Positions 1 to 64,000 of a stretch of DNA of 64,000 nt are shown here, piece by piece (position 1 is the stretch's first letter; every line of letters starts with the position of its first letter). This DNA is from Actinoallomurus bryophytorum (GTDB lineage: Bacteria; Actinomycetota; Actinomycetes; Streptosporangiales; Streptosporangiaceae). The position numbers and the translations under genes are program-made. The notes beneath the pieces were generated by a model. It did not search any database. It saw only the letters and a list, made by a program, of their open reading frames with translations, and was not told where the DNA came from. The stretch lies in contig NZ_VFOZ01000001.1 in NCBI RefSeq assembly GCF_006716425.1, positions 1 to 64,000 on the forward strand, in the 5' to 3' direction.

Positions 1-109
1 TGACCTCGGCCGCGCGGCTGCGCGAGAGCCCGAACAACCGCGCGAGCGCGGCGTCGAGGCGCTCGCCTTCGAGCCCGTCGGGGACGGGCAGGCTGCGATG
101 CTCGGCCAT
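1..109 (-). CDS. rluD: RluA-family pseudouridine synthase, N-terminal fragment
   Basis: Only the first 36 codons are in the window; the gene continues past position 1. The ATG at 109-107 overlaps the lspA stop by one base (TGATG), so the two are probably translationally coupled. The visible residues, including EGERLDAALARLFGLSRSRA, are the start of an S4-type RNA-binding domain as found at the N-terminus of RluA/RluD large-subunit rRNA pseudouridine synthases. In actinomycetes an rluD-like gene normally follows lspA, which supports the call. The catalytic domain is not visible, so the exact member of the family cannot be fixed. Confidence 0.8.
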   Translation of the reverse strand, partial: MAEHRSLPVPDGLEGERLDAALARLFGLSRSRAAEV

Positions 110-768
110 CAGCGCTTGGCGTCCGGCCGTGAGCCGTCGCTGTGATCCTCACGGCTCACCGGAGCGTCCTCGGCCGGGGCCGATGCCGGCTCCGTCGTTT
201 CCGCCGCCGGCTCCGGCTCTGGCGCCGTCCCGCCTGCGGGCGGCGGGTCCGGCGGGCCGTCCCGCTGCACCGTGCCGTCCACCTGGAGACCGCGCGAGGC
301 CAGCAGCACCGCGAGTACGCCGCCGCAGACGATCGACGCGTCGGCGAGGTTGAACACCGGCCAGTGCGGCAACTCGATCCAGTCGACCACGTGCCCGCGG
401 AAGACCCCGGGCGAGCGCAGCAGGCGGTCGGCGAGGTTGCCCAGGGCACCGCCGAGCAGCAGGCCGAGGGTGATCGCCCACGGCAGGCTGCGCAGCTTGC
501 GGGCGTAGCGGAGGATCATTACCACCACGCCCGTCGCGATGACGGTGAACACGATCGTCATGCCGTTGCCGATGTTGAAGGCCGCCCCGCTGTTGCGGAG
601 CACCCTCAGGGTCAGCAGACCGCCGAGGAGTTCGATGGGCGGCCGGTCCGGCAGCGTCGCCACCACGATGGCCTTGGTGATCACGTCGAGCGCGAGCGCG
701 GTCACCGCGATGGCGATGAGCACACCGATGCGCCGCGGCCGGACGCCGGCGTCTTGCCCTGAGTTCAT
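109..768 (-). CDS. lspA: Lipoprotein signal peptidase (signal peptidase II)
   Basis: Membrane aspartic protease that removes signal peptides from diacylated prolipoproteins. The 219-residue protein has the family blocks in order: TM1 (about 14-34) containing LDVITK, NSGAAFN (59-65), GGALGNLADR (106-115) and FNLADAS (139-145). Asp114 and Asp143 sit where the two catalytic aspartates are expected. The ATG at 768 is chosen because it lies 8 nt after the upstream dksA-like stop; in-frame upstream codons would run into that gene. About 50 residues after the last membrane segment form a Pro/Glu/Ala-rich hydrophilic tail, longer than in typical LspA (about 160-180 residues). It lies between the dksA-like gene and rluD in one operon. 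Confidence 0.95.
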   Translation of the reverse strand: MNSGQDAGVRPRRIGVLIAIAVTALALDVITKAIVVATLPDRPPIELLGGLLTLRVLRNSGAAFNIGNGMTIVFTVIATGVVVMILRYARKLRSLPWAITLGLLLGGALGNLADRLLRSPGVFRGHVVDWIELPHWPVFNLADASIVCGGVLAVLLASRGLQVDGTVQRDGPPDPPPAGGTAPEPEPAAETTEPASAPAEDAPVSREDHSDGSRPDAKR

Positions 769-769
769 G

Positions 770-786
770 GCGTCGCTTAGCGACGC
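770..786. other. 7-bp inverted repeat around the dksA-like stop codon
   Basis: GCGTCGC, then TTA, then GCGACGC: a perfect 7-bp stem whose loop is the stop codon of the dksA-like gene. It lies immediately before the lspA ATG. It could be a weak attenuator or could affect lspA initiation. There is no U-tract. Confidence 0.4.
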
Positions 787-1283
787 TCCTCTCTCTGTTT
801 GCATATCACGCATAGGGTCGCACGTGGAAAGGCCTGCAGGCGCGCCTTCCCGATGGGCTGACCGCAGGACTCGCACACACCATATGTGCCCTGGCCGATC
901 CGGTCGACCGCGCGTTCGTTCTGTGCGAGCAGATCACGGGCGTTGTAGGTGAGCGCCATCTCCTGCTCACGCTCGAACGTCTTGGCTCCCGCGTCGGCCT
1001 GATCATCCCCCGCTCCCTCGGCCGCGTCGTTCATGCGTTCGGCGATCTGTGACTCGGCCGCGGCGATCTCGGCGCGCAGATCGGTCATCTCGAGCTCGAG
1101 CCGGTCGCGTACGGCGGCGAGCTCGCCGGCCGTCCACTGACCTTCCCCGTGGCGGACCGGCAACCGCTTCGCGGTCGCCGGGGAGATCTTTCGTCCCGGC
1201 GACGCGCGCCGGGTTCCGGTGCGTGTGGCGCGTGGCGCCTCAGCCGTGGGATTCCTATCCTTCGGGCCGGCAGTGCCGTCCAT
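777..1283 (-). CDS. TraR/DksA-family C4 zinc-finger protein
   Basis: 168-residue protein. Residues 1-45 are basic and disordered, about 52-85 form a coiled-coil-like helix pair, and the C-terminus has a four-cysteine zinc finger: C137 and C140 (CESC) with C158 and C161 (CVIC), followed by the DksA-type GKARLQAFP segment between the pairs. DksA/TraR proteins bind RNA polymerase through the secondary channel; actinobacterial members are poorly characterised, so the role is inferred. The ATG at 1283 is preferred over upstream starts because AAGGGGGG lies just before it. First gene of a dksA-lspA-rluD run, divergent from ileS. Confidence 0.9.
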   Translation of the reverse strand: MDGTAGPKDRNPTAEAPRATRTGTRRASPGRKISPATAKRLPVRHGEGQWTAGELAAVRDRLELEMTDLRAEIAAAESQIAERMNDAAEGAGDDQADAGAKTFEREQEMALTYNARDLLAQNERAVDRIGQGTYGVCESCGQPIGKARLQAFPRATLCVICKQREERR

Positions 1284-1643
1284 AGTCGGGCCCCCCTTGC
1301 GCCGATCATCTCTGGCAGTGCGGGAAGCATAGGTCGCGGTTCTGCGAGACGGCAAATGACCAGGTCTTCTAACACGCCGCATATGTCCCAATACACCGGG
1401 TTAGGCGACCTCCAGCAGACCGGCGGCTTGCCCAAACTTGACCGTGGAGGGCCACCCGAAACCCACTTATTCAAAGTTGAAACACCCCACTTTCGGACAG
1501 ATCATCCGGTGTTCCTGATCACCCTCGGCCGCGGCCACGGGGGCGATCGGGAAGAAGTCATCGGCCCTTGTGCGTTATCGTCGCTATCGGCAAGGCGTTG
1601 ATGGGGACACCTGCCGCCGTACGCAGCCTCGAGCGACCCGGAG
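1284..1643. other. Divergent intergenic region, dksA-like / ileS
   Basis: This 360 bp should hold the promoters of both divergent transcripts. It is less GC-rich than its surroundings around 1465-1490. I cannot assign a convincing -35/-10 pair or a small gene. Confidence 0.5.
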
Positions 1644-1848
1644 ACGGTGAGAGTCCGGGGGCGTGCCCGGCGGTCTGATCACCCCGTAGCCGCCGGCAGA
1701 ACGGTCCTCAGGACCCAGTAGACCCGGCAGCCGAGCGCAATGAGCGGGTCGTCTCCTGCAACAGACGGCCAAGGAGGGTGGTACCGCGGGGCCTGACCGC
1801 CTCGTCCCTCCGGTCCACGTGTCTGTCCGTGACGCCGGAGGTGTACCC
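1644..1848 (+). promoter_or_regulatory. Translational T-box riboswitch of ileS (tRNA-Ile sensor)
   Basis: The T-box core AGGGTGGTACCGCGG is at 1775-1789. Upstream is a short Stem I: lower stem ACGG (1644-1647) with CCGT (1684-1687), upper stem CCGGG (1655-1659) with CCCGG (1666-1670). An internal loop between them carries GAGAG on the 5' side and the isoleucine specifier ATC (1678-1680), followed by A, on the 3' side. Downstream, CCTCCGG (1807-1813) pairs perfectly with CCGGAGG (1835-1841), which contains the ileS Shine-Dalgarno sequence. There is no terminator, so control is by sequestering the ribosome site: uncharged tRNA-Ile should stabilise the alternative fold and free it. This matches the class known for actinobacterial ileS leaders with very short Stem I. 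The 5' boundary is approximate. Confidence 0.93.
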
Positions 1849-4800
1849 ATGCCCGACGAATCCGCGGCCGTGCCACAGGCACGCCGGATGCGATCCCTTC
1901 CCACCCAGGTCGACCTGCCCGGGCTCGAGCGCGACGTGCTGCGCCGCTGGGAGGACGGCAAGGTCTTCGAGCGTTCCCTGGAGCAGACCGCGGGCGGCGA
2001 GCCCTGGGTGTTCTACGAGGGCCCGCCGACCGCCAACGGGATGCCCGGCGTGCATCACGTCGAGGCGCGGGTGTTCAAGGACCTGTTCCCCCGCTTCAAG
2101 ACCATGAAGGGCTACAGCGTCCGCCGCAAGGCCGGCTGGGACTGCCACGGCCTGCCGGTCGAGGTGGCGGTCGAGCGCGAGCTGGGCCTGTCCGGCAAGA
2201 AGGACATCGAGGCGTACGGCGTGGCGGAGTTCAACGCCCGGTGCCGCGAGTCCGTGCTGCGCCACGTGGACGCCTTCGAGGCGATGACCGAGCGCATGGG
2301 CTACTGGGTGGACCTCGCGCAGGCCTACCGCACCATGGACCCCGACTACGTCGAGTCGGTCTGGTGGTCGCTCAAGGTCATCTTCGACAAGGGGCTGCTG
2401 GTCCGCGACCACCGCATCAGCCCGTACTGCCCGCGCTGCGGCACCCCGCTCTCCGACCACGAGCTCGGCCAGCCCGGCGGGTACGAGACGGTGACCGACC
2501 CGTCGGTGACCGTACGCTTCCCCCTCACCGAGGGCCCCCTCGAGGGCGTCGACCTGCTCGTGTGGACCACCACGCCCTGGACACTGGTCTCCAACACCGC
2601 CATCGCGGTGCACCCCGACGTCACGTACGTCGTCGCGGCGCGCTCGGGCCGGCCGGACCGCGTCATCGTCGCCGAGCCGCTGTTCGCCCGCGTGCTCGGT
2701 GAGGGCTGGCACATCGTCTCCCGGCACGCCGGATCCGAGCTGGCCGGCACGTCGTTCCGCCGCCCGTTCGAGCTGGTGGACATCCCCAACGCCCACCGGG
2801 TGCTGACCGCGGACTTCGTCACCACCGAGGACGGCACGGGCCTGGTGCACCTGGCGCCCGCGTTCGGCGCCGACGACTTCGCGGCCACCCGCGCCGCCGG
2901 GATGCCGGTCGTCAACCCGGTCAACCCGGACGGCCGGTTCGACCTGACGGTGCCGCTCGTCGGCGGCATGTTCTTCCGCGACGCCAACCCGCGTCTCATC
3001 GACGACCTCAGCGACCGCGGCCTGCTGTATCGCTCCGAGGCGTACGAGCACAGCTATCCGCACTGCTGGCGGTGCCACACGCCGCTGCTCTACTACGCGC
3101 TCCCCGCCTGGTACATCAAGACGACCGCCATCAAGGACCGGCTGCTGCAGGAGAACGACCGCACCAAGTGGTTCCCAGAGACGATCAAGGAGGGCCGGTA
3201 CGGCGAGTGGCTGCGGAACAACGTCGACTGGTCCCTGTCGCGCAGCCGCTACTGGGGCACTCCCCTGCCGGTCTGGCTGTGCGGCGACGACCACGCCACC
3301 TGCGTCGGGTCGCTGAAGGAGCTCGGTGAGCTGGCCGGACGCGACCTGACCGCGCTGGAGCCGCACCGGCCGTTCGTCGACGACATCACCTTCGCCTGCC
3401 CCGAGTGCGGCGACGAGGCACGGCGCGTGCCCGACGTGATCGACGCGTGGTACGACTCCGGCTCGATGCCGTTCGCCCAGTGGGGCGCGCCGCACCGCCA
3501 GCTGGAGACGTTCGAGAACTCCTACCCGGCGCAGTACATCTGCGAGGCGATCGACCAGACCCGCGGCTGGTTCTACTCCCTCATGGCGGTGGGCACGCTC
3601 GTCTTCGACCGCTCCTCGTACGAGAACGTCCTGTGCCTCGGGCTGCTCCTGGCCGAGGACGGCCGGAAGATGAGCAAGCACCTCGGCAACGTCCTGGAGC
3701 CGATCCCGCTGATGGACAAGCACGGCGCCGACGCGCTGCGCTGGTACATGGCGGCCGCCGGCCAGCCCTGGGCGGCGCGGCGGGTCGGTGACGCGGCGCT
3801 GGAGGAGATCGTCCGCAAGGTGCTCCTGACGTACTGGAACACCGTGTCGTTCTTCGTCCTGTACGCGAACGCCTCGGGCTGGACGCCCGGCACACCCGCT
3901 CCCGCGCCCGCCGACCGGCCGCTGCTGGACCGGTGGGTGCTCGCCGAGCTGCACCGGACCGTACGCGAGGTGGACACGGCGCTGGAGAACTTCGACACGA
4001 CCGCCGCCGGACGGCGGCTGGCGGAGTTCATCGACGACCTGTCGAACTGGTACGTCCGCCGCTCCCGTCGCAGGTTCTGGGAGGGGCCGGAGGCCGCCGG
4101 CTCTGCCGTCGGGCCGAACGCCTCGGCGTTCGCGACGCTGTACGAGTGCCTGGAGACGCTGACCCGGCTGATGGCGCCGATCGCGCCGTTCCTGACCGAC
4201 TACGTGTGGGACGTCCTTCGGACGCCGGACGCGCCGGACTCGGTGCACCTCGCGGCATGGCCGTCGGTGGACGAGACGCTGGTGAACCCGGAGCTGACCA
4301 CGCAGATGGCGCTCGCCCGGCGGCTGGTCGAACTGGGCCGCGCCGCACGGGCCGGCTCCGGCGTGCGTACGCGCCAGCCGCTCGGCCGCGCCCTGGTCGG
4401 CGCGACGGGCTGGGCCTCGCTGCCCGGCGAGCTGCGCGACCAGATCGCCGACGAGCTGAACGTCCAGGGGTTCGACACCCTCGCGTCGATCGGCGGTGAT
4501 CTCGTCGAGTACGTCGTGAAGCCGAACTTCCGCGAGCTGGGCAAGCGCTTCGGCAAGCAGACGCCGACGGTCGCCAAGGCCGTCACGTCCGCCGAGGCGG
4601 CAGGCCTGACCCACGCGCTGCGCGAGTCCGGCACGGCGACGGTCGAGGCCGCCGAGGTCGGCAAGGTGGAGCTGACCCCGGACGACGTGATCGTCACCGA
4701 GCGGCCCCGCAGCGGCTGGGCGGTGGAGAGCGCCGCCGGGGAGACGGTCGGGCTGGACCTGACGGTCACGCCGGAGCTCCGCCGCGCCGGCCTCGTACGC

Positions 4801-5040
4801 GAGGTCGTCCGCCTGGTGCAGGACGCGCGGAAGAACACCGGCCTGGACATCACCGACCGCATCGAGCTGTGGTGGCGCACGACCGACACCGACCTGGACG
4901 AGGCCCTGCGGGAGCACGGCGCCGAGGTCGCGGCCGAGGTCCTCGCGGACGCCTGGCACGACGACGAGCCCGAGGCCGAACTGCCCCCGAACCACGACGA
5001 CGGCCTGCGGCTGACGTTCTGGCTGCGCCGCTCGTCCTGA
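1849..5040 (+). CDS. ileS: Isoleucine--tRNA ligase
   Basis: 1063-residue class I aminoacyl-tRNA synthetase that charges tRNA-Ile. Seen: HIGH-type motif PPTANGMPGVHH (59-70), the CP1 editing domain, cysteine clusters CPRC, CWRC and CPEC typical of zinc sites in this group, KMSKH (607-611), and a C-terminal domain with the late segment ELRRAGLVREVVRLVQDARK. The GMPGVHH form and the long C-terminal domain match the type 2 (eukaryote-like) IleRS common in mycobacteria and related actinomycetes; that type is often less mupirocin-sensitive, but sensitivity cannot be read here. The ATG at 1849 is preceded by GGAGG (1837-1841), the sequence that the T-box sequesters. A strong terminator follows. Confidence 0.97.
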   Translation: MPDESAAVPQARRMRSLPTQVDLPGLERDVLRRWEDGKVFERSLEQTAGGEPWVFYEGPPTANGMPGVHHVEARVFKDLFPRFKTMKGYSVRRKAGWDCHGLPVEVAVERELGLSGKKDIEAYGVAEFNARCRESVLRHVDAFEAMTERMGYWVDLAQAYRTMDPDYVESVWWSLKVIFDKGLLVRDHRISPYCPRCGTPLSDHELGQPGGYETVTDPSVTVRFPLTEGPLEGVDLLVWTTTPWTLVSNTAIAVHPDVTYVVAARSGRPDRVIVAEPLFARVLGEGWHIVSRHAGSELAGTSFRRPFELVDIPNAHRVLTADFVTTEDGTGLVHLAPAFGADDFAATRAAGMPVVNPVNPDGRFDLTVPLVGGMFFRDANPRLIDDLSDRGLLYRSEAYEHSYPHCWRCHTPLLYYALPAWYIKTTAIKDRLLQENDRTKWFPETIKEGRYGEWLRNNVDWSLSRSRYWGTPLPVWLCGDDHATCVGSLKELGELAGRDLTALEPHRPFVDDITFACPECGDEARRVPDVIDAWYDSGSMPFAQWGAPHRQLETFENSYPAQYICEAIDQTRGWFYSLMAVGTLVFDRSSYENVLCLGLLLAEDGRKMSKHLGNVLEPIPLMDKHGADALRWYMAAAGQPWAARRVGDAALEEIVRKVLLTYWNTVSFFVLYANASGWTPGTPAPAPADRPLLDRWVLAELHRTVREVDTALENFDTTAAGRRLAEFIDDLSNWYVRRSRRRFWEGPEAAGSAVGPNASAFATLYECLETLTRLMAPIAPFLTDYVWDVLRTPDAPDSVHLAAWPSVDETLVNPELTTQMALARRLVELGRAARAGSGVRTRQPLGRALVGATGWASLPGELRDQIADELNVQGFDTLASIGGDLVEYVVKPNFRELGKRFGKQTPTVAKAVTSAEAAGLTHALRESGTATVEAAEVGKVELTPDDVIVTERPRSGWAVESAAGETVGLDLTVTPELRRAGLVREVVRLVQDARKNTGLDITDRIELWWRTTDTDLDEALREHGAEVAAEVLADAWHDDEPEAELPPNHDDGLRLTFWLRRSS

Positions 5041-5061
5041 GGCGGCACCGCGTCGGCTCCG

Positions 5062-5098
5062 CCGGGGTGGGACCTGTCCGTCCCACCCCGGCCGTTTT
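5062..5098 (+). terminator. Intrinsic terminator of ileS
   Basis: Perfect 12-bp stem, CCGGGGTGGGAC (5062-5073) and GTCCCACCCCGG (5080-5091), with a 6-nt loop, followed by CCGTTTT. It lies 22 nt after the ileS stop. It is the most classical terminator in the window. Confidence 0.95.
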
Positions 5099-5146
5099 AC
5101 TCCGCACGGCGTTGGCTGACCCTGTTCCGTGCGGAATGATGCACCT

Positions 5147-5911
5147 GTGGACCTTTCAGATGGGCCAAGCGAGCCCGATCCGGCACGCATGCGTGCCTCG
5201 GACTCCGACCGGGACCGGGTCGCCGACCAGTTGCGTGAGGCCATGGCCGAAGGCCGGTTGACCGCCGAGGAGCACGCGGAGCGCCTCGACGCCGTCTACC
5301 AGGCGAAGACCTATGCCGAGCTGGCACCGATCGTGCGCGACCTGCCGGCGACGGGCGGCGTGGGACCTCCCGAGAGCGCCGGGCCGGTCGTGCGTGACGA
5401 TCTGCCGCCGCCGCACGCCGGTACGCCCAACATCGTGGCCGTCTTCGGCGGCGCCGAGCGCTCCGGGCGGTGGCTGGTCGAGCCGGAGACCAACGTGGTC
5501 GCCGTGTTCGGCGGGATCGAACTGGACCTGCGGCAGGCGGTCCTGTCGCGGCGCGAGGTCACGATCAACGTCGTGGCCATCATGGGCGGCGTCAATGTGA
5601 CCGTGCCCCCGGGCGTACGCGTGGCCAACTCCATCGCGGCGATCCTCGGCGGCGCCTCGGTCCCACCGGAGGACACCGTCGACCCGGACGCGCCGGTGAT
5701 CCGGCTGACCGGCTTCGCGCTGTTCGGCGGGGTGTCCGTCCAGCGCCGCGCCGCGGGCGACGGTAAGTCCGCGAAGCTGGACCACGGGGGGTTGCACAGC
5801 GAGCAGCGCCGCATCCACCGCGAGATGCACGACGAACAGCGCCGAATCCACCGCGAGTTCCGTGAACAACAGCGAGAGCTCCGCCGCAGGCACCGCGGCG
5901 AGGGCGTCTGA
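5147..5911 (+). CDS. DUF1707 / LiaF-like C-terminal domain protein
   Basis: About 254 residues, no membrane segment. The N-terminal part carries the DUF1707 pattern (MRASDSDRDRVADQLREAMA, GRLTAEEHAERLDAVYQAKT). The middle has repeated glycine-rich beta units (NIVAVFGG, NVVAVFGG, NVVAIMGG, IAAILGG, FALFGG), typical of the LiaF/YvqF-like cell-envelope stress domain. The C-terminus is a charged helix rich in HREMHDEQRRIHREF-type repeats. Role unknown; LiaF domains elsewhere modulate envelope-stress two-component systems, and applying that here is inference. Start: GTG 5147 chosen; GTG 5129 and ATG 5189 are in frame and possible, none with a strong ribosome site. Confidence 0.8.
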   Translation: MDLSDGPSEPDPARMRASDSDRDRVADQLREAMAEGRLTAEEHAERLDAVYQAKTYAELAPIVRDLPATGGVGPPESAGPVVRDDLPPPHAGTPNIVAVFGGAERSGRWLVEPETNVVAVFGGIELDLRQAVLSRREVTINVVAIMGGVNVTVPPGVRVANSIAAILGGASVPPEDTVDPDAPVIRLTGFALFGGVSVQRRAAGDGKSAKLDHGGLHSEQRRIHREMHDEQRRIHREFREQQRELRRRHRGEGV

Positions 5912-5922
5912 CCTAGCCACGC

Positions 5923-5938
5923 GGCGTCTGACGACGCC
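5923..5938 (+). terminator. Candidate terminator hairpin after the DUF1707 gene
   Basis: GGCGTC, loop TGAC, GACGCC, a perfect 6-bp GC stem 11 nt after the stop. No U-tract follows, so this is only a possible terminator; GC-rich actinomycete terminators often lack one. Confidence 0.45.
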
Positions 5939-6066
5939 TCGCCGCATTCGTCGACGGTCTCCCCCGGCCGGCGCCTTGCTCCGCCTTGCCACGCGCCGCC
6001 TGAACACCTGCTCGCCGCGAGCGTGCGGAGCAGATCACTGGGTTCGGCTGGGCTGTCCCGGTCAGG

Positions 6067-7095
6067 TCAGGCGGCGGAGCGTCCGCCGGGCAGGCGACGG
6101 CGGAGGCGCGCCTGCCCGATGGGAGGTGGGTTGTAGGCCATGTCGAGCATCCCGATGTCGGTGCCGGGAGGCACGATGGCGTCGATCCGGTCGAGGACCT
6201 CGTCGTTCAGTGTGGTCTCCGCGCCCGCGAGGAGGTCATCGAGGTGGTCCATGGTGCGCGGGCCGATGATCGCGGAGGTGACGCCCGGGTGGGCGATCGC
6301 GAAGGCCATCGCCAGGTGCGTCAGCGGCATCCCGGCGTCCTGGGCGACGGGAATGAGCTGTTCGACCGCGTCGAGCCGGCGCTCGTCGGCCAGATGCTTG
6401 TAGCCGAAGCTCGCCCGGCGGCCGTCGGTCTGCTGTCCCTTGCGGTAGCGGCCGGTGAGCAGACCCTGCGCGAGAGGACTCCAGACCAGGGTGCCCATGC
6501 CGTAACGCTCGCAGACGGGAAGCACCTCGCGCTCGATCCCCCGGTTGAGGATCGAGTACGGCGGCTGCTCGGTACGGAACCTCTCCAGACCCCGCCGCTC
6601 GGCGGCCCACTGCGCCTCGACGATCTCCGAGGCGGGAAAAGTGGAGGCCCCGATGGCACGGACCTTCCCCGCACGCACGAGGTCGGTGAGCGCCGAGAGT
6701 GTCTCTTCCACGTCGGTGTCCGGCGCGGGCCGGTGGACCTGGAACAGATCGACGTGGTCGGTCCGCAGGCGGCGCAGGGAGTCGTCCAGCGCACGGACCA
6801 GCCAGCGCCGCGAGTTGCCCTGCTGGTTGGGGTCGTCGCCCATCGGGAGGTGGGCCTTGGTGGCCAGCACGACCTTGTCCCGGCGGCCCTTGAGGGCCTT
6901 CCCGACGATCTCCTCGGACTCACCGCGTGAGTAGGCGTCGGCGGTGTCGACGAAGTTGATGCCCGCGTCCAGCGCCTTGTGGATGATCCGGGTGGAGTCG
7001 TCGTGGTCGCGGTTTCCCGCGGCGCCGAACATCATCGCGCCCAGGCAGTACGGGCTGACCTTGATGCCGGTTCGGCCCAGTGTGCGGTACTTCAT
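6067..7095 (-). CDS. Aldo/keto reductase
   Basis: 342-residue NAD(P)H-dependent oxidoreductase of the AKR superfamily, (beta/alpha)8 fold. The catalytic tetrad is visible: D50, Y55 (VDTADAYS), K80 (LATKAHLP) and H121 (VDLFQVHRP). The C-terminal cofactor block SAIIGPRTMDHLDDLLAG is present. The start block MKYRTLGRTGIKVSPYCLG is typical of the YajO/AKR11-12-like group. Substrate cannot be predicted. It is a lone gene with no operon partner, read toward the DUF1707 gene. An imperfect inverted repeat, CGGA-7-TCCG (7173-7187), lies in its upstream region. Confidence 0.92.
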   Translation of the reverse strand: MKYRTLGRTGIKVSPYCLGAMMFGAAGNRDHDDSTRIIHKALDAGINFVDTADAYSRGESEEIVGKALKGRRDKVVLATKAHLPMGDDPNQQGNSRRWLVRALDDSLRRLRTDHVDLFQVHRPAPDTDVEETLSALTDLVRAGKVRAIGASTFPASEIVEAQWAAERRGLERFRTEQPPYSILNRGIEREVLPVCERYGMGTLVWSPLAQGLLTGRYRKGQQTDGRRASFGYKHLADERRLDAVEQLIPVAQDAGMPLTHLAMAFAIAHPGVTSAIIGPRTMDHLDDLLAGAETTLNDEVLDRIDAIVPPGTDIGMLDMAYNPPPIGQARLRRRLPGGRSAA

Positions 7096-7359
7096 GAGGC
7101 TCCTTGTACGTTGCCGGTGCCCGCTGCGGCGCTACGCCCACATAAACGGAACCGTGTTCAACTTAGACAATACGGAGCAACGTTCCGCTTAGCAAGTTCG
7201 CGTGACATGGCGAGAATCCGGCATCGGCTGGAGGACGGTCCTTTAGGCGCGCGCGCCGGCCCGCGGCCGGTCCCGGCCGTTTCGCGCGCACCGCGTGGAG
7301 GTGTCAGTCGTGAACGACGAGCCGATGGCCGGGTCCGGATCCTGCTCAAGGCGGCCAGA

Positions 7360-7420
7360 GGCCCGGGGGCGGTTCTAGGCTCGGGGCGGCTTTTATATTT
7401 AGGCTCGGGGGCGGCTCTTA
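7360..7420. repeat. Three-copy ~18-bp direct repeat with A/T-rich spacer
   Basis: Units of the form GGCTCGGGGGCGGCT followed by TTA or TA: 7360-7377 (diverged), 7378-7395 and 7402-7420. Between the last two is TATTTA, part of TTTTATATTTA, an exceptional A/T patch in this GC-rich sequence. No function recognised. Confidence 0.6.
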
Positions 7421-7689
7421 GGCGCGGATCCTCGGCCGAGGACCGGCTATCAAGACTCATCCCGAGATCAGGATGACGTCGGCGGCGGCCGTCATACCGA
7501 TGTCCTGCTCACCAACCGGCCCACCGCGGCGCTGGTATCGGCCGCCGGCGACCTGGCGCCGTCATGCGAGGGGTCCCCGTCCCGCTACCGGTTCAGCGTG
7601 CAGCCACGTTCCCCAGCGGCCCGCCACGACCATCTCAAGCCGGCCACAACGCGTGCGAACAGCTACCAGTCGCACCCCTCACCACCGGC

Positions 7690-7730
7690 ATCCCGCTTCG
7701 CGGGATCCCGGCCGCCCGGCCCTCCGGGCG
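7690..7730 (-). terminator. Two tandem hairpins downstream of the acidic membrane protein gene
   Basis: ATCCCGC (7690-7696), TTC, GCGGGAT (7700-7706), then CGCCCGG (7713-7719), CCCT, CCGGGCG (7724-7730). Both stems are perfect 7 bp. They lie 110-150 nt beyond the stop at 7841 on the minus strand and may end that transcript. No U-tract. Confidence 0.5.
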
Positions 7731-7840
7731 TCTGGGGGGACCGCGCTCTCGGCCTCGGCTCCGACGGCTTCGGGCTCAGGTGGCGGATGTCGCCGGGCCG
7801 CAGCCCCGCCCAAGGGGCGGTGGCCGCTCGTGCCGTCGGC

Positions 7841-9349
7841 TCAGTAGCCCTCGTCCGAAGGGTCCTTGTCCGGCTGGCAGACCAGGCACGGCGTGCAGCC
7901 GCGTTCCTTCGCCTCGGCCTGGGACAGGGTCTCCAGGTCGTCCGCGTCGTCTGCGATGTCCTCGATGAGGGCGCAGTCGGGGCGGTGGTAGCGCTTGGTG
8001 CCGCTCAGGATGCGGACGAACGGCAGGGACGAGTCCGTGGCGTCCTGCGTGGACGCGGCCTCGTGGGTCGAGGCGGCCTCTTCGGACGCATCCTCGTGGT
8101 CCGCGTCGACGGGCTCGGAGTCGTCGTGACCGGACTCGGCGTCGCCGGAGTCCTCGTGATCGGAGGCTTCACGGTCCGAGGCTTCGTCGTCGTCCGCGTC
8201 ATCGCGGACCGGCTCGTCGGCGGTCTCAAGGTCCGTGGACGATGCTTGGGCGGCGGGCTCGGGCTCGTCGGCGTCGGTCTCCGCCGTGCCGGAGGTCTCC
8301 GGGAGCTCGGCGTCGGATGACGGCTCGGCGTCCGCGGGCTCGGCGTCGTCCGTAGCGGCGGAGGTGGTGTCCTCCGGCTCGTACGGCTCGGGCTCGTACG
8401 GCTCGGGCTCGTACGGCTCGGGCTCGGCATCGGCCCGGTCCTCGGCGCCGTGCTGCTCCTCCGTGCCCGCGTCCGCGTCCGCGGTGGCGGCCGGCGGCTC
8501 GTCGTCGGCCAGAGGTTCGAAGAGCGATCGGCTGCGCGCCGACGATCGCTCGGCGGACGGCTCTGGTGCCGCCTCGGGAGTCTCGGTGACGTCGTCGAAC
8601 CGGGTGGTCTCGGTGTTCGTGTCGATGTCGGAGCCGGAGACGCTCGGCTCGGCTGCCGCTGGGGACTCTGCGGCGGGCGCGAGATCGTCGTCGTCCAGTC
8701 TCGTGATGGGCAGGTCGGTCCGCGTCGCCAGTGCCGGGTCGTCGTCCTCCCGGCGGGTCAGGTCCGCGGTGTCCGCGACGTCCTCGGATGCCACCGGCTC
8801 CGTGGCCGGGGTCTCGATGGACTCGGTGTCCACGCTGGCCGCACGCGCGGCCAGGGCCGTGTCGGGCAGGCACGCCGTGCAGGCGGTGAAGCCCTCCTCG
8901 CGCGCCTCGACGAAGGTGAGTTCTTCCTTGTCGCGGCCCGCCAGCTGACGGCAGGTCTCCAGGTGGTAGCGCTTGCGCCCGGGAACGACGAAGACGCTCG
9001 TCTCGGCGGGCACGTCCGTCGCGGTGGCGGAGGGCATCGGGGTCACCAGTGTGTCGTCGCCCGCTCCCACGCGTGCCTTGGCCTTGGCCGGCCTGGTGGC
9101 CTTGCTCGACCGGGTCGCCGCCGACCTCCGCGTGGAGGCCTCGGACTCGGTGCTGCCGAACAGTTCCTTACGGCGCAGGAAGACCCCGATGGCCAGGCAC
9201 AGGGCGGAGATGATGCTGACTCCGATGGAGACATAGATCAGCTTCAGCCCGTCAAGCCCCGCAACCTCGTGCCCGGTGTTGCCAGTGACAATGCCCGTAA
9301 CAAGAAGGGCGATCGCCACGACGACGAGCACACCACTCAGGATGATCAC
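7841..9349 (-). CDS. Acidic membrane protein with two His/Cys modules
   Basis: 502 residues, not assigned to a named family. Two N-terminal membrane segments (about 1-23 and 37-58) anchor a long, strongly acidic Glu/Asp/Ser/Ala-rich region of low complexity, including tandem EPYEP units. Two similar modules are visible: RYHLETC with TACTAC (H129, C133, C157, C160), and RYHRPDC with CTPCLVC (H455, C459, C488, C491). The spacing H-x3-C ... A-x-E-x-G-x2-x-C-x2-C suggests two small metal-binding (zinc-ribbon-like) folds, one at each end of the acidic linker; metal binding is inference. It lies directly downstream of wag31 on the same strand, hinting at an envelope or polar-growth role. GTG start at 9349 with an upstream GGGAG. 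Confidence 0.8.
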   Translation of the reverse strand: MIILSGVLVVVAIALLVTGIVTGNTGHEVAGLDGLKLIYVSIGVSIISALCLAIGVFLRRKELFGSTESEASTRRSAATRSSKATRPAKAKARVGAGDDTLVTPMPSATATDVPAETSVFVVPGRKRYHLETCRQLAGRDKEELTFVEAREEGFTACTACLPDTALAARAASVDTESIETPATEPVASEDVADTADLTRREDDDPALATRTDLPITRLDDDDLAPAAESPAAAEPSVSGSDIDTNTETTRFDDVTETPEAAPEPSAERSSARSRSLFEPLADDEPPAATADADAGTEEQHGAEDRADAEPEPYEPEPYEPEPYEPEDTTSAATDDAEPADAEPSSDAELPETSGTAETDADEPEPAAQASSTDLETADEPVRDDADDDEASDREASDHEDSGDAESGHDDSEPVDADHEDASEEAASTHEAASTQDATDSSLPFVRILSGTKRYHRPDCALIEDIADDADDLETLSQAEAKERGCTPCLVCQPDKDPSDEGY

Positions 9350-9486
9350 GCAGGTCTCCCTCTAACCAACCGTCGTCGTACGAAGATGCGCAGCCACGCT
9401 AGCGCAACTTCGACCGATTCGGCCGCCTCCAACCGGCTACCACTTTGTTCGAGGCGAGACATTCGCCTCTCATGACGCTTTCGTGG

Positions 9487-10419
9487 TCAGCGACGGTCGT
9501 GCGGCGGGTTGTCGGCAGTGTGGAAACCACCCGTGGCGTGCTGAGCGTGCTGCGGCTGCTCGGGCTGCTGCTGGGGGAAGGGGTTCTGGCCGGTGTTGCC
9601 CGGGCCGACCGCAGGCTGGCCGTTGCGCACCTCGGCGTGCTGCGGCATGGCCTGCTGCTGCTGTGCGGGCTGGGGGCCGGTGTTGCTCGGGCCGCCGAAC
9701 GGGCCGCCGTGGCTGCCGGCCTCGAGCTCGCGCAGCTGGCCTTCGAGGTAGGCCTTCAGACGGCTGCGGTACTCACGCTCGAAGGCGTTGAGGTCATCGA
9801 CCATGCGCTCGAGCTCTTCACGCTGCTGGACGAGGGAACCCATCGCCTGGCGGTGGCGGTCCTGCGCGTCGCGTTCGAGGGACTCCGCGCGGGCGCGCGA
9901 CTCGCTGACGATCTGCTCGGACTGGCGGCGTGCCTTGCCGAGGATCTCCTCGGCCTCGCGGCGGGCGCGGCCCAGCGTCTCGTCGGCCTCGCGGCGGGCG
10001 TCGGCGATCGCCTGGTCGGCGGTCTGCTGCGCGAGCGCGAGCACGCGCGCGGCCGTGTCCATGTTGTCCTCGCCGGGGCTGCTCACCTGCGGGGGCGGAG
10101 GCTGCGGCGGGGCCGCCGGGGGCATGCCGAGGCTGCCGAGCATGGGCTCAGGCTCCGGCTTGGGCTCCATCGGCTTGGGCGGCTCGGGCATGTGGGTCAT
10201 CTCGGGCTTCGGCTCGACGATGGGAGCGGCCATCGCCGGCACCTTGCCACGGAGGCACTCCGCGAGCTTGGCCCGCAGCTCCTCGTTCTCCTGGATGAGC
10301 CGGTCGAGCTCGGCCTCGACCTCATCGAGGAAAGCGTCGACCTCCTCTTCGTCGTATCCCGGCCGTAGCCGGGTTGTACTGAACTGCTTGTTCCGCACAT
10401 CCGCAGGTGTCAGCGGCAT
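9487..10419 (-). CDS. wag31: DivIVA-family polar growth protein Wag31
   Basis: 310-residue cytoplasmic scaffold that marks curved membrane at poles and septa and directs apical cell wall synthesis in actinobacteria. The N-terminal DivIVA domain (PLTPADVRNKQFSTTRLRPG, then YDEEEVDAFLDEVEAEL) holds the lipid-binding tip; a Pro-rich linker (about 70-115) precedes a long coiled coil (about 118-225), and the tail is Gln/Pro/Gly-rich. The intervening linker and Q-rich tail are typical of actinomycete DivIVA. It follows yggT by 50 nt at the end of the division cluster. Confidence 0.95.
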   Translation of the reverse strand: MPLTPADVRNKQFSTTRLRPGYDEEEVDAFLDEVEAELDRLIQENEELRAKLAECLRGKVPAMAAPIVEPKPEMTHMPEPPKPMEPKPEPEPMLGSLGMPPAAPPQPPPPQVSSPGEDNMDTAARVLALAQQTADQAIADARREADETLGRARREAEEILGKARRQSEQIVSESRARAESLERDAQDRHRQAMGSLVQQREELERMVDDLNAFEREYRSRLKAYLEGQLRELEAGSHGGPFGGPSNTGPQPAQQQQAMPQHAEVRNGQPAVGPGNTGQNPFPQQQPEQPQHAQHATGGFHTADNPPHDRR

Positions 10420-10469
10420 CTGGTCTCCTTGGCGCGCTTGGAGTCTGTCCCCGAACGGACGGTACCCGA

Positions 10470-10757
10470 TCAGAGCGGCTGGACGACGATGATCAAGAAC
10501 CAGACCATGAAGAAGAGGACCGTGAAGCTCAGGTCGAACGCAACGTTACCCAGCCGAACGGACGGGATGAAACGGCGTAGCAGTCTAAGGGGTGGATCGG
10601 TGACCGTGTAAGTGGTCTCCGCCAAAACCAGCACCACCCCTGTAGGCCTCCATGACCGGGCGAACGCCTGGAGCGTCTCGAGCACCAGCCTGCCGATGAG
10701 GAACAGCAGGAACAGGTAGAGCGGGATGCTCAGGTAGTTTCCAAGGTTCACGAACAC
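10470..10757 (-). CDS. YggT-family membrane protein
   Basis: 95 residues with two membrane segments (about 9-27 and 75-93) flanking an amphipathic part containing DPPLRLLRRFIPSVR, the YggT signature. The family is found next to sepF in Gram-positive division clusters and its biochemical role is not settled. It sits 15 nt after sepF and upstream of wag31, probably in the same transcript. Confidence 0.93.
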   Translation of the reverse strand: MFVNLGNYLSIPLYLFLLFLIGRLVLETLQAFARSWRPTGVVLVLAETTYTVTDPPLRLLRRFIPSVRLGNVAFDLSFTVLFFMVWFLIIVVQPL

Positions 10758-10772
10758 TCTCGCATGTGGATG

Positions 10773-11285
10773 TCAGCTCTGATTGAAGAACCCTCGTTCT
10801 GCCATACGGGCCTTGTCTTCGGCGGTCACCTCAACGTTGACGGGGGACAACAGGAACACCTTGTTCGTAACACGCTCGATGCTTCCGTGCAGGCCGAATA
10901 TGAGACCAGCCGCAAAGTCGACAAGACGCTTGGCGTCACTGTCGACCATCTCGGTGAGGTTCATGATCACCGGGGTCCCTTCCCGGAAGTGCTCTCCGAT
11001 CGTGCGGGCCTCGTTATAGGTCCTGGGGTGAAGCGTAGTGATACGCGCGAGGTCTGACACCGCCGACTCGGCAAGAGAGGGCCGTCGCTCGGTCGCGAAG
11101 GACTTCTGCTCGTCTTCGGGCTGGTCCGGGGCACCGGTAGAGGATGACTCGTCATCGGCACGCTCTACCCGGCGACGGTCCGCGGCCTCGTCGTCGTAGA
11201 TGTCGTACTCGTCGTAGTCATCATCGTAGCGATCGTCCTCCACAAGGCCGAGGTAGACCGCCATCTTGCGCATCGCGCTGGCCAT
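10773..11285 (-). CDS. sepF: Cell division protein SepF
   Basis: 170 residues. SepF anchors FtsZ filaments to the membrane; in actinobacteria, which lack FtsA and ZipA, it is the main membrane tether. Seen: N-terminal amphipathic membrane-binding helix ([13 protein letters not shown]), an acidic Asp/Tyr-rich linker (18-34), and the C-terminal dimerisation and FtsZ-binding fold (from [11 protein letters not shown], with [11 protein letters not shown] and [14 protein letters not shown]). The ATG at 11285 has GGAGGGGG a few bases upstream and matches the usual [12 protein letters not shown] start; a longer open frame upstream is rejected. Confidence 0.96.
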
Positions 11286-11386
11286 ACGCCCCCTCCGTCG
11301 TCTGCCGACAGGAGATCCCTGCGGGAAGCTTCCGCTGATCCGATCGTTACGTTTAGACGCGGACGCCAAGGTCCACTGTGGGGACA

Positions 11387-12094
11387 TTACCTGACGATTG
11401 CCCGTCGGCCTCCGAGCAACGCCGTACCAACACGGACGTGTGTCGCGCCACTCACGATGGCCTGTTCCATATCTCCGCTCATGCCCGCCGAGACCGTTTT
11501 GGCGGCGGGATACGCGGCGCGAAGAGAATGGGAGATCTCTGCCAGCCGGGCGAATGCCGGGGCCGGGTCCGCGCCGAGCGGAGCCACCGCCATGACGCCG
11601 CCGAGTGCGAGCGCGTCCGCGGCGTCGAGCGCGTCCGCGAGCGCGAGCACTCCGTCCGGGTGTACGCCGCCCCGGCCCTCTTCGTCCGGCGCCGCCTCGT
11701 CGAGTGAGACCTGGATGAGGCAGCGCACCGAACGCTCCGCGTCGACGGCCGCCCGCGACAGCGCCTTGACGAGCCGCGCCCGGTCGACAGAGTGGACGAC
11801 GTCGGCGTAGGAGACCACCGAACGGGCCTTGTTGGTCTGAAGCTGCCCGACGAAATGCCAGGTCAGATCCAGGTCGCGGCACTCCGTGGTCTTCGCGGCC
11901 GCCTCCTGGTCGCGGTTCTCGGCGACGTCGGTGATGCCGAGCTCGGCCAGGAGGCGTACGTCCGAGGCGGGAAAGGTCTTGGTGACCGCCACCAGGGTGA
12001 CTTCGCCGGGAGAGCGGCCGGCCGCGTCACACGCCTTCGAGATGCGTTCGCGCACGGCCGCCAGATTCGCGGCGAGGTCCTGTATGCGGCTCAT
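11387..12094 (-). CDS. YggS/PLPBP-family pyridoxal-phosphate homeostasis protein
   Basis: 235 residues, a single TIM-barrel PLP-binding protein related to alanine racemase N-domains. The PLP lysine is K39 in VAVTKTF; other family blocks are [29 protein letters not shown] and VRVGTALLG. These proteins buffer free PLP and affect amino acid metabolism rather than dividing cells directly, yet sit in the dcw cluster throughout Gram-positives. It directly follows ftsZ here (73 nt); the pgeF/yfiH gene usually between them is absent. Confidence 0.95.
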
Positions 12095-12167
12095 GCCTCT
12101 TCACTCTTCGCGGGAGACGGAGACGCGTCCCCGCGGGCGCCGGCACCGGGCCGGCGGGGAACCGTCA

Positions 12168-13580
12168 CTACTTGAGGAAGTCCGGCACGTCCAGATCGTC
12201 GTCCTCGTCGAAGACGACGGGACGGCGGCGAGCCGCGTCGGTGTTCAGGCGCGCCGCGGTCGGCTCGGTCGCCGGCCGCGGCACCTTAGGGCCCGCGACG
12301 GCCTCATTCGAGGCGGAGCGTGGCGGAGCCGTGCCTCCGGAGTCGCGCGATTGTTCGTCGGACTTTTCGGCCCGTGCCGGCTCGGCCTTGGTCTCCTGCG
12401 GCTTGGCCTGGTCGGACTTCGGAGGCGATGACTTGTGGTCGTCATCGGCCGACTCCGAGCCGCGCTGCGGGCTCGGCGCGGGCACCGGCGTGACCCGTGG
12501 CGGCGCGGGCGCCTGCGGCGGGACGATCGGGCGGGGCGCCGCCTGGGGCGTCGCCACCGGCGGCGCGGCGACGGGCGGCCGTGATGGGGCACTGCGCTTG
12601 GACTCGGCGGGTGGCCCGGACCTGCCCTCGGACTGGACCTCGTCGAAGCCCGCCGCGATCACCGTGACGCGCACCTCGTCGCCGAGCGCGTCGTCGATGA
12701 CCGCGCCGAAGATGATGTTGGCGTCGGACGCCGCCGCGTTGGACACCAGCTGCGCCGCCTCGTTGATCTCGAACAGACCGAGATCGGACCCACCGGAGAT
12801 GGACAGCAGTACGCCGTGGGCGCCGTCGATGCTGGCCTCCAGCAGCGGGCTGGAGATCGCCATCTCGGCCGCGGCGACCGAGCGGTCGTCGCCACGGGCC
12901 GACCCGATGCCCATGAGGGCCGAACCGGCTCCGGACATGACCGACTTGACGTCGGCGAAGTCGAGGTTGATCAGACCCGGCGTGGTGATCAGGTCGGTGA
13001 TGCCCTGAACACCGGAGAGCAGCACCTGGTCGGCCGCCTTGAAGGCGTCGAGCACGCTGACCTGACGATCGGAGATCGACAGCAGCCGGTCGTTGGGAAT
13101 GACGATGAGCGTGTCGACCTCGTCGCGCAGCGTCTCGATGCCGGCCTCGGCCTGCATGGCGCGCCGCTTGCCCTCGAAGCTGAACGGGCGGGTCACCACA
13201 CCTATGGTGAGCGCGCCGAGCGAACGGGCGATGCTGGCCACCACGGGCGCGCCGCCCGTGCCGGTGCCGCCACCCTCGCCTGCGGTCACGAAGACCATGT
13301 CGGCGCCCTTGAGCACCTCTTCGATCTCTTCGCGGTGATCCTCGGCGGCCTTACGGCCCACATCGGGGTTGGCCCCAGCGCCGAGCCCGCGGGTGAGCTC
13401 GCGGCCGACGTCGAGCTTGACGTCGGCATCACTCATGAGCAGCGCTTGGGCGTCGGTGTTGATCGCGATGAACTCGACACCCTTGAGGCCCTCTTCGATC
13501 ATGCGGTTGACGGCATTGACACCGCCGCCGCCGATGCCGACGACCTTGATGACCGCTAGGTAATTCTGCGGTGCTGCCAC
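12168..13580 (-). CDS. ftsZ: Cell division protein FtsZ
   Basis: 470-residue tubulin-like GTPase that forms the Z-ring. Seen: [14 protein letters not shown] (15-28), the tubulin signature GGGTGTG (103-109), the T7-loop region with [11 protein letters not shown], and the conserved C-terminal peptide DLDVPDFLK, which binds SepF/FtsW. Between the GTPase core (ending about 320) and that peptide is a long disordered Pro/Ala-rich linker (about 320-458), long for FtsZ. GTG start at 13580. The upstream 295 bp contains a palindrome and a TTGACA element. Confidence 0.98.
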
Positions 13581-13664
13581 AACGAGGGGCCCTTCCGCTC
13601 GCTCTGTCGTTATGATCTGCGACCGCCCGTACGGACGGCCGTCACGTTTCTCCTACAGGGCCGG

Positions 13665-13702
13665 AACCCTCACCCTCAAGTTGAGACTTAGAGTTATGTC
13701 AA
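13665..13702 (-). promoter_or_regulatory. Palindrome and TTGACA element upstream of ftsZ
   Basis: Arms at 13665-13679 and 13681-13695 match at 11 of 15 positions around one central base; the heart CTCAAGTTGAG (13675-13685) is symmetric. On the minus strand TTGACA lies at 13702-13697, immediately upstream of the palindrome, so the palindrome would cover the spacer and -10 region of a promoter reading into ftsZ, about 85-120 nt before its GTG. No good TATAAT-like hexamer is seen. Similar palindromes precede ftsZ in other actinomycetes as I recall; protein binding is inferred. Confidence 0.5.
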
Positions 13703-13875
13703 CCTAAGGCTGATACGGACAGTAGGGGCGCACCACTGCAGGGTCAACTAACCCGGCCCCGAGCCGATCGGCGTGTCGCGCGACATCCCACTCATCCTGA
13801 TTTTCATCGGTTGCCACGCTCCGAACTCCCCCGTCACGCGGCCGACCCAGTGTGGCGTGCCCAGGGGGTTCACCG

Positions 13876-14613
13876 CTACTCGGTGGTGACGACCTCGGGC
13901 GAACTCACGTCGATGGTCTTGATGCCGCGTCGCGGAGTGGTGCTCAGCAATCCGTAGAGCAACCGTAGCTTGTCCGGCGTGCGTTCCGGGGCACCCCAGA
14001 CGATGGCGACCCCCTCCTTGAGCCGCAACGTCACCGCTTCCGGCGTCGGCGCCTCGACGCTCGCGACCCGGTGGGAGATCCACGGCGGCAGGGCCTGGAT
14101 CACCGCGAGCCCGGCGCGCAGGGACGGATCCGACGGCACGGGATTCGCGACGGTGAGTGACGGAAGACCTCTCGGGCGCGCCGCCGATGTGAGGACGGTC
14201 ACGCCGTACCGGTCGATCTGGAGAAAGCGGTTGTCGTCCTGGACGGCGGCGATCGGGGTGCGCTCGCGTACCACGATGCGCACCGTGGCCGGCCAGCGGC
14301 GTTCGACCCGGGCGGTCTCGACCTCCTGGACCCCCTCCACCCGGTCGCGCACGGCTCCGGTGTCGAGCCTGATGAGAGGCTCGCCGAGGCGTACGTCGGC
14401 GACGGCGAGCAGCCGGTCGCGCGGCACCAGGCGGTCCCCCACCACGTCGATGTGGCGTGCCACGAGCAGCCGCGAGCCCAGCAGGACCCACGTCGCGGTG
14501 CCGAGGACGCCCGCGACGAGCAACGCGACGAAGAGCACCTTCCACCGGCTGGAGCGGCGCGGGGCGATCGCGTCCTGCGCGCCATCGGCCGGAATCTCCG
14601 ACTCATCGATCAT
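13876..14613 (-). CDS. ftsQ: Cell division protein FtsQ/DivIB
   Basis: 245-residue bitopic membrane protein of the divisome. A short cytoplasmic tail is followed by one membrane segment (about 26-48), the POTRA domain starting at ARHIDVVGDRLVPRD, and the beta domain (WPATVRIVVRERTP, then DRYGVTV). It bridges early and late division proteins through FtsL/FtsB. The ATG at 14613 is preferred because GGGGAGGAGGGG lies directly upstream; an in-frame start 16 codons earlier has none. Located 70 nt after murC and about 300 nt before ftsZ. Confidence 0.95.
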   Translation of the reverse strand: MIDESEIPADGAQDAIAPRRSSRWKVLFVALLVAGVLGTATWVLLGSRLLVARHIDVVGDRLVPRDRLLAVADVRLGEPLIRLDTGAVRDRVEGVQEVETARVERRWPATVRIVVRERTPIAAVQDDNRFLQIDRYGVTVLTSAARPRGLPSLTVANPVPSDPSLRAGLAVIQALPPWISHRVASVEAPTPEAVTLRLKEGVAIVWGAPERTPDKLRLLYGLLSTTPRRGIKTIDVSSPEVVTTE

Positions 14614-14682
14614 CCTGGCCCCTCCTCCCCTGCTCGGCCGCCCGTACGGGCGTGGCCCCACGGGAGAGGCACCGGCGGCGGG

Positions 14683-16080
14683 TCAGGTGCCGAGCAGCCC
14701 CAGGATCTTCGGCCCGAGCATGGTCACGTCACCGGCCCCCATGGTGATGATGACGTCCCCAGGGGCGGCGATCGCCGCGACACGCCCGGCCACCGCGTTT
14801 CCGTCCGCCTCGTAGGTGACCCTGCCATGCGGAACGGCCTTGGCGACCAGCTCGCCGGTCACGCCGGGGATCGGGTCCTCACGGGCCGGGAAGACGTCCA
14901 TGACGATGACCTCGTCGGCCAGGCCGAGCGCGGCGCCGAACTCGGCCGCGAAGAACTTGGTCCGGCTGAACAGGTGCGGCTGGAACACCGCGACGATGCG
15001 GCCGCCGCCCAGCTCGCCGACGTAGTCGCGGGTCGCCCTCAGGTCGGCGGCCAGCTCGGTGGGGTGGTGGGCGTAGCTGTCGAAGACCTTGACGCCGCCG
15101 ACCTCGCCCTTGGGCTCCAGACGGCGCCGCGCGCCGGTGAAGCCGGCCAGGCCGTCGGCGACGGCGTCGGCGGAGACCCCCAGCTCGACCGCTGTGGCGT
15201 ACGCGGCGGTGGCGTTGAGGGCGTTGTGGCGCCCCGGCACCGACAGCTCCAGCGTCCGCTCGCCCACGGTGAAGGTGGAGCCGAGCCCGCGGGGGGTGAA
15301 GCCCTCCGTGCGGTAGTCGGCGTCCTCGGCCTCGCCGTAGGTGCGGACGGTCAGGCCGCGGCGCGTGCCCTCCTCGCCGGTCGCGCGCGCGACCGGGTCG
15401 TCCGCGCACACCACGAGCAGGCCGCCGGGCTGGATCCGCTCGACGAAGCGGGCGAAGGTCTCCTTGACCATCGCGAAGTCCGCGTAGTTGTCGAGATGGT
15501 CCGCCTCGATGTTGGTCACGATGGCCGCCTTCGGGGCGAACATCAGGAAGGAGCCGTCGCTCTCGTCCGCCTCGGCGACGAACAGGTCGCCGGAGCCGTC
15601 GGCGGCTCCCAGACCGGTGGTGACGAGCTGGCCGCCGATGCAGTACGACGGGTCGGCGCCCGCGTGCTGGAGCGCGACGGTCAGCATCGAGGTGGTCGTG
15701 GTCTTGCCGTGCGTGCCCGCCACCGCGACCGACCGGCGGCCGTCCATCAGCGACGCGAGCGCGGCGGCGCGGTGGAGCACGAGCAGGCCGCGCTCGCGGG
15801 CGGCGGCCAGCTCCGGGTTGGTCTCGCGGATCGCGGTCGAGACGACGACCGTCGAGGCGTCCCCCACGTGCTCGGCCGCGTGGCCCACGTAGGTCGTGGC
15901 GCCCAGCTCACGCAGGTCGGCCAGCAGGTCGGAGTCCTTCGCGTCGCTGCCGGACACCGGGATGCCACGTCCCAGCATGATGCGGGCGATACCCGACATG
16001 CCGGCTCCGCCGATACCGACGAAGTGCACCCGCCCCAGCCGATCGGCCGGTACGACCTCGACCGGTGTCACCAGACTCAT
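14683..16080 (-). CDS. murC: UDP-N-acetylmuramate--L-alanine ligase
   Basis: 465-residue cytoplasmic Mur ligase adding L-Ala to UDP-MurNAc with ATP. Seen: Rossmann-like N-terminal GIGGAGMSGIA, ATP-binding GTHGKTTTTSM, the central EADESDGSF block and the C-terminal DSYAHHPTE segment with its catalytic DYAHHP-type motif. Start at ATG 16080 with GGGGAG upstream. The gene lies between murG and ftsQ, 34 nt after murG. Confidence 0.97.
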   Translation of the reverse strand: MSLVTPVEVVPADRLGRVHFVGIGGAGMSGIARIMLGRGIPVSGSDAKDSDLLADLRELGATTYVGHAAEHVGDASTVVVSTAIRETNPELAAARERGLLVLHRAAALASLMDGRRSVAVAGTHGKTTTTSMLTVALQHAGADPSYCIGGQLVTTGLGAADGSGDLFVAEADESDGSFLMFAPKAAIVTNIEADHLDNYADFAMVKETFARFVERIQPGGLLVVCADDPVARATGEEGTRRGLTVRTYGEAEDADYRTEGFTPRGLGSTFTVGERTLELSVPGRHNALNATAAYATAVELGVSADAVADGLAGFTGARRRLEPKGEVGGVKVFDSYAHHPTELAADLRATRDYVGELGGGRIVAVFQPHLFSRTKFFAAEFGAALGLADEVIVMDVFPAREDPIPGVTGELVAKAVPHGRVTYEADGNAVAGRVAAIAAPGDVIITMGAGDVTMLGPKILGLLGT

Positions 16081-16114
16081 GAGCTCTCCCCCGCCCGGCG
16101 GCGGCACGGTGTGT

Positions 16115-17218
16115 TCACTCGCCCGCCGCCACGACACGGGCGACCATCTTGGCGAGGGCGACGTCGGCGTCACGGCGGCCCATGCGCGCCGCGGCCTCCG
16201 ACATCTGGGCGACCTGCTCGGCGTCGGCGAGCACGGGCATCACGTTGCCGCGGATCCAGTCGGCGTTCAGCTCGGAGTCCTCGACGAGCAGGCCGCCGTG
16301 CCCCTGGACGATCATCTCGGCGTTGAGACGCTGCTCGCCGTTGCCGATCGGAAGCGGGACGTACGCCGCGGGCAGCCCGACGGCGGTCAGCTCGGCACAG
16401 GTGAGCGCGCCCGCACGGCACATCGCGAAGTCGGCCGCGGCGTAGGCCAGGTCCATCCGATCGCAGTACGGAAGCATGATGTAGGCCGGGTCGTCCGCGG
16501 TGACCTCGGGCTCGCTGGCGTTTCTGGGCCCGACGATGTGCAGGATCTGGATCCCGGCCGCGCGCAGCGAGGGCACGGCGGCGGTCAGGGCGCGGTTGAG
16601 GGACCGGGCGCCCTGGGATCCGCCGAAGACCAGCAGCGTGGGCAGGTCCGAGCGCAGCCCGAAGTGCGCACGTGCCTTGTCGCCCATGCCGAGGCGGTCG
16701 AGCGTGGCGATCTCACGGCGCAGCGGGATGCCGATGACCTCGGCGTTGGGCAGTGGCGTGTCGGGGACGGCCACCGCGACGTGCTCGGTGAACCGCGCGC
16801 CCAGGCGGTTGGCCAGGCCGGGCCGCGGGTTCGCCTCGTGCACGATGATCGGGACCTTGCGGCGCCGCGCGGCGAGGTAGCCGGGAGTCGCGACGTAACC
16901 GCCGAATCCGACCATCACGTCGGCCTGCGTGCGGTCCAGGATGCTCGCGGCGGTGTTGATGGCGCCGGCCAGCCGGCCGGGCACGGTCAGCAGCCGTGGC
17001 GTGAGCGTGCGTGGCAGCGGCACCGGCGGGATCATCGCCAGCTCGTACCCGCGCTGGGGGACGAGTCTGTTCTCCAGCCCACGCTCGGTACCAAGGCAGG
17101 TCACCTGCACGCCGGGATCCTCCCGGCGCAGTGCGTCGGCGAGGGCCAGGGCGGGCTCGATGTGTCCTGCGGTGCCACCCCCGGCCAGGACAACCCTCAA
17201 ACTCGTGCTGCCGGTCAT
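16115..17218 (-). CDS. murG: Undecaprenyl-PP-MurNAc-pentapeptide GlcNAc transferase
   Basis: About 367-residue GT28 glycosyltransferase that converts lipid I to lipid II on the inner membrane face. Seen: [15 protein letters not shown] near the N-terminus, [27 protein letters not shown] and the UDP-GlcNAc site [22 protein letters not shown]. The start is uncertain: ATG 17218 gives the usual family N-terminus; GTG 17233, five codons earlier, is possible and lies close to a GAGGAG. It follows ftsW by 40-55 nt. Confidence 0.97.
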
Positions 17219-17272
17219 TGCTCGCTCAGCCACTCCTCACTCGCTCCGCGCGCTCACCCGGACGGTGCGTCC

Positions 17273-18553
17273 TCAGCGCTTCGCCAGGCCCAGCCAGCTT
17301 AGGGCCAGCACGGCCGGGCCGGGTCCCCGCGCCGCCAGGGCCTGACGGGCGCCGGGCTCACGTTTGGCGAAGGACAACAGCATGCCCAAAACGATCAGCG
17401 TAGGGATCAATGCTGACCCACCGTACGACACCAATGGCAGAGGGATACCCGTAATGGGCAGGACGCCGATCACCGCGCCGATGTTGACGATGGCCTGAAC
17501 GGCCAGCCAGGCGGTCGCTCCTGCCGCCGCGAGCTGCATGAACGGATCTTTGACCCGCCGCGCGATCCGCAGCCCGGCATAGGCGAGCAGCCCGAACAGA
17601 CCCAGCACGACAAGAGTGCCGATCAGGCCGAGCTCCTCTCCGATGATGGCGAAGATGAAGTCGGTCTCGGGGTGGGGCAGGTAGTTCCACTTGGCGCGGC
17701 CCTCCCCCAGGCCGGTGCCGAACCAGCCGCCCGAGGCGATCGCGTACAGGCCCTGGATGCCCTGGTAGTTGATGTCGAGCTGGTTGCCCGACTGGTCGAG
17801 GAAGCCGGTCAGACGCTGCATCCGGTACGGCTCGACGACGATGAGGATCGAGACGAGCACGCCCGTGACGCCCGCCATGCCGACGAAGAGGCGACCCGGC
17901 GCCCCCACCACCCACAGCAGGGCCAGGAAGATCGTGAGGAGCACGAGAGTCGTGCCGAGGTCGCTGCCGAGCATGACGAGCAGGACGAGCACGCCGGCGC
18001 CGGGCAGCAGCGGGATCAGGAGCTGGCGCCACTCGGTGAGCTGGCGGAGCTTCTCCTTGCGGGCCAGCAGGTCGGCGCCCCACAGGATCAGGGCGAGCTT
18101 GGCCGGCTCGGAGGGCTGCAGCTGGAACGGCCCGCCGAAGCTGATCCAGCGCTGTGCGCCGTTCACGCTCTGTCCGAGGCCCGGGATCAGCGCCACCGCC
18201 AGGGCCAGCGCCGACAGCAGCATCAGCGGGTAGGCCAGCACGCGGAAGACCCTGGGCGGCATCCGCGCCGCCAGCCACATCAGCGGCAGGCCGATGGCCA
18301 CCCACAGCGCCTGCTTCTCGAACAGGGTGAACGCCGACCCGGTGTACTGGTACTGGTGGATGCTGGAGGCCGACAGGACCATCACCATGCCGAGCGCCAG
18401 CAGCAGCATCGAACACCCGAGGACCAGGTAGTAGGAGGTCAGGGGCCGGTCGAGCAGCCCCCCGGGTCCCGAGAACCACGCGCGTGGCCCGGACCGCTCC
18501 TCGTCGTCATCATGTCCTCCGCTCGTGACCCGCTCACTCACCCGCGCACCCAT
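17273..18553 (-). CDS. ftsW: FtsW septal peptidoglycan polymerase (SEDS family)
   Basis: 426-residue polytopic membrane glycosyltransferase (about ten segments) that polymerises lipid II with its partner FtsI at the septum. Seen: hydrophilic N-terminal tail (1-38), GMVMVLSASS, the family block NGAQRWISFGGPFQLQPSE, FAIIGEELGLIG, and LPLVSYGGSALI with the following GMLLSFAKR. The extended cytoplasmic tails are usual in actinobacteria. It lies between murD and murG. Confidence 0.97.
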   Translation of the reverse strand: MGARVSERVTSGGHDDDEERSGPRAWFSGPGGLLDRPLTSYYLVLGCSMLLLALGMVMVLSASSIHQYQYTGSAFTLFEKQALWVAIGLPLMWLAARMPPRVFRVLAYPLMLLSALALAVALIPGLGQSVNGAQRWISFGGPFQLQPSEPAKLALILWGADLLARKEKLRQLTEWRQLLIPLLPGAGVLVLLVMLGSDLGTTLVLLTIFLALLWVVGAPGRLFVGMAGVTGVLVSILIVVEPYRMQRLTGFLDQSGNQLDINYQGIQGLYAIASGGWFGTGLGEGRAKWNYLPHPETDFIFAIIGEELGLIGTLVVLGLFGLLAYAGLRIARRVKDPFMQLAAAGATAWLAVQAIVNIGAVIGVLPITGIPLPLVSYGGSALIPTLIVLGMLLSFAKREPGARQALAARGPGPAVLALSWLGLAKR

Positions 18554-18592
18554 CAGCTCACCTGCCAGCTCGCCTGCGTCACGCCCACCGGT

Positions 18593-20032
18593 CTAGCGAG
18601 GCCCGGTGAGGCGTCTCACCGCGGCGGCGAAGGCTTCACCGCGCGCCGGGTACCCGGCGAACATGTCGAACGAGGCCCCCACCGGCGCGAGCAGGACCGT
18701 GTCGCCCGGCCGCGCCAGGGCGGTCGCCGCGGCCACGACGCGATCCATCGCCCCAGTGTCGGTGTCGGCGACATCGACCACCGGGACATTCGGCGCGTGT
18801 CGCGCAAGTGCCGTGGCGATCTGTGCCCGATCGCGGCCCATGAGGACCACTCCGCGCAGCCGATCGGCACAGGACCGCACGAGGTCGTCGACGTCGGCGC
18901 CCTTCAGCAGGCCGCCCGCGATCCACACGATCGAGCGGTAGGCGGCGAGTGACGCGGCGGCGGCGTGCGGGTTGGTCGCCTTGGAGTCGTTGACGTAGGC
19001 GATGTCGCGCGAGGTCGCGATCAGCTCGATGCGGTGCGGGTCGGGCGTGAACGCGTGCAACCCGTCGCGTACGGCCTCGGCCGGCACGCCGAACGCGCGG
19101 GCCAGCGCCGCCGCGGCGAGGGCGTTGGCCACGTTGTGCGGCGCGTACGGCCGGACGTCGGTCAGCTCGGCCAGCTCGGCCGCCTCACGCACCGGGTCGG
19201 CGGTGAAGGCCCGGTCGACCAGCAGGTCCTCCACGAGTCCCAGCTGCCCGGCGCGGGGCGAGCCGAGCGTGAACCCCACAGAGAGCTCAGCGCGTTCGCC
19301 CAGCCGCCTGGACCACTCGTCGTCCACGTTGACGACGGCGAGGGTGCCCGGCGCGAAGATCTTGGCCTTGTCGGCGGCGTACGCCTCCAGCGAGCCGTGC
19401 CAGTCGATGTGGTCGGGCGCGACGTTGAGAACGGTCGCCGCGAAGGGCCGTACGGAGGCGGACCAGTGGAGCTGGAAGCTGGACAGCTCCACCGCCAGCA
19501 CGTCGTACGGCTCGGCGGGCCCGGTGCCGTCGCCCGCCACGGCCTCGACGATCGGCGTGCCGACGTTACCGACGGCGATCGTACGGTGCCCGGCCGCGGC
19601 GAGCATGCAGGCCAGCATGCGCACGACGGTGGTCTTGCCGTCGGTGCCGGTGATCGCCAGCCAGGGGGCGGCGTCGGGCCCGCGCAGGCGCCACGCGAGC
19701 TCGACCTCCCCGATGATCTCTATGCCGGCCGAGGCCGCGGCGGCGAGAAGCGGGGCGTCCGGCCGCCAGCCCGGCGAGGTGACGACGAGCTCGGTGCCGT
19801 CCGGCAGCGTGTCGCCGTCACCAAGACGCACGGTGACCCCGGGCAGGGCGATCTTGGCGCGCAGCGCCTCGTCGTCACGCGCGTCGACGAGCGTGACGCG
19901 GGCTCCGCGTGCGGCGAGCACCCTCGCGGCCGCCTGCCCCGAGATGCCCGCCCCCGCGACGCAGACGGCGCGACCGGCCCAGAGCGCTTCTGTCTCGAGT
20001 GGATGCGGGCCCGTCAATGGTTGGGCATCCAT
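18593..20032 (-). CDS. murD: UDP-MurNAc-L-alanine--D-glutamate ligase
   Basis: 479-residue Mur ligase adding D-Glu. Seen: N-terminal nucleotide-sensing [23 protein letters not shown] loop [24 protein letters not shown], the [16 protein letters not shown] block and [20 protein letters not shown] at 20032 lies inside the end of mraY, an overlap of 19 nt that suggests coupled translation; the open frame continues further upstream but only as a shadow of mraY. Confidence 0.96.
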
Positions 20033-21075
20033 TCGATGTAGAAGAGCGCGAGCCCTGTCGCCACGCAGAGCGCCGAGATCAGCCAGAACCGCACCACGAT
20101 CGTGGTCTCCGCCCAGCCGGAGAGCTCGAAGTGGTGCTGGAGTGGCGCCATCTTGAAGACCCGTCTTCGGGTCATCTTGAAGAAGCCGACCTGGATGATC
20201 ACCGACAGCGTGATGATCACGGGCAGCCCGCCCAGCACGACGAACAGCATCTGGGTGCGCGTCATCACGGCCAGGCCGACGATCACGCCGCCGAGGCCGA
20301 GCGATCCGGTGTCGCCCATGAAGATCTTGGCCGGCGGGGCGTTCCACCACAGGAAGCCGACCAGGGCGCCGAGTACGGCGGAGGCGACGACCGCGAGGTC
20401 GAGCGGGTCACGGACGGTGTAGCAGTTGGGGGCGAGCGCGACCTCGGTGCAGCTGTTGCGGAGCTGCCAGTTACCGATCAGCACGTACGCGCCCAGGACC
20501 GTGCCGACCGCTCCGGCGGCCAGGCCGTCCAGACCGTCGGTGAGGTTCACCGCGTTGGACGTTCCGGCGATCATGACCAGCGCCCAGAGCACGAACAGGT
20601 ACGGGCCGATCGAGGGCCCGAAGTCGCGCAGGAAGGACAGGTGGGTGGTGGCCGGCGTGATGTCGTAGCCGTTGGGGAACCGCAGCGACATCAGCGCGAA
20701 GACCACGCCGATGATGATGATGCCGATCATCTTCGCGCCGCTGCGAAGGCCCAGGCTGCGCTGCTTGAAGACCTTGATGTAGTCGTCGACGAATCCGACG
20801 ACGCCCAGGCCCGTCATGAGGAGCAGCACCAGCACGCCGGAGACCGTCGGGCGCGTCGTGGTGGCCAGGTGCGCGATGGCGTACCCGACGAGCGCGGCCA
20901 CGATGAACACGGTGCCGCCCATCGTGGGCGTGCCGCGCTTGCCGAGGTGGGCCTGCGGCCCCTCCTCGCGGATCATCTGCCCGTACCCGAGGCGCCGGAC
21001 GAGACGGATCCAGAGCGGCGTGCCCAGCAGCGCGATGATCAGTGAGAGCGCCGAGGCGACCAGGATGGTCCTCAC
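20014..21075 (-). CDS. mraY: Phospho-N-acetylmuramoyl-pentapeptide transferase
   Basis: 353-residue polytopic membrane enzyme making lipid I from UDP-MurNAc-pentapeptide and undecaprenyl phosphate. Seen: [10 protein letters not shown] (46-55), the Asp-rich motif [20 protein letters not shown] and [12 protein letters not shown], plus the C-terminal [10 protein letters not shown] histidine block. The GTG start at 21075 shares GTGA with the murF stop, a 4-nt overlap. Confidence 0.98.
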
Positions 21076-22475
21076 GCGTCGTCGCCCCCCTCGGGGGGTA
21101 CGGCCGAGACGACGGCCTCGGCGACCCTTTCCAGCCCGGCGACCCGCGATCCCTTGATCAGCACGACGTCACCCGGCCGCAACCGCTCGGTCAGCGCGGC
21201 CACTGCCGCGCCGACATCCTCGACCTGCACGCATTCTCCTGTCCATGTCCCCACCTGCTCGGTCCCCTTCAGCACGGCCGCGGCGGTTTCGCCCACGGCG
21301 ATGAGACCGGCCACGCCGCCGCGCGCGGCGTACGCACCGATCTTCTCGTGCTCGCTGACCGTCGATGCGCCCAACTCCGCCATTGCGCCCAGAACGGCGA
21401 AAATCCGCCCCTCGCCCGCCATGTGGATGACGGTGTCGAGAGCGGCGCGTACCGACTCCGGGTTGGCGTTGTACGCGTCGTTGACCACCGTGACCCCGTC
21501 GGGGCGTTCGGTGACCTCCATCCGCCAGCGGCTGACCGGACCCGCCTCGGACAGCCCCTCCGCGATGTCCGTGGCCGGCATGCCCAGCCGCCGCGCCGTC
21601 GCCGCGGCGGCCAGCGCGTTGGCCACCGCGTGCGCGCCGTGCAGCCGCAGGCACACCTTGGCCGACCCCTCGGGCGTGACGAGGGTGAACCGGGCGCGTC
21701 CCGCGTCGTCGAGCGACTCGTCCGCGGCGCGCACGGTCGCCTCCGGCGTCCGGCCGAACATCACGATCTCCGCCGGTGTGCGGGCGGCCATCGCGTGGAC
21801 GAGGGGGTCATCGGCGTTGAGGACCGCGGTGCCCTTCGGCGAGAGCGCCTCGACCAGCTCGCCCTTGGCCTTCGCGACGACGTCACGGCTGCCGAACTCG
21901 CCGATGTGGGCGCTGCCGACGTTGAGCACGATGCCGATGTCGGGCGGCGCGATCCGGCTGAGCCGCGCGATGTGACCGAGGCCACGTGCGCCCATCTCCA
22001 GGACGAGGTAGCGCGTGTCCTCACTGGCCCGCAGCACGGTGAGCGGGTGGCCGATCTCGTTGTTGTACGACCCGGGCGGCGCGATCGTCGGGCCCAGCCG
22101 CGAGGTGAGGTGGGCGAGCAGGTCCTTGGTCGAGGTCTTGCCCGCCGACCCGGTGAGACCGACCACGGTGACGTCGGGGAGCCGGTCCACGACCGCGCGC
22201 GCCAGCCGGCCCATCGCCACCATGACGTCGTCCACGATGACGGCGGGCTCGCCGACCTCGCGCTCGGACAGCACGGCCACCGCGCCGGCCGCGATCGCCT
22301 CGGCCGCGAACTCGTGACCGTCGGAGCGTTCGCCCCGCAGGGCGGCGAACAGCGCTCCGGTCTCGGCCTGCCCCGAGTGAATGACGACCGGACCGCTGAC
22401 GACGGTCTCGGGAGATGCCAGGTCCAGCCTGCCGCGGGTGATCTCGGCGATCCGCGCGAGGCTTAGTGGGATCAA
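21072..22475 (-). CDS. murF: UDP-MurNAc-tripeptide--D-alanyl-D-alanine ligase
   Basis: 467-residue Mur ligase that completes the cytoplasmic pentapeptide precursor. Seen: the substrate-binding N-domain ([21 protein letters not shown]), ATP loop [29 protein letters not shown] and the C-terminal [17 protein letters not shown] block. The start is a TTG at 22475 overlapping the murE stop (TTGA), so expression is probably coupled to murE. Confidence 0.97.
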
Positions 22476-24088
22476 GGCTGCTCCTCGTCGTCGGCCGCTA
22501 CGGCCGCTGTTCCTGTTGCCTCGCCGCGGGTCCCCGACCGGCGTTCGCGCAGCGCGCGCCGTACGACCTCGCGGTCGTCGAACGGAAGGACCTCACCGGC
22601 GATGTACTGCCCCTGTTCGTGTCCCTTGCCGGCGACGAGCACGACATCGCCCCGCCGGGCACGGCCGACCACCAGCGCGATCGCCGCCGCCCGGTCGGGC
22701 TCGATGATGACGTGAGCCCGTTCGTCCTCCGGCACGGTGAGTACTCCCCCGACCATAGCGTTGAGAACGGCCCACGGGTCCTCGGAGCGGGGGTTGTCGT
22801 TGGTGAACACCGCCACGTCGGAGCGCCGCGCCGCGATCTCCCCCATGATCGGGCGTTTGGTCCGGTCACGGTCGCCGCCACAGCCCAGCACGATGGTGAG
22901 CCGGCCCGTGGTCAGCGGCCGTAGCGTCCCGAGGACGGCCTCCACGGCACCGGGCTTGTGCGCGTAGTCGACGAGCACGGTGAAGTCCTGGCCCTCGTCG
23001 ACGGGCTCGAGGCGGCCCGGCACGCCGGGAAGGCTCGCGATCCCCCGCACCGCCACCGGCAGCGAGATGCCCGCCTCGACGAGCGCCACGATCGCGCCCA
23101 GGGCGTTCGCGACGTTGAAGGGGCCGGGCAGCGGCACCTTCGCCTCGGCCTCGACGCCGCCCGGCCCGATGACGCGGAACGTGCTGCCGTACGGCTCGAG
23201 ACGCACGTCGGCGGCCCGCCAGTCGGCACCGGGGTCGCCGTCGGCGGAGAAGGTGGTCACCGGGACCTTGGCGATGTGGGTGAGCCGGCGGCCCCAGGAG
23301 TCGTCCACGTTGACCACGCCGAGCCGGCTGAGCTCGGGGGTGAACAGCGTCGCCTTGACGGCGAAGTAGTCCTCCATGGTGCCGTGGTAGTCCAGGTGTT
23401 CCTGGGAGAGGTTGGTGAACAGGGCGACCTCGAAGAAGGCGCCGCCGACCCGGCCGAGGTCGAGCGCGTGGCTCGAGACCTCCATGGCCGCCGCGGTCAC
23501 TCCCCGCTCGCGCATCAGCGCGAACAGCGCGTGCACGTCGGTGGCCTCCGGCGTGGTCAGCGCGCTCGGCAGGGTCTCACCGGCCACCCTGATCTCGATC
23601 CCGCCGATGAGACCCGTCTCGTGCCCGGCCGCCCGCAGCCCGGCCTCCAGCAGGAACGTCGTCGTCGACTTGCCGCTCGTGCCGGTGACGCCCAGCAGGG
23701 CCAGGTCGCGTACGGGCCGCCCGTACACCCAGGAGGAGACCTCCCCGAGCACCGCGCGCGGGTCGTCGACGACGAGCACCGGCAGGCCGGCTTGCTCGGC
23801 ACGGTCCCGGCCATCGTGGTCGGTCAGGATCCCGGCGGCCCCCGCGGCGGCGGCCTGCTCGGCGAAGGCGGCCCCGTGGAAGCGGCTGCCGGGCAGCGCG
23901 GCGTACAGATCTCCCGGAGCTACTCTCCGGGAGTCATGCGTCACTCCGGTCACCATTCCGCGTATCGGCTGTCCCTGCTCGCTGAGGCCGAGCAGGGACA
24001 CGAGCCCGGACAACGAACGGGCGGGCACGGAGCGGGGACGCATGGGGTCGGGTCTGTTGGACACGGCGGAGAGAGTACCGCCGGTCAC
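22472..24088 (-). CDS. murE: UDP-MurNAc-L-Ala-D-Glu--meso-diaminopimelate ligase
   Basis: About 538 residues. Seen: VTHDSRRVAPGDLYAALPG, ATP loop GVTGTSGKSTTTFLLE, NLSQEHLDYHG, YAHKPGA, and DNPRSEDP in the C-terminal domain. DNPR is the signature of enzymes that add meso-diaminopimelate rather than L-lysine, so the peptidoglycan is probably of the meso-DAP type. GTG 24088 overlaps the ftsI stop as GTGA; the ATG at 24043, which follows 15 less conserved codons, is an alternative. No clear ribosome site for either, in line with coupled translation. Confidence 0.97.
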   Translation of the reverse strand: MTGGTLSAVSNRPDPMRPRSVPARSLSGLVSLLGLSEQGQPIRGMVTGVTHDSRRVAPGDLYAALPGSRFHGAAFAEQAAAAGAAGILTDHDGRDRAEQAGLPVLVVDDPRAVLGEVSSWVYGRPVRDLALLGVTGTSGKSTTTFLLEAGLRAAGHETGLIGGIEIRVAGETLPSALTTPEATDVHALFALMRERGVTAAAMEVSSHALDLGRVGGAFFEVALFTNLSQEHLDYHGTMEDYFAVKATLFTPELSRLGVVNVDDSWGRRLTHIAKVPVTTFSADGDPGADWRAADVRLEPYGSTFRVIGPGGVEAEAKVPLPGPFNVANALGAIVALVEAGISLPVAVRGIASLPGVPGRLEPVDEGQDFTVLVDYAHKPGAVEAVLGTLRPLTTGRLTIVLGCGGDRDRTKRPIMGEIAARRSDVAVFTNDNPRSEDPWAVLNAMVGGVLTVPEDERAHVIIEPDRAAAIALVVGRARRGDVVLVAGKGHEQGQYIAGEVLPFDDREVVRRALRERRSGTRGEATGTAAVAADDEEQP

Positions 24089-26043
24089 CGGTGGTCTGCG
24101 TAGATTCGGATCTTCGGGGACTTGCTGCCGGTCGGCGGGATCCGGCGGCTCTGCAGCGCGAAGCTCATGACGTCCTTGAAGACCGGCGCGGAGACCTCTC
24201 CTCCGTAGTAGCCCTTCTGGGGTTTCTGCAGCACGACCTCGACGACGAGCTGCGGCCTGTCGGCCGGCGCGAAGCCCACGAACGTCGAGGTGTAGCCGCC
24301 GCCGGTGTAGAGGCCGGTCTTGGGGTTGACCTTCTGCGCGGTGCCGGTCTTGCCCGCCACCCGGTAGCCGCTGATCTGCGCGTTGGGCGCCGTGCCGTCT
24401 TTGGTGGTGACGCCTTCGAGCATCCTCGTCAGCTCACTCGCCGTGGACTGCTTGATCACCCGGCGTGTGGCCGGCTTGGCCGCGGGCGTCAGGGTGCCCT
24501 TGTCGTCGGTGGTGCCGGCGATGACGTTCGGGGCCACGCGCACGCCGCCGTTCGCGATCGTCGCGTACACGCTGGCGGTCTGCAGGGCGGTCACCGAGAC
24601 CGACTGGCCGAACGCGATGGAGTAGCGGTCGGTGCCCCACCACTGGCTGACCGGCTTGAGGAGACCGGCCGACTCGCCGGGCAGGCTGATGCCGGTCTTC
24701 TCGCCGTAGCCGAAGGCCCGCATGTACTGGTAGAGCTGCGCGGGCGTGACCGTCTCGCTGGCCTTGATCGTCCCGATGTTGCTCGACTTGGCGAGGACCC
24801 CGCCGAAGGTGAGGCGCTCCGGCGGGTGCGTCTCGGAGTCGTGGAAGGTCCGGTCGTAGCGCTTGAGCTGGTCGGGCACGGTGAACGGCGTGCTCGGCGT
24901 GACGCCGCCGGCCTCCATCGCCGCCGCGGCCGTGACGACCTTGCTGGTGCTCCCCGGCTCGAAGGTGTCCTGCACGACCCGGTCTCCCAGGTCGGCCGGC
25001 TTGGCCTTGTAGTACGTCGACGGGTCGAAGCCGGGCGCGGTGGCCATGGCGACGACCTGCCCGTTGCGCGGGTCCATGACGATGACGCTGCCGCTCTGTG
25101 CCCCGGTCGCCTTCACCTGCTTGGCGATGGCGTCCTGGGCCTTCCACTGGATGTCGCGGTCGAGGGTCAGCCGGATCCCCTTGCCCGGTGTGGGCTTGTT
25201 CTGCTCGTCCTCACCCATCGGGATGCGCTGGCCGGTCTCGCTGAGCTCGACCTTCTGGTAGCCGCTCTTGCCCTTGAGCATGGTGTTCATGCTCGACTCC
25301 AGGCCCGCGCCGCCGTCGCCGTCGTCCCTCACGAACCCGGCGACGTTGGACGCCAGATCGCCGCCCGGATAGACACGGTGGTACTCCGGCTTGGTGCCGA
25401 TGCCCTTGAAGTCCATCGCGGTGATCATCCGCGCCCGGTCGGGCTCGACGTTGTGCGCCAGCTCGACGTACTGGTCGTTGGCCGACCGTGGCTTCAGCTT
25501 GTTGACGATCGAGGACTGGTCGAGGTGGAACATCGGCCCCAGCGCGGCGGCGATCCGGGTCCGCTGGTCCGCCGGGACCATCACCGGGTCCGCGAAGATC
25601 AGCTTCGCGTCGACCGTCATCGCCAGCGGCTGGCCCTGCGCGAAGGTGATCGGACCGCGGATGGCGGGCACGGGGCCCTGGTTCAGCCGCTGGGCCACGG
25701 CGGCCTGGGCGTACCCCTTCGACTCGATGCCCTGGAGCTGGACGAGACGGCCCGCGAACAGCGACAGCACGAAGGCCACCAGCAGCAGCGCGACGTTGAG
25801 CCGCTTGACCGGGTCACGGCGGCTCATCATGACCCGTGGCCGCTGCGGGGGACGCCGCGGCGGCGCGGCGGCCGCACGCGGCGGCTTGCGCCGGGGCGGC
25901 GGTGGCTTGGTCGCGGCCCCGCGGCCGCCCTGCCGGGCCGTTGGTGTGCGTGTCCCCGCCGGGCGTGCGCTCTGACTTCGGCCGGTGCCGCGCGGCCCGC
26001 CGGGGGGTGGTGTGGCCGGGCCGCGGCCGCGGCGTCCCGTCAC
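24085..26043 (-). CDS. ftsI: Septal penicillin-binding protein FtsI (PBP3-type transpeptidase)
   Basis: 652-residue class B PBP that cross-links septal peptidoglycan with FtsW. A disordered basic Pro/Ala/Arg-rich cytoplasmic tail of about 78 residues precedes the single membrane segment (about 82-103). The non-penicillin-binding domain follows, then the transpeptidase motifs: STSK (catalytic Ser near residue 364, in EPGSTSKVV), SSN and KTGTAQK. The GTG start at 26043 overlaps the ftsL stop (GTGA). Confidence 0.97.
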   Translation of the reverse strand: MTGRRGRGPATPPPGGPRGTGRSQSARPAGTRTPTARQGGRGAATKPPPPRRKPPRAAAAPPRRPPQRPRVMMSRRDPVKRLNVALLLVAFVLSLFAGRLVQLQGIESKGYAQAAVAQRLNQGPVPAIRGPITFAQGQPLAMTVDAKLIFADPVMVPADQRTRIAAALGPMFHLDQSSIVNKLKPRSANDQYVELAHNVEPDRARMITAMDFKGIGTKPEYHRVYPGGDLASNVAGFVRDDGDGGAGLESSMNTMLKGKSGYQKVELSETGQRIPMGEDEQNKPTPGKGIRLTLDRDIQWKAQDAIAKQVKATGAQSGSVIVMDPRNGQVVAMATAPGFDPSTYYKAKPADLGDRVVQDTFEPGSTSKVVTAAAAMEAGGVTPSTPFTVPDQLKRYDRTFHDSETHPPERLTFGGVLAKSSNIGTIKASETVTPAQLYQYMRAFGYGEKTGISLPGESAGLLKPVSQWWGTDRYSIAFGQSVSVTALQTASVYATIANGGVRVAPNVIAGTTDDKGTLTPAAKPATRRVIKQSTASELTRMLEGVTTKDGTAPNAQISGYRVAGKTGTAQKVNPKTGLYTGGGYTSTFVGFAPADRPQLVVEVVLQKPQKGYYGGEVSAPVFKDVMSFALQSRRIPPTGSKSPKIRIYADHR

Positions 26044-26759
26044 CGCGTGCCGCCTCCCGTCCGCCCGCGCGGAGTATCGCCACCCGCGGGCGGCATGATC
26101 GCGCCGGGCGCCCCGGTCACGCCGGCTCCGGCCGCCGCCGCCATCGCCTCGTCGGAGACGCCCGGTGGCCGGGTACCGCTCTGGGTGACCCGCCCGGTAC
26201 GCGGATCGATGAACGCGGGACGCTGCCCGTCGACCATGCCGAGGCTGCGCGCCTTGGAGTGCAGGACCGACGGGCTGTTCTCGCGGTTGATGTCCTCCTG
26301 GAGCGCCTGCTTGCGCTCGCTGAGCTGCTGGTTGCCGCGCTGCAGCTCGCTCAGGGTGAAGGCGTCCTGGGCCAGCACAGTGTTGAGCAGCAGGAGGCTG
26401 ACCAGAGCTCCGCCCAGCAGGCCGACGACGAGCAGGACGAAGGGCGCGCGCGGCGACGTGGCGGACCGGCGCGAGGGCGCGGCCTTGGGCGGCGGCTTCC
26501 GCGGCGCCGCGGGCCTGCGTACGCGTGGCTTCGTGGTCGGCGCGGCCCGGGTCCCGGCCGCGGTCGCCCGCTTGGCGGCACCGGTCCTGGGAGCGCCCTT
26601 CTTGGCGGGACGGGTCTTGACCGTCCCGTCCGCGACGGTGTCCGCATCGTCCTCACGCGCCTTCGGCGGAGGCGTGCGGCGGCGCGGCGGCGCGGCGGCG
26701 TCGTCCCCGCGCCGCGTGCGTCGGGTGCGGGTCTCCTCCGGCGGAGTCGTGATGGTCAT
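26040..26759 (-). CDS. ftsL: FtsL/DivIC-like septum formation protein
   Basis: 239 residues, assigned by position and topology. Residues 1-105 are disordered, very basic and Pro/Ala-rich; one membrane segment follows (about 107-129), then a short periplasmic coiled coil (TLSELQRGNQQLSERKQALQ) and a block with ARSLGMV typical of FtsL/DivIC proteins, and a Gly/Pro/Ala tail. The cytoplasmic tail is much longer than in E. coli FtsL. FtsL with FtsB and FtsQ activates FtsWI. It overlaps rsmH and ftsI by 4 nt each (ATGA, GTGA). Confidence 0.85.
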   Translation of the reverse strand: MTITTPPEETRTRRTRRGDDAAAPPRRRTPPPKAREDDADTVADGTVKTRPAKKGAPRTGAAKRATAAGTRAAPTTKPRVRRPAAPRKPPPKAAPSRRSATSPRAPFVLLVVGLLGGALVSLLLLNTVLAQDAFTLSELQRGNQQLSERKQALQEDINRENSPSVLHSKARSLGMVDGQRPAFIDPRTGRVTQSGTRPPGVSDEAMAAAAGAGVTGAPGAIMPPAGGDTPRGRTGGGTR

Positions 26760-27832
26760 GTGGTGCCTCCTGCATGGCTCCGCCCGCTCGGCGGGTCTTC
26801 GTCGAGCGGCCTCGCGCCGCCTCGCGGACGTCCCTCACGCCCACGGATCCGCTCGGCCGCGCGAAGGCGTGCCGAGGCGGCTCGTGGGTTGGTCGTGGTC
26901 TCCTCGTCGGACGGCTGTTCCGCTCCGCGTGTGAGCAGGCGGAACCGCGGCTGATGTTCCGGCAGGGGAACCGGCAGGCCCGGCGGAGTGGTGTCGATGG
27001 TGCGCTCGGTGATGGCACGCTTGACGATGCGGTCCTCGAGCGAGTGGTAGGAGAGGACGGCCACGCGGCCGCCCACCACGAGGGCGTCGAGTGCGGCGGG
27101 CACGGCGTCCCGCAGCGCGGGCAGCTCGCCGTTGACCTCCATGCGGAGCGCCTGGAAGGTGCGCTTGCCGGGATGGCCCCCCGTGCGGCGCGAGGCGGCA
27201 GGGATCGCGTCACGGACGACCTCGACGAGCCTGCTCGTCGAGGTCAGCGGGGCGCGCCCCCGCTCCCGTACGATCGCCTCCGCCACGCGCCGCGCGAACC
27301 GCTCCTCGCCGTAGTCACGCAGAACGCGTGCGAGGTCCGAAGCGGAGTATGTGTTGACCACCTGTTCGGCGGTGAGCTCCTGTGTGCGGTCCATCCGCAT
27401 GTCCAGCGGTGCGTCATAGGAGTACGCGAAGCCGCGCTCGGACTCGTCGAGCTGCGGGGAGGACACGCCGAGGTCGAAGAGCACCGCGTGCACACCGGGG
27501 ATGCCGAGGTCGTCCAGGACCCGCGGGATCTCGTCGTAGACGGCGTGCACGAGATGGATCCGGTCGGAGTACGCCTCCAACCGGCGTCCTGAGCGCTCGA
27601 TCGCGGTGGTGTCGCGGTCGAGCCCGATGAGCGTCACGCGTGGATGTGCCGCGAGCACGGCGGCGGCATGGCCGCCCAGTCCGAGGGTCGCGTCGACGAA
27701 GAACACGTCCTCATCGGAGGGCGTCGCCAAGGCCGGGCCCAGCAGTGCCAGGATGCGGCTCAGCATCACCGGCACGTGGCCCAGTGCCCCCTGCGCGCGT
27801 GGTCCCCCCTCGCGCCCTTCGTCGCCTCGCAT
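26756..27832 (-). CDS. rsmH: 16S rRNA (cytosine1402-N4)-methyltransferase
   Basis: 358-residue SAM-dependent methyltransferase (MraW). Seen: GHVPVML start block, SAM loop VDATLGLGGHAAAVL, GLDRDTTAI, FDLGVSSPQLDESERGFAYS, PLDMRMD, RTFQALRMEVNGEL and VLSYHSLEDRIVK. The first 17 residues and the basic C-terminal tail are extra to the family core. ATG at 27832 with GAGAGG upstream; 322 bp separate it from mraZ. Confidence 0.96.
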   Translation of the reverse strand: MRGDEGREGGPRAQGALGHVPVMLSRILALLGPALATPSDEDVFFVDATLGLGGHAAAVLAAHPRVTLIGLDRDTTAIERSGRRLEAYSDRIHLVHAVYDEIPRVLDDLGIPGVHAVLFDLGVSSPQLDESERGFAYSYDAPLDMRMDRTQELTAEQVVNTYSASDLARVLRDYGEERFARRVAEAIVRERGRAPLTSTSRLVEVVRDAIPAASRRTGGHPGKRTFQALRMEVNGELPALRDAVPAALDALVVGGRVAVLSYHSLEDRIVKRAITERTIDTTPPGLPVPLPEHQPRFRLLTRGAEQPSDEETTTNPRAASARLRAAERIRGREGRPRGGARPLDEDPPSGRSHAGGTT

Positions 27833-28154
27833 CGAAACCTCTCACGTGACGCCACTGCTCGCGGACTGCGCTGATGCCGCGCCGACGTGTCACCCACCGT
27901 GGCGGGATGCGCGTAAGGACACCCCGCGGACGGCCGATGCCCCTGCACCGGTCGCGGTCACCCGCACCGGTGCGCTTCGCGGCCCACCGCTCAATGGCTT
28001 TCGTCGGCCCCCGTATGAGGATTTCGTCCGGCCAGGTCCCCATCCGCTGCTCCGTGGAGGAAGATGCAACGGCCATCTGGCACCGGGGAAGGTGCGCCAG
28101 CTGGGAGCGGGTGGAGACCTCGCCGAACGGATCCTCAGGCCAACGACACTGCGG
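27833..28154. other. Intergenic region between mraZ and rsmH
   Basis: 322 bp with no supported gene. It may hold a promoter for rsmH, as such a gap inside a tight cluster suggests, but I see no convincing hexamers, hairpin or repeat. Confidence 0.5.
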
Positions 28155-28586
28155 TCAAAGAACCCCGGGCAGCACCTCCTCGGACAGATCGGAGAACTGC
28201 GGCTCCTGGTCGGCCAGGTAGGTCTCCCAGGCGGTCGCGTCCCATATCTCCAGGCGTGTGTTGGCTCCGATGACGGCACAGTCGCGGCTCAGCCCGGCGT
28301 AGTTGCGCAACGCCGGCGGAATCGTGATCCGCCCCTGCTTGTCGGGAACCTCGTCCGAAGCGCTGGCGAAGAAGACCCGGCTGTAGTCGCGCACCGCCTT
28401 GGCGGTGACCGGTGCGGTACGGAGCGCCTCGGTGATGCGCTGGAACTCGGTCTCAGGGAAAACGTAGAGACAGCGTTCCTGACCCTTCGTGATCACCAAT
28501 CCCCCCGAGAGCTCCTCGCGGTACTTCGCCGGTAGGAACAGTCGTCCCTTGTCGTCTAGGCGCGGTGAATGAGTACCGAGGAACAT
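28155..28586 (-). CDS. mraZ: Transcriptional regulator MraZ
   Basis: 143 residues with two AbrB-like beta repeats: [20 protein letters not shown] (8-27) and the second around [20 protein letters not shown]. MraZ forms a ring-shaped oligomer that binds direct repeats of TGGGN 10 bp apart and controls its own dcw operon. Such boxes are visible just upstream (28627-28662). The ATG at 28586 is chosen because GAGGTGAGG precedes it and [15 protein letters not shown] is the family start; 12 in-frame codons upstream are rejected. Confidence 0.97.
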
Positions 28587-28626
28587 CGGCCTCACCTCCC
28601 CGCCCCCCGTGAGGCGATGCACCCTG

Positions 28627-28662
28627 CCCCACGGCGCCCCACTCTACTCCACTCTTCCCCAC
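28627..28662 (-). promoter_or_regulatory. Four phased MraZ boxes in the mraZ control region
   Basis: On the minus strand GTGGGG occurs at 28662-28657, 28642-28637 and 28632-28627, and GTGGAG at 28652-28647, an exact 10-bp period. This is the MraZ recognition pattern (TGGGN-5 nt repeats) in the sense orientation, 41-76 nt upstream of the mraZ ATG. A fifth GTGGGG lies at 28689-28684. Binding by MraZ follows from family knowledge. Confidence 0.88.
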
Positions 28663-28724
28663 GGTCAACGACCAAAACGCCTGCCCCACGGCATTTCCCC
28701 GGACAAAGCCGCAGGTCAGAGAGG

Positions 28725-28853
28725 TGGGGTGAAGTGGGGGGCCAGAAGCCGGGCCACGACCGCCACGCCGCGCCGACATCCGACGGCGCACCGAATGGCC
28801 CCCAGAAGTCAGAAAACGTCCAGCCTCGGGACGAACGATGGGGCGAAGTGGGG
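28725..28853 (+). promoter_or_regulatory. Two MraZ-like box pairs facing the moxR operon
   Basis: On the plus strand TGGGG occurs at 28725-28729 and 28735-28739, and again at 28839-28843 and 28849-28853. Each pair has the 10-bp spacing of MraZ sites. The pairs share the 15-mer TGGGG-[TC]-GAAG-TGGGG, with copies 114 bp apart. They lie on the moxR side of the divergent region, about 190-320 nt before moxR. They suggest that MraZ also controls the divergent operon; this is inference. Confidence 0.6.
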
Positions 28854-29044
28854 AAAGGCGAATGGGTTTACGCTCCTGCCACGAGGCCATCGCACCAACC
28901 AGGCCAAAAGACGTACTGTCGGTCCAACAGACAACATGACGAACAAACCGGATGGAGCTCCCCATCCGCATCCGTGTGCGAGGGATCGGGCCGGTCAGGT
29001 CGGCGTCGGGGCCGCAGCCGCACGGATGGCCCGAGGAGGGGTTA

Positions 29045-30025
<981 letters not shown>

Positions 30026-30039
30026 AGCGGGCATCCGGG

Positions 30040-31455
30040 GTGGTGAACCGCAGCAGGGCCGATCGGCGGGTGACGAGCGACCCGCCGGCACGAGAGGCCC
30101 ACGCGGTCCGCAGGACCCTCGGCGCGCTGACGACGCGTGGCCGTTCCTTCATGGCGGCGGGGATCACCGCGATCGTGTGCGCCTTCATCCTCGGCGAGCG
30201 CGACCTGCTGCGCGCCGGCGTGCTCATCGTCGCGCTGCCGCTGACCTCGGCGCTCGTGGTGTCCCGCACGCGCTACCGGCTCTCGTGCACCCGCCGCGCC
30301 GACCCCTCACGCCTCCCGGTCGGGCACGAGGCGCAGGTGAGCGTCGTGCTGCAGAACATCTCGCGGATGCCCACCGGCATCCTGCTCGTCGAGGACCAGG
30401 TGCCCTACACGCTCGGCGACCGGGCGAGGTTCGTGGTCGACCGGATCGAGCCGGGCGGCGGACGGGAGATGGTCTACCGGATCCGCGCGGGCGTACGGGG
30501 GCGCTACCAGGTCGGGCCGCTGACGGTGCGTCTCGCCGACCCGTTCGGCCTGGTCGAGCTGGCCCGGTCGTTCACGACCGCCAACCGGATCACGGTCACC
30601 CCGCCGATCGTGCCGCTTCCGCACGGCCGGCTGACCGGTTCGTGGGCGGGCGGCGGCGAGAGCCGGGCGCGTACCGTCGCCACGGCCGGTGAGGACGACG
30701 TCGCGCCGCGGGAGTACCGCCACGGCGACGACCTGCGGCGGGTGCACTGGCGCTCCACCGCCCGCCGCGGCGAGCTGATGGTCCGCCGTGAGGAGCAGCA
30801 GTGGCAGAGCCGCGGCACGCTCTTCCTGGACACCCGGCGGTACGCGCACTGGGGTGACGGGCCGGCCGGGTCGTTCGAGCAGTCCGTCTCGGCCGCCGCC
30901 TCGATCGGGGTCCAGCTCGGCCGTGAGGGCATGGGCCTGCGCTATGTCACCGATGAGGGCGAGGTGCTCGCCCCGTCCGTGGCCTTCGAGGGGGCGCTGC
31001 TCGACTCGCTGGCCGTCGCGCGTACCTCGGTCAACCGGTCGCTGCGGCCCGGTCTGTCCGCGCTCCGCACCGCGGCGACCAGCGGCGACGGCCTGGTCGT
31101 CGGCGTGTTCGGGCGGCTCACCGCCGAGGACGCCCGGGACGTGGCCCGGTCACGCCGGGGCACCGCCACCTGTGTCGCGGTGCTCGTCGGCGACGAGGAA
31201 CACGCGGCGGCCAGGGCCGCGGCGACGCTGCGCGCGGCGGGCTGGCGGGTCCTGATCATCGAGTCGGCGGCCGCGCTCGCCGGCGCGTGGGCCGGCGCCG
31301 ACCAGGCCACGGAGAACTCCGAGCTGCGGGCCGTGCGGGACCGGACGGCCGCCAGGCCCGCCTCCTCCGAGGCACCCGACGGGCGTCCTGCGGGGAACGG
31401 CACGGCACCGCCGTCCGGCGGTACGAACGGGGAGAGCCGAGGAGGACGGCCATGA
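30040..31455 (+). CDS. DUF58 domain-containing membrane protein
   Basis: 471 residues. Two membrane segments (about 35-75) are followed by a beta-rich domain and the DUF58 signature (EYRHGDDLRRVHWRSTARRG, then ELMVRREE, about 227-250), related to VWA domains. A Pro/Ser/Gly-rich tail ends the protein. Partner of the upstream MoxR ATPase; the stop codon overlaps the next ATG (ATGA), so the transglutaminase is translationally coupled. Function unknown; an envelope role is likely from context. Confidence 0.92.
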   Translation: MVNRSRADRRVTSDPPAREAHAVRRTLGALTTRGRSFMAAGITAIVCAFILGERDLLRAGVLIVALPLTSALVVSRTRYRLSCTRRADPSRLPVGHEAQVSVVLQNISRMPTGILLVEDQVPYTLGDRARFVVDRIEPGGGREMVYRIRAGVRGRYQVGPLTVRLADPFGLVELARSFTTANRITVTPPIVPLPHGRLTGSWAGGGESRARTVATAGEDDVAPREYRHGDDLRRVHWRSTARRGELMVRREEQQWQSRGTLFLDTRRYAHWGDGPAGSFEQSVSAAASIGVQLGREGMGLRYVTDEGEVLAPSVAFEGALLDSLAVARTSVNRSLRPGLSALRTAATSGDGLVVGVFGRLTAEDARDVARSRRGTATCVAVLVGDEEHAAARAAATLRAAGWRVLIIESAAALAGAWAGADQATENSELRAVRDRTAARPASSEAPDGRPAGNGTAPPSGGTNGESRGGRP

Positions 31456-33851
31456 GACTGCGGCTGACGATCATGGCGGGGCTGGCCACGCTGCTGGCCT
31501 CGATCGGTCTCTACCCGCTGTTCGAGAGCGGCGGATGGTTCTTCACCGGCGTGGGCGCGATCGGGGTCGCCGGCGGGGCCGGCGTGCTCACCCGGCGGAT
31601 CCGCGTCACGGCGTGGCTGTGCGTGCCGGTCGGGCTGGCCGCGCTGTTCCTCTACCTGACGGTGTTGTTCGCCTCCGGGCACGCGCTGGTCGGCGTGATC
31701 CCCACGCCTTCCTCGGCCGCCCGGCTGGGCCGGCTCGTCGGCGAGGGCTGGCATGACGCCAACGCCTACGCGGCTCCGGTCCCGATGCTGCCCGCCATCG
31801 ACCTGCTCACCGGCATCGGTATCGGGCTGGTCGCGGTCCTCGTCGACTTCCTGGCGGTCCGCATGCGGCGCGCGGCGCTGGCCGGGCTGCCGCTGCTGGC
31901 GGTGTACAGCGTGCCGGCGGCGGTGCGCCAGGAGACGGTGAGCTGGCTGGCCTTCCTGCTGGGCGCTGCCGGCTACCTGGGGCTCCTCGTCGTGGACGCG
32001 CGCGAGCAGCTGGCCGGCTGGGGGCGCGCGGTGTTCACGCGGCACTGGTCACCGGCCCGGTACGACGAGCGGCCCGACTCCAGCCCGCTCGCGGCGGCCG
32101 GGCGGCGTATCGGGCTGACCGCCGTGGCCGTCGCGATCGTCCTGCCGTTCGCGGTGCCCGGCATCGAGCCGCGCGGGCTCCTCGGCTTCGGCGGGAGCGC
32201 CGAGGGCGACACCACCGGCGGGTCGGGTTCGATCGCGGGCATCTACGCCCTGAACCCCCTGGTCAGCCTGCGGCGCCAGCTCGTACGCGGTGGGGACGCC
32301 GAGGTACTCAGGTACCACACGACGGACGGCACCGCGCCGGAGTACCTGCGGATGTACTCCCTCGACCGGTTCGACGGCGAGACGTGGACGACCGCGCCGC
32401 TGCACGGCGACAAGGACTCCTCGCGGATCGTGGACAAGGCGCTGCCCGTGGATCCCGCCATGGGCGCGATCCCGTCCCGCGCGGTGACCACGAACATCAG
32501 CATCAACTCCCAGGTGCACGGCCTGGACGTGCTGCCCATGCCGTACCCGCCCACGAAGCTGGACATCAAGGGCGACTGGCGGGTCGACCCGCGGTCGCTG
32601 ACGGTGTTCTCCTCCCGCGACTCGGCGGGCGGGCGGTCCTATACCGTCACGAGCCTCCGGCCGGAGCCGACCTACCAGGAGCTCGTGACGAACGCTCTCC
32701 CCCCGGAGCAGATCGCCGCGCGCTACCTCGGGGTCCCCGACTCCGTCGGCGAGGACATCACCGACCTGGCGAACGAGGCGGCCGAGGGCGCGGCGACGCC
32801 GTACGAGAAGGCCGTCAAACTGCAAGATTATTTCACCGAGCAGGGGAGGTTCACCTACAGCCTGGACGCACCGCCGCTGTCCCGCCGGGGCGGGGCACTG
32901 CGCAACTTCCTGTTCACCAGCCATACCGGGTACTGCGAGCAGTTCGCGGCGTCGATGGCGCTGCTCGCCCGGATCCTCGGTATCCCGGCCCGCGTCGGCA
33001 TGGGCTACACGGCGGGCACCCAGGCGCCGGACGGATCATGGGTGGTACGGACCAAGGACGCGCACGCGTGGCCGGAGCTGTACTTCGCCGGCGTCGGCTG
33101 GCTGCGTTTCGAGCCGACGCCGGGCGGCGACGGCGGTCAGGGCAGCGCGAGCGTACCGTCCTACACCGACCCCCTGTCGCTGCCCGGAGCGCTGGGCAGC
33201 AACACGGACGACCAGCTGCCCTCGGGCACCACGCTGCCGGGCGGGAACCCCACCGCCGCTGCCAGCGCGGCGCCGCGGCACCGCACCGACCCGCTGACCG
33301 ACCAGCGCGAGGCACCGGGCCTGGTGAGCGACCGGCACGGGTCGCGTCTGCCGATCACCTGGCTGCTGGCCGGGCTGGTCGCGATCCTGCTGCTGGTGAC
33401 GCCGGTCTCCGTACGACGACTGGCGTGGGCGCGCCGCTGGTCGCGGGCGAAGTCGGACGCGGCGGTCGCGCACGCGGCATGGGACGATCTGCGCGCGGAC
33501 GCGATCGACCATCGGCTCGAGTGGCCGGCGAGTGAGACGCCGCGGTCGACGGCACGGCGGCTCACCGAGGAGCTCGCGCTGGACGAGACGGCCACCGCGG
33601 CGCTGACGAGGCTGTCGCGGGCGGAGGAGCGCGCGAGGTACGCGCCGTCGGCCGAGGCCATGACGACGCTGCGGAACGACGCCCGGATCCTGCGCTCGGC
33701 GTTCGGCGCACGTGCCGGGCGATGGGTACGGTGGCGCGCCCGGCTGTTCCCGCCGTCCGCGACGGCGACACTGCGGCGTGGGGGCGGACGGGCTCTGGAC
33801 GTCTTCGAGTGGCTGGATGTGGCCACTCTGCGCCGCCGGCGCCACACCTGA
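31452..33851 (+). CDS. Transglutaminase-like membrane protein (DUF3488 type)
   Basis: 799 residues. About six membrane segments at the N-terminus (1-235) are followed by an extracellular transglutaminase-like domain, one more membrane segment (about 637-657) and a cytoplasmic tail with a DUF4129-like region. Catalytic residues are visible: C495 in GYCEQFAASMALLARILGIP and H538 in KDAHAWPEL. Whether it cross-links, hydrolyses or cleaves peptides is unknown for this family. ATG 31452 overlaps the DUF58 stop and has GGAGGACGG upstream; a much longer in-frame extension upstream is rejected as a shadow of the DUF58 gene. Confidence 0.93.
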   Translation: MRLRLTIMAGLATLLASIGLYPLFESGGWFFTGVGAIGVAGGAGVLTRRIRVTAWLCVPVGLAALFLYLTVLFASGHALVGVIPTPSSAARLGRLVGEGWHDANAYAAPVPMLPAIDLLTGIGIGLVAVLVDFLAVRMRRAALAGLPLLAVYSVPAAVRQETVSWLAFLLGAAGYLGLLVVDAREQLAGWGRAVFTRHWSPARYDERPDSSPLAAAGRRIGLTAVAVAIVLPFAVPGIEPRGLLGFGGSAEGDTTGGSGSIAGIYALNPLVSLRRQLVRGGDAEVLRYHTTDGTAPEYLRMYSLDRFDGETWTTAPLHGDKDSSRIVDKALPVDPAMGAIPSRAVTTNISINSQVHGLDVLPMPYPPTKLDIKGDWRVDPRSLTVFSSRDSAGGRSYTVTSLRPEPTYQELVTNALPPEQIAARYLGVPDSVGEDITDLANEAAEGAATPYEKAVKLQDYFTEQGRFTYSLDAPPLSRRGGALRNFLFTSHTGYCEQFAASMALLARILGIPARVGMGYTAGTQAPDGSWVVRTKDAHAWPELYFAGVGWLRFEPTPGGDGGQGSASVPSYTDPLSLPGALGSNTDDQLPSGTTLPGGNPTAAASAAPRHRTDPLTDQREAPGLVSDRHGSRLPITWLLAGLVAILLLVTPVSVRRLAWARRWSRAKSDAAVAHAAWDDLRADAIDHRLEWPASETPRSTARRLTEELALDETATAALTRLSRAEERARYAPSAEAMTTLRNDARILRSAFGARAGRWVRWRARLFPPSATATLRRGGGRALDVFEWLDVATLRRRRHT

Positions 33852-33869
33852 GGGGACACCGACGGTGAC

Positions 33870-33937
33870 GGACTTCGGAACGGGGTTCGTAAGTCCGCCT
33901 TGCGAACGCTCGGGGACACCCTGATGCGCTGGTGTCC
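33870..33937. terminator. Hairpin pair between convergent operons
   Basis: First hairpin: GGACTT (33870-33875) with AAGTCC (33891-33896), plus an inner GAAC/GTTC stem. Second: GGACACC (33914-33920) with GGTGTCC (33931-33937). They lie after the transglutaminase stop and before the end of the convergent DUF3040 gene and may work as a two-way terminator. The rest of the gap (to 34205) shows nothing else. Confidence 0.55.
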
Positions 33938-34205
33938 GTCTCACGGACGGTGCGGCTGCTCGCCGCCGCCGTCACTCCGGTGACAGGAGACGAGGACGGA
34001 AGGATCCGGCTGGTCGCCCGGCCGCGTGCCAGGCCCGGCTGTGGCCGTGGGCCGGCGACGGTGGTGCCGCGGAGGAGGCGCGGCGGCCGAGGGCTCGTCC
34101 TGCGGCCCGGCGCACTGGCGGGCGAGGCGGTGCCGGTGCGCGGGCCGGCCCCGGCGAGGAGTCCCGGCCGTCACGGCACGGGGCGCTCGCCCGGGTGGGG
34201 GTCGC

Positions 34206-34598
34206 TCAGGGGCCCTCGTGGCGGCGGCGCCAGCGCTCCTCGAACCGCTCCATGAAACCCGACTTGGACTCGCGAGCCGGCTTGCTCTTCTTCGGCTCGG
34301 GCTCCGTGCCGACACCGGTCATGCGCTTCCAGCTCGTCAGGCCCCAGGCGCAGCAGCCCACCATGAGGAGGAAGCCCGCGACGCTGATCACGATGCTGAT
34401 CGGCATGGTGTTCAGGATCGGGCCGGCCATCACCACGAACAGGCCGAGGACGAAGCCGATCCCGGCCTTCCAGATCCTGCGCTTGTAGTGGACCTTCGGA
34501 TCGGTCGAGCGAACCGCGGAAGCGAACTTCGGATCCTCGGCATACAACGCGCGCTCGATCTGGTCGAGCAGGCGCTGCTCGTGGTCAGAGAGCGGCAC
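34206..34598 (-). CDS. DUF3040 domain-containing membrane protein
   Basis: 130 residues. The N-terminal PLSDHEQRLLDQIERALYAEDPKFASA is the DUF3040 signature; two membrane segments follow (about 48-66 and 72-92), then a basic tail. A small actinobacterial family of unknown function, often next to dinB as here. GTG 34598 is chosen because GGGAGG precedes it; in-frame upstream codons lack a site and do not match the family. Confidence 0.92.
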   Translation of the reverse strand: MPLSDHEQRLLDQIERALYAEDPKFASAVRSTDPKVHYKRRIWKAGIGFVLGLFVVMAGPILNTMPISIVISVAGFLLMVGCCAWGLTSWKRMTGVGTEPEPKKSKPARESKSGFMERFEERWRRRHEGP

Positions 34599-34781
34599 GG
34601 CGCCTCCCAAAGACAGCCCCACGAAGGGGAATCCCACGCCGGACGGGGACATGGCTATCGGTGATATGCCCAGAATACGAGCCGCGACGACCGTACGAAA
34701 GAAAACGTTCGGCCGTGGACGCGTGGATTGCCAAGTCAATCGACATATTCACCGTCCGTGGTCACATGAGTCACATCGCCC

Positions 34782-36053
34782 TCAGTCGTCATGAGGCCGC
34801 TCCTTACCGTAGTACGCATTGCGCTCGGCGTCCGGTCGCACCAGTGCCGCGGGGCGTACGGCGCCGGCGCCGAACCGCCGTGCCGCCAGGTCCATGGCCT
34901 GTTCGGCCTCGCGCCAGCCCGTCTCGGGGTCCCCCAGGGACAGCTGTTGCGTCGCCGTCTCGGCGGAAACGAGATTTTCGACACGTACGCCGACGAGCCG
35001 CAGCGGGGTGTAGGCCAGCCCGGAGGCCTCGTACAGCGCGCAGGCCGTGGCGTAGATCTCACGGGCGAGGTCGGTCGGCTCCCGCAGGGTGCGCGACCGG
35101 GTGATCGTGGTGAAGTCGTCCCGGCGGAGTTTGATCGCGATCGTACGCCCGACGTGGCCGCTCCCCCGCAGCCGCGAGCCGACCCGGTCGGAGAGCCGCA
35201 GCAGCTCGCGCCGGATGCTCTGCGCGTCGGCGATGTCGACGTCGAAGGTCTCCTCGGCCCCGATGCTCTTGTCCTTGACCGAGGCCACGACCGAGCGTTC
35301 GTCGCGCCCCCAGGCGAGGTTGTGCAGGTGCTCGCCGACCGCGTCGCCGACCTCGCGCCTGAGCGTGTCCAGCGGGGTGACGGCGAGGTCACCGACCGTG
35401 TGGAGGCCCAGCCGGCCCAGGACCTGCTCGGTGCGCTCCCCCACGCCCCACAGCGCCGCGACCGGCAGCGGGTGCAGGAAGGCGACGACGCCGTCGGCCG
35501 GCACGACGAGCAGGCCGTCGGGCTTGCACCGGGTGGAGGCCAGCTTGGCGACGAACTTGGTGCTCGCCACGCCGACCGAGCACGTGATGCCCAGCTGTTC
35601 GGCGACCTGGCGGCGGATCATCGCCCCGATCTCGGCGGGCCGGCCGAGCCGCCGTAGCGCGCCCGAGACGTCCAGGAACGCCTCGTCGAGGGCGAGCGGC
35701 TCGACGAGCGGCGTGATCGAAGCGAAGATCTCCATCACCCCGGCGGAGACCGCGGCGTACTTGTCGTGCCGGGGCGGCAGGACTACGGCCTGCGGGCACA
35801 GGCGGCGGGCCCGCGACATGGGCATCGCCGAGTGCACGCCGTACTTGCGCACCTCGTAGGAGGCCGCCGCCACGACACCGCGCCCACCGGCGCCGCCGAC
35901 CACCACCGGCCGGCCGCGCAGCTCGGGGCGTTCGAGCAGCTCCACGCTCACGAAGAAGGCGTCCATGTCGACGTGCAGCACGCCACAGCCGGTGTCGTCG
36001 GCGGGCGGCCCCGGCTGCGGCCCCGGCCGGTGCAGCTGCTGTTTTCTGCTCAT
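34782..36053 (-). CDS. dinB: DNA polymerase IV (Y-family)
   Basis: 423-residue error-prone translesion polymerase. Seen: catalytic HVDMDAFFVSVE near the N-terminus, LDEAFLDVSG with the second acidic pair, SVGVASTKFVAKLAS, the helix-hairpin-helix VGERTEQVLGRLGLHTVGDL, and the little-finger domain. QLSLGD near the C-terminus is a beta-clamp-binding motif, so it should be able to join the replisome. ATG 36053 chosen; GTG 36062 is also in frame. No LexA-type box is seen upstream. Confidence 0.96.
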   Translation of the reverse strand: MSRKQQLHRPGPQPGPPADDTGCGVLHVDMDAFFVSVELLERPELRGRPVVVGGAGGRGVVAAASYEVRKYGVHSAMPMSRARRLCPQAVVLPPRHDKYAAVSAGVMEIFASITPLVEPLALDEAFLDVSGALRRLGRPAEIGAMIRRQVAEQLGITCSVGVASTKFVAKLASTRCKPDGLLVVPADGVVAFLHPLPVAALWGVGERTEQVLGRLGLHTVGDLAVTPLDTLRREVGDAVGEHLHNLAWGRDERSVVASVKDKSIGAEETFDVDIADAQSIRRELLRLSDRVGSRLRGSGHVGRTIAIKLRRDDFTTITRSRTLREPTDLAREIYATACALYEASGLAYTPLRLVGVRVENLVSAETATQQLSLGDPETGWREAEQAMDLAARRFGAGAVRPAALVRPDAERNAYYGKERPHDD

Positions 36054-36105
36054 GCCGACCACCCGCGTGCTCGCGTCGTCGGCCGTTCTTTCATGGGGCG
36101 GATCG

Positions 36106-36852
36106 CTATCGCCGCCGCGCCAGGGCGTGGAGCTGGGTGGCGACGTCCTTGAGTACGGGGTGCATGGCGGCCGCCCGCTCCAGCGCGAGGAGCTCGTCCG
36201 CGGTGCCGCGGTCGCCGTCGATGAGGCCGCTCGGGACCAGGTCGGCGAAGACCCGCACCCCGTGCAGCTCGCCGACGCGGAGGCCGGAGTTCTCGATCAG
36301 CTCGGCGAGCATGCCGGAGGTGAACCGCCGGGGCATCGGGTCGTGCTCGCCCCAGCGGCCCTGGGCGCTGGACAGCAGCCGCCGGGCGTCGTCGAAGTGG
36401 CCGGCGAGCGCACGGTGCAGCACGGCCGCGACCTGGTTGGCCGCCAGGACGCTGACGGCGCCGCCCTGGCGTACGGTGCGGGCCACCGAGGACATCGCGG
36501 CGACCGGGTCGTCGACGTATTCGAGCACGCTGTGGCACAGCACCAGGTCCGCGCTGTCCGGGCCGACCACTCCGGGCAGGCCGTCGGCGTCGCCCTGCAG
36601 CGCACGGACTCGCACGCCGGCCTCGGCGGCCCGGCGTTCGAGCCCCGCCAGGGCGTCCGGGCTGGAGTCGACGACCGTCACGTTGTGCCCGAGCTCGGCG
36701 AGCGGCACGGCCAGCCCGCCGGTGCCACCGCCGGCGTCCAGGACGTCGAGCACGGCACGGCCGGACGCCTTGGCGCTCTCGTCGAGAACCTCGCGCAGGA
36801 TCTCCCACACGACGAGGCCTCGGGACGGCCGGGGCCGGGGACGCTCGGTCAC
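36106..36852 (-). CDS. Class I SAM-dependent methyltransferase
   Basis: 248 residues. The SAM-binding motif I is VLDAGGGTGGLAVPLA, followed by VTVVDSSPDAL (motif II) and DLVLCHSVLEYVDDP (post-motif). The Pro/Arg-rich first 12 residues precede the domain. Target unknown; this type often lies next to dinB in actinomycetes, which does not reveal the substrate. GTG 36852 is supported by GGGAGG upstream. The gene ends 52 nt before dinB on the same strand. Confidence 0.9.
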   Translation of the reverse strand: MTERPRPRPSRGLVVWEILREVLDESAKASGRAVLDVLDAGGGTGGLAVPLAELGHNVTVVDSSPDALAGLERRAAEAGVRVRALQGDADGLPGVVGPDSADLVLCHSVLEYVDDPVAAMSSVARTVRQGGAVSVLAANQVAAVLHRALAGHFDDARRLLSSAQGRWGEHDPMPRRFTSGMLAELIENSGLRVGELHGVRVFADLVPSGLIDGDRGTADELLALERAAAMHPVLKDVATQLHALARRR

Positions 36853-37025
36853 GGTGCCTCCCGCCGTACCGGACGGCGCGCGACCGCGAGCCGCCACGTC
36901 GGCACGGCCGTCCGCCGGGACTCCTGCCTCTTTCGCCTCACAGCTCCCAGCTTAGAGCCCGCACCGACAGGGCGCGCGCCGCGAGCGGAGCGCAGTCCTG
37001 TCCGCCGGGGCTCTTGAACGCCTAC

Positions 37026-37377
37026 GGCCTGTCTCGGAACCGGCCTGTCTCGGAACCGGCCTGTCTCGGAACCGGCCCGTCTCGGAACCGGCCCGTCTCG
37101 GAACCGGCCCGTCTCGGAACCGGCCCGTCTCGGAACCGGCCTGTCTCGGAACCGGCCTGTCTCGGAACCGGCCTGTCTCGGAACCGGCCTGTCTCGGAAC
37201 CGGCCTGTCTCGGAACCGGCCTGTCTCGGAACCGGCCCGTCTCGGAACCGGCCCGTCTCGGAACCGGCCCGTCTCGGAACCGGCCCGTCTCGGAACCGGC
37301 CCGTCTCGGAACCGGCCCGTCTCGGAACCGGCCCGTCTCGGAACCGGCCCGTCTCGGAACCGGCCCGTCTCGGAACC
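37026..37377 (+). repeat. 22-copy 16-bp tandem array
   Basis: Unit GGCC[T/C]GTCTCGGAACC, 22 head-to-tail copies with no other mismatch. Position 5 is the only variable base: copies 1-3 T, 4-7 C, 8-13 T, 14-22 C. The blockwise variants show expansion by slippage or unequal exchange of whole blocks. There are no spacers, so it is not a CRISPR; 16 is not a multiple of three, so it is not selected as a protein repeat in one frame. Confidence 0.97.
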
Positions 37378-37494
37378 CGCCCGCCCGGGGGGCCATCCCA
37401 CTCTCATTGTCCAGCCGGATCGGCAGCGCGGGGAAGGAGAACGGGGTTCTGTGGATAACCCCGTGCGGCGCCACCGAAGCGGCGCCACACGGCA
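37378..37494 (+). repeat. Conserved core of element copy 1, with DnaA-box-like pair
   Basis: Order: CGCCCGGGGGG, CCATCCCACT (from 37393), TTGTCCAGC (37407-37415), a less conserved GC stretch, GGGGTTCTGTGGATAAC with TGTGGATAA at 37450-37458 (reverse complement TTATCCACA), then GCGGCGCCAC twice (37465 and 37479). The last part forms an imperfect stem (CCGTGCGGCGCC with GGCGCCACACGG) just downstream of nusB, where it could also end that transcript. TTATCCACA is the E. coli DnaA-box consensus; TTGTCCAGC is near the TTGTCCACA type used in actinomycetes. Confidence 0.8.
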
Positions 37495-37517
37495 CCCGCA
37501 CGACCTTGGGACAGACC

Positions 37518-37934
37518 TCAGAGCGACAGCGAGGGCTTCAGCTCGAGGAGGCGGGACAGCAGACCGTTGACGAACCGGGGCGACTCGTCGGTGGACAGCT
37601 CGGTGGCGAGGGCCACCGCCTCGCTGATCGCGACGCCGTCGGGTACCTCGTCCTCCCACAGGAGCTCGTAGGAGCCGAGCCGCAGGACGTTGCGGTCGAC
37701 GATGGGCATGCGGTCGAGGGTCCAGCCGACCGAGTAGGTCGCGATCAGCTCGTCGATGCGGTCGCGGTGTTCTGCCACGCCCGTGACGAGCCGGTCCACG
37801 AACGCCTGCTCGGCGAGTGGCTGGCCGGCGTCCGAGGCGCGCCGTACCAGCACGTCGGCCGGTGGTTCGCGCCGGATCTCCGCTTCGTACAGGACCTCGA
37901 GGGCCCGTTTTCGCGCCTTGCTGCGTGCCGACAC
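37518..37934 (-). CDS. nusB: Transcription antitermination factor NusB
   Basis: 138-residue all-helical RNA-binding protein that acts with NusE (S10) on boxA in rRNA antitermination. Seen: SARSKARKRALEVLYEAEIR, PIVDRNVLRLGSYELLW and VAISEAVALATELSTDESPRFVNGLL, the family's conserved blocks. GTG start at 37934, 2 nt after the efp stop, so coupled to efp. Confidence 0.96.
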   Translation of the reverse strand: MSARSKARKRALEVLYEAEIRREPPADVLVRRASDAGQPLAEQAFVDRLVTGVAEHRDRIDELIATYSVGWTLDRMPIVDRNVLRLGSYELLWEDEVPDGVAISEAVALATELSTDESPRFVNGLLSRLLELKPSLSL

Positions 37935-37936
37935 GG

Positions 37937-38494
37937 TCAGCCGCGGCCGAGATAGTCGCCCGAGCGAGTGTCGACCTTGATCTTCTCACCGGGGGTGATG
38001 AACAGCGGGACGTTGATCACGGCTCCGGTCTCGACCGTGGCCGGCTTGGTGCCGCCGGTCGAGCGGTCGCCCTGCAGGCCCGGCTCGGTCTCGGTCACCG
38101 CGAGCACGACGGCGGCCGGCAGCTCGATGTAGAGCGGGACGTCGTTGTTGAACGCGATCACCGCGTTCTGCTCGGGCAGCAGGAAGTTGGCCGCGTCGCC
38201 GACGGTGCCGCCGGGGATGTGCGGCTGGTCGTAGGTCTCGGTGTCCATGAAGACGAAGTCCTCGCCCTCGCGGTAGAGATACTGCATCTCCCGCTTGTCG
38301 ACGCTCGCCACCTCGACCTTGGTGCCGGCGTTGAAGGTCTTGTCGACCACCTTGCCGGACAGGATGTTCTTGAGCTTGGTGCGGACGAACGCGCCGCCCT
38401 TGCCAGGCTTGACGTGCTGGAACTCCTGGACGGTCCAGAGCTGGCCGTCGATGTTCAGCGTCATGCCGTTCTTGAGGTCGTTCGTCGTCGCCAC
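37937..38494 (-). CDS. efp: Elongation factor P
   Basis: 185-residue, three-domain translation factor that rescues ribosomes stalled at polyproline. Seen: [20 protein letters not shown], the tip loop [17 protein letters not shown] with a lysine in the position that is modified in many bacteria, and the C-terminal [29 protein letters not shown]. Proline-rich tails in this organism's FtsI, FtsL, FtsZ and Wag31 would be likely clients (inference). It lies between pepP and nusB. Confidence 0.97.
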
Positions 38495-38529
38495 TGCGTC
38501 TGTTCTCCTGCGTAGGCGGCCTGCCCCGT

Positions 38530-39597
38530 CTAGATGACGAGCAGTTCCTTGGTCGTCTTGGTGAGCAGCTCCACGCCGTCCGTACGGACGACCAGAGTGT
38601 CCTCGATGCGGACCCCGCCGCGGCCCGCGATGTAGACGCCGGGCTCGACGGTGATCGGAACTCGATCCGTCAGTTTACCGGTCTTGTCGTACCCCAGGAG
38701 CGGTGCCTCGTGGATCTCGAGGCCGACGCCGTGCCCGAGCCCGTGGGGGAACTCATCGGCGTGCCCCGCGGCGTCGATGACGTCGCGGGCCGCGGCGTCG
38801 ACGTCCTTCGTGGCGGCCTCCGGGCATGCCGCCTCGACGCCCGCGCGCTGCGCGGCCGCGACCAGGTCATAGATCTCCCGCAGCGCGTCCGAGGCGGGCC
38901 CCACCGCGACCGTACGGGTCATGTCGGCGTGGTAACCGCCGTACAGGGCCCCGAAGTCCATGGTCACGAAGTCGCCGGACTCGACGGCGCGGGTGCCGGG
39001 AACGTGGTGCGGGATCGCGCCGTTCGGGCCGCTGGCCACGATCGAGGAGAACGCGGGCCGCTCCGCGCCGAGGTCGACCATCGACCGCTCCAGCGCGATG
39101 GCGATCTCCCGCTCGGTGCGCCCGGGCCGGATGAAGGGCAGCACCGTGTCGAAGGCCCGGTCGGTGATCGCGCACGCCTCCCTGAGCAGGGCGATCTCCT
39201 CCTCATCCTTGACCATGCGCAGCTCCTCGACGGCGCGCCCCAGCGGGACCAGTTCGACGTTCTCCAGCTCGCTCGCGAGCGAGCGGTGTCCCTCCACGGT
39301 CAGGTCGTGCGCCTCGAACGCGAGCCGCCCGGTCGCACGGCCGCCCAGCGCGCCGGCCGTGTCGCGGTCGATCACGCATTCGAGCTCGGGGCAGACGCGC
39401 GCGGCGGTGCCGGCGTAGCGCCCGTCGGTGCCGAGTACGGCGGTGCCGTCGGCGCGGACGAGGAGCGCGGCGTTGGAGCTGGCCAGCCCGGACAGGTAGC
39501 GGACGTTGACCAGACGGGTGATGAGCGCGGCGTCGGCGCCCTGGCCGGCCACGGCTTCGGCCAGGCGCGCACGGCGCGTTTCGTGGATCCCGGGCAT
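38530..39597 (-). CDS. M24-family Xaa-Pro aminopeptidase
   Basis: 355 residues: creatinase-type N-domain (1-125) and pita-bread metallopeptidase domain. The five metal ligands are visible: Asp in [11 protein letters not shown], Asp in YHADMTRTV, His in [15 protein letters not shown], Glu in PITVEPGVY and Glu in [10 protein letters not shown]. It removes N-terminal residues preceding proline. The gene usually sits next to efp, as here (35 nt). The ATG at 39597 opens [15 protein letters not shown]; the open frame extends far upstream into the LLM gene but this is a shadow. Confidence 0.95.
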
Positions 39598-39618
39598 GGC
39601 CCGACTGTACGCCGCCGG

Positions 39619-39640
39619 CCCGCCGCGGAGCGGCGGCGGG
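39619..39640 (-). terminator. GC hairpin after the LLM oxidoreductase gene
   Basis: CCCGCCGC (39619-39626) with GCGGCGGG (39633-39640), 8-bp perfect stem, 6-nt loop, 14 nt beyond the stop at 39654 and upstream of the pepP ATG. No U-tract. Confidence 0.55.
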
Positions 39641-39653
39641 CACGACGGTGGGC

Positions 39654-40700
39654 TCAGACGGAGGCGGCCAGGTCCCGTACCTTCTCGATCAGCTTGACGC
39701 GTGCTTCGTGGTCGGCCGCGATCGGCGTGATGTTCAGCGTGGTGACACCCGACTCCTTCAGCGCCGCGAGCCGGTCGCGGACGAATCCCTCTGTGCCGAT
39801 GAGGGAGGTCTTCTGGAGGAGCTCGTACGGGACCTTCTCGGCGGCCTCCTGCTTCTTGCCGGCCAGGTAGAGGTCCTGGATCTCCTCGGCCTCCTTCTCG
39901 AAGCCGTAGCGCCGGGCGAGGTCGTTGTAGAAGTTCTTGCCCTTGGCGCCCATGCCGCCGACGTACAGCGCGGCCATGGGGCGGCCGAACTCCAGGAAGC
40001 CCTCGACGTCGTCGCCGATCGCCAGGTTCGCCTGCGCGACGACGTCCAGCTCGCCGAGCGAGGGGTCGCGCTTGGCCTTGCCCCTGGCCAGCGCATCGCC
40101 CCAGACGTCTCCCGCCTTCTCCGGGATGTAGAAGATCGGCTCCCAGCCCTCGGCCAGCTCGGCGGTCATCTCGACGTTCTTGGGGCCGAGCGAGGCGATG
40201 ATGATCGGGATGCGCTCGCGTACGGGGTGGTTGATCAGCTTGAGCGGCTTGCCGAGGCCCGTGCCCGCGTCGGCGGGGAGCGGGAGCTTGTAGTACTTGC
40301 CCTCGTAGGAGAGCCGCTCGCGGCGCCAGACCATGCGGCAGATCTCGATGATCTCGCGGGTGCGGCCGATGGGCGCGTGGTACGGCACGCCGTGCCAGCC
40401 CTCGATGACCTGCGGCCCGGACGCACCGATGCCGAGTACGAACCGGCCCTCGGAGACGTAGTCCAGGCCGGCGGCGGTCATCGCGGTCAGCGTCGGTGTC
40501 CGCGAGAAGATCTGGAGGATGCCCGAGGCGATCTGCAGGCGCTCCGTACGCGCGGCGATGAAGCCGAGCTGGCTCACGGCGTCGAAGCTGTAGGCCTCCG
40601 GCACGAACACGATGTCGAGCCCGGCCTTCTCGTAGTCGGCGAGCTCGTCGACGGTCTCCTTGAAGCCCCCGGCGTAGCTGAGGGACATTCCGATGCGCAT
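39654..40700 (-). CDS. LLM-class (luciferase-like) F420-dependent oxidoreductase
   Basis: 348-residue TIM-barrel flavin/F420 oxidoreductase. Seen: MRIGMSLSYAGGFKETVDEL start, LQIASGILQIFSRTPTLTAMTAAGLDYVS, GRFVLGIGASGPQVIEGWHG and IPIIIASLGPKNVEMTAELAEGW, the blocks of the F420-dependent LLM group in actinobacteria. Substrate unknown. It ends 56 nt before pepP and is not part of the usual aro/efp order. Confidence 0.9.
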   Translation of the reverse strand: MRIGMSLSYAGGFKETVDELADYEKAGLDIVFVPEAYSFDAVSQLGFIAARTERLQIASGILQIFSRTPTLTAMTAAGLDYVSEGRFVLGIGASGPQVIEGWHGVPYHAPIGRTREIIEICRMVWRRERLSYEGKYYKLPLPADAGTGLGKPLKLINHPVRERIPIIIASLGPKNVEMTAELAEGWEPIFYIPEKAGDVWGDALARGKAKRDPSLGELDVVAQANLAIGDDVEGFLEFGRPMAALYVGGMGAKGKNFYNDLARRYGFEKEAEEIQDLYLAGKKQEAAEKVPYELLQKTSLIGTEGFVRDRLAALKESGVTTLNITPIAADHEARVKLIEKVRDLAASV

Positions 40701-40757
40701 GCCGTGGCACTCCTTGCTTTCCGGCAGAAACCCGAATCAGGTTCAGTAATAGCGTAG

Positions 40758-41180
40758 TCAGGCCGGGCTGAACACCATGCACGTGCTCGTGCCGTGTGCG
40801 ACGAGGCGTCCCTGGTCGTCGGTGACGCGGCCCTCAGTGGTGGCGACCCGGCCGCCCAGGTGGATCGTGGTGCCCTCGCAGCGGAGCTTGACTCCGTCGA
40901 GCCGCACCGGGCGCACGAAGTTCACCTTGAGCTCGAGAGTGGTGTAGCTCGCCCCCTCGGGCAGCGCGGTGTGCACGGCGCAGCCCATCGCCGAGTCGAG
41001 CAGGGTGCTGCAGATGCCGCCGTGCAGCGTGCCGAGCGGATTGCCGAAGTCGGGACGGGTCTCGAGCGTGAACACCACCCGTCCGGGCTCGAAGGTCTCC
41101 AGCGCCATGTCGATCAGACTCGCGATGCCCGTCGTGCGCTGCTCCAGCAGCACCCTCAGCTGATCCGATCCGGCGGTCAT
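40758..41180 (-). CDS. PaaI-type hotdog thioesterase
   Basis: 140-residue acyl-CoA thioesterase of the hotdog fold. Seen: FGNPLGTLHGGICSTLLDSAMGCAV, where the HGG block bears the active site, and TTLELKVNFVRPVR. Substrate unknown. ATG 41180 has AGGAGG upstream. It is divergent from a tetR gene across 75 bp holding two operator-like palindromes, and is likely the regulator's target. Confidence 0.9.
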   Translation of the reverse strand: MTAGSDQLRVLLEQRTTGIASLIDMALETFEPGRVVFTLETRPDFGNPLGTLHGGICSTLLDSAMGCAVHTALPEGASYTTLELKVNFVRPVRLDGVKLRCEGTTIHLGGRVATTEGRVTDDQGRLVAHGTSTCMVFSPA

Positions 41181-41190
41181 GGGGCCTCCT

Positions 41191-41236
41191 CTATGACGCT
41201 TGGCATAATGAGAATCTTCTATGATGGGCGTCATAG
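41191..41236. promoter_or_regulatory. Paired TetR operator candidates between thioesterase and tetR
   Basis: Palindrome CTATGATGGGCGTCATAG (41219-41236; half-site CTATGAyG) and a second half-site CTATGACGC (41191-41199), 28 bp apart, whose reverse partner TGGCATAA is degenerate. CTATGACGC and GCGTCATAG (41228-41236) also form a perfect 9-bp inverted repeat. The site covers the space between both starts, fitting an autoregulated divergent switch. Confidence 0.75.
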
Positions 41237-41255
41237 TCAAGGTGGTGAATCTCAT

Positions 41256-41816
41256 ATGACCTCCGACGCCCGTGAGCGGATGGTGCGCAGCGCGGCCTAC
41301 CTGTTCCGCGAGCGAGGCTTCAGCGGCACGGCGTTCAGCGACGTGATCGCGCACAGCGGGGCGCCGCGCGGCTCGATCTACCACCACTTCCCGGGCGGAA
41401 AGGCACAGCTCGCCGAGGAGGCGGTGCGGTACGCCGGTGAGTTCCTCAGCGCGGGCGTACGCGCGGCGACCCGCGACGACGACCCGGTGGCCGCGGTGCG
41501 CGCGTTCCTGGGATGGTGGCGTCGCGTGCTGGTCGACAGCGACTTCAAGGCGGGCTGCCCGGTCGTCGCGGTGACCGTCGAGTCCCAGCTCAGCGGCGCC
41601 GCCGCGGACGCCTTCGGACGCTGGGGTGACGCCCTCGCCACCGGGCTCACCGCGGCCGGCGCGGCACCGGCGCGTGCCGGGCGGCTGGCGACGCTCATCG
41701 TCAGCGCCGTCGAGGGCGCGACCCTCCTGTGCCGGGCGAACCGCTCGCTGGACCCGCTGGACGACGTCACCGCCGAGCTGGAGGACCTGATCGAGGCCGC
41801 CTGCGGGACGGGCTGA
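41256..41816 (+). CDS. TetR/AcrR-family regulator
   Basis: 186 residues. N-terminal helix-turn-helix: ERMVRSAAYLFRERGFSGTA, then FSDVIAHSGAPRGSIYHHFPGGKAQL (about 27-52), typical TetR. The C-terminal ligand domain (RAFLGWWRRVLVDSDFKAGCPVVAV) resembles the LmrA/YxaF-like subgroup. Ligand unknown. Likely represses itself and the divergent thioesterase through the palindromes at 41191-41236. The nitroreductase gene follows on the same strand after about 25 nt and may share its transcript. Confidence 0.93.
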   Translation: MTSDARERMVRSAAYLFRERGFSGTAFSDVIAHSGAPRGSIYHHFPGGKAQLAEEAVRYAGEFLSAGVRAATRDDDPVAAVRAFLGWWRRVLVDSDFKAGCPVVAVTVESQLSGAAADAFGRWGDALATGLTAAGAAPARAGRLATLIVSAVEGATLLCRANRSLDPLDDVTAELEDLIEAACGTG

Positions 41817-41841
41817 TCACGGATTTGGGACGATGTGGCGT

Positions 41842-42471
41842 ATGACTCCCGATGAGTTGCTCACGACGACCCGGACCGTACGCAAGCGCCTCGACCTGAC
41901 CCGCCCGGTCCCGATCGAGCTGATCCGCGAGTGCCTGGAGATCGCCCTGCAGGCGCCGAGCGGCAGCAACCGGCAGGGCTGGCACTGGATCGTCGTCACC
42001 GACCCGGACGCACGCGCGAGCATCGCCGAGGTGTACCGGCGCGGCTGGGACGCGTACCACGGGTCGGGCGTGTCGGCGGGGACGCTGTTCGCCGACGACC
42101 CGGAGCGTGCGGCGGTCCAGCGCCGTGTCGGCGACAGCGCGGCGTACCTGGCCGAGCACATCGGGGAGGTCCCCGTGCTCGTCATCCCGTGCCTGCGGGT
42201 CGCGAAGCTGCCCGAGGGCAACCAGGCCGGCCTGTGGGGCAGCCTGCATCCGGCCGTGTGGAACTACATGCTCGCCGCCCGCGCACGCGGGCTCGGCACC
42301 GCCTGGACGTCGCTGCATCTCCCGCACGAACGCGAGGTCGCCGAGATCCTCGGCCTGCCGGAGGACGTACGCCAGGGCGCGCTCGTGCCCACGGCCTACT
42401 ACACAGGAGAGACCTTCCGCCCGGCCCCACGCCAGCCGCTAGAGGAGGTCCTCCACCTCGACCGCTGGTAA
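41842..42471 (+). CDS. Nitroreductase-family protein
   Basis: About 209-residue FMN-dependent oxidoreductase. Seen: TVRKRLDLTRPVPIELIRECLEIALQAPSGSNRQGWHW, where RxR and PSGSNRQ blocks bind FMN, GSLHPAVWNYMLAARARGLGTAW, and a C-terminal LVPTAYYTGE. Substrate unknown. ATG 41842 is preferred; ATG 41833, three codons earlier, is equally in frame. Co-oriented with tetR and possibly co-regulated. Confidence 0.9.
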   Translation: MTPDELLTTTRTVRKRLDLTRPVPIELIRECLEIALQAPSGSNRQGWHWIVVTDPDARASIAEVYRRGWDAYHGSGVSAGTLFADDPERAAVQRRVGDSAAYLAEHIGEVPVLVIPCLRVAKLPEGNQAGLWGSLHPAVWNYMLAARARGLGTAWTSLHLPHEREVAEILGLPEDVRQGALVPTAYYTGETFRPAPRQPLEEVLHLDRW

Positions 42472-42481
42472 GCCCGCCGGG

Positions 42482-42873
42482 GGCCCGTCTCAGAGCCTCG
42501 CGGCCCGCGTGGCGCCGCCGGCGTGGCGCCGCCGGTGTTATCCACAGAACCCCGCTCTACTTCCGTGCGCCGCCGGTCCCGCTGGACAATGAAAGTGGGA
42601 TGGCACCCCCGGGCGGGTGGGCTCCAGGCGGGTGGGCTCCAGGCGGGTGGGCTCCACGCGGGTGGGCTCCACGCGGATGAGCTCCACGCGGATGAGCTCC
42701 ACGCGGATGAGCTCCACGCGGACGGACCCTCCCGGGACCCCGAGCGGACGGACCCCGGGGACTCCGGGGCTCCGGGGCTCCGGGGCTCCGGGGCTCCGGG
42801 CGGACGGACCCCGAACAGGCTCCGGGCGGACTCCGGGGGCTCCGGGGAGGCTTCGCGACAGGCCGTAGGCGTT
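42482..42873 (-). repeat. Intergenic repeat element, copy 2 (complete extent)
   Basis: Inverted homologue of the element at 37017-37494. On the minus strand: terminus AACGCCTACGGCCTGTC (42873-42857, beginning at the aroQ stop), one diverged 16-bp unit, GC-rich arrays, then the core: CCATCCCACT (ending at 42603), TTGTCCAGC (42589-42581), TTATCCACA on the plus strand at 42538-42546, and GCGGCGCCAC twice (42532-42523 and 42518-42509). The two box-like sites span 52 bp, as in copy 1, and the GCGGCGCCAC pair is 14 bp apart in both. A further GGCCCGTCTC-like unit lies at 42482-42497. No gene is supported inside. Confidence 0.8.
42612..42716 (+). repeat. Seven-copy 15-bp tandem array in element copy 2
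   Basis: Units: GGCGGGTGGGCTCCA three times (from 42612), CGCGGGTGGGCTCCA once, CGCGGATGAGCTCCA three times, ending at 42716. Ordered variant blocks again indicate stepwise duplication. It is followed (about 42757-42810) by an 8-bp CTCCGGGG array and by two CGGACGGACCCCG copies. The unit is unrelated to the 16-bp unit of copy 1. Confidence 0.93.
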
Positions 42874-43336
42874 AGGACTCGGCGAGGAGTTCCGCGACGG
42901 CCTGGAGTGCGAGGACGTAGGAGAACGTGCCGAAGCCCGCGATCGTGCCGGAGGCCACGGCCGCGACGACGGACGTGTGGCGGAACTCCTCCCGCGCGGC
43001 GGGGTTGGAGATGTGCACCTCGATCAGGGGTGCCGTGCGCTGGGCGATGGCGTCGCGCAGGGCGTAGGAGTAGTGGGTGAACGCGGCCGGGTTCAGCACG
43101 ACGGGGATGTGGCCGTCCGCGGCCTCGTGCAGCCAGCCGACGAGCTCGGCCTCGTCGTCGGTCTGGCGGACCTCGGCGTGCAGGCCGAGGCGGCGCGCCG
43201 CGTCACGGCACAGCGCCGCCACGTCCTCGAACGTCGTGCTGCCGTACACGTCGGGCTCGCGGCTGCCCAGCCGCCCGAGGTTGGGTCCGTTGAGGACGAG
43301 CACCTCGCTCATCGGGTCCACGCTCCGCTCGGTCAT
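42872..43336 (-). CDS. aroQ: Type II 3-dehydroquinate dehydratase
   Basis: 154-residue dodecamer-forming enzyme of the shikimate pathway. Seen: [18 protein letters not shown] with the catalytic Tyr/Arg region, [35 protein letters not shown] and [15 protein letters not shown]. The substitutions from the usual NPGAYTH and HLSNVHAREEFR are mild. ATG 43336 overlaps the aroB stop (ATGA); ATG 43312 is the alternative start. The stop codon touches the terminus of the repeat element. Confidence 0.96.
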
Positions 43337-44400
43337 CGTGCCACGCGTTCGTAGGCTGTCTTCAACAGGTCCTCGCCCGGGTCCTCGAGCCGCCCCGGTG
43401 ACGCGACGCCGTCCAGGACGACGAAGCGCAGCCGCGATCCGCGCGCCTTCTTGTCGATGCGCATGGCGTCGCGCAGTCCCGGCCATGCCTCGGTGACGTA
43501 GGACGTGGGCAGGCCCACGGCGGTGAGGATCGCCCGGTGCCGCTCGACCAGCCCGGCGTCGATCCGGCCGGCCAGGCGGGACAGCTCGGCGGCGTACACC
43601 ATGCCGATGGCGACGGCGTCGCCGTGCCGGAAGCGGTACCCCTCGACCTTCTCGATCGCGTGGGCGAGCGTGTGGCCGTAGTTGAGGATCTCGCGCAGGC
43701 CGCTCTCCCGCAGGTCCGCCGAGACGACACGGGCCTTCATCGCGATGGCGCGTTCGGCCAGCTCCAGGGTGTGCGGCCCGTCCGGCCGGCCCGCCGCCTC
43801 CGGGTCGTCCTCGACCAGTTCCAGGATCCTCGGATCGGCGATGAACCCTGCCTTGATCACCTCGGCGAGGCCGCTGACGTAGTCGGCGCGCGGCACGGTC
43901 ACCAGCGTGGTCAGGTCGCAGAGGACCCCGGCGGGCGGGTGGAAGGCGCCGACGAGGTTCTTGCCCTCGGGGATGTCGATCGCGGTCTTGCCGCCGACGG
44001 CGGCGTCCACCATGCCGAGGAGCGTGGTGGGCACCAGCACGGCGCGTACGCCGCGCAGCCAGGTCGCGGCGGCGAACCCGGCCAGGTCGGTGGTGGCTCC
44101 CCCGCCGACGCCGACGACCACGTCCGTACGTGTCATGCCGAGCCGGGCGAAGGCGGACCAGAGCCCGGCCAGCACCTTGACGTCCTTACCGGCCTCACCG
44201 TCGGGTACGGGCAGGGGGTGCACTTCGTACCCGGCGCCGGTGAGCCCGTGGCACACGGGGCGCGCGATCTCGGGCAGCCCCTCGGCGTGCACGACGGCGA
44301 CCGTACGGGCCTCGCCCACCAGCGAGGGCAGCTCACCGAGGACGCCGGTGCCGACGACCACGTCGTACGGGGTCTCGCCACCGACCTTGATCCGGCTCAC
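43333..44400 (-). CDS. aroB: 3-dehydroquinate synthase
   Basis: 355-residue NAD- and metal-dependent enzyme making 3-dehydroquinate from DAHP. Seen: [58 protein letters not shown] and [11 protein letters not shown], which hold the metal-binding His and Glu residues. It overlaps aroQ (ATGA) and follows aroK by 31 nt. Confidence 0.97.
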
Positions 44401-44431
44401 GAGCTCTCCTTCACCGGCGGAGTGAGCGCGT

Positions 44432-44932
44432 TCATGCGAGCCCCTTGACGACCTCGTCCACGATGTCGGCAGGGTCGCGTTCGTCCGTCTTGACCTGCAC
44501 GGAGGCGAGCCTCTCGTAGATCGGGCGCCGCTCCTCCATCAGCTTGCGGAACTGGCTGCGGGGGTTGAGCACGAGCAGCGGCCGGGCCGAGGCGAGCCCG
44601 ACGCGCTTGACCGCGTCCGACAGCCCGACCTCCAGGTAGACGACCGGCAGACCGGCCAGCTCGGCCTGGGTCTCGGCGTCGAGGACGGCGCCGCCGCCGA
44701 CGGCGACCACCCCCTCGTGCGTGGCGAGCGCGTCGTGCACCGCGGCGCGTTCGAGCGCGCGGAAGTGCTCCTCGCCGTCGTCGATGAAGATCTCGCCGAT
44801 CGGCTTGCCGGCCGCGATCTCGACGTCGTGGTCGGTGTCGCGGAAGGGAACGCCGAGACGCTCGGCGAGCAGCTCGCCCACCGTGGTCTTGCCGGATCCG
44901 GGCGGGCCGATGACGACGGCCTTCGGTTTCAT
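44432..44932 (-). CDS. aroK: Shikimate kinase
   Basis: 166-residue P-loop kinase. Seen: Walker [10 protein letters not shown] (9-17), DTDHDVE with the shikimate-binding Asp, FRALE and [13 protein letters not shown] 44932 overlaps the aroC stop (AAATGA). It transfers phosphate from ATP to shikimate before the step leading to chorismate. Confidence 0.97.
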
Positions 44933-46104
44933 TTGATCACCAATGAGGATAGGTAGCCCTGCAGGTTCCTGGCGGTCTCCTCCACGGAGTCGCCGCCGAA
45001 CTTTTCGACCGCGGCCTCGGCGATCACCAGCGCGACCATCGCCTCGGCGACCACGCCCGCGGCCGGGACCGCGGTGACGTCGCTGCGCTGGTTGATCGCC
45101 TTGGCCGGCTCGCCGGTCTTGACGTCGATCGTCGACAGCGCGCGCGGCACCGTCGAGATGGGCTTCATCGCGGCGCGTACGCGCAGGATCTCGCCGGTCG
45201 TCATGCCGCCCTCGACGCCGCCGGCGCGGTTGGTCAGCCGCCGGATCTCGCCGTCGCGCACGATCTCGTCGTGCGCCGCCGAGCCGCGCCGCGCGGCGGT
45301 GCGGAAACCGTCGCCGACCTCCACGCCCTTGATGGCCTGGATGCCCATCAGCGCCCCCGCCAGGCGGGAGTCGAGCCGCCGGTCCCAGTGGACGTGGCTG
45401 CCCAGACCCGGCGGCAGGCCGTGCACCACCACTTCGACGACGCCGCCGAGGGTGTCACCGTCCTTCTTGACCTGCTCGATGTGCTCGACGATCGCGGCGC
45501 TCGTGCCGGGGTCGAGGCAGCGCACCGGGTCGGCGTCGATGCGCTCCAGGTCACCGGGCTCGGGGATCACGCCGTCGGGGACGCTCACCTCGCCGAGCGC
45601 GACGACGTGGCTGAGGATCTCCGCGCCGAGCACCTGGCGGCAGAAGGCGCGCGCCACCTCACCGATCGCCACCCGTGCGGCGGTCTCGCGGGCGCTGGCG
45701 CGCTCGAGGATCGGCCGGGCGTCGTCGAAGCCGTACTTTTGCATGCCGACCAGGTCGGCGTGGCCGGGGCGGGGCCGCGACAGTGGCGCGTTGCGCTGCT
45801 GCGCGGCGAGCACGTCGGGGTCGACCGGGTCGGCCGACATCACCGTCTCCCACTTGGGCCACTCGCTGTTGCCGACCCGGATCGCGACCGGGCCGCCGAG
45901 CGTACGGCCGTGGCGGATGCCGCCGATGATCTCGACCTCGTCCTGCTCGAACTTCATCCGGGCGCCGCGGCCATAGCCCAGACGCCGCCGGCGCAGCGCC
46001 TCGGTGATGTCGGCCGAGGTCACGGCCACACCGGACGGCAGCCCTTCGAGGATCGCGGCGAGGGCCGGGCCATGTGACTCTCCCGCGGTCAGCCAGCGCA
46101 ACAT
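44929..46104 (-). CDS. aroC: Chorismate synthase
   Basis: 391-residue FMN-dependent enzyme finishing the shikimate pathway. Seen: [10 protein letters not shown] near the N-terminus, [54 protein letters not shown] and a C-terminal [16 protein letters not shown] block. ATG 46104 has no clear ribosome site, but AGTATTTA lies just upstream, perhaps a promoter -10 and a short or absent leader. First gene of aroC-aroK-aroB-aroQ. Confidence 0.97.
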
Positions 46105-46167
46105 GCGGTAAATACTTTCATGTCAGTGGGATGCGCCACGCACCCGTCTCGGCATCCGGGCACGCGG

Positions 46168-49143
<2,976 letters not shown>

Positions 49144-49214
49144 CCTCAGAGCCTAACGATCTGCGCGCGCGGCTCGCTCACGGTCACGCGTACCCGGCGG
49201 CGGAGTGGGTCAGA

Positions 49215-49904
49215 TCACCCGGAGACCAGGCCGAGTTCGACGCCGCCGTCGACATGGCCGCGCAGATGTTCGGAAAGCCGGGTGGCGGCGGCGCGCAGGA
49301 CCGCCTGGTCGTCCGCGCCTTCGGCGAGGCGCAGCCGGACCGCCAGCGCGCCGCGTTCGCCCGGACCGGCCTGGACGCCGGTGACACCCGGAAGATCGCC
49401 GACCGCGGCATGGACGGCCGCGAGCACGTGCGGGTCCTCGTGCGGGGCGGTGATCGCGCCGCCCTCGGCGAGGACGCGGAGCCGCGCTCCCTCGATCGCG
49501 TACGGCACGGGGCCCGCGATGTCGATCACCACGGCGTCGGCCGGCTCGTCGAGCGCCGCCCGGCATGCCTGCGCGGTGCGCACGGCGACAGGGCGCGCGT
49601 CCGGCCGCCAGCGGGCGAGGCCGCCGGTCGAGGTGAAGGCGAGCACGGCCTTCCGCCCGTCGTCGCCGACGAGGGTCGGGAGCGCCATCTCGCTCTCCTT
49701 CTCGCGCCGCAGCCCGTCGACGGTCTCGTCCTCGGTGAGGATCGCGACGACCGGGACGAGCAGCCGGGCCCCGGAGAGGGCGGCCAGGACGGCGTGCTCG
49801 CCGCCCGTCCCCTCGGCGTAGGCGCGTAGTGCGGCCTCGAGCTCGGCGGCCGCGCTCCCGTCGTCGTCGGGGAACTCAGGCTGCGGAATGCTGCGTCCGG
49901 ACAC
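49215..49904 (-). CDS. SseB-family protein
   Basis: 229 residues. The N-terminal half (LRAYAEGTGGEHAVLAALSG, ARLLVPVVAILTEDETVDGLRR, SEMALPTLVGDDGRKAVLAF) matches the SseB N-terminal domain pattern in actinobacteria; the C-terminal half (RLSEHLRGHVDGGVELGLVSG) is less characteristic. Function is not known outside enterics. GTG 49904 chosen as it gives the usual length; no strong ribosome site. It lies 70 nt ahead of glyS on the same strand. Confidence 0.8.
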   Translation of the reverse strand: MSGRSIPQPEFPDDDGSAAAELEAALRAYAEGTGGEHAVLAALSGARLLVPVVAILTEDETVDGLRREKESEMALPTLVGDDGRKAVLAFTSTGGLARWRPDARPVAVRTAQACRAALDEPADAVVIDIAGPVPYAIEGARLRVLAEGGAITAPHEDPHVLAAVHAAVGDLPGVTGVQAGPGERGALAVRLRLAEGADDQAVLRAAATRLSEHLRGHVDGGVELGLVSG

Positions 49905-50006
49905 GACAGATGAGCGTATCCGGCCCCGCGTTCCGGTCCGTCCAGCCCACCGCCCGGTCCGTGCCGTCAAGGCCCTGCCTGGCCTCTCCGGCGTCGCGAG
50001 CCGCCG

Positions 50007-50519
50007 TCACCGGACCGGAGACCGGTGCCGCGCCGGATGGGACAGGCGGGCGGCGACCAGGTATCGCGGTTCGGTGGCCGGGTGGCGCGGCGCCGCACCC
50101 GGGGGCCCGGCGGTGACCACGGGACGGTCCAGCCTCAGTCCGAGTTCCTGGAGGGGCAGCTCAGGATGGGGATGGAACGCCGCGAGCGCCTCTTCCACCT
50201 CGGGAATCGGGTAGCCGAAGAGGTCGATGTCGTGCCAGACGACCGGGACGTCCCCCGGCGTGGCCGGGACCGGGTCACCCTGCCGTCCGAAGCCGATCTC
50301 CTCCAGGCCGGGCTCTCCGGGAAGTCCTCCCCCGCAGGCACTGATGGTGAGGTCGCCGTACCGGGCCTCGAACGTCCACCCCCAGCCGCAGACCCACCCC
50401 TCGCGAACGTCGGCCAGCGTCGAGACCGACCACTGGGCCTCGCGCTCGGACATCCCGAACCTCAGCGTCCCCGCGCCGCACGGCAGCTCGACTCCGACCC
50501 GGGGAAGCAGCGTGAACAT
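50007..50519 (-). CDS. Hypothetical protein (GAG-TLRFGM type)
   Basis: 170 residues, soluble, no family name. The start MFTLLPRVGVELPCGAGTLRFGMSEREAQW resembles a small group of actinomycete proteins with LRFGMs-x-EV at that place. WHDIDLFGYPIPEVEEALAA follows in the C-terminal half. The last about 30 residues are Pro/Arg-rich and may be an unstable tail. ATG 50519 is chosen by likeness; the ribosome site is poor. It is 69 nt after a truncated ADP-ribosylglycohydrolase gene. Confidence 0.6.
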   Translation of the reverse strand: MFTLLPRVGVELPCGAGTLRFGMSEREAQWSVSTLADVREGWVCGWGWTFEARYGDLTISACGGGLPGEPGLEEIGFGRQGDPVPATPGDVPVVWHDIDLFGYPIPEVEEALAAFHPHPELPLQELGLRLDRPVVTAGPPGAAPRHPATEPRYLVAARLSHPARHRSPVR

Positions 50520-50588
50520 GCAGGGATTGTCCACCCGGTGCCCGCCCGGCACGCGGACGGCTCCACGGCCGCCGGGTGCCGGACACGG

Positions 50589-51083
50589 TCAGGCGTCCCA
50601 GGCGGTTCCGAGTGCCAGCAGGCGGTCGCGGTACTCGATGTCACGCACCCACTCACGCGGCCAGGCGTCCGCGCCGTGGTGCGCGCCGGCGAAGGCCCCG
50701 GCCAGAGCGGCGATGGAGTCGGAGTCACCCGAGGAGTACGCCGCCCGCCGGACCACCGCCCGCGGGTCCTCGGGCAGCAGCAGGAAGCAGTAGAGGCCGG
50801 TGGCGAACGCCTCCTCGGCGATCCAGCCCTCGCCGGTGGCAAGGCAGGGGTCGATCTCCGGGTCCGGAGCTGCCAAGGCCGCCTCGATCCGGTCCAGCAC
50901 GGCCAGGCACTCGTCCCAGCCGCGGGCGGTGAACGAGGCCCGGTCGGGGTCCCGCGCGCGCTCGGCCAGATCTCCCAGCCATTCGGCGCGGTAGACGGAG
51001 CGGTTCTGGCGGGCGTACGCGCGCAGTGCGGGCAGCAGGTCGGCGAGCGCGATGCCCTGGGCCCCTGTCGCCGCCTTACCCAC
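50589..51083 (-). pseudogene. ADP-ribosylglycohydrolase-like, C-terminal part only
   Basis: 164 codons matching the C-terminal half of the ADP-ribosylglycohydrolase (DraG/ARH) family: GWIAEEAFATGLYCFLLLPEDPRAVVRRAAYSSGDSDSIAALAGAFAGAHHG contains the late metal-binding GDSDS motif, and DIEYRDRLLALG follows. The N-terminal half with the first acidic metal ligands is missing: only 93 bp lie between its possible GTG start and the next gene, with no matching sequence in any frame. It is therefore probably a 5'-truncated relic, unlikely to be active; a short stand-alone protein cannot be excluded. Confidence 0.65.
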
Positions 51084-51176
51084 GCCGTGATGCCTCCCGG
51101 CCGAAGTCGACGGATCCTGTCGAAGACCCGAAGTCGATCACGCGAAGGGTAGACCCCGCCTGAGCGTTCGTCGCCG

Positions 51177-52283
51177 TTAGCCGAGGTCGGCGATGGCGGC
51201 GACCGGGCCGCCGCCCGAGGGGCCCTGGTGGACGGCGGCGACCGAGACGAACGCGGCGGGGTCGCCGGTGACCGACGCCGTGACGCCGCCGACGCAGGCC
51301 TTGATCTGGCGGTGCCAGTGCACGTCGGAGTCGTCCAGCATGATGTTGCGCCGTCCGCGTACCGAGCCGGTCGGGTCCGCCTCGCACTTGAGGAACACGT
51401 TGACGAGGCGGTCGCCCAGGTCGCTGTGGTGCGGGCGTTCGGGCAGGTCGAGGCCGCTCGAGCGGATCGCCTCCCAGATGCCGTCCGCGTCCAGGGCGTC
51501 CTTCATGACGCTGTGGCCGATGCGGTAGCGCCCGCCGATGCCGGCCACGTTGCCGACGACGACGATCTGGGCGCGGTCCAGTTCGACACCCGACGAGCAC
51601 GAGGCGACCGAGGAGTACAGCGACAGGTCCTTGTGGATCTGCGCCGCCGACGGCATCTCGATCTCCCCGAGCGCCACGGCGATGCCGAGTGCCGTCGTGG
51701 AGTTGGAGATGTCCATCGACTTGAGGGTGTCCTCGGTGAAGACGTCGTGACCGCGGCGCTTGGCGTCGTTGATCGTGTCCAGGGTGAGCAGCGGCGTCTT
51801 GGTCTGCACGTAGTGGACGTCGGCGGGATCCTGGATGCCGGCGGCCTTCATCGCGTCGCGTACCCCGGCGGCGACCTTCTCGACCATCGGCGGACGGCCG
51901 ATGTCCTCGGGCAGGATCACCTCGCTCATCGCGACGCCGACGGACACGCGGGGCTCGCCGCTCACCGGCGCGCCGGCCGGGTCGCAGGTCGCGAAGATCG
52001 TGGCGTGCGGGCTGAGCACGCCGTCCGTGCCGCCGGACCACACGAGCGGCACCTGGGCGGCCTCCTCCGGCGTACGGCTGCCCTTGGCGACCAGAACCTC
52101 GCGGAACGCGCGGTCGGCGAGGATGCGGGTGTAGTCGTTGACGCCGCCGTTGCCCTCGGTCTTGCCGACCACCGCGAGGACGCGGTCCGCCTCGATCACG
52201 CCGTCGTCGATCAGCCGGGCCAGCCCCGAGGCGTCCGTGACGCTCTCGATGGCGACCTTGCGTACCTCAATCGGGTCCGGCAT
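51177..52283 (-). CDS. Ring-opening amidohydrolase (cyanuric acid amidohydrolase/barbiturase)
   Basis: 368 residues of the AtzD/barbiturase family, a fold unique to these enzymes built of three similar units. Each unit has a Lys-Ser pair: K41 (VGKTEGNG) with S83 (VWSGGTDG); K162 (VQTKTPLL) with S230/S231 (SCSSGVEL); K299 (FLKCEAD) with S356 (GPSGGGP). It hydrolyses a cyclic ureide, cyanuric acid to carboxybiuret or barbiturate to ureidomalonate; sequence alone does not tell which. It follows a carbamate kinase gene by 4 nt, implying joint function in ureide nitrogen use. Confidence 0.92.
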
Positions 52284-52287
52284 GTCC

Positions 52288-53235
52288 TCACCCTTCTATG
52301 ACTGTTCCGGCCTTGCCGTCCACGGCGTCGCCGATGAGCTCCAGCGACGTGATCGCCGCACGTTTTCCGCCCGCCGAGACGAACCGCACGATCGCCTCGA
52401 CCTTGGGTCCCATGCTGCCGCCGGCGAAGTGTCCCGCGGCGGCGTACTCCCGCAGCCGGGCCACGGTCGTACGGCCGATGGGCTTCTCGTCCGGAGTGCC
52501 GTACCCGGCCATGGCGTACTCGACGTTCGTGGCGATGACGAGGGTGTCCGCGCCCACGTGCCGGGCCAGCAGCTGGGCGGCGAGGTCCTTGTCGATGACC
52601 GCCTCGACGCCGTGGTACCCGCCGTCCGCGCGCACCACCGGCACGCCGCCGCCACCGGCCGCCACGACGACGAACCCCGCCGCGAGCAGCGCGTCCACGG
52701 CGGGCGCGTCGAGGATCTCCAGGGGCTCCGGTGAGGCCACGACCCGGCGCCAGCCCTTGGCACCGAACGACCGCCAGCTCTGGCCGAGCGCGCCGAACCG
52801 CTCGGCGTCGCGTGCGGAGAAGTAGCGGCCCACGGGCTTGACCGGGTCGGTGAAGCCGGGGTCGGCGGCGTCCACCAGGGTGCGGGTCACGACCACCGCC
52901 ACCTGCCGGTCGACGTCACGCGCGGCCAGGGCTCCCCGCAGGGCGTTGAGCACGAGGAACCCGATCGTGGCCTGGGTCTGCGCCCCGCACCAGTCGAGCG
53001 GCACCGGCGGCACCACGCGCGCCGCGAGCTGGTTCTTGATCAGCAGATTGCCGACCTGCGGGCCGTTGCCGTGGGTCAGTACGACCTGCGCGCCGCTCGC
53101 GACCAGGTCCGCGACCGGCTCGACGGCGACCTCGACGGCACGCCGCTGGGCGTCCGGCGTGGCGCTGCCGTCCGGCCCGGTCATCGCGTTGCCCCCGAGG
53201 GCGATGACGACGCGCTCGCGATTCGCCGTGGTCAC
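52288..53235 (-). CDS. arcC: Carbamate kinase
   Basis: 315 residues of the amino-acid-kinase fold. Seen: [49 protein letters not shown] and [14 protein letters not shown], the family blocks with the active-site lysines. It makes ATP and carbamate from carbamoyl phosphate and ADP, or the reverse. No arginine deiminase genes are nearby; it pairs with the ring-opening amidohydrolase 4 nt downstream. GTG 53235 lacks a clear ribosome site. Confidence 0.95.
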
Positions 53236-53259
53236 GAGGGTGAACCTAGCCTTTCCGTA

Positions 53260-53300
53260 GGCCGCTGCTCTTGGGCAGAGTATGCCCAAGAGCAGCGGCC
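53260..53300. terminator. Perfect 18-bp hairpin
   Basis: Left arm 53260-53277, loop GAGTA (53278-53282), right arm 53283-53300; all 18 pairs match. It lies 25 nt after the stop of the CU044_5270-type gene and 24 nt before the carbamate kinase GTG on the same strand, so it separates the two transcripts. No U-tract follows on the minus strand. Confidence 0.8.
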
Positions 53301-53325
53301 TCCCTTGGCGGAATCAGAGCATGAT

Positions 53326-54408
53326 TCAGGGCCGGTCGCCCAGCCGCCCGGCCCAGCCCATCGACCGGTAGGCCTCGGAGAGCCGGGGATACCGCGCGCC
53401 CATGGCCCACGACTCGTGGGCGAGGAGCGCTCCGGACCGCTGGTCGACGATCAGCCGGGACTCACCGTCGGAGTCGGGCAGGGCCAGTGCCGTTCCCGCC
53501 CGGCCCAGGCGGTCCTTGGCGGCGCCGGCGTTCTTGATGCCCGGCAGGCCGGCGAGCACCCGGTAGAGCGCGGCCTTGGTGCCCGGGGTGATCGGCCCGG
53601 CGAGGAGGTCCGCCGCGGTCTCCCAGACGTAGAGCGTGAAGCCGTCCGCGCCGGCGTGGTCGGCGCGGAACCGCCGGTTGAGATCGGCTTCGAGCCGTGG
53701 CGCGCTCGTCGGCAGCTTCCGCAGGGCGGCCATGGTGACCTGCCTGCCGCCGATCGTGAAGCGGAGCGGAATGCCGTAGTCGTTCACCGAGCGCTTCTGT
53801 GGCGTGAGGAGCTCGGGCGAGCCGGCCGCCTTCCACTTCGCCTCGTCCGCCTTGGTGGGAAAGGTGGTCTGGGAGCCGATGCCGGTGATGGTCCGGCTGC
53901 GATCGCTCCCGTCGCGGGCGATCCACGACTCCTGGCCGGTGGAGACGAAACCCCCGTACGGCAGCTTGGTGACGGCCGGCGGGCGAATACGCCCGGTCTT
54001 CGTCCTCTGCGGCCTTCCGAGGAGCTGGTCGACGTAGGACGAGGTGCGCTCGTCGGTGTACCAGTAGCGGCCCGAGGTCGCCGGCGCCTTGGCCGCGGAC
54101 ACGGCGCTGGCCAGCAGGACGGTACGCGCGTCCAGCCGCCTGGGCGCCGCCGTGGGGCGGCGGACGTGGTGGTCCTCTCCGCCGGAGCCGGTCACGACGA
54201 CGACGGCGGCCGCGGTGGCCACGGACGCGGCGGCGGCTCCGGCGATCAGAAGCCGGGGGGCGATCCGCCGTTTCGCCGGTATCGCCCGCGGCGTCGCGAA
54301 GGCGGCGGCGAGATCGGTCTCGCGGCGGGCGGCGTGCGCCTCGGCGCCGAGGTGGTCGAGGGCGGCGGGCCGCAGCGCGACGAACGCCGATTCATGTGTG
54401 CTCTTCAT
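53326..54408 (-). CDS. CU044_5270-family membrane protein, sigma partner
   Basis: 360 residues. A cytoplasmic N-terminus with THESAFVALRPAALDHLG-type start is followed by one membrane segment (about 52-72) and an extracellular domain with WYTDERTSSYVDQL and late GIKNAGAAKDRLGRAGTAL and SRLIVDQRSGALLAHE. This layout is typical of the CU044_5270 family that accompanies an actinobacterial sigma factor. An anti-sigma role is inferred from topology and the 4-nt overlap with the sigma gene (ATGA). No zinc-binding anti-sigma motif is present. Confidence 0.85.
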   Translation of the reverse strand: MKSTHESAFVALRPAALDHLGAEAHAARRETDLAAAFATPRAIPAKRRIAPRLLIAGAAAASVATAAAVVVVTGSGGEDHHVRRPTAAPRRLDARTVLLASAVSAAKAPATSGRYWYTDERTSSYVDQLLGRPQRTKTGRIRPPAVTKLPYGGFVSTGQESWIARDGSDRSRTITGIGSQTTFPTKADEAKWKAAGSPELLTPQKRSVNDYGIPLRFTIGGRQVTMAALRKLPTSAPRLEADLNRRFRADHAGADGFTLYVWETAADLLAGPITPGTKAALYRVLAGLPGIKNAGAAKDRLGRAGTALALPDSDGESRLIVDQRSGALLAHESWAMGARYPRLSEAYRSMGWAGRLGDRP

Positions 54409-54962
54409 GACTTCTCCAAGGATCCGCTGGTCCGTCCGGCGGCGAGTGAGGCGGCGGGGATACGGGACGGCGCGCCGTCGAAGGCCCTGGCCAGCCGGCG
54501 GCGGGCCCGGTGCAGCCGGACGAAGAACGCCGCGGCCGAGCAGCCGACCACCGTGGCGGCCTCACGGGGGCTCAGGCCGTGCCACATGACGAGCGCGAGC
54601 ACCTCGAGGTCACGCTCGGAGAGGGAGGCGATGGCGGCCAGGGCACTGTCGCGTGCGATGACGTGGTCGGCCACGTCCCACGCCGCCAGGTCCTCCGGTG
54701 TGGTCAGCGCGGCGACCCGGTCGGCCAGCGCCCGCCGCCGGTTGCCGCTGTCACGCTGCTGGCGCATGAGGTTGCGGGCCACGCCGAGCAGCCACGGCAA
54801 CGGCGTGTCCGGCACGTCGTCCAGCCGCCGCCACGCGATCAGGAAGGTCTCACTGGCCACGTCGTCGGCGGTGTCCCGCCCGGCATGGGCCAGCGCGTAC
54901 GCGAAGACCCGCCGGTGGTGCTCGTCGTAAAGCTCGGTGAACCGTTTCTCTGGATCGTCCAC
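54405..54962 (-). CDS. RNA polymerase sigma factor, ECF type
   Basis: 185 residues with only regions 2 and 4. Region 2: FTELYDEHHRRVFAYALAHAGR, then DVASETFLIAWRRLDDVP and PWLLGVARNLMRQQ. Region 4: LSERDLEVLALVMWHGLSPREAATVVGCSAAAFFVRLHRARRRL with the helix-turn-helix. GTG 54962. Co-transcribed with the CU044_5270 gene that follows. Target promoters are not visible. Confidence 0.95.
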   Translation of the reverse strand: MDDPEKRFTELYDEHHRRVFAYALAHAGRDTADDVASETFLIAWRRLDDVPDTPLPWLLGVARNLMRQQRDSGNRRRALADRVAALTTPEDLAAWDVADHVIARDSALAAIASLSERDLEVLALVMWHGLSPREAATVVGCSAAAFFVRLHRARRRLARAFDGAPSRIPAASLAAGRTSGSLEKS

Positions 54963-55023
54963 GAAATCTCGTCCTCAGGGGTCGATGACCTTTCGTGGAG
55001 TACTCACGTAAAGCGGCCCGCGT

Positions 55024-56196
55024 TTACACCGAGATCCGGCCCAGTCGCATCCGCGCGTCGTCGATGACCTCGTCGCGCTTGCAGAAGGCGAACCGGACGT
55101 ACGGGTCGCCGGCGTCGGAGTCGTAGAAGACCTGGGCGGGGATGGCGACGATGCCCGCGCGTTCGTGCAGTACGCGGCAGAAGTCCTGCCCGTCCACGAA
55201 ACCGAGCGGACGGACGTCGGCCTGGACGAAGTAGGTGCCCTGGGACCGCAGCGCGGTCAGGCCGGCCGCCTCGATGCCCTCGGTCAGCCGGTCGCGCTTG
55301 GACTGCAGCGAGGTCCGCAGCGCCTCGACCCAGTCCAGCTCGCCGCCCAGCGCGTACGCGACGGCGCGCTGGTAGGGGGCGCTCGCGGTGAAGGTGAGGA
55401 ACTGCTTCACGGTCTGGGCCGCGCGGACGAACTCCGGCGGCGCGGTGATCCAGCCGGTCTTCCAGCCGGTGACCGAGAACGTCTTGCCCGCCGAGGAGAT
55501 CGCCACCGTACGCTCGCGCATGCCGGGCAGCGTGGCGATCGGCACGTGCTCGGCGTCGTCGAAGGTCAGGTACTCATACACCTCGTCGGTGACCGCGACC
55601 AGGTCGTGCCGCCGGCAGAGGTCCGCGACGATCTCGAGCTCGTCGCGGGAGAAGACCGTGCCGGTCGGGTTGTGCGGGGAGTTGAGCAGGATCAGCCGGG
55701 TGCGCGGGGTGACGGCGGCGCGGAGCTCGGCCGGGTCGAAGGTGAACCGGTCGCCCGAGGGCCGCAGCGTGACCGGGCGGCGCACGGCGCCGGCCAGGGC
55801 GATGCACGCCGCGTACGAGTCGTAGTACGGCTCGAAGACGATGACCTCGTCGCCGGTGTCGGCGAGGGCGAGGAGCGTCGCGGCGATGGCCTCGGTGGCG
55901 CCGACCGTGACGAGCACCTCGCCGTCGGGGTCGTAGGTCAGGCCGTAGCGTTCGGCGCGCTGGGCGGCGACCGCCTCGCGCAGCTCCGGCAGGCCGGGGC
56001 CGGGCGGATACTGGTTGGCGCCGCCGCGGATCGCCTCGACGGCCGCCTCGAGCAGCTTGGCGGGGCCGTCCGTGTCGGGGAACCCCTGGCCGAGGTTGAC
56101 CGCGCCGGTGCGGTTCGCCAGCGCCGTCATCTCGGCGAACACGGTGGTGCCGAAGCCCTGCATCCGCGCGACCAGCGGATCGATGTTGACCGTCAC
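55024..56196 (-). CDS. Class I/II PLP-dependent aminotransferase
   Basis: 390-residue fold-type I aminotransferase. Seen: VNLGQGFPDTDGP, GGANQYPPGPGLPELREAVA, LLNSPHNPTGTVF, VTDEVYEYLTFD, and SSAGKTFSVTGWKTGW with the PLP lysine. This blend (GQGFPD, NQYPPGPG) resembles the KAT/MtnE-like and DapC-like aminotransferases of actinobacteria; substrate not determined. GTG 56196 has no strong ribosome site. It is divergent from a nitrilase-family gene (79 bp), a pairing often seen with KAT and omega-amidase. Confidence 0.9.
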   Translation of the reverse strand: MTVNIDPLVARMQGFGTTVFAEMTALANRTGAVNLGQGFPDTDGPAKLLEAAVEAIRGGANQYPPGPGLPELREAVAAQRAERYGLTYDPDGEVLVTVGATEAIAATLLALADTGDEVIVFEPYYDSYAACIALAGAVRRPVTLRPSGDRFTFDPAELRAAVTPRTRLILLNSPHNPTGTVFSRDELEIVADLCRRHDLVAVTDEVYEYLTFDDAEHVPIATLPGMRERTVAISSAGKTFSVTGWKTGWITAPPEFVRAAQTVKQFLTFTASAPYQRAVAYALGGELDWVEALRTSLQSKRDRLTEGIEAAGLTALRSQGTYFVQADVRPLGFVDGQDFCRVLHERAGIVAIPAQVFYDSDAGDPYVRFAFCKRDEVIDDARMRLGRISV

Positions 56197-56274
56197 GCGG
56201 CTCAGGGTAACAACGCGGACAGGAGCGGCCTCGGGCCTGTGCCACAGTGGAAGCCGGCGGCGGAGGAGTACGCG

Positions 56275-57069
56275 ATGCGAGTGGCCCTGTGTCAGATCAT
56301 GGTCGGCGACGACCCCAAGGAGAACCTGGAGCGGGCCCGCGAGGCCCTGGCCGAGGCCGCGGGCGCGGACCTGGCGATCCTCCCCGAGGCGGCGCTGGTG
56401 CGGTTCGGCGGCGACCTCGCCGCCGTCGCCGAGCCCCTGGACGGGCCATGGGTGACGGGCCTGGCCGAGGCGGCGCGCGAACACGGCATCGCGGTGATCG
56501 CGGGCGTGTTCGAGCCGGCCGACGCCGGCCGGGTCTTCAACACGGCCGTGGCGATCGACGCGTCCGGCGAGCTCGTCGGCTCGTACCGGAAGATCCACCT
56601 GTTCGACGCCTTCCACGACCGGGAGTCGGAGTTCGTCGACTCAGGCGACGCGCCGGTGGTGGTCGAGCTGTGCGGCGTACGGATCGGGCTGATCACCTGC
56701 TACGACATCCGGTTCCCCGAACTCGCGCGCGCCCTGGTCGACGCGGGCGCGGAGATGTTCGCGGTGATCGCCGCCTGGGCGCAGGGCCCGTTCAAGGAGG
56801 AGCACTGGGTCACGATGGTGCGCGCCCGCGCGATCGAGAACACCATCTGGGTGGCCGCGACGGGCAAGGCCCCGGACCGTACGGCACCGCCGAGGGGACG
56901 ACCGGGCGGCGTGGGCCGGAGCATGCTCGTGGACCCGATGGGCGTGGTCCAGGCCGACCTGGGCCCCTCGCCGTCCGTACGGGTGATGGAGATGGACCTG
57001 AGCACCACCGAACAGGTACGCAAGGTCCTTCCGTCGCTCTCCCACCGCCGTCCTGACCTGCTGGGCTGA
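56275..57069 (+). CDS. Carbon-nitrogen hydrolase (nitrilase family, Nit2-like)
   Basis: 264-residue amidase with the Glu-Lys-Cys triad: E38 (ILPEAALV), K106 (YRKIHLFDAF) and C142 (ITCYDIRFPEL). The KIHLFD and YDIRFPE blocks are typical of Nit/omega-amidase members that hydrolyse alpha-keto acid amides. Divergent from an aminotransferase, supporting a transaminase/omega-amidase pair that recycles glutamine- or asparagine-like substrates (inference). ATG 56275 with GGAGGAG upstream. Its stop is 2 nt from the convergent permease stop. Confidence 0.93.
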   Translation: MRVALCQIMVGDDPKENLERAREALAEAAGADLAILPEAALVRFGGDLAAVAEPLDGPWVTGLAEAAREHGIAVIAGVFEPADAGRVFNTAVAIDASGELVGSYRKIHLFDAFHDRESEFVDSGDAPVVVELCGVRIGLITCYDIRFPELARALVDAGAEMFAVIAAWAQGPFKEEHWVTMVRARAIENTIWVAATGKAPDRTAPPRGRPGGVGRSMLVDPMGVVQADLGPSPSVRVMEMDLSTTEQVRKVLPSLSHRRPDLLG

Positions 57070-57071
57070 GA

Positions 57072-58400
57072 TCACGTGCCTGCCGGGCCGCGGCGGCCGG
57101 CCACGGCGTAGACGACCGCGCCGGCCGCGAGCCACACCGCCGCGATGATCTTTGCCAGGGTGGTCGCCGAGACCATGATCCAGATCGAGACGGCCGCGCC
57201 CACCGCCGGGATCACCAGGTGGGGTATCCACAGGCGGCTGCCGTGCCGGATGACGAAGTAGCCGACCACCGAGACGTGGAGCAGGGTGAATGCCGCCAGT
57301 GCGCCCATGTTCACGATCGAGACGAGCACGTCCAGGCCGTCGGAGCGGCGTGCCGCCCACACCGAGACGACCATGCTGATCGCGGCCGTCGTCAGCAGGG
57401 CCGCACGTGGCACCTGGGACCTGGCGTCCACCGAGGCCAGGGCCTTGGGCAGGCCGCGGTCGCGCGCCATGCCGTACAGCAGGCGTGAGGCGGCGGCCAC
57501 GGCCGCCATCGCGGTGAACGCCGGGCCGATGCCCTTCACGACCGCGAACGTCTTCTGCATCCACGGTCCGATCGCGATCTTCGTCATGGTGTAGAACGCG
57601 GTGCCCTGGTCGGCGGGCACCTGGGCGAGGTGCTGCGGGCTGACCGGCATGAGCAGCCCGGCCAGGTAGGTCTGCACGACGAAGAGCAGCCCCGCCACGG
57701 CCAGGCAGAACAGCACGGCCCGCCCGACCTGGCGCTCGTCGCCGGTGTTCTCCTCGGCGAAGGAGGCGATCGCGTCGAAGCCGAGGAAGGACAGCACCGC
57801 GACCGAGACGGCGCCCATCACCGCGGCCGTGGTGGTGCCGCCCACGCCGAGGACGGGCGAGGTCCACGGGCGGGCCGGGCCGTGCGCGATGAGCACGACG
57901 ATCGCGGCGACCACGAACACGGCCAGCAGCACGATCTCCACCACGAGGACGACGAACCCGACCCGCGCGGCGAGGTGCACGCCGACGAGGTTCAGGACCG
58001 TCGTCGAGACGAACGCGATCGCGGTGAACACCCAGGCGGGCACCGAGGGCACCAGCGAGTGCAGCGCGATCCCGCAGAACAGGTAGCCCACCGCCGGGAT
58101 CAGCAGGTAGTCCAGCATCGCCAGCCAGCCGGCCGCGAAGCCGGCGGGCCGTCCGATGCCGATGCTCGCGTAGGCGTAGACCGACCCGGCGTGCGGCACC
58201 TGCCGTGACATCTGCGCGTACGATAGGGCGGTGAAGGCCATCGCGAAGGTCGCCACGACGTAGACGAGCGCGACCGAACCGAGACTCTTGGCGTCGAGGA
58301 CGCCGAAGACGCCCACCGGGGCCAGCGGCCCGATGAACAACAGCCCGTAGACGATCAGGTCGCCCGACGACAGACTGCGGCGAAGGACCTGCGGCTCCAT
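57072..58400 (-). CDS. APC-superfamily amino acid permease
   Basis: 442 residues, about 12 membrane segments. Seen: SSGDLIVYGLLFIGPLAPVGVFG at the start, SYAQMSRQVPHAGSVYAYASIGIG in segments 2-3, and FLGFDAIASFAEENTGDERQVGRAV, the APC consensus. Substrate unknown; likely an amino acid or amine. Ends tail-to-tail with the nitrilase gene (2-nt gap, no terminator). Possibly in one transcript with the CoA-transferase relic upstream (33 nt). Confidence 0.92.
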   Translation of the reverse strand: MEPQVLRRSLSSGDLIVYGLLFIGPLAPVGVFGVLDAKSLGSVALVYVVATFAMAFTALSYAQMSRQVPHAGSVYAYASIGIGRPAGFAAGWLAMLDYLLIPAVGYLFCGIALHSLVPSVPAWVFTAIAFVSTTVLNLVGVHLAARVGFVVLVVEIVLLAVFVVAAIVVLIAHGPARPWTSPVLGVGGTTTAAVMGAVSVAVLSFLGFDAIASFAEENTGDERQVGRAVLFCLAVAGLLFVVQTYLAGLLMPVSPQHLAQVPADQGTAFYTMTKIAIGPWMQKTFAVVKGIGPAFTAMAAVAAASRLLYGMARDRGLPKALASVDARSQVPRAALLTTAAISMVVSVWAARRSDGLDVLVSIVNMGALAAFTLLHVSVVGYFVIRHGSRLWIPHLVIPAVGAAVSIWIMVSATTLAKIIAAVWLAAGAVVYAVAGRRGPAGT

Positions 58401-58433
58401 CGACGTCCCCCCGGAATCAGTGCGCCCCGCAGG

Positions 58434-59608
58434 TCAGGAATCTACCTCGTCGAGCCAGGTCAGGACGCTGCGGGTGTGCTGGCCGAGCTCGGGAGGCGCG
58501 ACGTGCTCCTGGGGCTCGCCGTCGTCGAAGCGCAGGGGCGGGCCGGGGAGTTCGATGCGGCCGAGCACCGGGTGCTCGACGCCGACGACGAGTCCCTGGG
58601 ACCGCGTCTGGTCCCACTCGTAGACCTCGTCGATCGACCGGATCGCACCGGCCGGGACTCCGGCCTCGGCGAGCCGGGCCAGCCAGTGCTCGCGCGTGCC
58701 GTGCCCGAACGCCTTCTCGATCAGCACGGCCAGCTCGCCGCGGTTGCGTGAGCGGTCGGGCCCGGTCGCGAACCGCTCGTCGTCGGGGTCGATGTCCGCC
58801 ACCGGCGCGAACCTGCGCCACAGGCCCTGGTTGGCCACCCCGACCTGGAGCAGGCCGTCGGCGCACCGGTAGCTGCCGTACGGCGCGATCGAGGGATGGT
58901 CGTTGCCGATCGCCTCGGGCACCTCGCCCGCGACCGTCCAACGGGTGGCCTGGTAGGCGTGCGCCCCGACCACGGAGGCCAGCAGCGAGGTCCTGATCAC
59001 CCGGCCGCGCCCGGTGCGCGTGCGTTCGTACAGTGCGGCGACGATGCCGTACGCGCCGTTCATCCCGGCGAGGATGTCGCAGATGGACATGCCCATCTTG
59101 GTCGGCTGGTCCGGCGCGGGCCCGGTGACGCTCATGATGCCGGCCTCGCCCTGCACGATCGCGTCGTAGCCGGGACGTCCGCCCTCCGGTCCGTCGTGCC
59201 CGACCCGGTGATCGACAGGATGATCAGTGCCGGGTTGATCTCCTGCATCGTCTCGAAGGAGAAGCCGAGCCGGTCGAGGACCCCGGTGCGGAAGTTCTCG
59301 GCCAGGACGTCGGCGTGGCGGATCAGGCGGGTGAGCGTCGCCTTCCCCTCATCGGACTTCAGGTCGAGGGTGATCGACTCCTTGTTGCGGTTGCAGGACA
59401 GGAAGTAGGTGCTGATGCCGGGGTCCACGCCCTCCTCGCCCGGTGCGGTGGCGAACGGAGGTCCCCACTGCCGGGTCTCGTCGCCGGTGCCCGGCTGTTC
59501 GACCTTGATCACCCGTGCGCCGAGGTCGGCGAGCATCATGGTCGCGTGCGGCCCGGACAGGACGCGGGTGAGGTCGAGCACGACGATGTCCTCGAGTGGA
59601 CCGTTCAT
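58434..59608 (-). pseudogene. Family III CoA transferase, frameshifted
   Basis: Two frames join to one CaiB/BaiF-type CoA transferase. Codons from 59608 to about 59203 give the N-terminal half (VLDLTRVLSGPHATMMLADLGARVIKVE, SCNRNKESITLDLK, FRTGVLDRLG, ILSITGSG). The reading then continues in another frame with HDGPEGGRPGYDAIVQGE, holding the expected catalytic Asp, and GEAGIMSVTG through to 58434. Alignment to the family pattern ITGFG-HDGP suggests loss of one T in a TTC codon near 59202-59203. Restoring one base gives about 391 codons, normal length. Either a recent pseudogene or a sequencing error. Confidence 0.87.
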
Positions 59609-59808
59609 CAGCCGATTCCTCCAAGATCAGGTGAAGCGCCTCACGGCAGTATGACCGTTGGGGGACGGCCGGTCCCATGAGCTGCGTCACCTCCGCGTCA
59701 TGGCCGGGACGGACCCGCTCCGCAGACCGTGACCGAGGCGCGCACGTGCGGGGCGCGGGCGCCGGGGCGGAGGATCTTCGTTGCCGTGGCCCCGGCAGGA
59801 TGGAGGGC

Positions 59809-60375
59809 ATGTCGACACCCGTCACCCACGTCCGCTCCCGGGCCTACGCGACGCTGGCCGGCCGGCTGCGCGAGCTGGAGCCCTCGTGCGGGGCGGTGCG
59901 GGTCGTCGCGGTGGACGGGCCGAGTGCGGCGGGCAAGTCGACGTTCAGTGCCGTGCTCTCCGCCGCTCTGGACGGCGCGCCGGTCGTGCACTCCGATGAC
60001 TTCCCGGTGCCCTGGGACGGGGATCCCCTCGCCTGGTGGCCGCCGCTCACGGCGCTGGTGCTCGAACCGCTGCGCGCCGGCCGTACGGGACGTTTCCGCA
60101 GGTACGACTGGCGGCTCGGGGAGTACGCCGAGGAGACCGAGATCCCGGTCGCGCCCGTGGTCGTCATCGAGGGCGTGGGCGCGGCACGCGCGGAGGCGCC
60201 GGTGGCGTTCCGCGCCTGGGTCGAGGCGCCGCACGACGTACGCCGGAGGCGTGCGGCCGAACGCGGGGACGATCTGGCCGCCTGGGATCACTGGTCCGGG
60301 ACCGAGGCGAAACTGTTCGCCGCCGACCGTACGCGAGAACGCGCCGACCTGGTCATCGAGGGAAATCCCCGATAA
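59809..60375 (+). CDS. Uridine-kinase-like P-loop protein
   Basis: 188 residues. Walker A is GPSAAGKST (37-45) and the acidic block VVHSDDFPVPWDGDPLAWWP follows, as in uridine kinase/phosphoribulokinase-like proteins; YDWRLGEYAE and VVVIEGVGAARAE are further family blocks. It is short for a bona fide uridine kinase, and related actinobacterial proteins have no tested substrate. ATG 59809 chosen (ATG 59800 is three codons earlier). A membrane protein gene follows after 23 nt. Confidence 0.85.
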   Translation: MSTPVTHVRSRAYATLAGRLRELEPSCGAVRVVAVDGPSAAGKSTFSAVLSAALDGAPVVHSDDFPVPWDGDPLAWWPPLTALVLEPLRAGRTGRFRRYDWRLGEYAEETEIPVAPVVVIEGVGAARAEAPVAFRAWVEAPHDVRRRRAAERGDDLAAWDHWSGTEAKLFAADRTRERADLVIEGNPR

Positions 60376-60398
60376 CCCGTCTGACCTATCCCGTAATA

Positions 60399-60743
60399 AT
60401 GGCTCACATGCGAAAAGCGTGGAGATGGGTATTGCGGTCGGAAACGACCCTGGGTCTCCTTCTGCTCGTCGTCGCCCTGGCCGGAGCGGGGGTCGTCGTC
60501 AACTGGATGTCGTCGGCCGGGCACGGCTGCACGGCGCATGACACGGCGGGGATCTGCGACGAGGGCCTCAAGGAGGTCGTGTTCCCGATCAGCGTCTTCG
60601 GCACCCTGATCTTCTGCGCCGTGTCCCTCATCGGCGTCAAGTGGTCCGCGCCGGCCTGGATGCGCCGCTGGGCGCTCATCGGGCTGGCCGGAGAGCTCGT
60701 GTGCCTCGCGGCCGGAGCCGCCCTCGCCTCCACCGCGCCCTGA
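60399..60743 (+). CDS. Small three-segment membrane protein
   Basis: 114 residues with three membrane segments (about 17-37, 57-77 and 89-110) and a short extracellular loop containing C43 and C53 (GHGCTAHD, GICDEG). No family recognised. ATG 60399 is preceded by CCTATCCCGTAATA with no ribosome site; if TAATA is part of a promoter -10, the message could be leaderless. ATG 60408 is an alternative. It ends 12 nt from the convergent phosphotransferase gene. Confidence 0.75.
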   Translation: MAHMRKAWRWVLRSETTLGLLLLVVALAGAGVVVNWMSSAGHGCTAHDTAGICDEGLKEVVFPISVFGTLIFCAVSLIGVKWSAPAWMRRWALIGLAGELVCLAAGAALASTAP

Positions 60744-60755
60744 CCGGATCCGTGG

Positions 60756-61562
60756 TCAGAGCGCCCGGCCGAGACCGTCCCCGACCTCCTGAAGCCAGCG
60801 CAGCTCGCGGGCGAGGAACTCCAGGGACGCGGCCGCCTCGGCGGGCCCGACCGGCGCGTACGCGACCCGCGCGGCTTCGGCGAGCCGGCACCGCCGCAGC
60901 GCCGGCAGGATCGCCTTCCGGTCGGCGAGACCGTACGCGTCGAGGAAGATCCGGAGCCGCGCCGGCAGGTCCGGCACCGGATCGAAGCCCGACTCCCGCA
61001 GCCGTACGGGCGGAGCCAGCGGTACGAAGGCCCAGGCGGCCGAGGCCAGCTCGACCAGCGGCTCGACCGGTCCGGCGGCGTCCCAGTCGATGAAGGCGAC
61101 CGGGACACCGTCACGGTAGACGGTGTTCCATGGGCCCAGGTCGCCGTGGGAGACGACCTGGGCGGGTCCCGGTGGATGGGGGTCGAAGCGGTAGCCGGCC
61201 TCCCGCGGCACGAACCCCCGGGAGACGTCGTGCAGCCGCCGGATGAGCCGCGCCGCGCCGGCCAGCGCCTCTTCCGTACGGGCATGGTCCGGCAGGCGCG
61301 CGCCGCGCCCCGGCTCCCAGGCCGGGTCGGCGGCCACCGCGCCCTCCAGGTAGGTGAGCACCTCGCGGTCGCCCTCGACGCCCAGCAGGCGCGGCGCGCC
61401 GTCGAACCCGGCCGACTCCAGATATCTCAGGTATTCGTGCACCGACGCCGACCACGACCCCTGGGGGCGCAGCACGCGTCCGCCACGCCGCACGACGCCG
61501 CGGGTCATCCGCCCGGCCGGCAGCAGGAGGTCCTCGCCACGACGTGATCTGTCGGTGCTCAC
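60756..61562 (-). CDS. Aminoglycoside phosphotransferase-family protein
   Basis: 268 residues of the protein-kinase-like APH/choline kinase fold. Catalytic loop VVSHGDLGPWNTVY and metal-binding AFIDWDAAGPVEPLVELAS are clear. The N-terminus (LLLPAGRMTRGVVRRGGRVLRP) is the usual start of an actinobacterial phosphotransferase group with unknown substrate, so resistance is not implied. GTG 61562 lies 16 nt after the hydantoinase B stop. Confidence 0.9.
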   Translation of the reverse strand: MSTDRSRRGEDLLLPAGRMTRGVVRRGGRVLRPQGSWSASVHEYLRYLESAGFDGAPRLLGVEGDREVLTYLEGAVAADPAWEPGRGARLPDHARTEEALAGAARLIRRLHDVSRGFVPREAGYRFDPHPPGPAQVVSHGDLGPWNTVYRDGVPVAFIDWDAAGPVEPLVELASAAWAFVPLAPPVRLRESGFDPVPDLPARLRIFLDAYGLADRKAILPALRRCRLAEAARVAYAPVGPAEAAASLEFLARELRWLQEVGDGLGRAL

Positions 61563-61578
61563 CGTTCCAGTATCGGGA

Positions 61579-63399
61579 TCAGCGCTCCTCGGCCAGGTCG
61601 TCCACGTCCGCGCGGGTCCGGCCGTCGGCCAGGGTCGCGTAACCCGGGCCGCGGTCGAAGAAGGAGACCGGGCCACGGCCGGCGCGCATCCGGGCGCGGA
61701 GCCCGGCGGTCGCCTCCGTGTCGGCCTCCGTCTCCCCCGGCCGGAGGAGGACCCCGTAGTCGTCCCGCGCGCCCTCCGCCGACACCTTGCCGTCCCGTAC
61801 GTCGGCGGCGACCTTGTCCGGCGGCCGGTTCAGCGGGTCGCCCCAGCCGCCGCCGCCCGTCGTACGGATCCGGATCACCTCGCCCGCCCGTACCGGATGG
61901 TCGTCGACCAGGCCCTCCATCGCGCGGCCCTCGATCTCGACCCGGAACGGCTGTCCGGCACGCCCGCCGTTCACACCCCAGCAGGACAGGATCGAACGGT
62001 CGGCGATGGACATGTAGTGCGCGTCCCGCAGCATCCGGATGTGCTTGTCGTAGCCGAGCCCGCCGCGGAACTCCCCCGGCCCGCCGGAGTCCACCGCGAG
62101 CCCGAGGCGTTCGACGAGGAACGGCCAGCGCGCCTCGGCGAACTCCACCGGGATGTTGCGCGAGTCGGGCACCACGTGGATGGTGTCCTCGCCGTCGGCG
62201 TAGTAGCGCCCGCCCGACCCGCCGCCGAGCACCTCGCGCATCAGGTACGGCTCGGGCTCGGACCCGTACACGCCGGTGTAGCGGATGGTCTCCTGGTCGG
62301 CGGGCATCCGGCCGCCGGTGGCCTTGGCCAGCACCCCGGCGAGGACGCCGAGGAGCCGCAGGATCACGAACGTACGTGCGTTGGTCGGCGCCGGGAAGAT
62401 CGGGGTGAGCAGGGTGCCCTTCTCGGGGAAGCGCATCTCGATGAGCGGTACGACGCCCTCGTTGACGTCCAGCTCGGCCATCCGCTCGGGCGTGTCGGCG
62501 AGGTTGCGCAGCACCGGCGCCAGCCACTTCTTCAGGAACACGCCGTCGGCGTAGTCGCCCGCGTGGTTGATCGGACCCTTGGCCTGCGGAGACGTCCCCG
62601 TGAAGTCGATGATGATCTTGTCGGCGGTCTTCGTGAGGGTGATCCGCTGGGCGTGCAGGCGCGGCGGGTCGACGCCGTCGTGCTCGGCGTAGTCCTCCCA
62701 GACATGGGTGCCGTCGGGGATCTTGGCGAGGATCTCGCGCCGGAACGTCTCTGTGGTCTTGTCGATGATCGCGTCGAAGCACGCCTCGACCGCGTCGCGG
62801 CCGTACCTGGCGAACAGTTCGCCGAGGCGGCGCGCGCCCATGAGACACGCCGAGCACTCCGCGTCGAGGTCGCCGGCGAGCGAGTCCGGCATCCGCGAGT
62901 TGCGGGTCATGATCCGCAGTGCGGCGTCGTTCGGCACGCCCTGGTCCCACAGCTTGATCGGCGGGACCATCAGCCCTTCCTCGAAGGCGCTGCGCGCGTG
63001 CGAGGGCATCGATCCGGGCACCGCGCCGCCGATGTCGTCGTGGTGCCCGAACGCCTGCACGAAGGCGACGACCTCGTCGCCATCGAAGACCGGCACCGTC
63101 ACGCACAGGTCCGGCAGGTGCCCGATGCCGCCCTCGGACAGGTAGACGTCGTTGTGGAAGAAGACGTCGCCCGGCCGCATCGTGTCGAGGGGGAAGTCCC
63201 GCACGATCGGCTGGACCAGCGCGGAGTAGGACCGGCCGGTCAGCTTGCGCATCCTGCGGTCGTGGATGCCGGCGCGGAAGTCGTGCGCGTCGCGGATCAT
63301 CGGTGAGCGCGCCGTACGCGCGATGGCCGTCTCGACCTCCTTCTCGACGGAGGCGAGGGTCCCTTCGACGATCTCCACCAGGATCGGGTCGGTGCTCAT
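61579..63399 (-). CDS. Hydantoinase B/oxoprolinase family protein
   Basis: 606-residue HyuB-type subunit of ATP-dependent ring-opening amidohydrolases (N-methylhydantoinase, 5-oxoprolinase) and acetone carboxylase relatives. Seen: LVEIVEGTLASVEKEVETAI, ARSPMIRDAHDFRAGI, DVFFHNDVYL, GIGHLPDL, FGHHDDIGGAVPGS, and the C-terminal GGGGWGDPL. ATG 63399 chosen over GTG 63420 because GGAGGGTGAG lies upstream. Directly follows the A subunit (88 nt); the two act as a complex in the cytoplasm. Confidence 0.94.
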   Translation of the reverse strand: MSTDPILVEIVEGTLASVEKEVETAIARTARSPMIRDAHDFRAGIHDRRMRKLTGRSYSALVQPIVRDFPLDTMRPGDVFFHNDVYLSEGGIGHLPDLCVTVPVFDGDEVVAFVQAFGHHDDIGGAVPGSMPSHARSAFEEGLMVPPIKLWDQGVPNDAALRIMTRNSRMPDSLAGDLDAECSACLMGARRLGELFARYGRDAVEACFDAIIDKTTETFRREILAKIPDGTHVWEDYAEHDGVDPPRLHAQRITLTKTADKIIIDFTGTSPQAKGPINHAGDYADGVFLKKWLAPVLRNLADTPERMAELDVNEGVVPLIEMRFPEKGTLLTPIFPAPTNARTFVILRLLGVLAGVLAKATGGRMPADQETIRYTGVYGSEPEPYLMREVLGGGSGGRYYADGEDTIHVVPDSRNIPVEFAEARWPFLVERLGLAVDSGGPGEFRGGLGYDKHIRMLRDAHYMSIADRSILSCWGVNGGRAGQPFRVEIEGRAMEGLVDDHPVRAGEVIRIRTTGGGGWGDPLNRPPDKVAADVRDGKVSAEGARDDYGVLLRPGETEADTEATAGLRARMRAGRGPVSFFDRGPGYATLADGRTRADVDDLAEER

Positions 63400-63486
63400 G
63401 CGGTCACTCACCCTCCTCACTCGCTACGCGGGCGCCCTCGTACCTCGGCCACCCACTCCACTCGCTCGTCGGGATTCGCTCCCAGC

Positions 63487-64000
63487 TCATGCCGTCACCA
63501 CCAGGTTGCCGTGGCCGTCGACGCGGGCGCTGAAGCCCGGGTGGAGCGGCAGTGTGGACCCGAACTCCTCGATCACGGCCGGACCGGCGAGGACGTCCCC
63601 GGGTTGGAGCCGTTCGCGCGCGTAGATGGGGACCTCGGCCCAGTCGTCGTAGAAGACACGCCGGGTGCCGGTACGGGCACGGCCCGGATCGCCGTCGCCG
63701 GGCGGCCGCGCCGCCTGCCGCGGGCGTCCGATCGGGCCGACGCCGGAGACGCGCAGGTTGACCCACTCGACGTGGTCGTCGCGGTGGCAGTAGCCGTACA
63801 GGCGCTCGTGCTCGTCGTGGAACCGGCCGGCGACCTCGCCGGTGTCGACGTCGCCCACCGGGACGCGTACCTCGAACGCCTGCCCGTAGTAGCGCAGGTC
63901 CGCGGAGCGCAGGTAGCGGTGGTCCTTGAAGCCCTGCCGGTCGAGCGCGGCGCCGGCCTGGCCCTCCAGCTCCGCGTACACCTCCGCGAGTGTCGCCGCG
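63487..64000 (-). CDS. Hydantoinase A/oxoprolinase family protein, C-terminal fragment
   Basis: The last 171 codons of a HyuA-type subunit; the gene runs past the window end. Seen: SADLRYYGQAFEVRVPVGD, FHDEHERLYGYCHRDDHVEWVNLRV and the late AGPAVIEEFGSTLPLHPGFSARVD block, all characteristic. The A subunit carries the ATPase domain, which lies outside. Upstream partner of the B subunit. Confidence 0.94.
   Translation of the reverse strand, partial: AATLAEVYAELEGQAGAALDRQGFKDHRYLRSADLRYYGQAFEVRVPVGDVDTGEVAGRFHDEHERLYGYCHRDDHVEWVNLRVSGVGPIGRPRQAARPPGDGDPGRARTGTRRVFYDDWAEVPIYARERLQPGDVLAGPAVIEEFGSTLPLHPGFSARVDGHGNLVVTA

Follow-up and report, generated by a model that had tools for sequence, protein, structure and literature searches.

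A putative IS5-type MITE in Actinoallomurus bryophytorum carries a conserved core with a DnaA-box-like motif and mainly one-sided minisatellite arrays

The window, i.e., the whole stretch of 64,000 nucleotides that was analyzed (G000:C1:1-64000, where G000 is the window's own genome), contains two copies of a short repeat element that are inverted relative to each other and lie 5.4 kb apart. Copy 1 spans 37026..37517 on the plus strand, from its 5′ to its 3′ terminal inverted repeat, next to nusB, whose frame ends at 37518. These bounds were set by means of the inverted repeats and by comparing the nusB sites of congeners, G004 for the left bound and G006 for the right. The features of this copy are on the plus strand unless stated otherwise. 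Its 5′ terminal inverted repeat (37026..37041) is divergent, reading GGCCTGTCTCGGAACC versus the family sequence GGCCTGTCTCGAAGTC, and a 16-bp tandem array of 22.4 copies (37025..37383; Tandem Repeats Finder and unit parsing) is built from a unit that starts with the element's own 5′ end sequence. The left box, CCCGCCCGGGGGG (37380..37392), adjoins the right edge of the arrays and is followed by box A, CCATCCCACTCTCATTGTCCAGC (37393..37415; pattern scan and conservation), by the middle box GGAAG at a near-fixed spacer position (37432..37436), and by box B, GGGGTTCTGTGGATAAC (37443..37459; pattern scan). Inside box B, the minus strand reads TTATCCACA (37450..37458), a DnaA-box sequence according to published consensus patterns (PMC4285127; PMC3583192). 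The right arm carries the motif GCGGCGCCAC twice, 14 bp apart (37465..37488), ahead of the 3′ terminal inverted repeat GACCTTGGGACAGACC (37502..37517; inverted repeats).

Copy 2 lies on the minus strand with approximate bounds (about 42482..42864), which were taken from inverted repeats and from an empty site in G003, where the aroQ-nitroreductase gene order is kept with no element between the two genes. On the same strand, box A (42581..42603) and box B (42537..42553) were located by pattern scan, and Tandem Repeats Finder identified a 15-bp array of 7.3 copies next to the core (42613..42721) and an 8-bp array of 5.6 copies (42755..42800). The DnaA-box sequence TTATCCACA is found here on the plus strand (42538..42546). 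At the site of copy 1, the element is absent from the 330 bases after nusB in all seven of the seven congeners compared. After nusB, G004 has a different insertion (L213), which is about 180 bp long, GC-rich, and repeat-like and has inverted ends.

The original prediction, made from the window sequence, had described motifs common to both copies, and these are present in the claimed order and on the claimed strands; the 16-bp array and the 15-bp plus 8-bp arrays that it reported were likewise recovered by Tandem Repeats Finder. Its shared ends do exist as inverted ends, but the proposed bounds were off and could be mended by means of the inverted repeats and empty sites. The first nine bases (AACGCCTAC) of the "17-bp terminus" assigned to copy 1 are host flank, not element, because the relative G004, which lacks the element, reads GGGCTCTTGAACGC-CTAC there. 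The outer bases of the same terminus in copy 2 are probably host flank as well.

The genome that was searched comprises 9,466,640 bases in three contigs and contains 60 copies of the core. A 110-bp core query returned at least 40 genome matches with E-values of 1e-22 or better. Box A, allowing up to three mismatches, was found at 65 genome places and box B, allowing up to two, at 64, versus none for either reversed pattern; therefore, the box matches are not due to chance. The copies are evenly spread along the 7.8-Mb contig (KS p 0.95, 53 copies), and they occur on both strands. Six cores of this genome lie outside the MITE set, including L054, which has a further TTATCCACA 89 bp away (C1:3408594 and 3408683). 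The gene pair around a copy is convergent in 35 of 57 cases, three of which have an inserted IS110 as the left gene, versus 8 of 70 other pairs at the same loci (p 4e-9); within the window, 4 of 51 gene pairs are convergent. These genes were called with a codon-usage script rather than a published tool. The prediction of a genome-wide, non-coding family is borne out in that the copies are dispersed and mostly intergenic, but coding genes and operons contain the core too (see below). Conserved ends and a conserved core flank a hypervariable part across the genome's copies, as had been proposed from the window pair.

The ends of the element point to a mobile origin. Terminal inverted repeats of the family type were recognized by script at the 5′ end in 45 of 60 copies, at the 3′ end in 48, and at both ends in 36. 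A typical copy starts with GGCCTGTCTCGAAGTCCTCGGTCTG and stops with CAACAGCATGACTTTGAGACAGGCC, forming an inverted repeat of about 16 bases, and the called ends adjoin CTAG-like bases. When the ends alone were used as queries (up to three mismatches; 5′ matches at 37 and 3′ matches at 32 of the 60 copies), the 25-base 5′ end was found at 39 places. At 37 of these, box B lies downstream and on the same strand; the other two are solitary left ends, the nearest 1.7 kb or so being free of cores. The 3′ end was found at 32 places, and box B lies upstream of it at every one. YTAR is present at both ends in 5 of the 36 copies with both ends called and at 12 of 45 single 5′ ends and 21 of 48 single 3′ ends. 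Either the target duplication is mostly worn or some end calls are off. Of 40 copies that have both a called 3′ end and a converging right-hand gene, 22 have the end no more than four bases from that gene's stop, probably because YTAR, which is scarce in this DNA, occurs mainly at stops.

The open frames in the window copies read as repeats, and these short elements apparently have no transposase gene of their own. A truncated element at C2:176439 starts with the same 16 bases as the family end, and its inner part matched 13 plasmid records, seven of which have an IS5 family transposase annotated where they match. Rhodococcus gordoniae has an intact relative, which encodes DUF4096 and DDE_Tnp_1 domains and carries related ends, GGCCGTGTTTCAAA, beside CTAG. 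An end search of the same genome revealed no intact IS5 partner. A looser search with the 16-base end gave 75 matches versus two for the control. In this hunt, 18 end regions with no known core were examined, at least four others being left out; one proved to be a truncated IS5-type left end, and the others were small palindromes, solo ends, or another repeat family. The arms of four small coreless palindromes (L173, L174, L175, and L176) resemble the MITE ends. The second repeat family (L168, L170, L172, L178, and L185) has the same starting ends, several of its members go on into TCCGTAGCGAGCGGCGTCC-like sequence, and it may represent a further MITE belonging to the same IS5 partner. A phage or plasmid origin was also considered and dropped: two patterns gave no exact matches in viral contigs, and searches of plasmids and phages with a dnaX-type core, not the window's core, gave short weak matches only. 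Judged by its sequence features, the carrier is probably a non-autonomous IS5-type MITE with a minisatellite, a kind of element already known. The lack of an internal transposase and the spread in trans suggested by the original prediction fit such a MITE.

The hypervariable part of the element consists of tandem arrays. Among 75 cores tested (65 of G000 and 10 of G003), 51 had such an array within 90 bp to the left of the core and 5 had one to the right, versus none in either of two control windows, in agreement with the proposal that the family creates local minisatellites. The periods of the left arrays are 13–19 bp, mostly 15–16, with one of 21. For 51 of 56 parsed arrays, the right edge falls between −6 and +7 bases of the left-box CCC; the edge scan started 10 bases left of CCC, and the other five arrays stopped at that limit. 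In G003, the units of left arrays likewise vary by site, with periods of 13, 16, 18, and 19 in six of ten. The original description of the two window arrays as unrelated was too strong. When up to six edits were allowed between neighbors, units could be read in 54 of 60 copies, and they are variants of one CCTGGAGCCCACCCG-like unit of 15–16 bp that makes up the left arm in this genome, each copy having expanded a different variant; the units of copy 1 agree with it at 10–11 of 15 positions.

A gradient runs along the arrays. Of the 54 parsed, 48 have at least four units; in these, the first unit lies at a distance of 0.05 from the common core-proximal unit and the next ones at 0.13, 0.14, 0.18, and 0.22, with a rise to 0.27 at unit 8 and values of 0.23–0.24 at units 10–12; the low start is partly built in, since the reference is the common core-proximal unit itself. 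Distances between neighboring units in the same 48 arrays show no trend. We read the gradient as a probable sign of repeated tandem duplication seeded at a fixed edge, and it may in part arise because the proximal unit is inherited with the core. Two G003 loci with near-identical spacers (L114 and L118) differ in that one has a single left unit and the other an array, which suggests expansion or loss after duplication. G-quadruplex formation was rejected as a cause of the arrays, as 10 of 60 arms carry such motifs versus a shuffled mean of 13.6, i.e., not above shuffles.

To the right of this edge, the core has a strict geometry, in the order CCCGCCC-N-GGGGG, CCCACTTCCAKTGTC, GGAAG, and CTGTGGATAAC. 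Box A (23 bp), the spacer that holds GGAAG (27 bp), and box B (17 bp) are unchanged in length in all 60 copies. Mean pairwise difference among these is 3.2% in box A, 15.5% in the spacer, and 2.3% in box B, in copies that were found through the boxes themselves. Spacer positions 23–24 show subfamily-like alternatives. Two further results bear on the conservation of the boxes: none of the ends with a linked box B (37 at 5′ and 32 at 3′) has one beyond two mismatches, and the left box and CCCACT, which lie outside the search pattern, are still conserved in 30 aligned cross-genus cores. Box A does not fit a DnaA box. A phasing of box A against box B by five helical turns was considered and dropped, as the distances gave no clear fit.

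The core extends beyond the genome of the window. An 85-position profile built from the 30 cores (E-value 0.001 or better) matched 42 of 297 family genomes in 6 of 68 genera, with at least 15 matches each in G000, G003, and G097 (the single g89 genome); the same search detected no core in three of eight members of the genus. More stringent patterns had a narrower reach. The exact two-box pattern was found in 11 of 297 family genomes and a longer pattern in 4 of 80 relatives, each of them a congener, and a pattern scan of named genomes identified 12 stretches in Actinoallomurus, Actinomadura, and one Streptosporangiaceae MAG. By this distribution, the core is apparently older and wider than its MITE carrier, and lineage-specific. 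Searches of the genome and its relatives, as the original prediction had proposed, gave 60 copies here and cores in 42 of the 297 family genomes.

On the opposite strand, box B contains TTATCCACA, which has been described as a high-affinity DnaA box in several bacteria; the corresponding high-affinity box of Streptomyces coelicolor and Mycobacterium tuberculosis is TTGTCCACA (PMC4285127). Most cores carry the former sequence, not the latter. For a Streptomyces oriC, the DnaA-box pattern has been given as [T/C][T/C][G/A]TCCAC[A/C] (PMC3583192). In G097, whose cores were found by profile, the first box fits this pattern in 14 of 14 cases and the second in 11 of 14, and the distance between the two is 30–31 bp, near three helical turns, in 14 of 14. 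Outside G097, the boxes fit in 14 of 16 cases in G003 and in 24 of 24 elsewhere, although 9 of the former and 4 of the latter were found with all nine bases fixed, and for the rest the test bears on the first three bases, because nearly all had TCCACA fixed. TTATCCACA occurs at 98 sites of the genome versus 5 for the reversed pattern, and 66 of the 98 lie inside cores. At the level of sequence, box B therefore reads as an actinomycete DnaA box at a conserved geometry.

The core is found in genes as well. In 16 genomes (16 distinct sequences), it lies in one and the same frame after the DnaX motif LELICAR or a similar one, and in six genomes it is in frame in a second gene, with (R)SGDKGG as the C-terminus of the product. 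These are the only two host genes seen with an in-frame core, and in both it is read in sense. In G097, 11 of the 14 cores analyzed stand between co-directional genes, 11 in sense and none in antisense (p 0.001). Sites include nuoL-nuoM, ureB-ureC, a response regulator and MtrB-like kinase pair, and two carboxylase subunits, among others; several of these neighbor identities are partial or under curated cut-offs. At the G097 loci L222–L236, where cores split operon partners, TTGACA or TTGACG follows soon after the second DnaA-type box in 6 of 14. Co-directional copies in G000 show no orientation rule (6 sense and 11 antisense, or 4 and 11 when those with IS110 neighbors are left out), and those in G003 (6 sense and 2 antisense) show no clear rule.

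In 5 of the 60 MITE copies (L035, L038, L041, L043, and L064), the left box is interrupted, each time at the same position, by an IS110-family element. The junction is ACCCGCC/CGGGGGTG in three copies, and two have the right-hand variant GGGGGAA. The IS110 copy at L043 matches PF01548 and PF02371. The non-coding left end of the insertion sequence holds GCCCGCCCG, which resembles the target, and this IS110 may use the MITE core as a specific target. Elements of the IS110 family have been reported to use bridge RNA (PMC11208160), and insertion of IS elements into dispersed repeats is known for REPs (PMC1525189).

Several explanations were weighed against these observations. The reading that we lean towards, with restrained confidence, is an IS5-type MITE that carries an older DnaA-box cis-element and whose left edge seeds minisatellites. 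A purely selfish MITE, in which the boxes would be cis-signals for transposition or its regulation and active sublineages would account for the spacer, with no host function, is the less probable yet serious competitor. DnaA acts as an assisting host factor in IS50 transposition. The inverted ends, the empty sites, the IS5 link, the even spread along the 7.8-Mb contig, and the subfamily-like alternatives in the spacer would all be expected of such an element. However, the boxes are near-invariant, yet the ends, which a transposase should need, vary more (found at 37 and 32 of 60 copies), and dnaX keeps the core in 16 genomes. A one-off duplication of one intergenic stretch, to which the two inverted copies 5.4 kb apart might have been ascribed, is refuted for practical purposes by the 60 genome copies and the cores in 42 of 297 family genomes; confinement of the core to the window pair, with none in relatives, which the original prediction had named as the contrary outcome, was not what was found.

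Two further readings were weighed. The core could act as RNA, i.e., as a transcribed sense element such as a terminator or a processing or attenuation site. The 11 sense and 0 antisense co-directional cores of G097 and the sense orientation in dnaX and the second gene speak for this, as does one small left-box hairpin pair with two-sided changes in 4 of 30 cores, but the same pair is broken in 5 of 30. Folding results also argue against it: three typed cores fold little better than shuffles (z −0.7 to −1.1), 79 spacers (16 of them from the 60 MITE copies) lie near shuffles with group means of −0.93 to +0.94, and a long-range stem shows no covariation and is broken in Actinomadura variants. In the predicted fold, 1 of 11 pairs changes on both sides. 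Rfam gives no match on the elements, and its two sub-threshold matches in region 36900-43000 (E up to 1) fall outside them, at 40004-40245. We regard an RNA role as improbable. A closing stem, TTGTCCA/TGGATAA, was tried and rejected, since its invariance in the first 30 cores was imposed by the search pattern and, in Actinomadura variants, it is broken uncompensated. A few G003 spacers do form hairpins (z −5.0 for L211, −2.5 for L210, and −2.5 for L122). It is highly implausible that the core began in dnaX as a signal for programmed −1 frameshifting (G GGG GGC, with a TAA after it in the −1 frame, to give a short gamma form) and was copied elsewhere from there. By eye, the genome's own dnaX has the heptamer in phase and the TAA of box B in the −1 frame; against this, non-coding copies conserve the same sequence, some dnaX copies lack an in-phase heptamer (also by eye), and TAA is part of box B everywhere.

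Under the favored reading of a DnaA-box cis-element on an IS5-type MITE, an older lineage-specific, cis-acting core would have been captured by the MITE, which would insert at YTAR-like sites, often at the stop codons of genes. DnaA would bind the core, with another protein binding box A at a fixed distance. Such binding may keep the boxes intact, whether for host transcription or replication control or because spread depends on the complex. DNA synthesis might be impeded by the GC-rich left box (CCCGCCC-N-GGGGG) or by the complex behind it, so that the 15–16 bp in front would be duplicated repeatedly to yield a site-specific minisatellite. Binding by DnaA, any benefit to the host, and the way in which the arrays grow are proposals drawn from sequence comparison.

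Parts of this system have counterparts elsewhere. BrickBuilt, a MITE of Porphyromonas gingivalis, is described as a spacer-less minisatellite with conserved flanks and inverted ends, with 19 copies in one strain that are always intergenic (PMC4596501). The window family is likewise a MITE with a minisatellite between conserved flanks and inverted ends; compared by description, BrickBuilt has one 23-nt unit, whereas the units here are 13–21 bp and differ by site. Unlike BrickBuilt, the window family also has an 85-bp core with a DnaA-box-like motif, which occurs in relatives' genes and operons. IS5-family MITEs appear similar in their ends and YTAR-like target, and the truncated IS5-type left end shares 16 bases with the family; the boxed core, the one-sided arrays, and the search result of no intact partner set the window family apart. 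As for REP elements (PMC1525189), a dispersed repeat serves as an IS110-type insertion site, but the target here is the MITE array/core junction rather than a REP palindrome. Rickettsia palindromic elements are short repeats in frame within unrelated protein genes (PMC10969869). The core shares this in-frame placement but is not a palindrome, and two host genes have been seen.

The loci datA and DARS are single loci outside oriC that each contain several DnaA boxes. Like them, the core is non-coding at most of its sites in this genome, places DnaA boxes outside oriC, and keeps a fixed spacing to another conserved box. In contrast to datA and DARS, it has one or two boxes per element at dozens of places. 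DnaA-titration and DnaA-cycling loci are treated as a topic elsewhere (PMC8682772; PMC10950094). In the titles and abstract openings listed from the open-licence literature, no description of this family, or of a conserved multi-box core with a DnaA-type box, was found. The apparently new part is accordingly the core, which is wider than its carrier, is kept in dnaX and operons, and has mainly one-sided arrays.

A bolder and rather doubtful proposal is that the core represents a new class of regulatory element, i.e., a DnaA-box module, lineage-specific and fixed in geometry, that sits in dnaX and in sense in the operons of one genus and that was spread in one genome by a MITE to some sixty sites holding two thirds of the genome's TTATCCACA and whose left edge generates polar minisatellites. 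As parts of this same doubtful proposal, the level or state of DnaA could be read or titrated at many genes at once, and the left edge could be a bacterial counterpart of hotspot-flanked minisatellites.

This group of actinomycetes is known for its natural products. If the core binds DnaA, a transposon would have rewired replication-initiator sites across the whole chromosome, with the same module in dnaX, which encodes a clamp-loader subunit of polymerase III, and between partner genes of operons, thereby linking replication control, gene expression, and mobile DNA. The arrays offer dozens of natural replicates of minisatellite birth and one-ended growth, which are hard to test in bacteria, and the array sites could serve as strain-typing loci.
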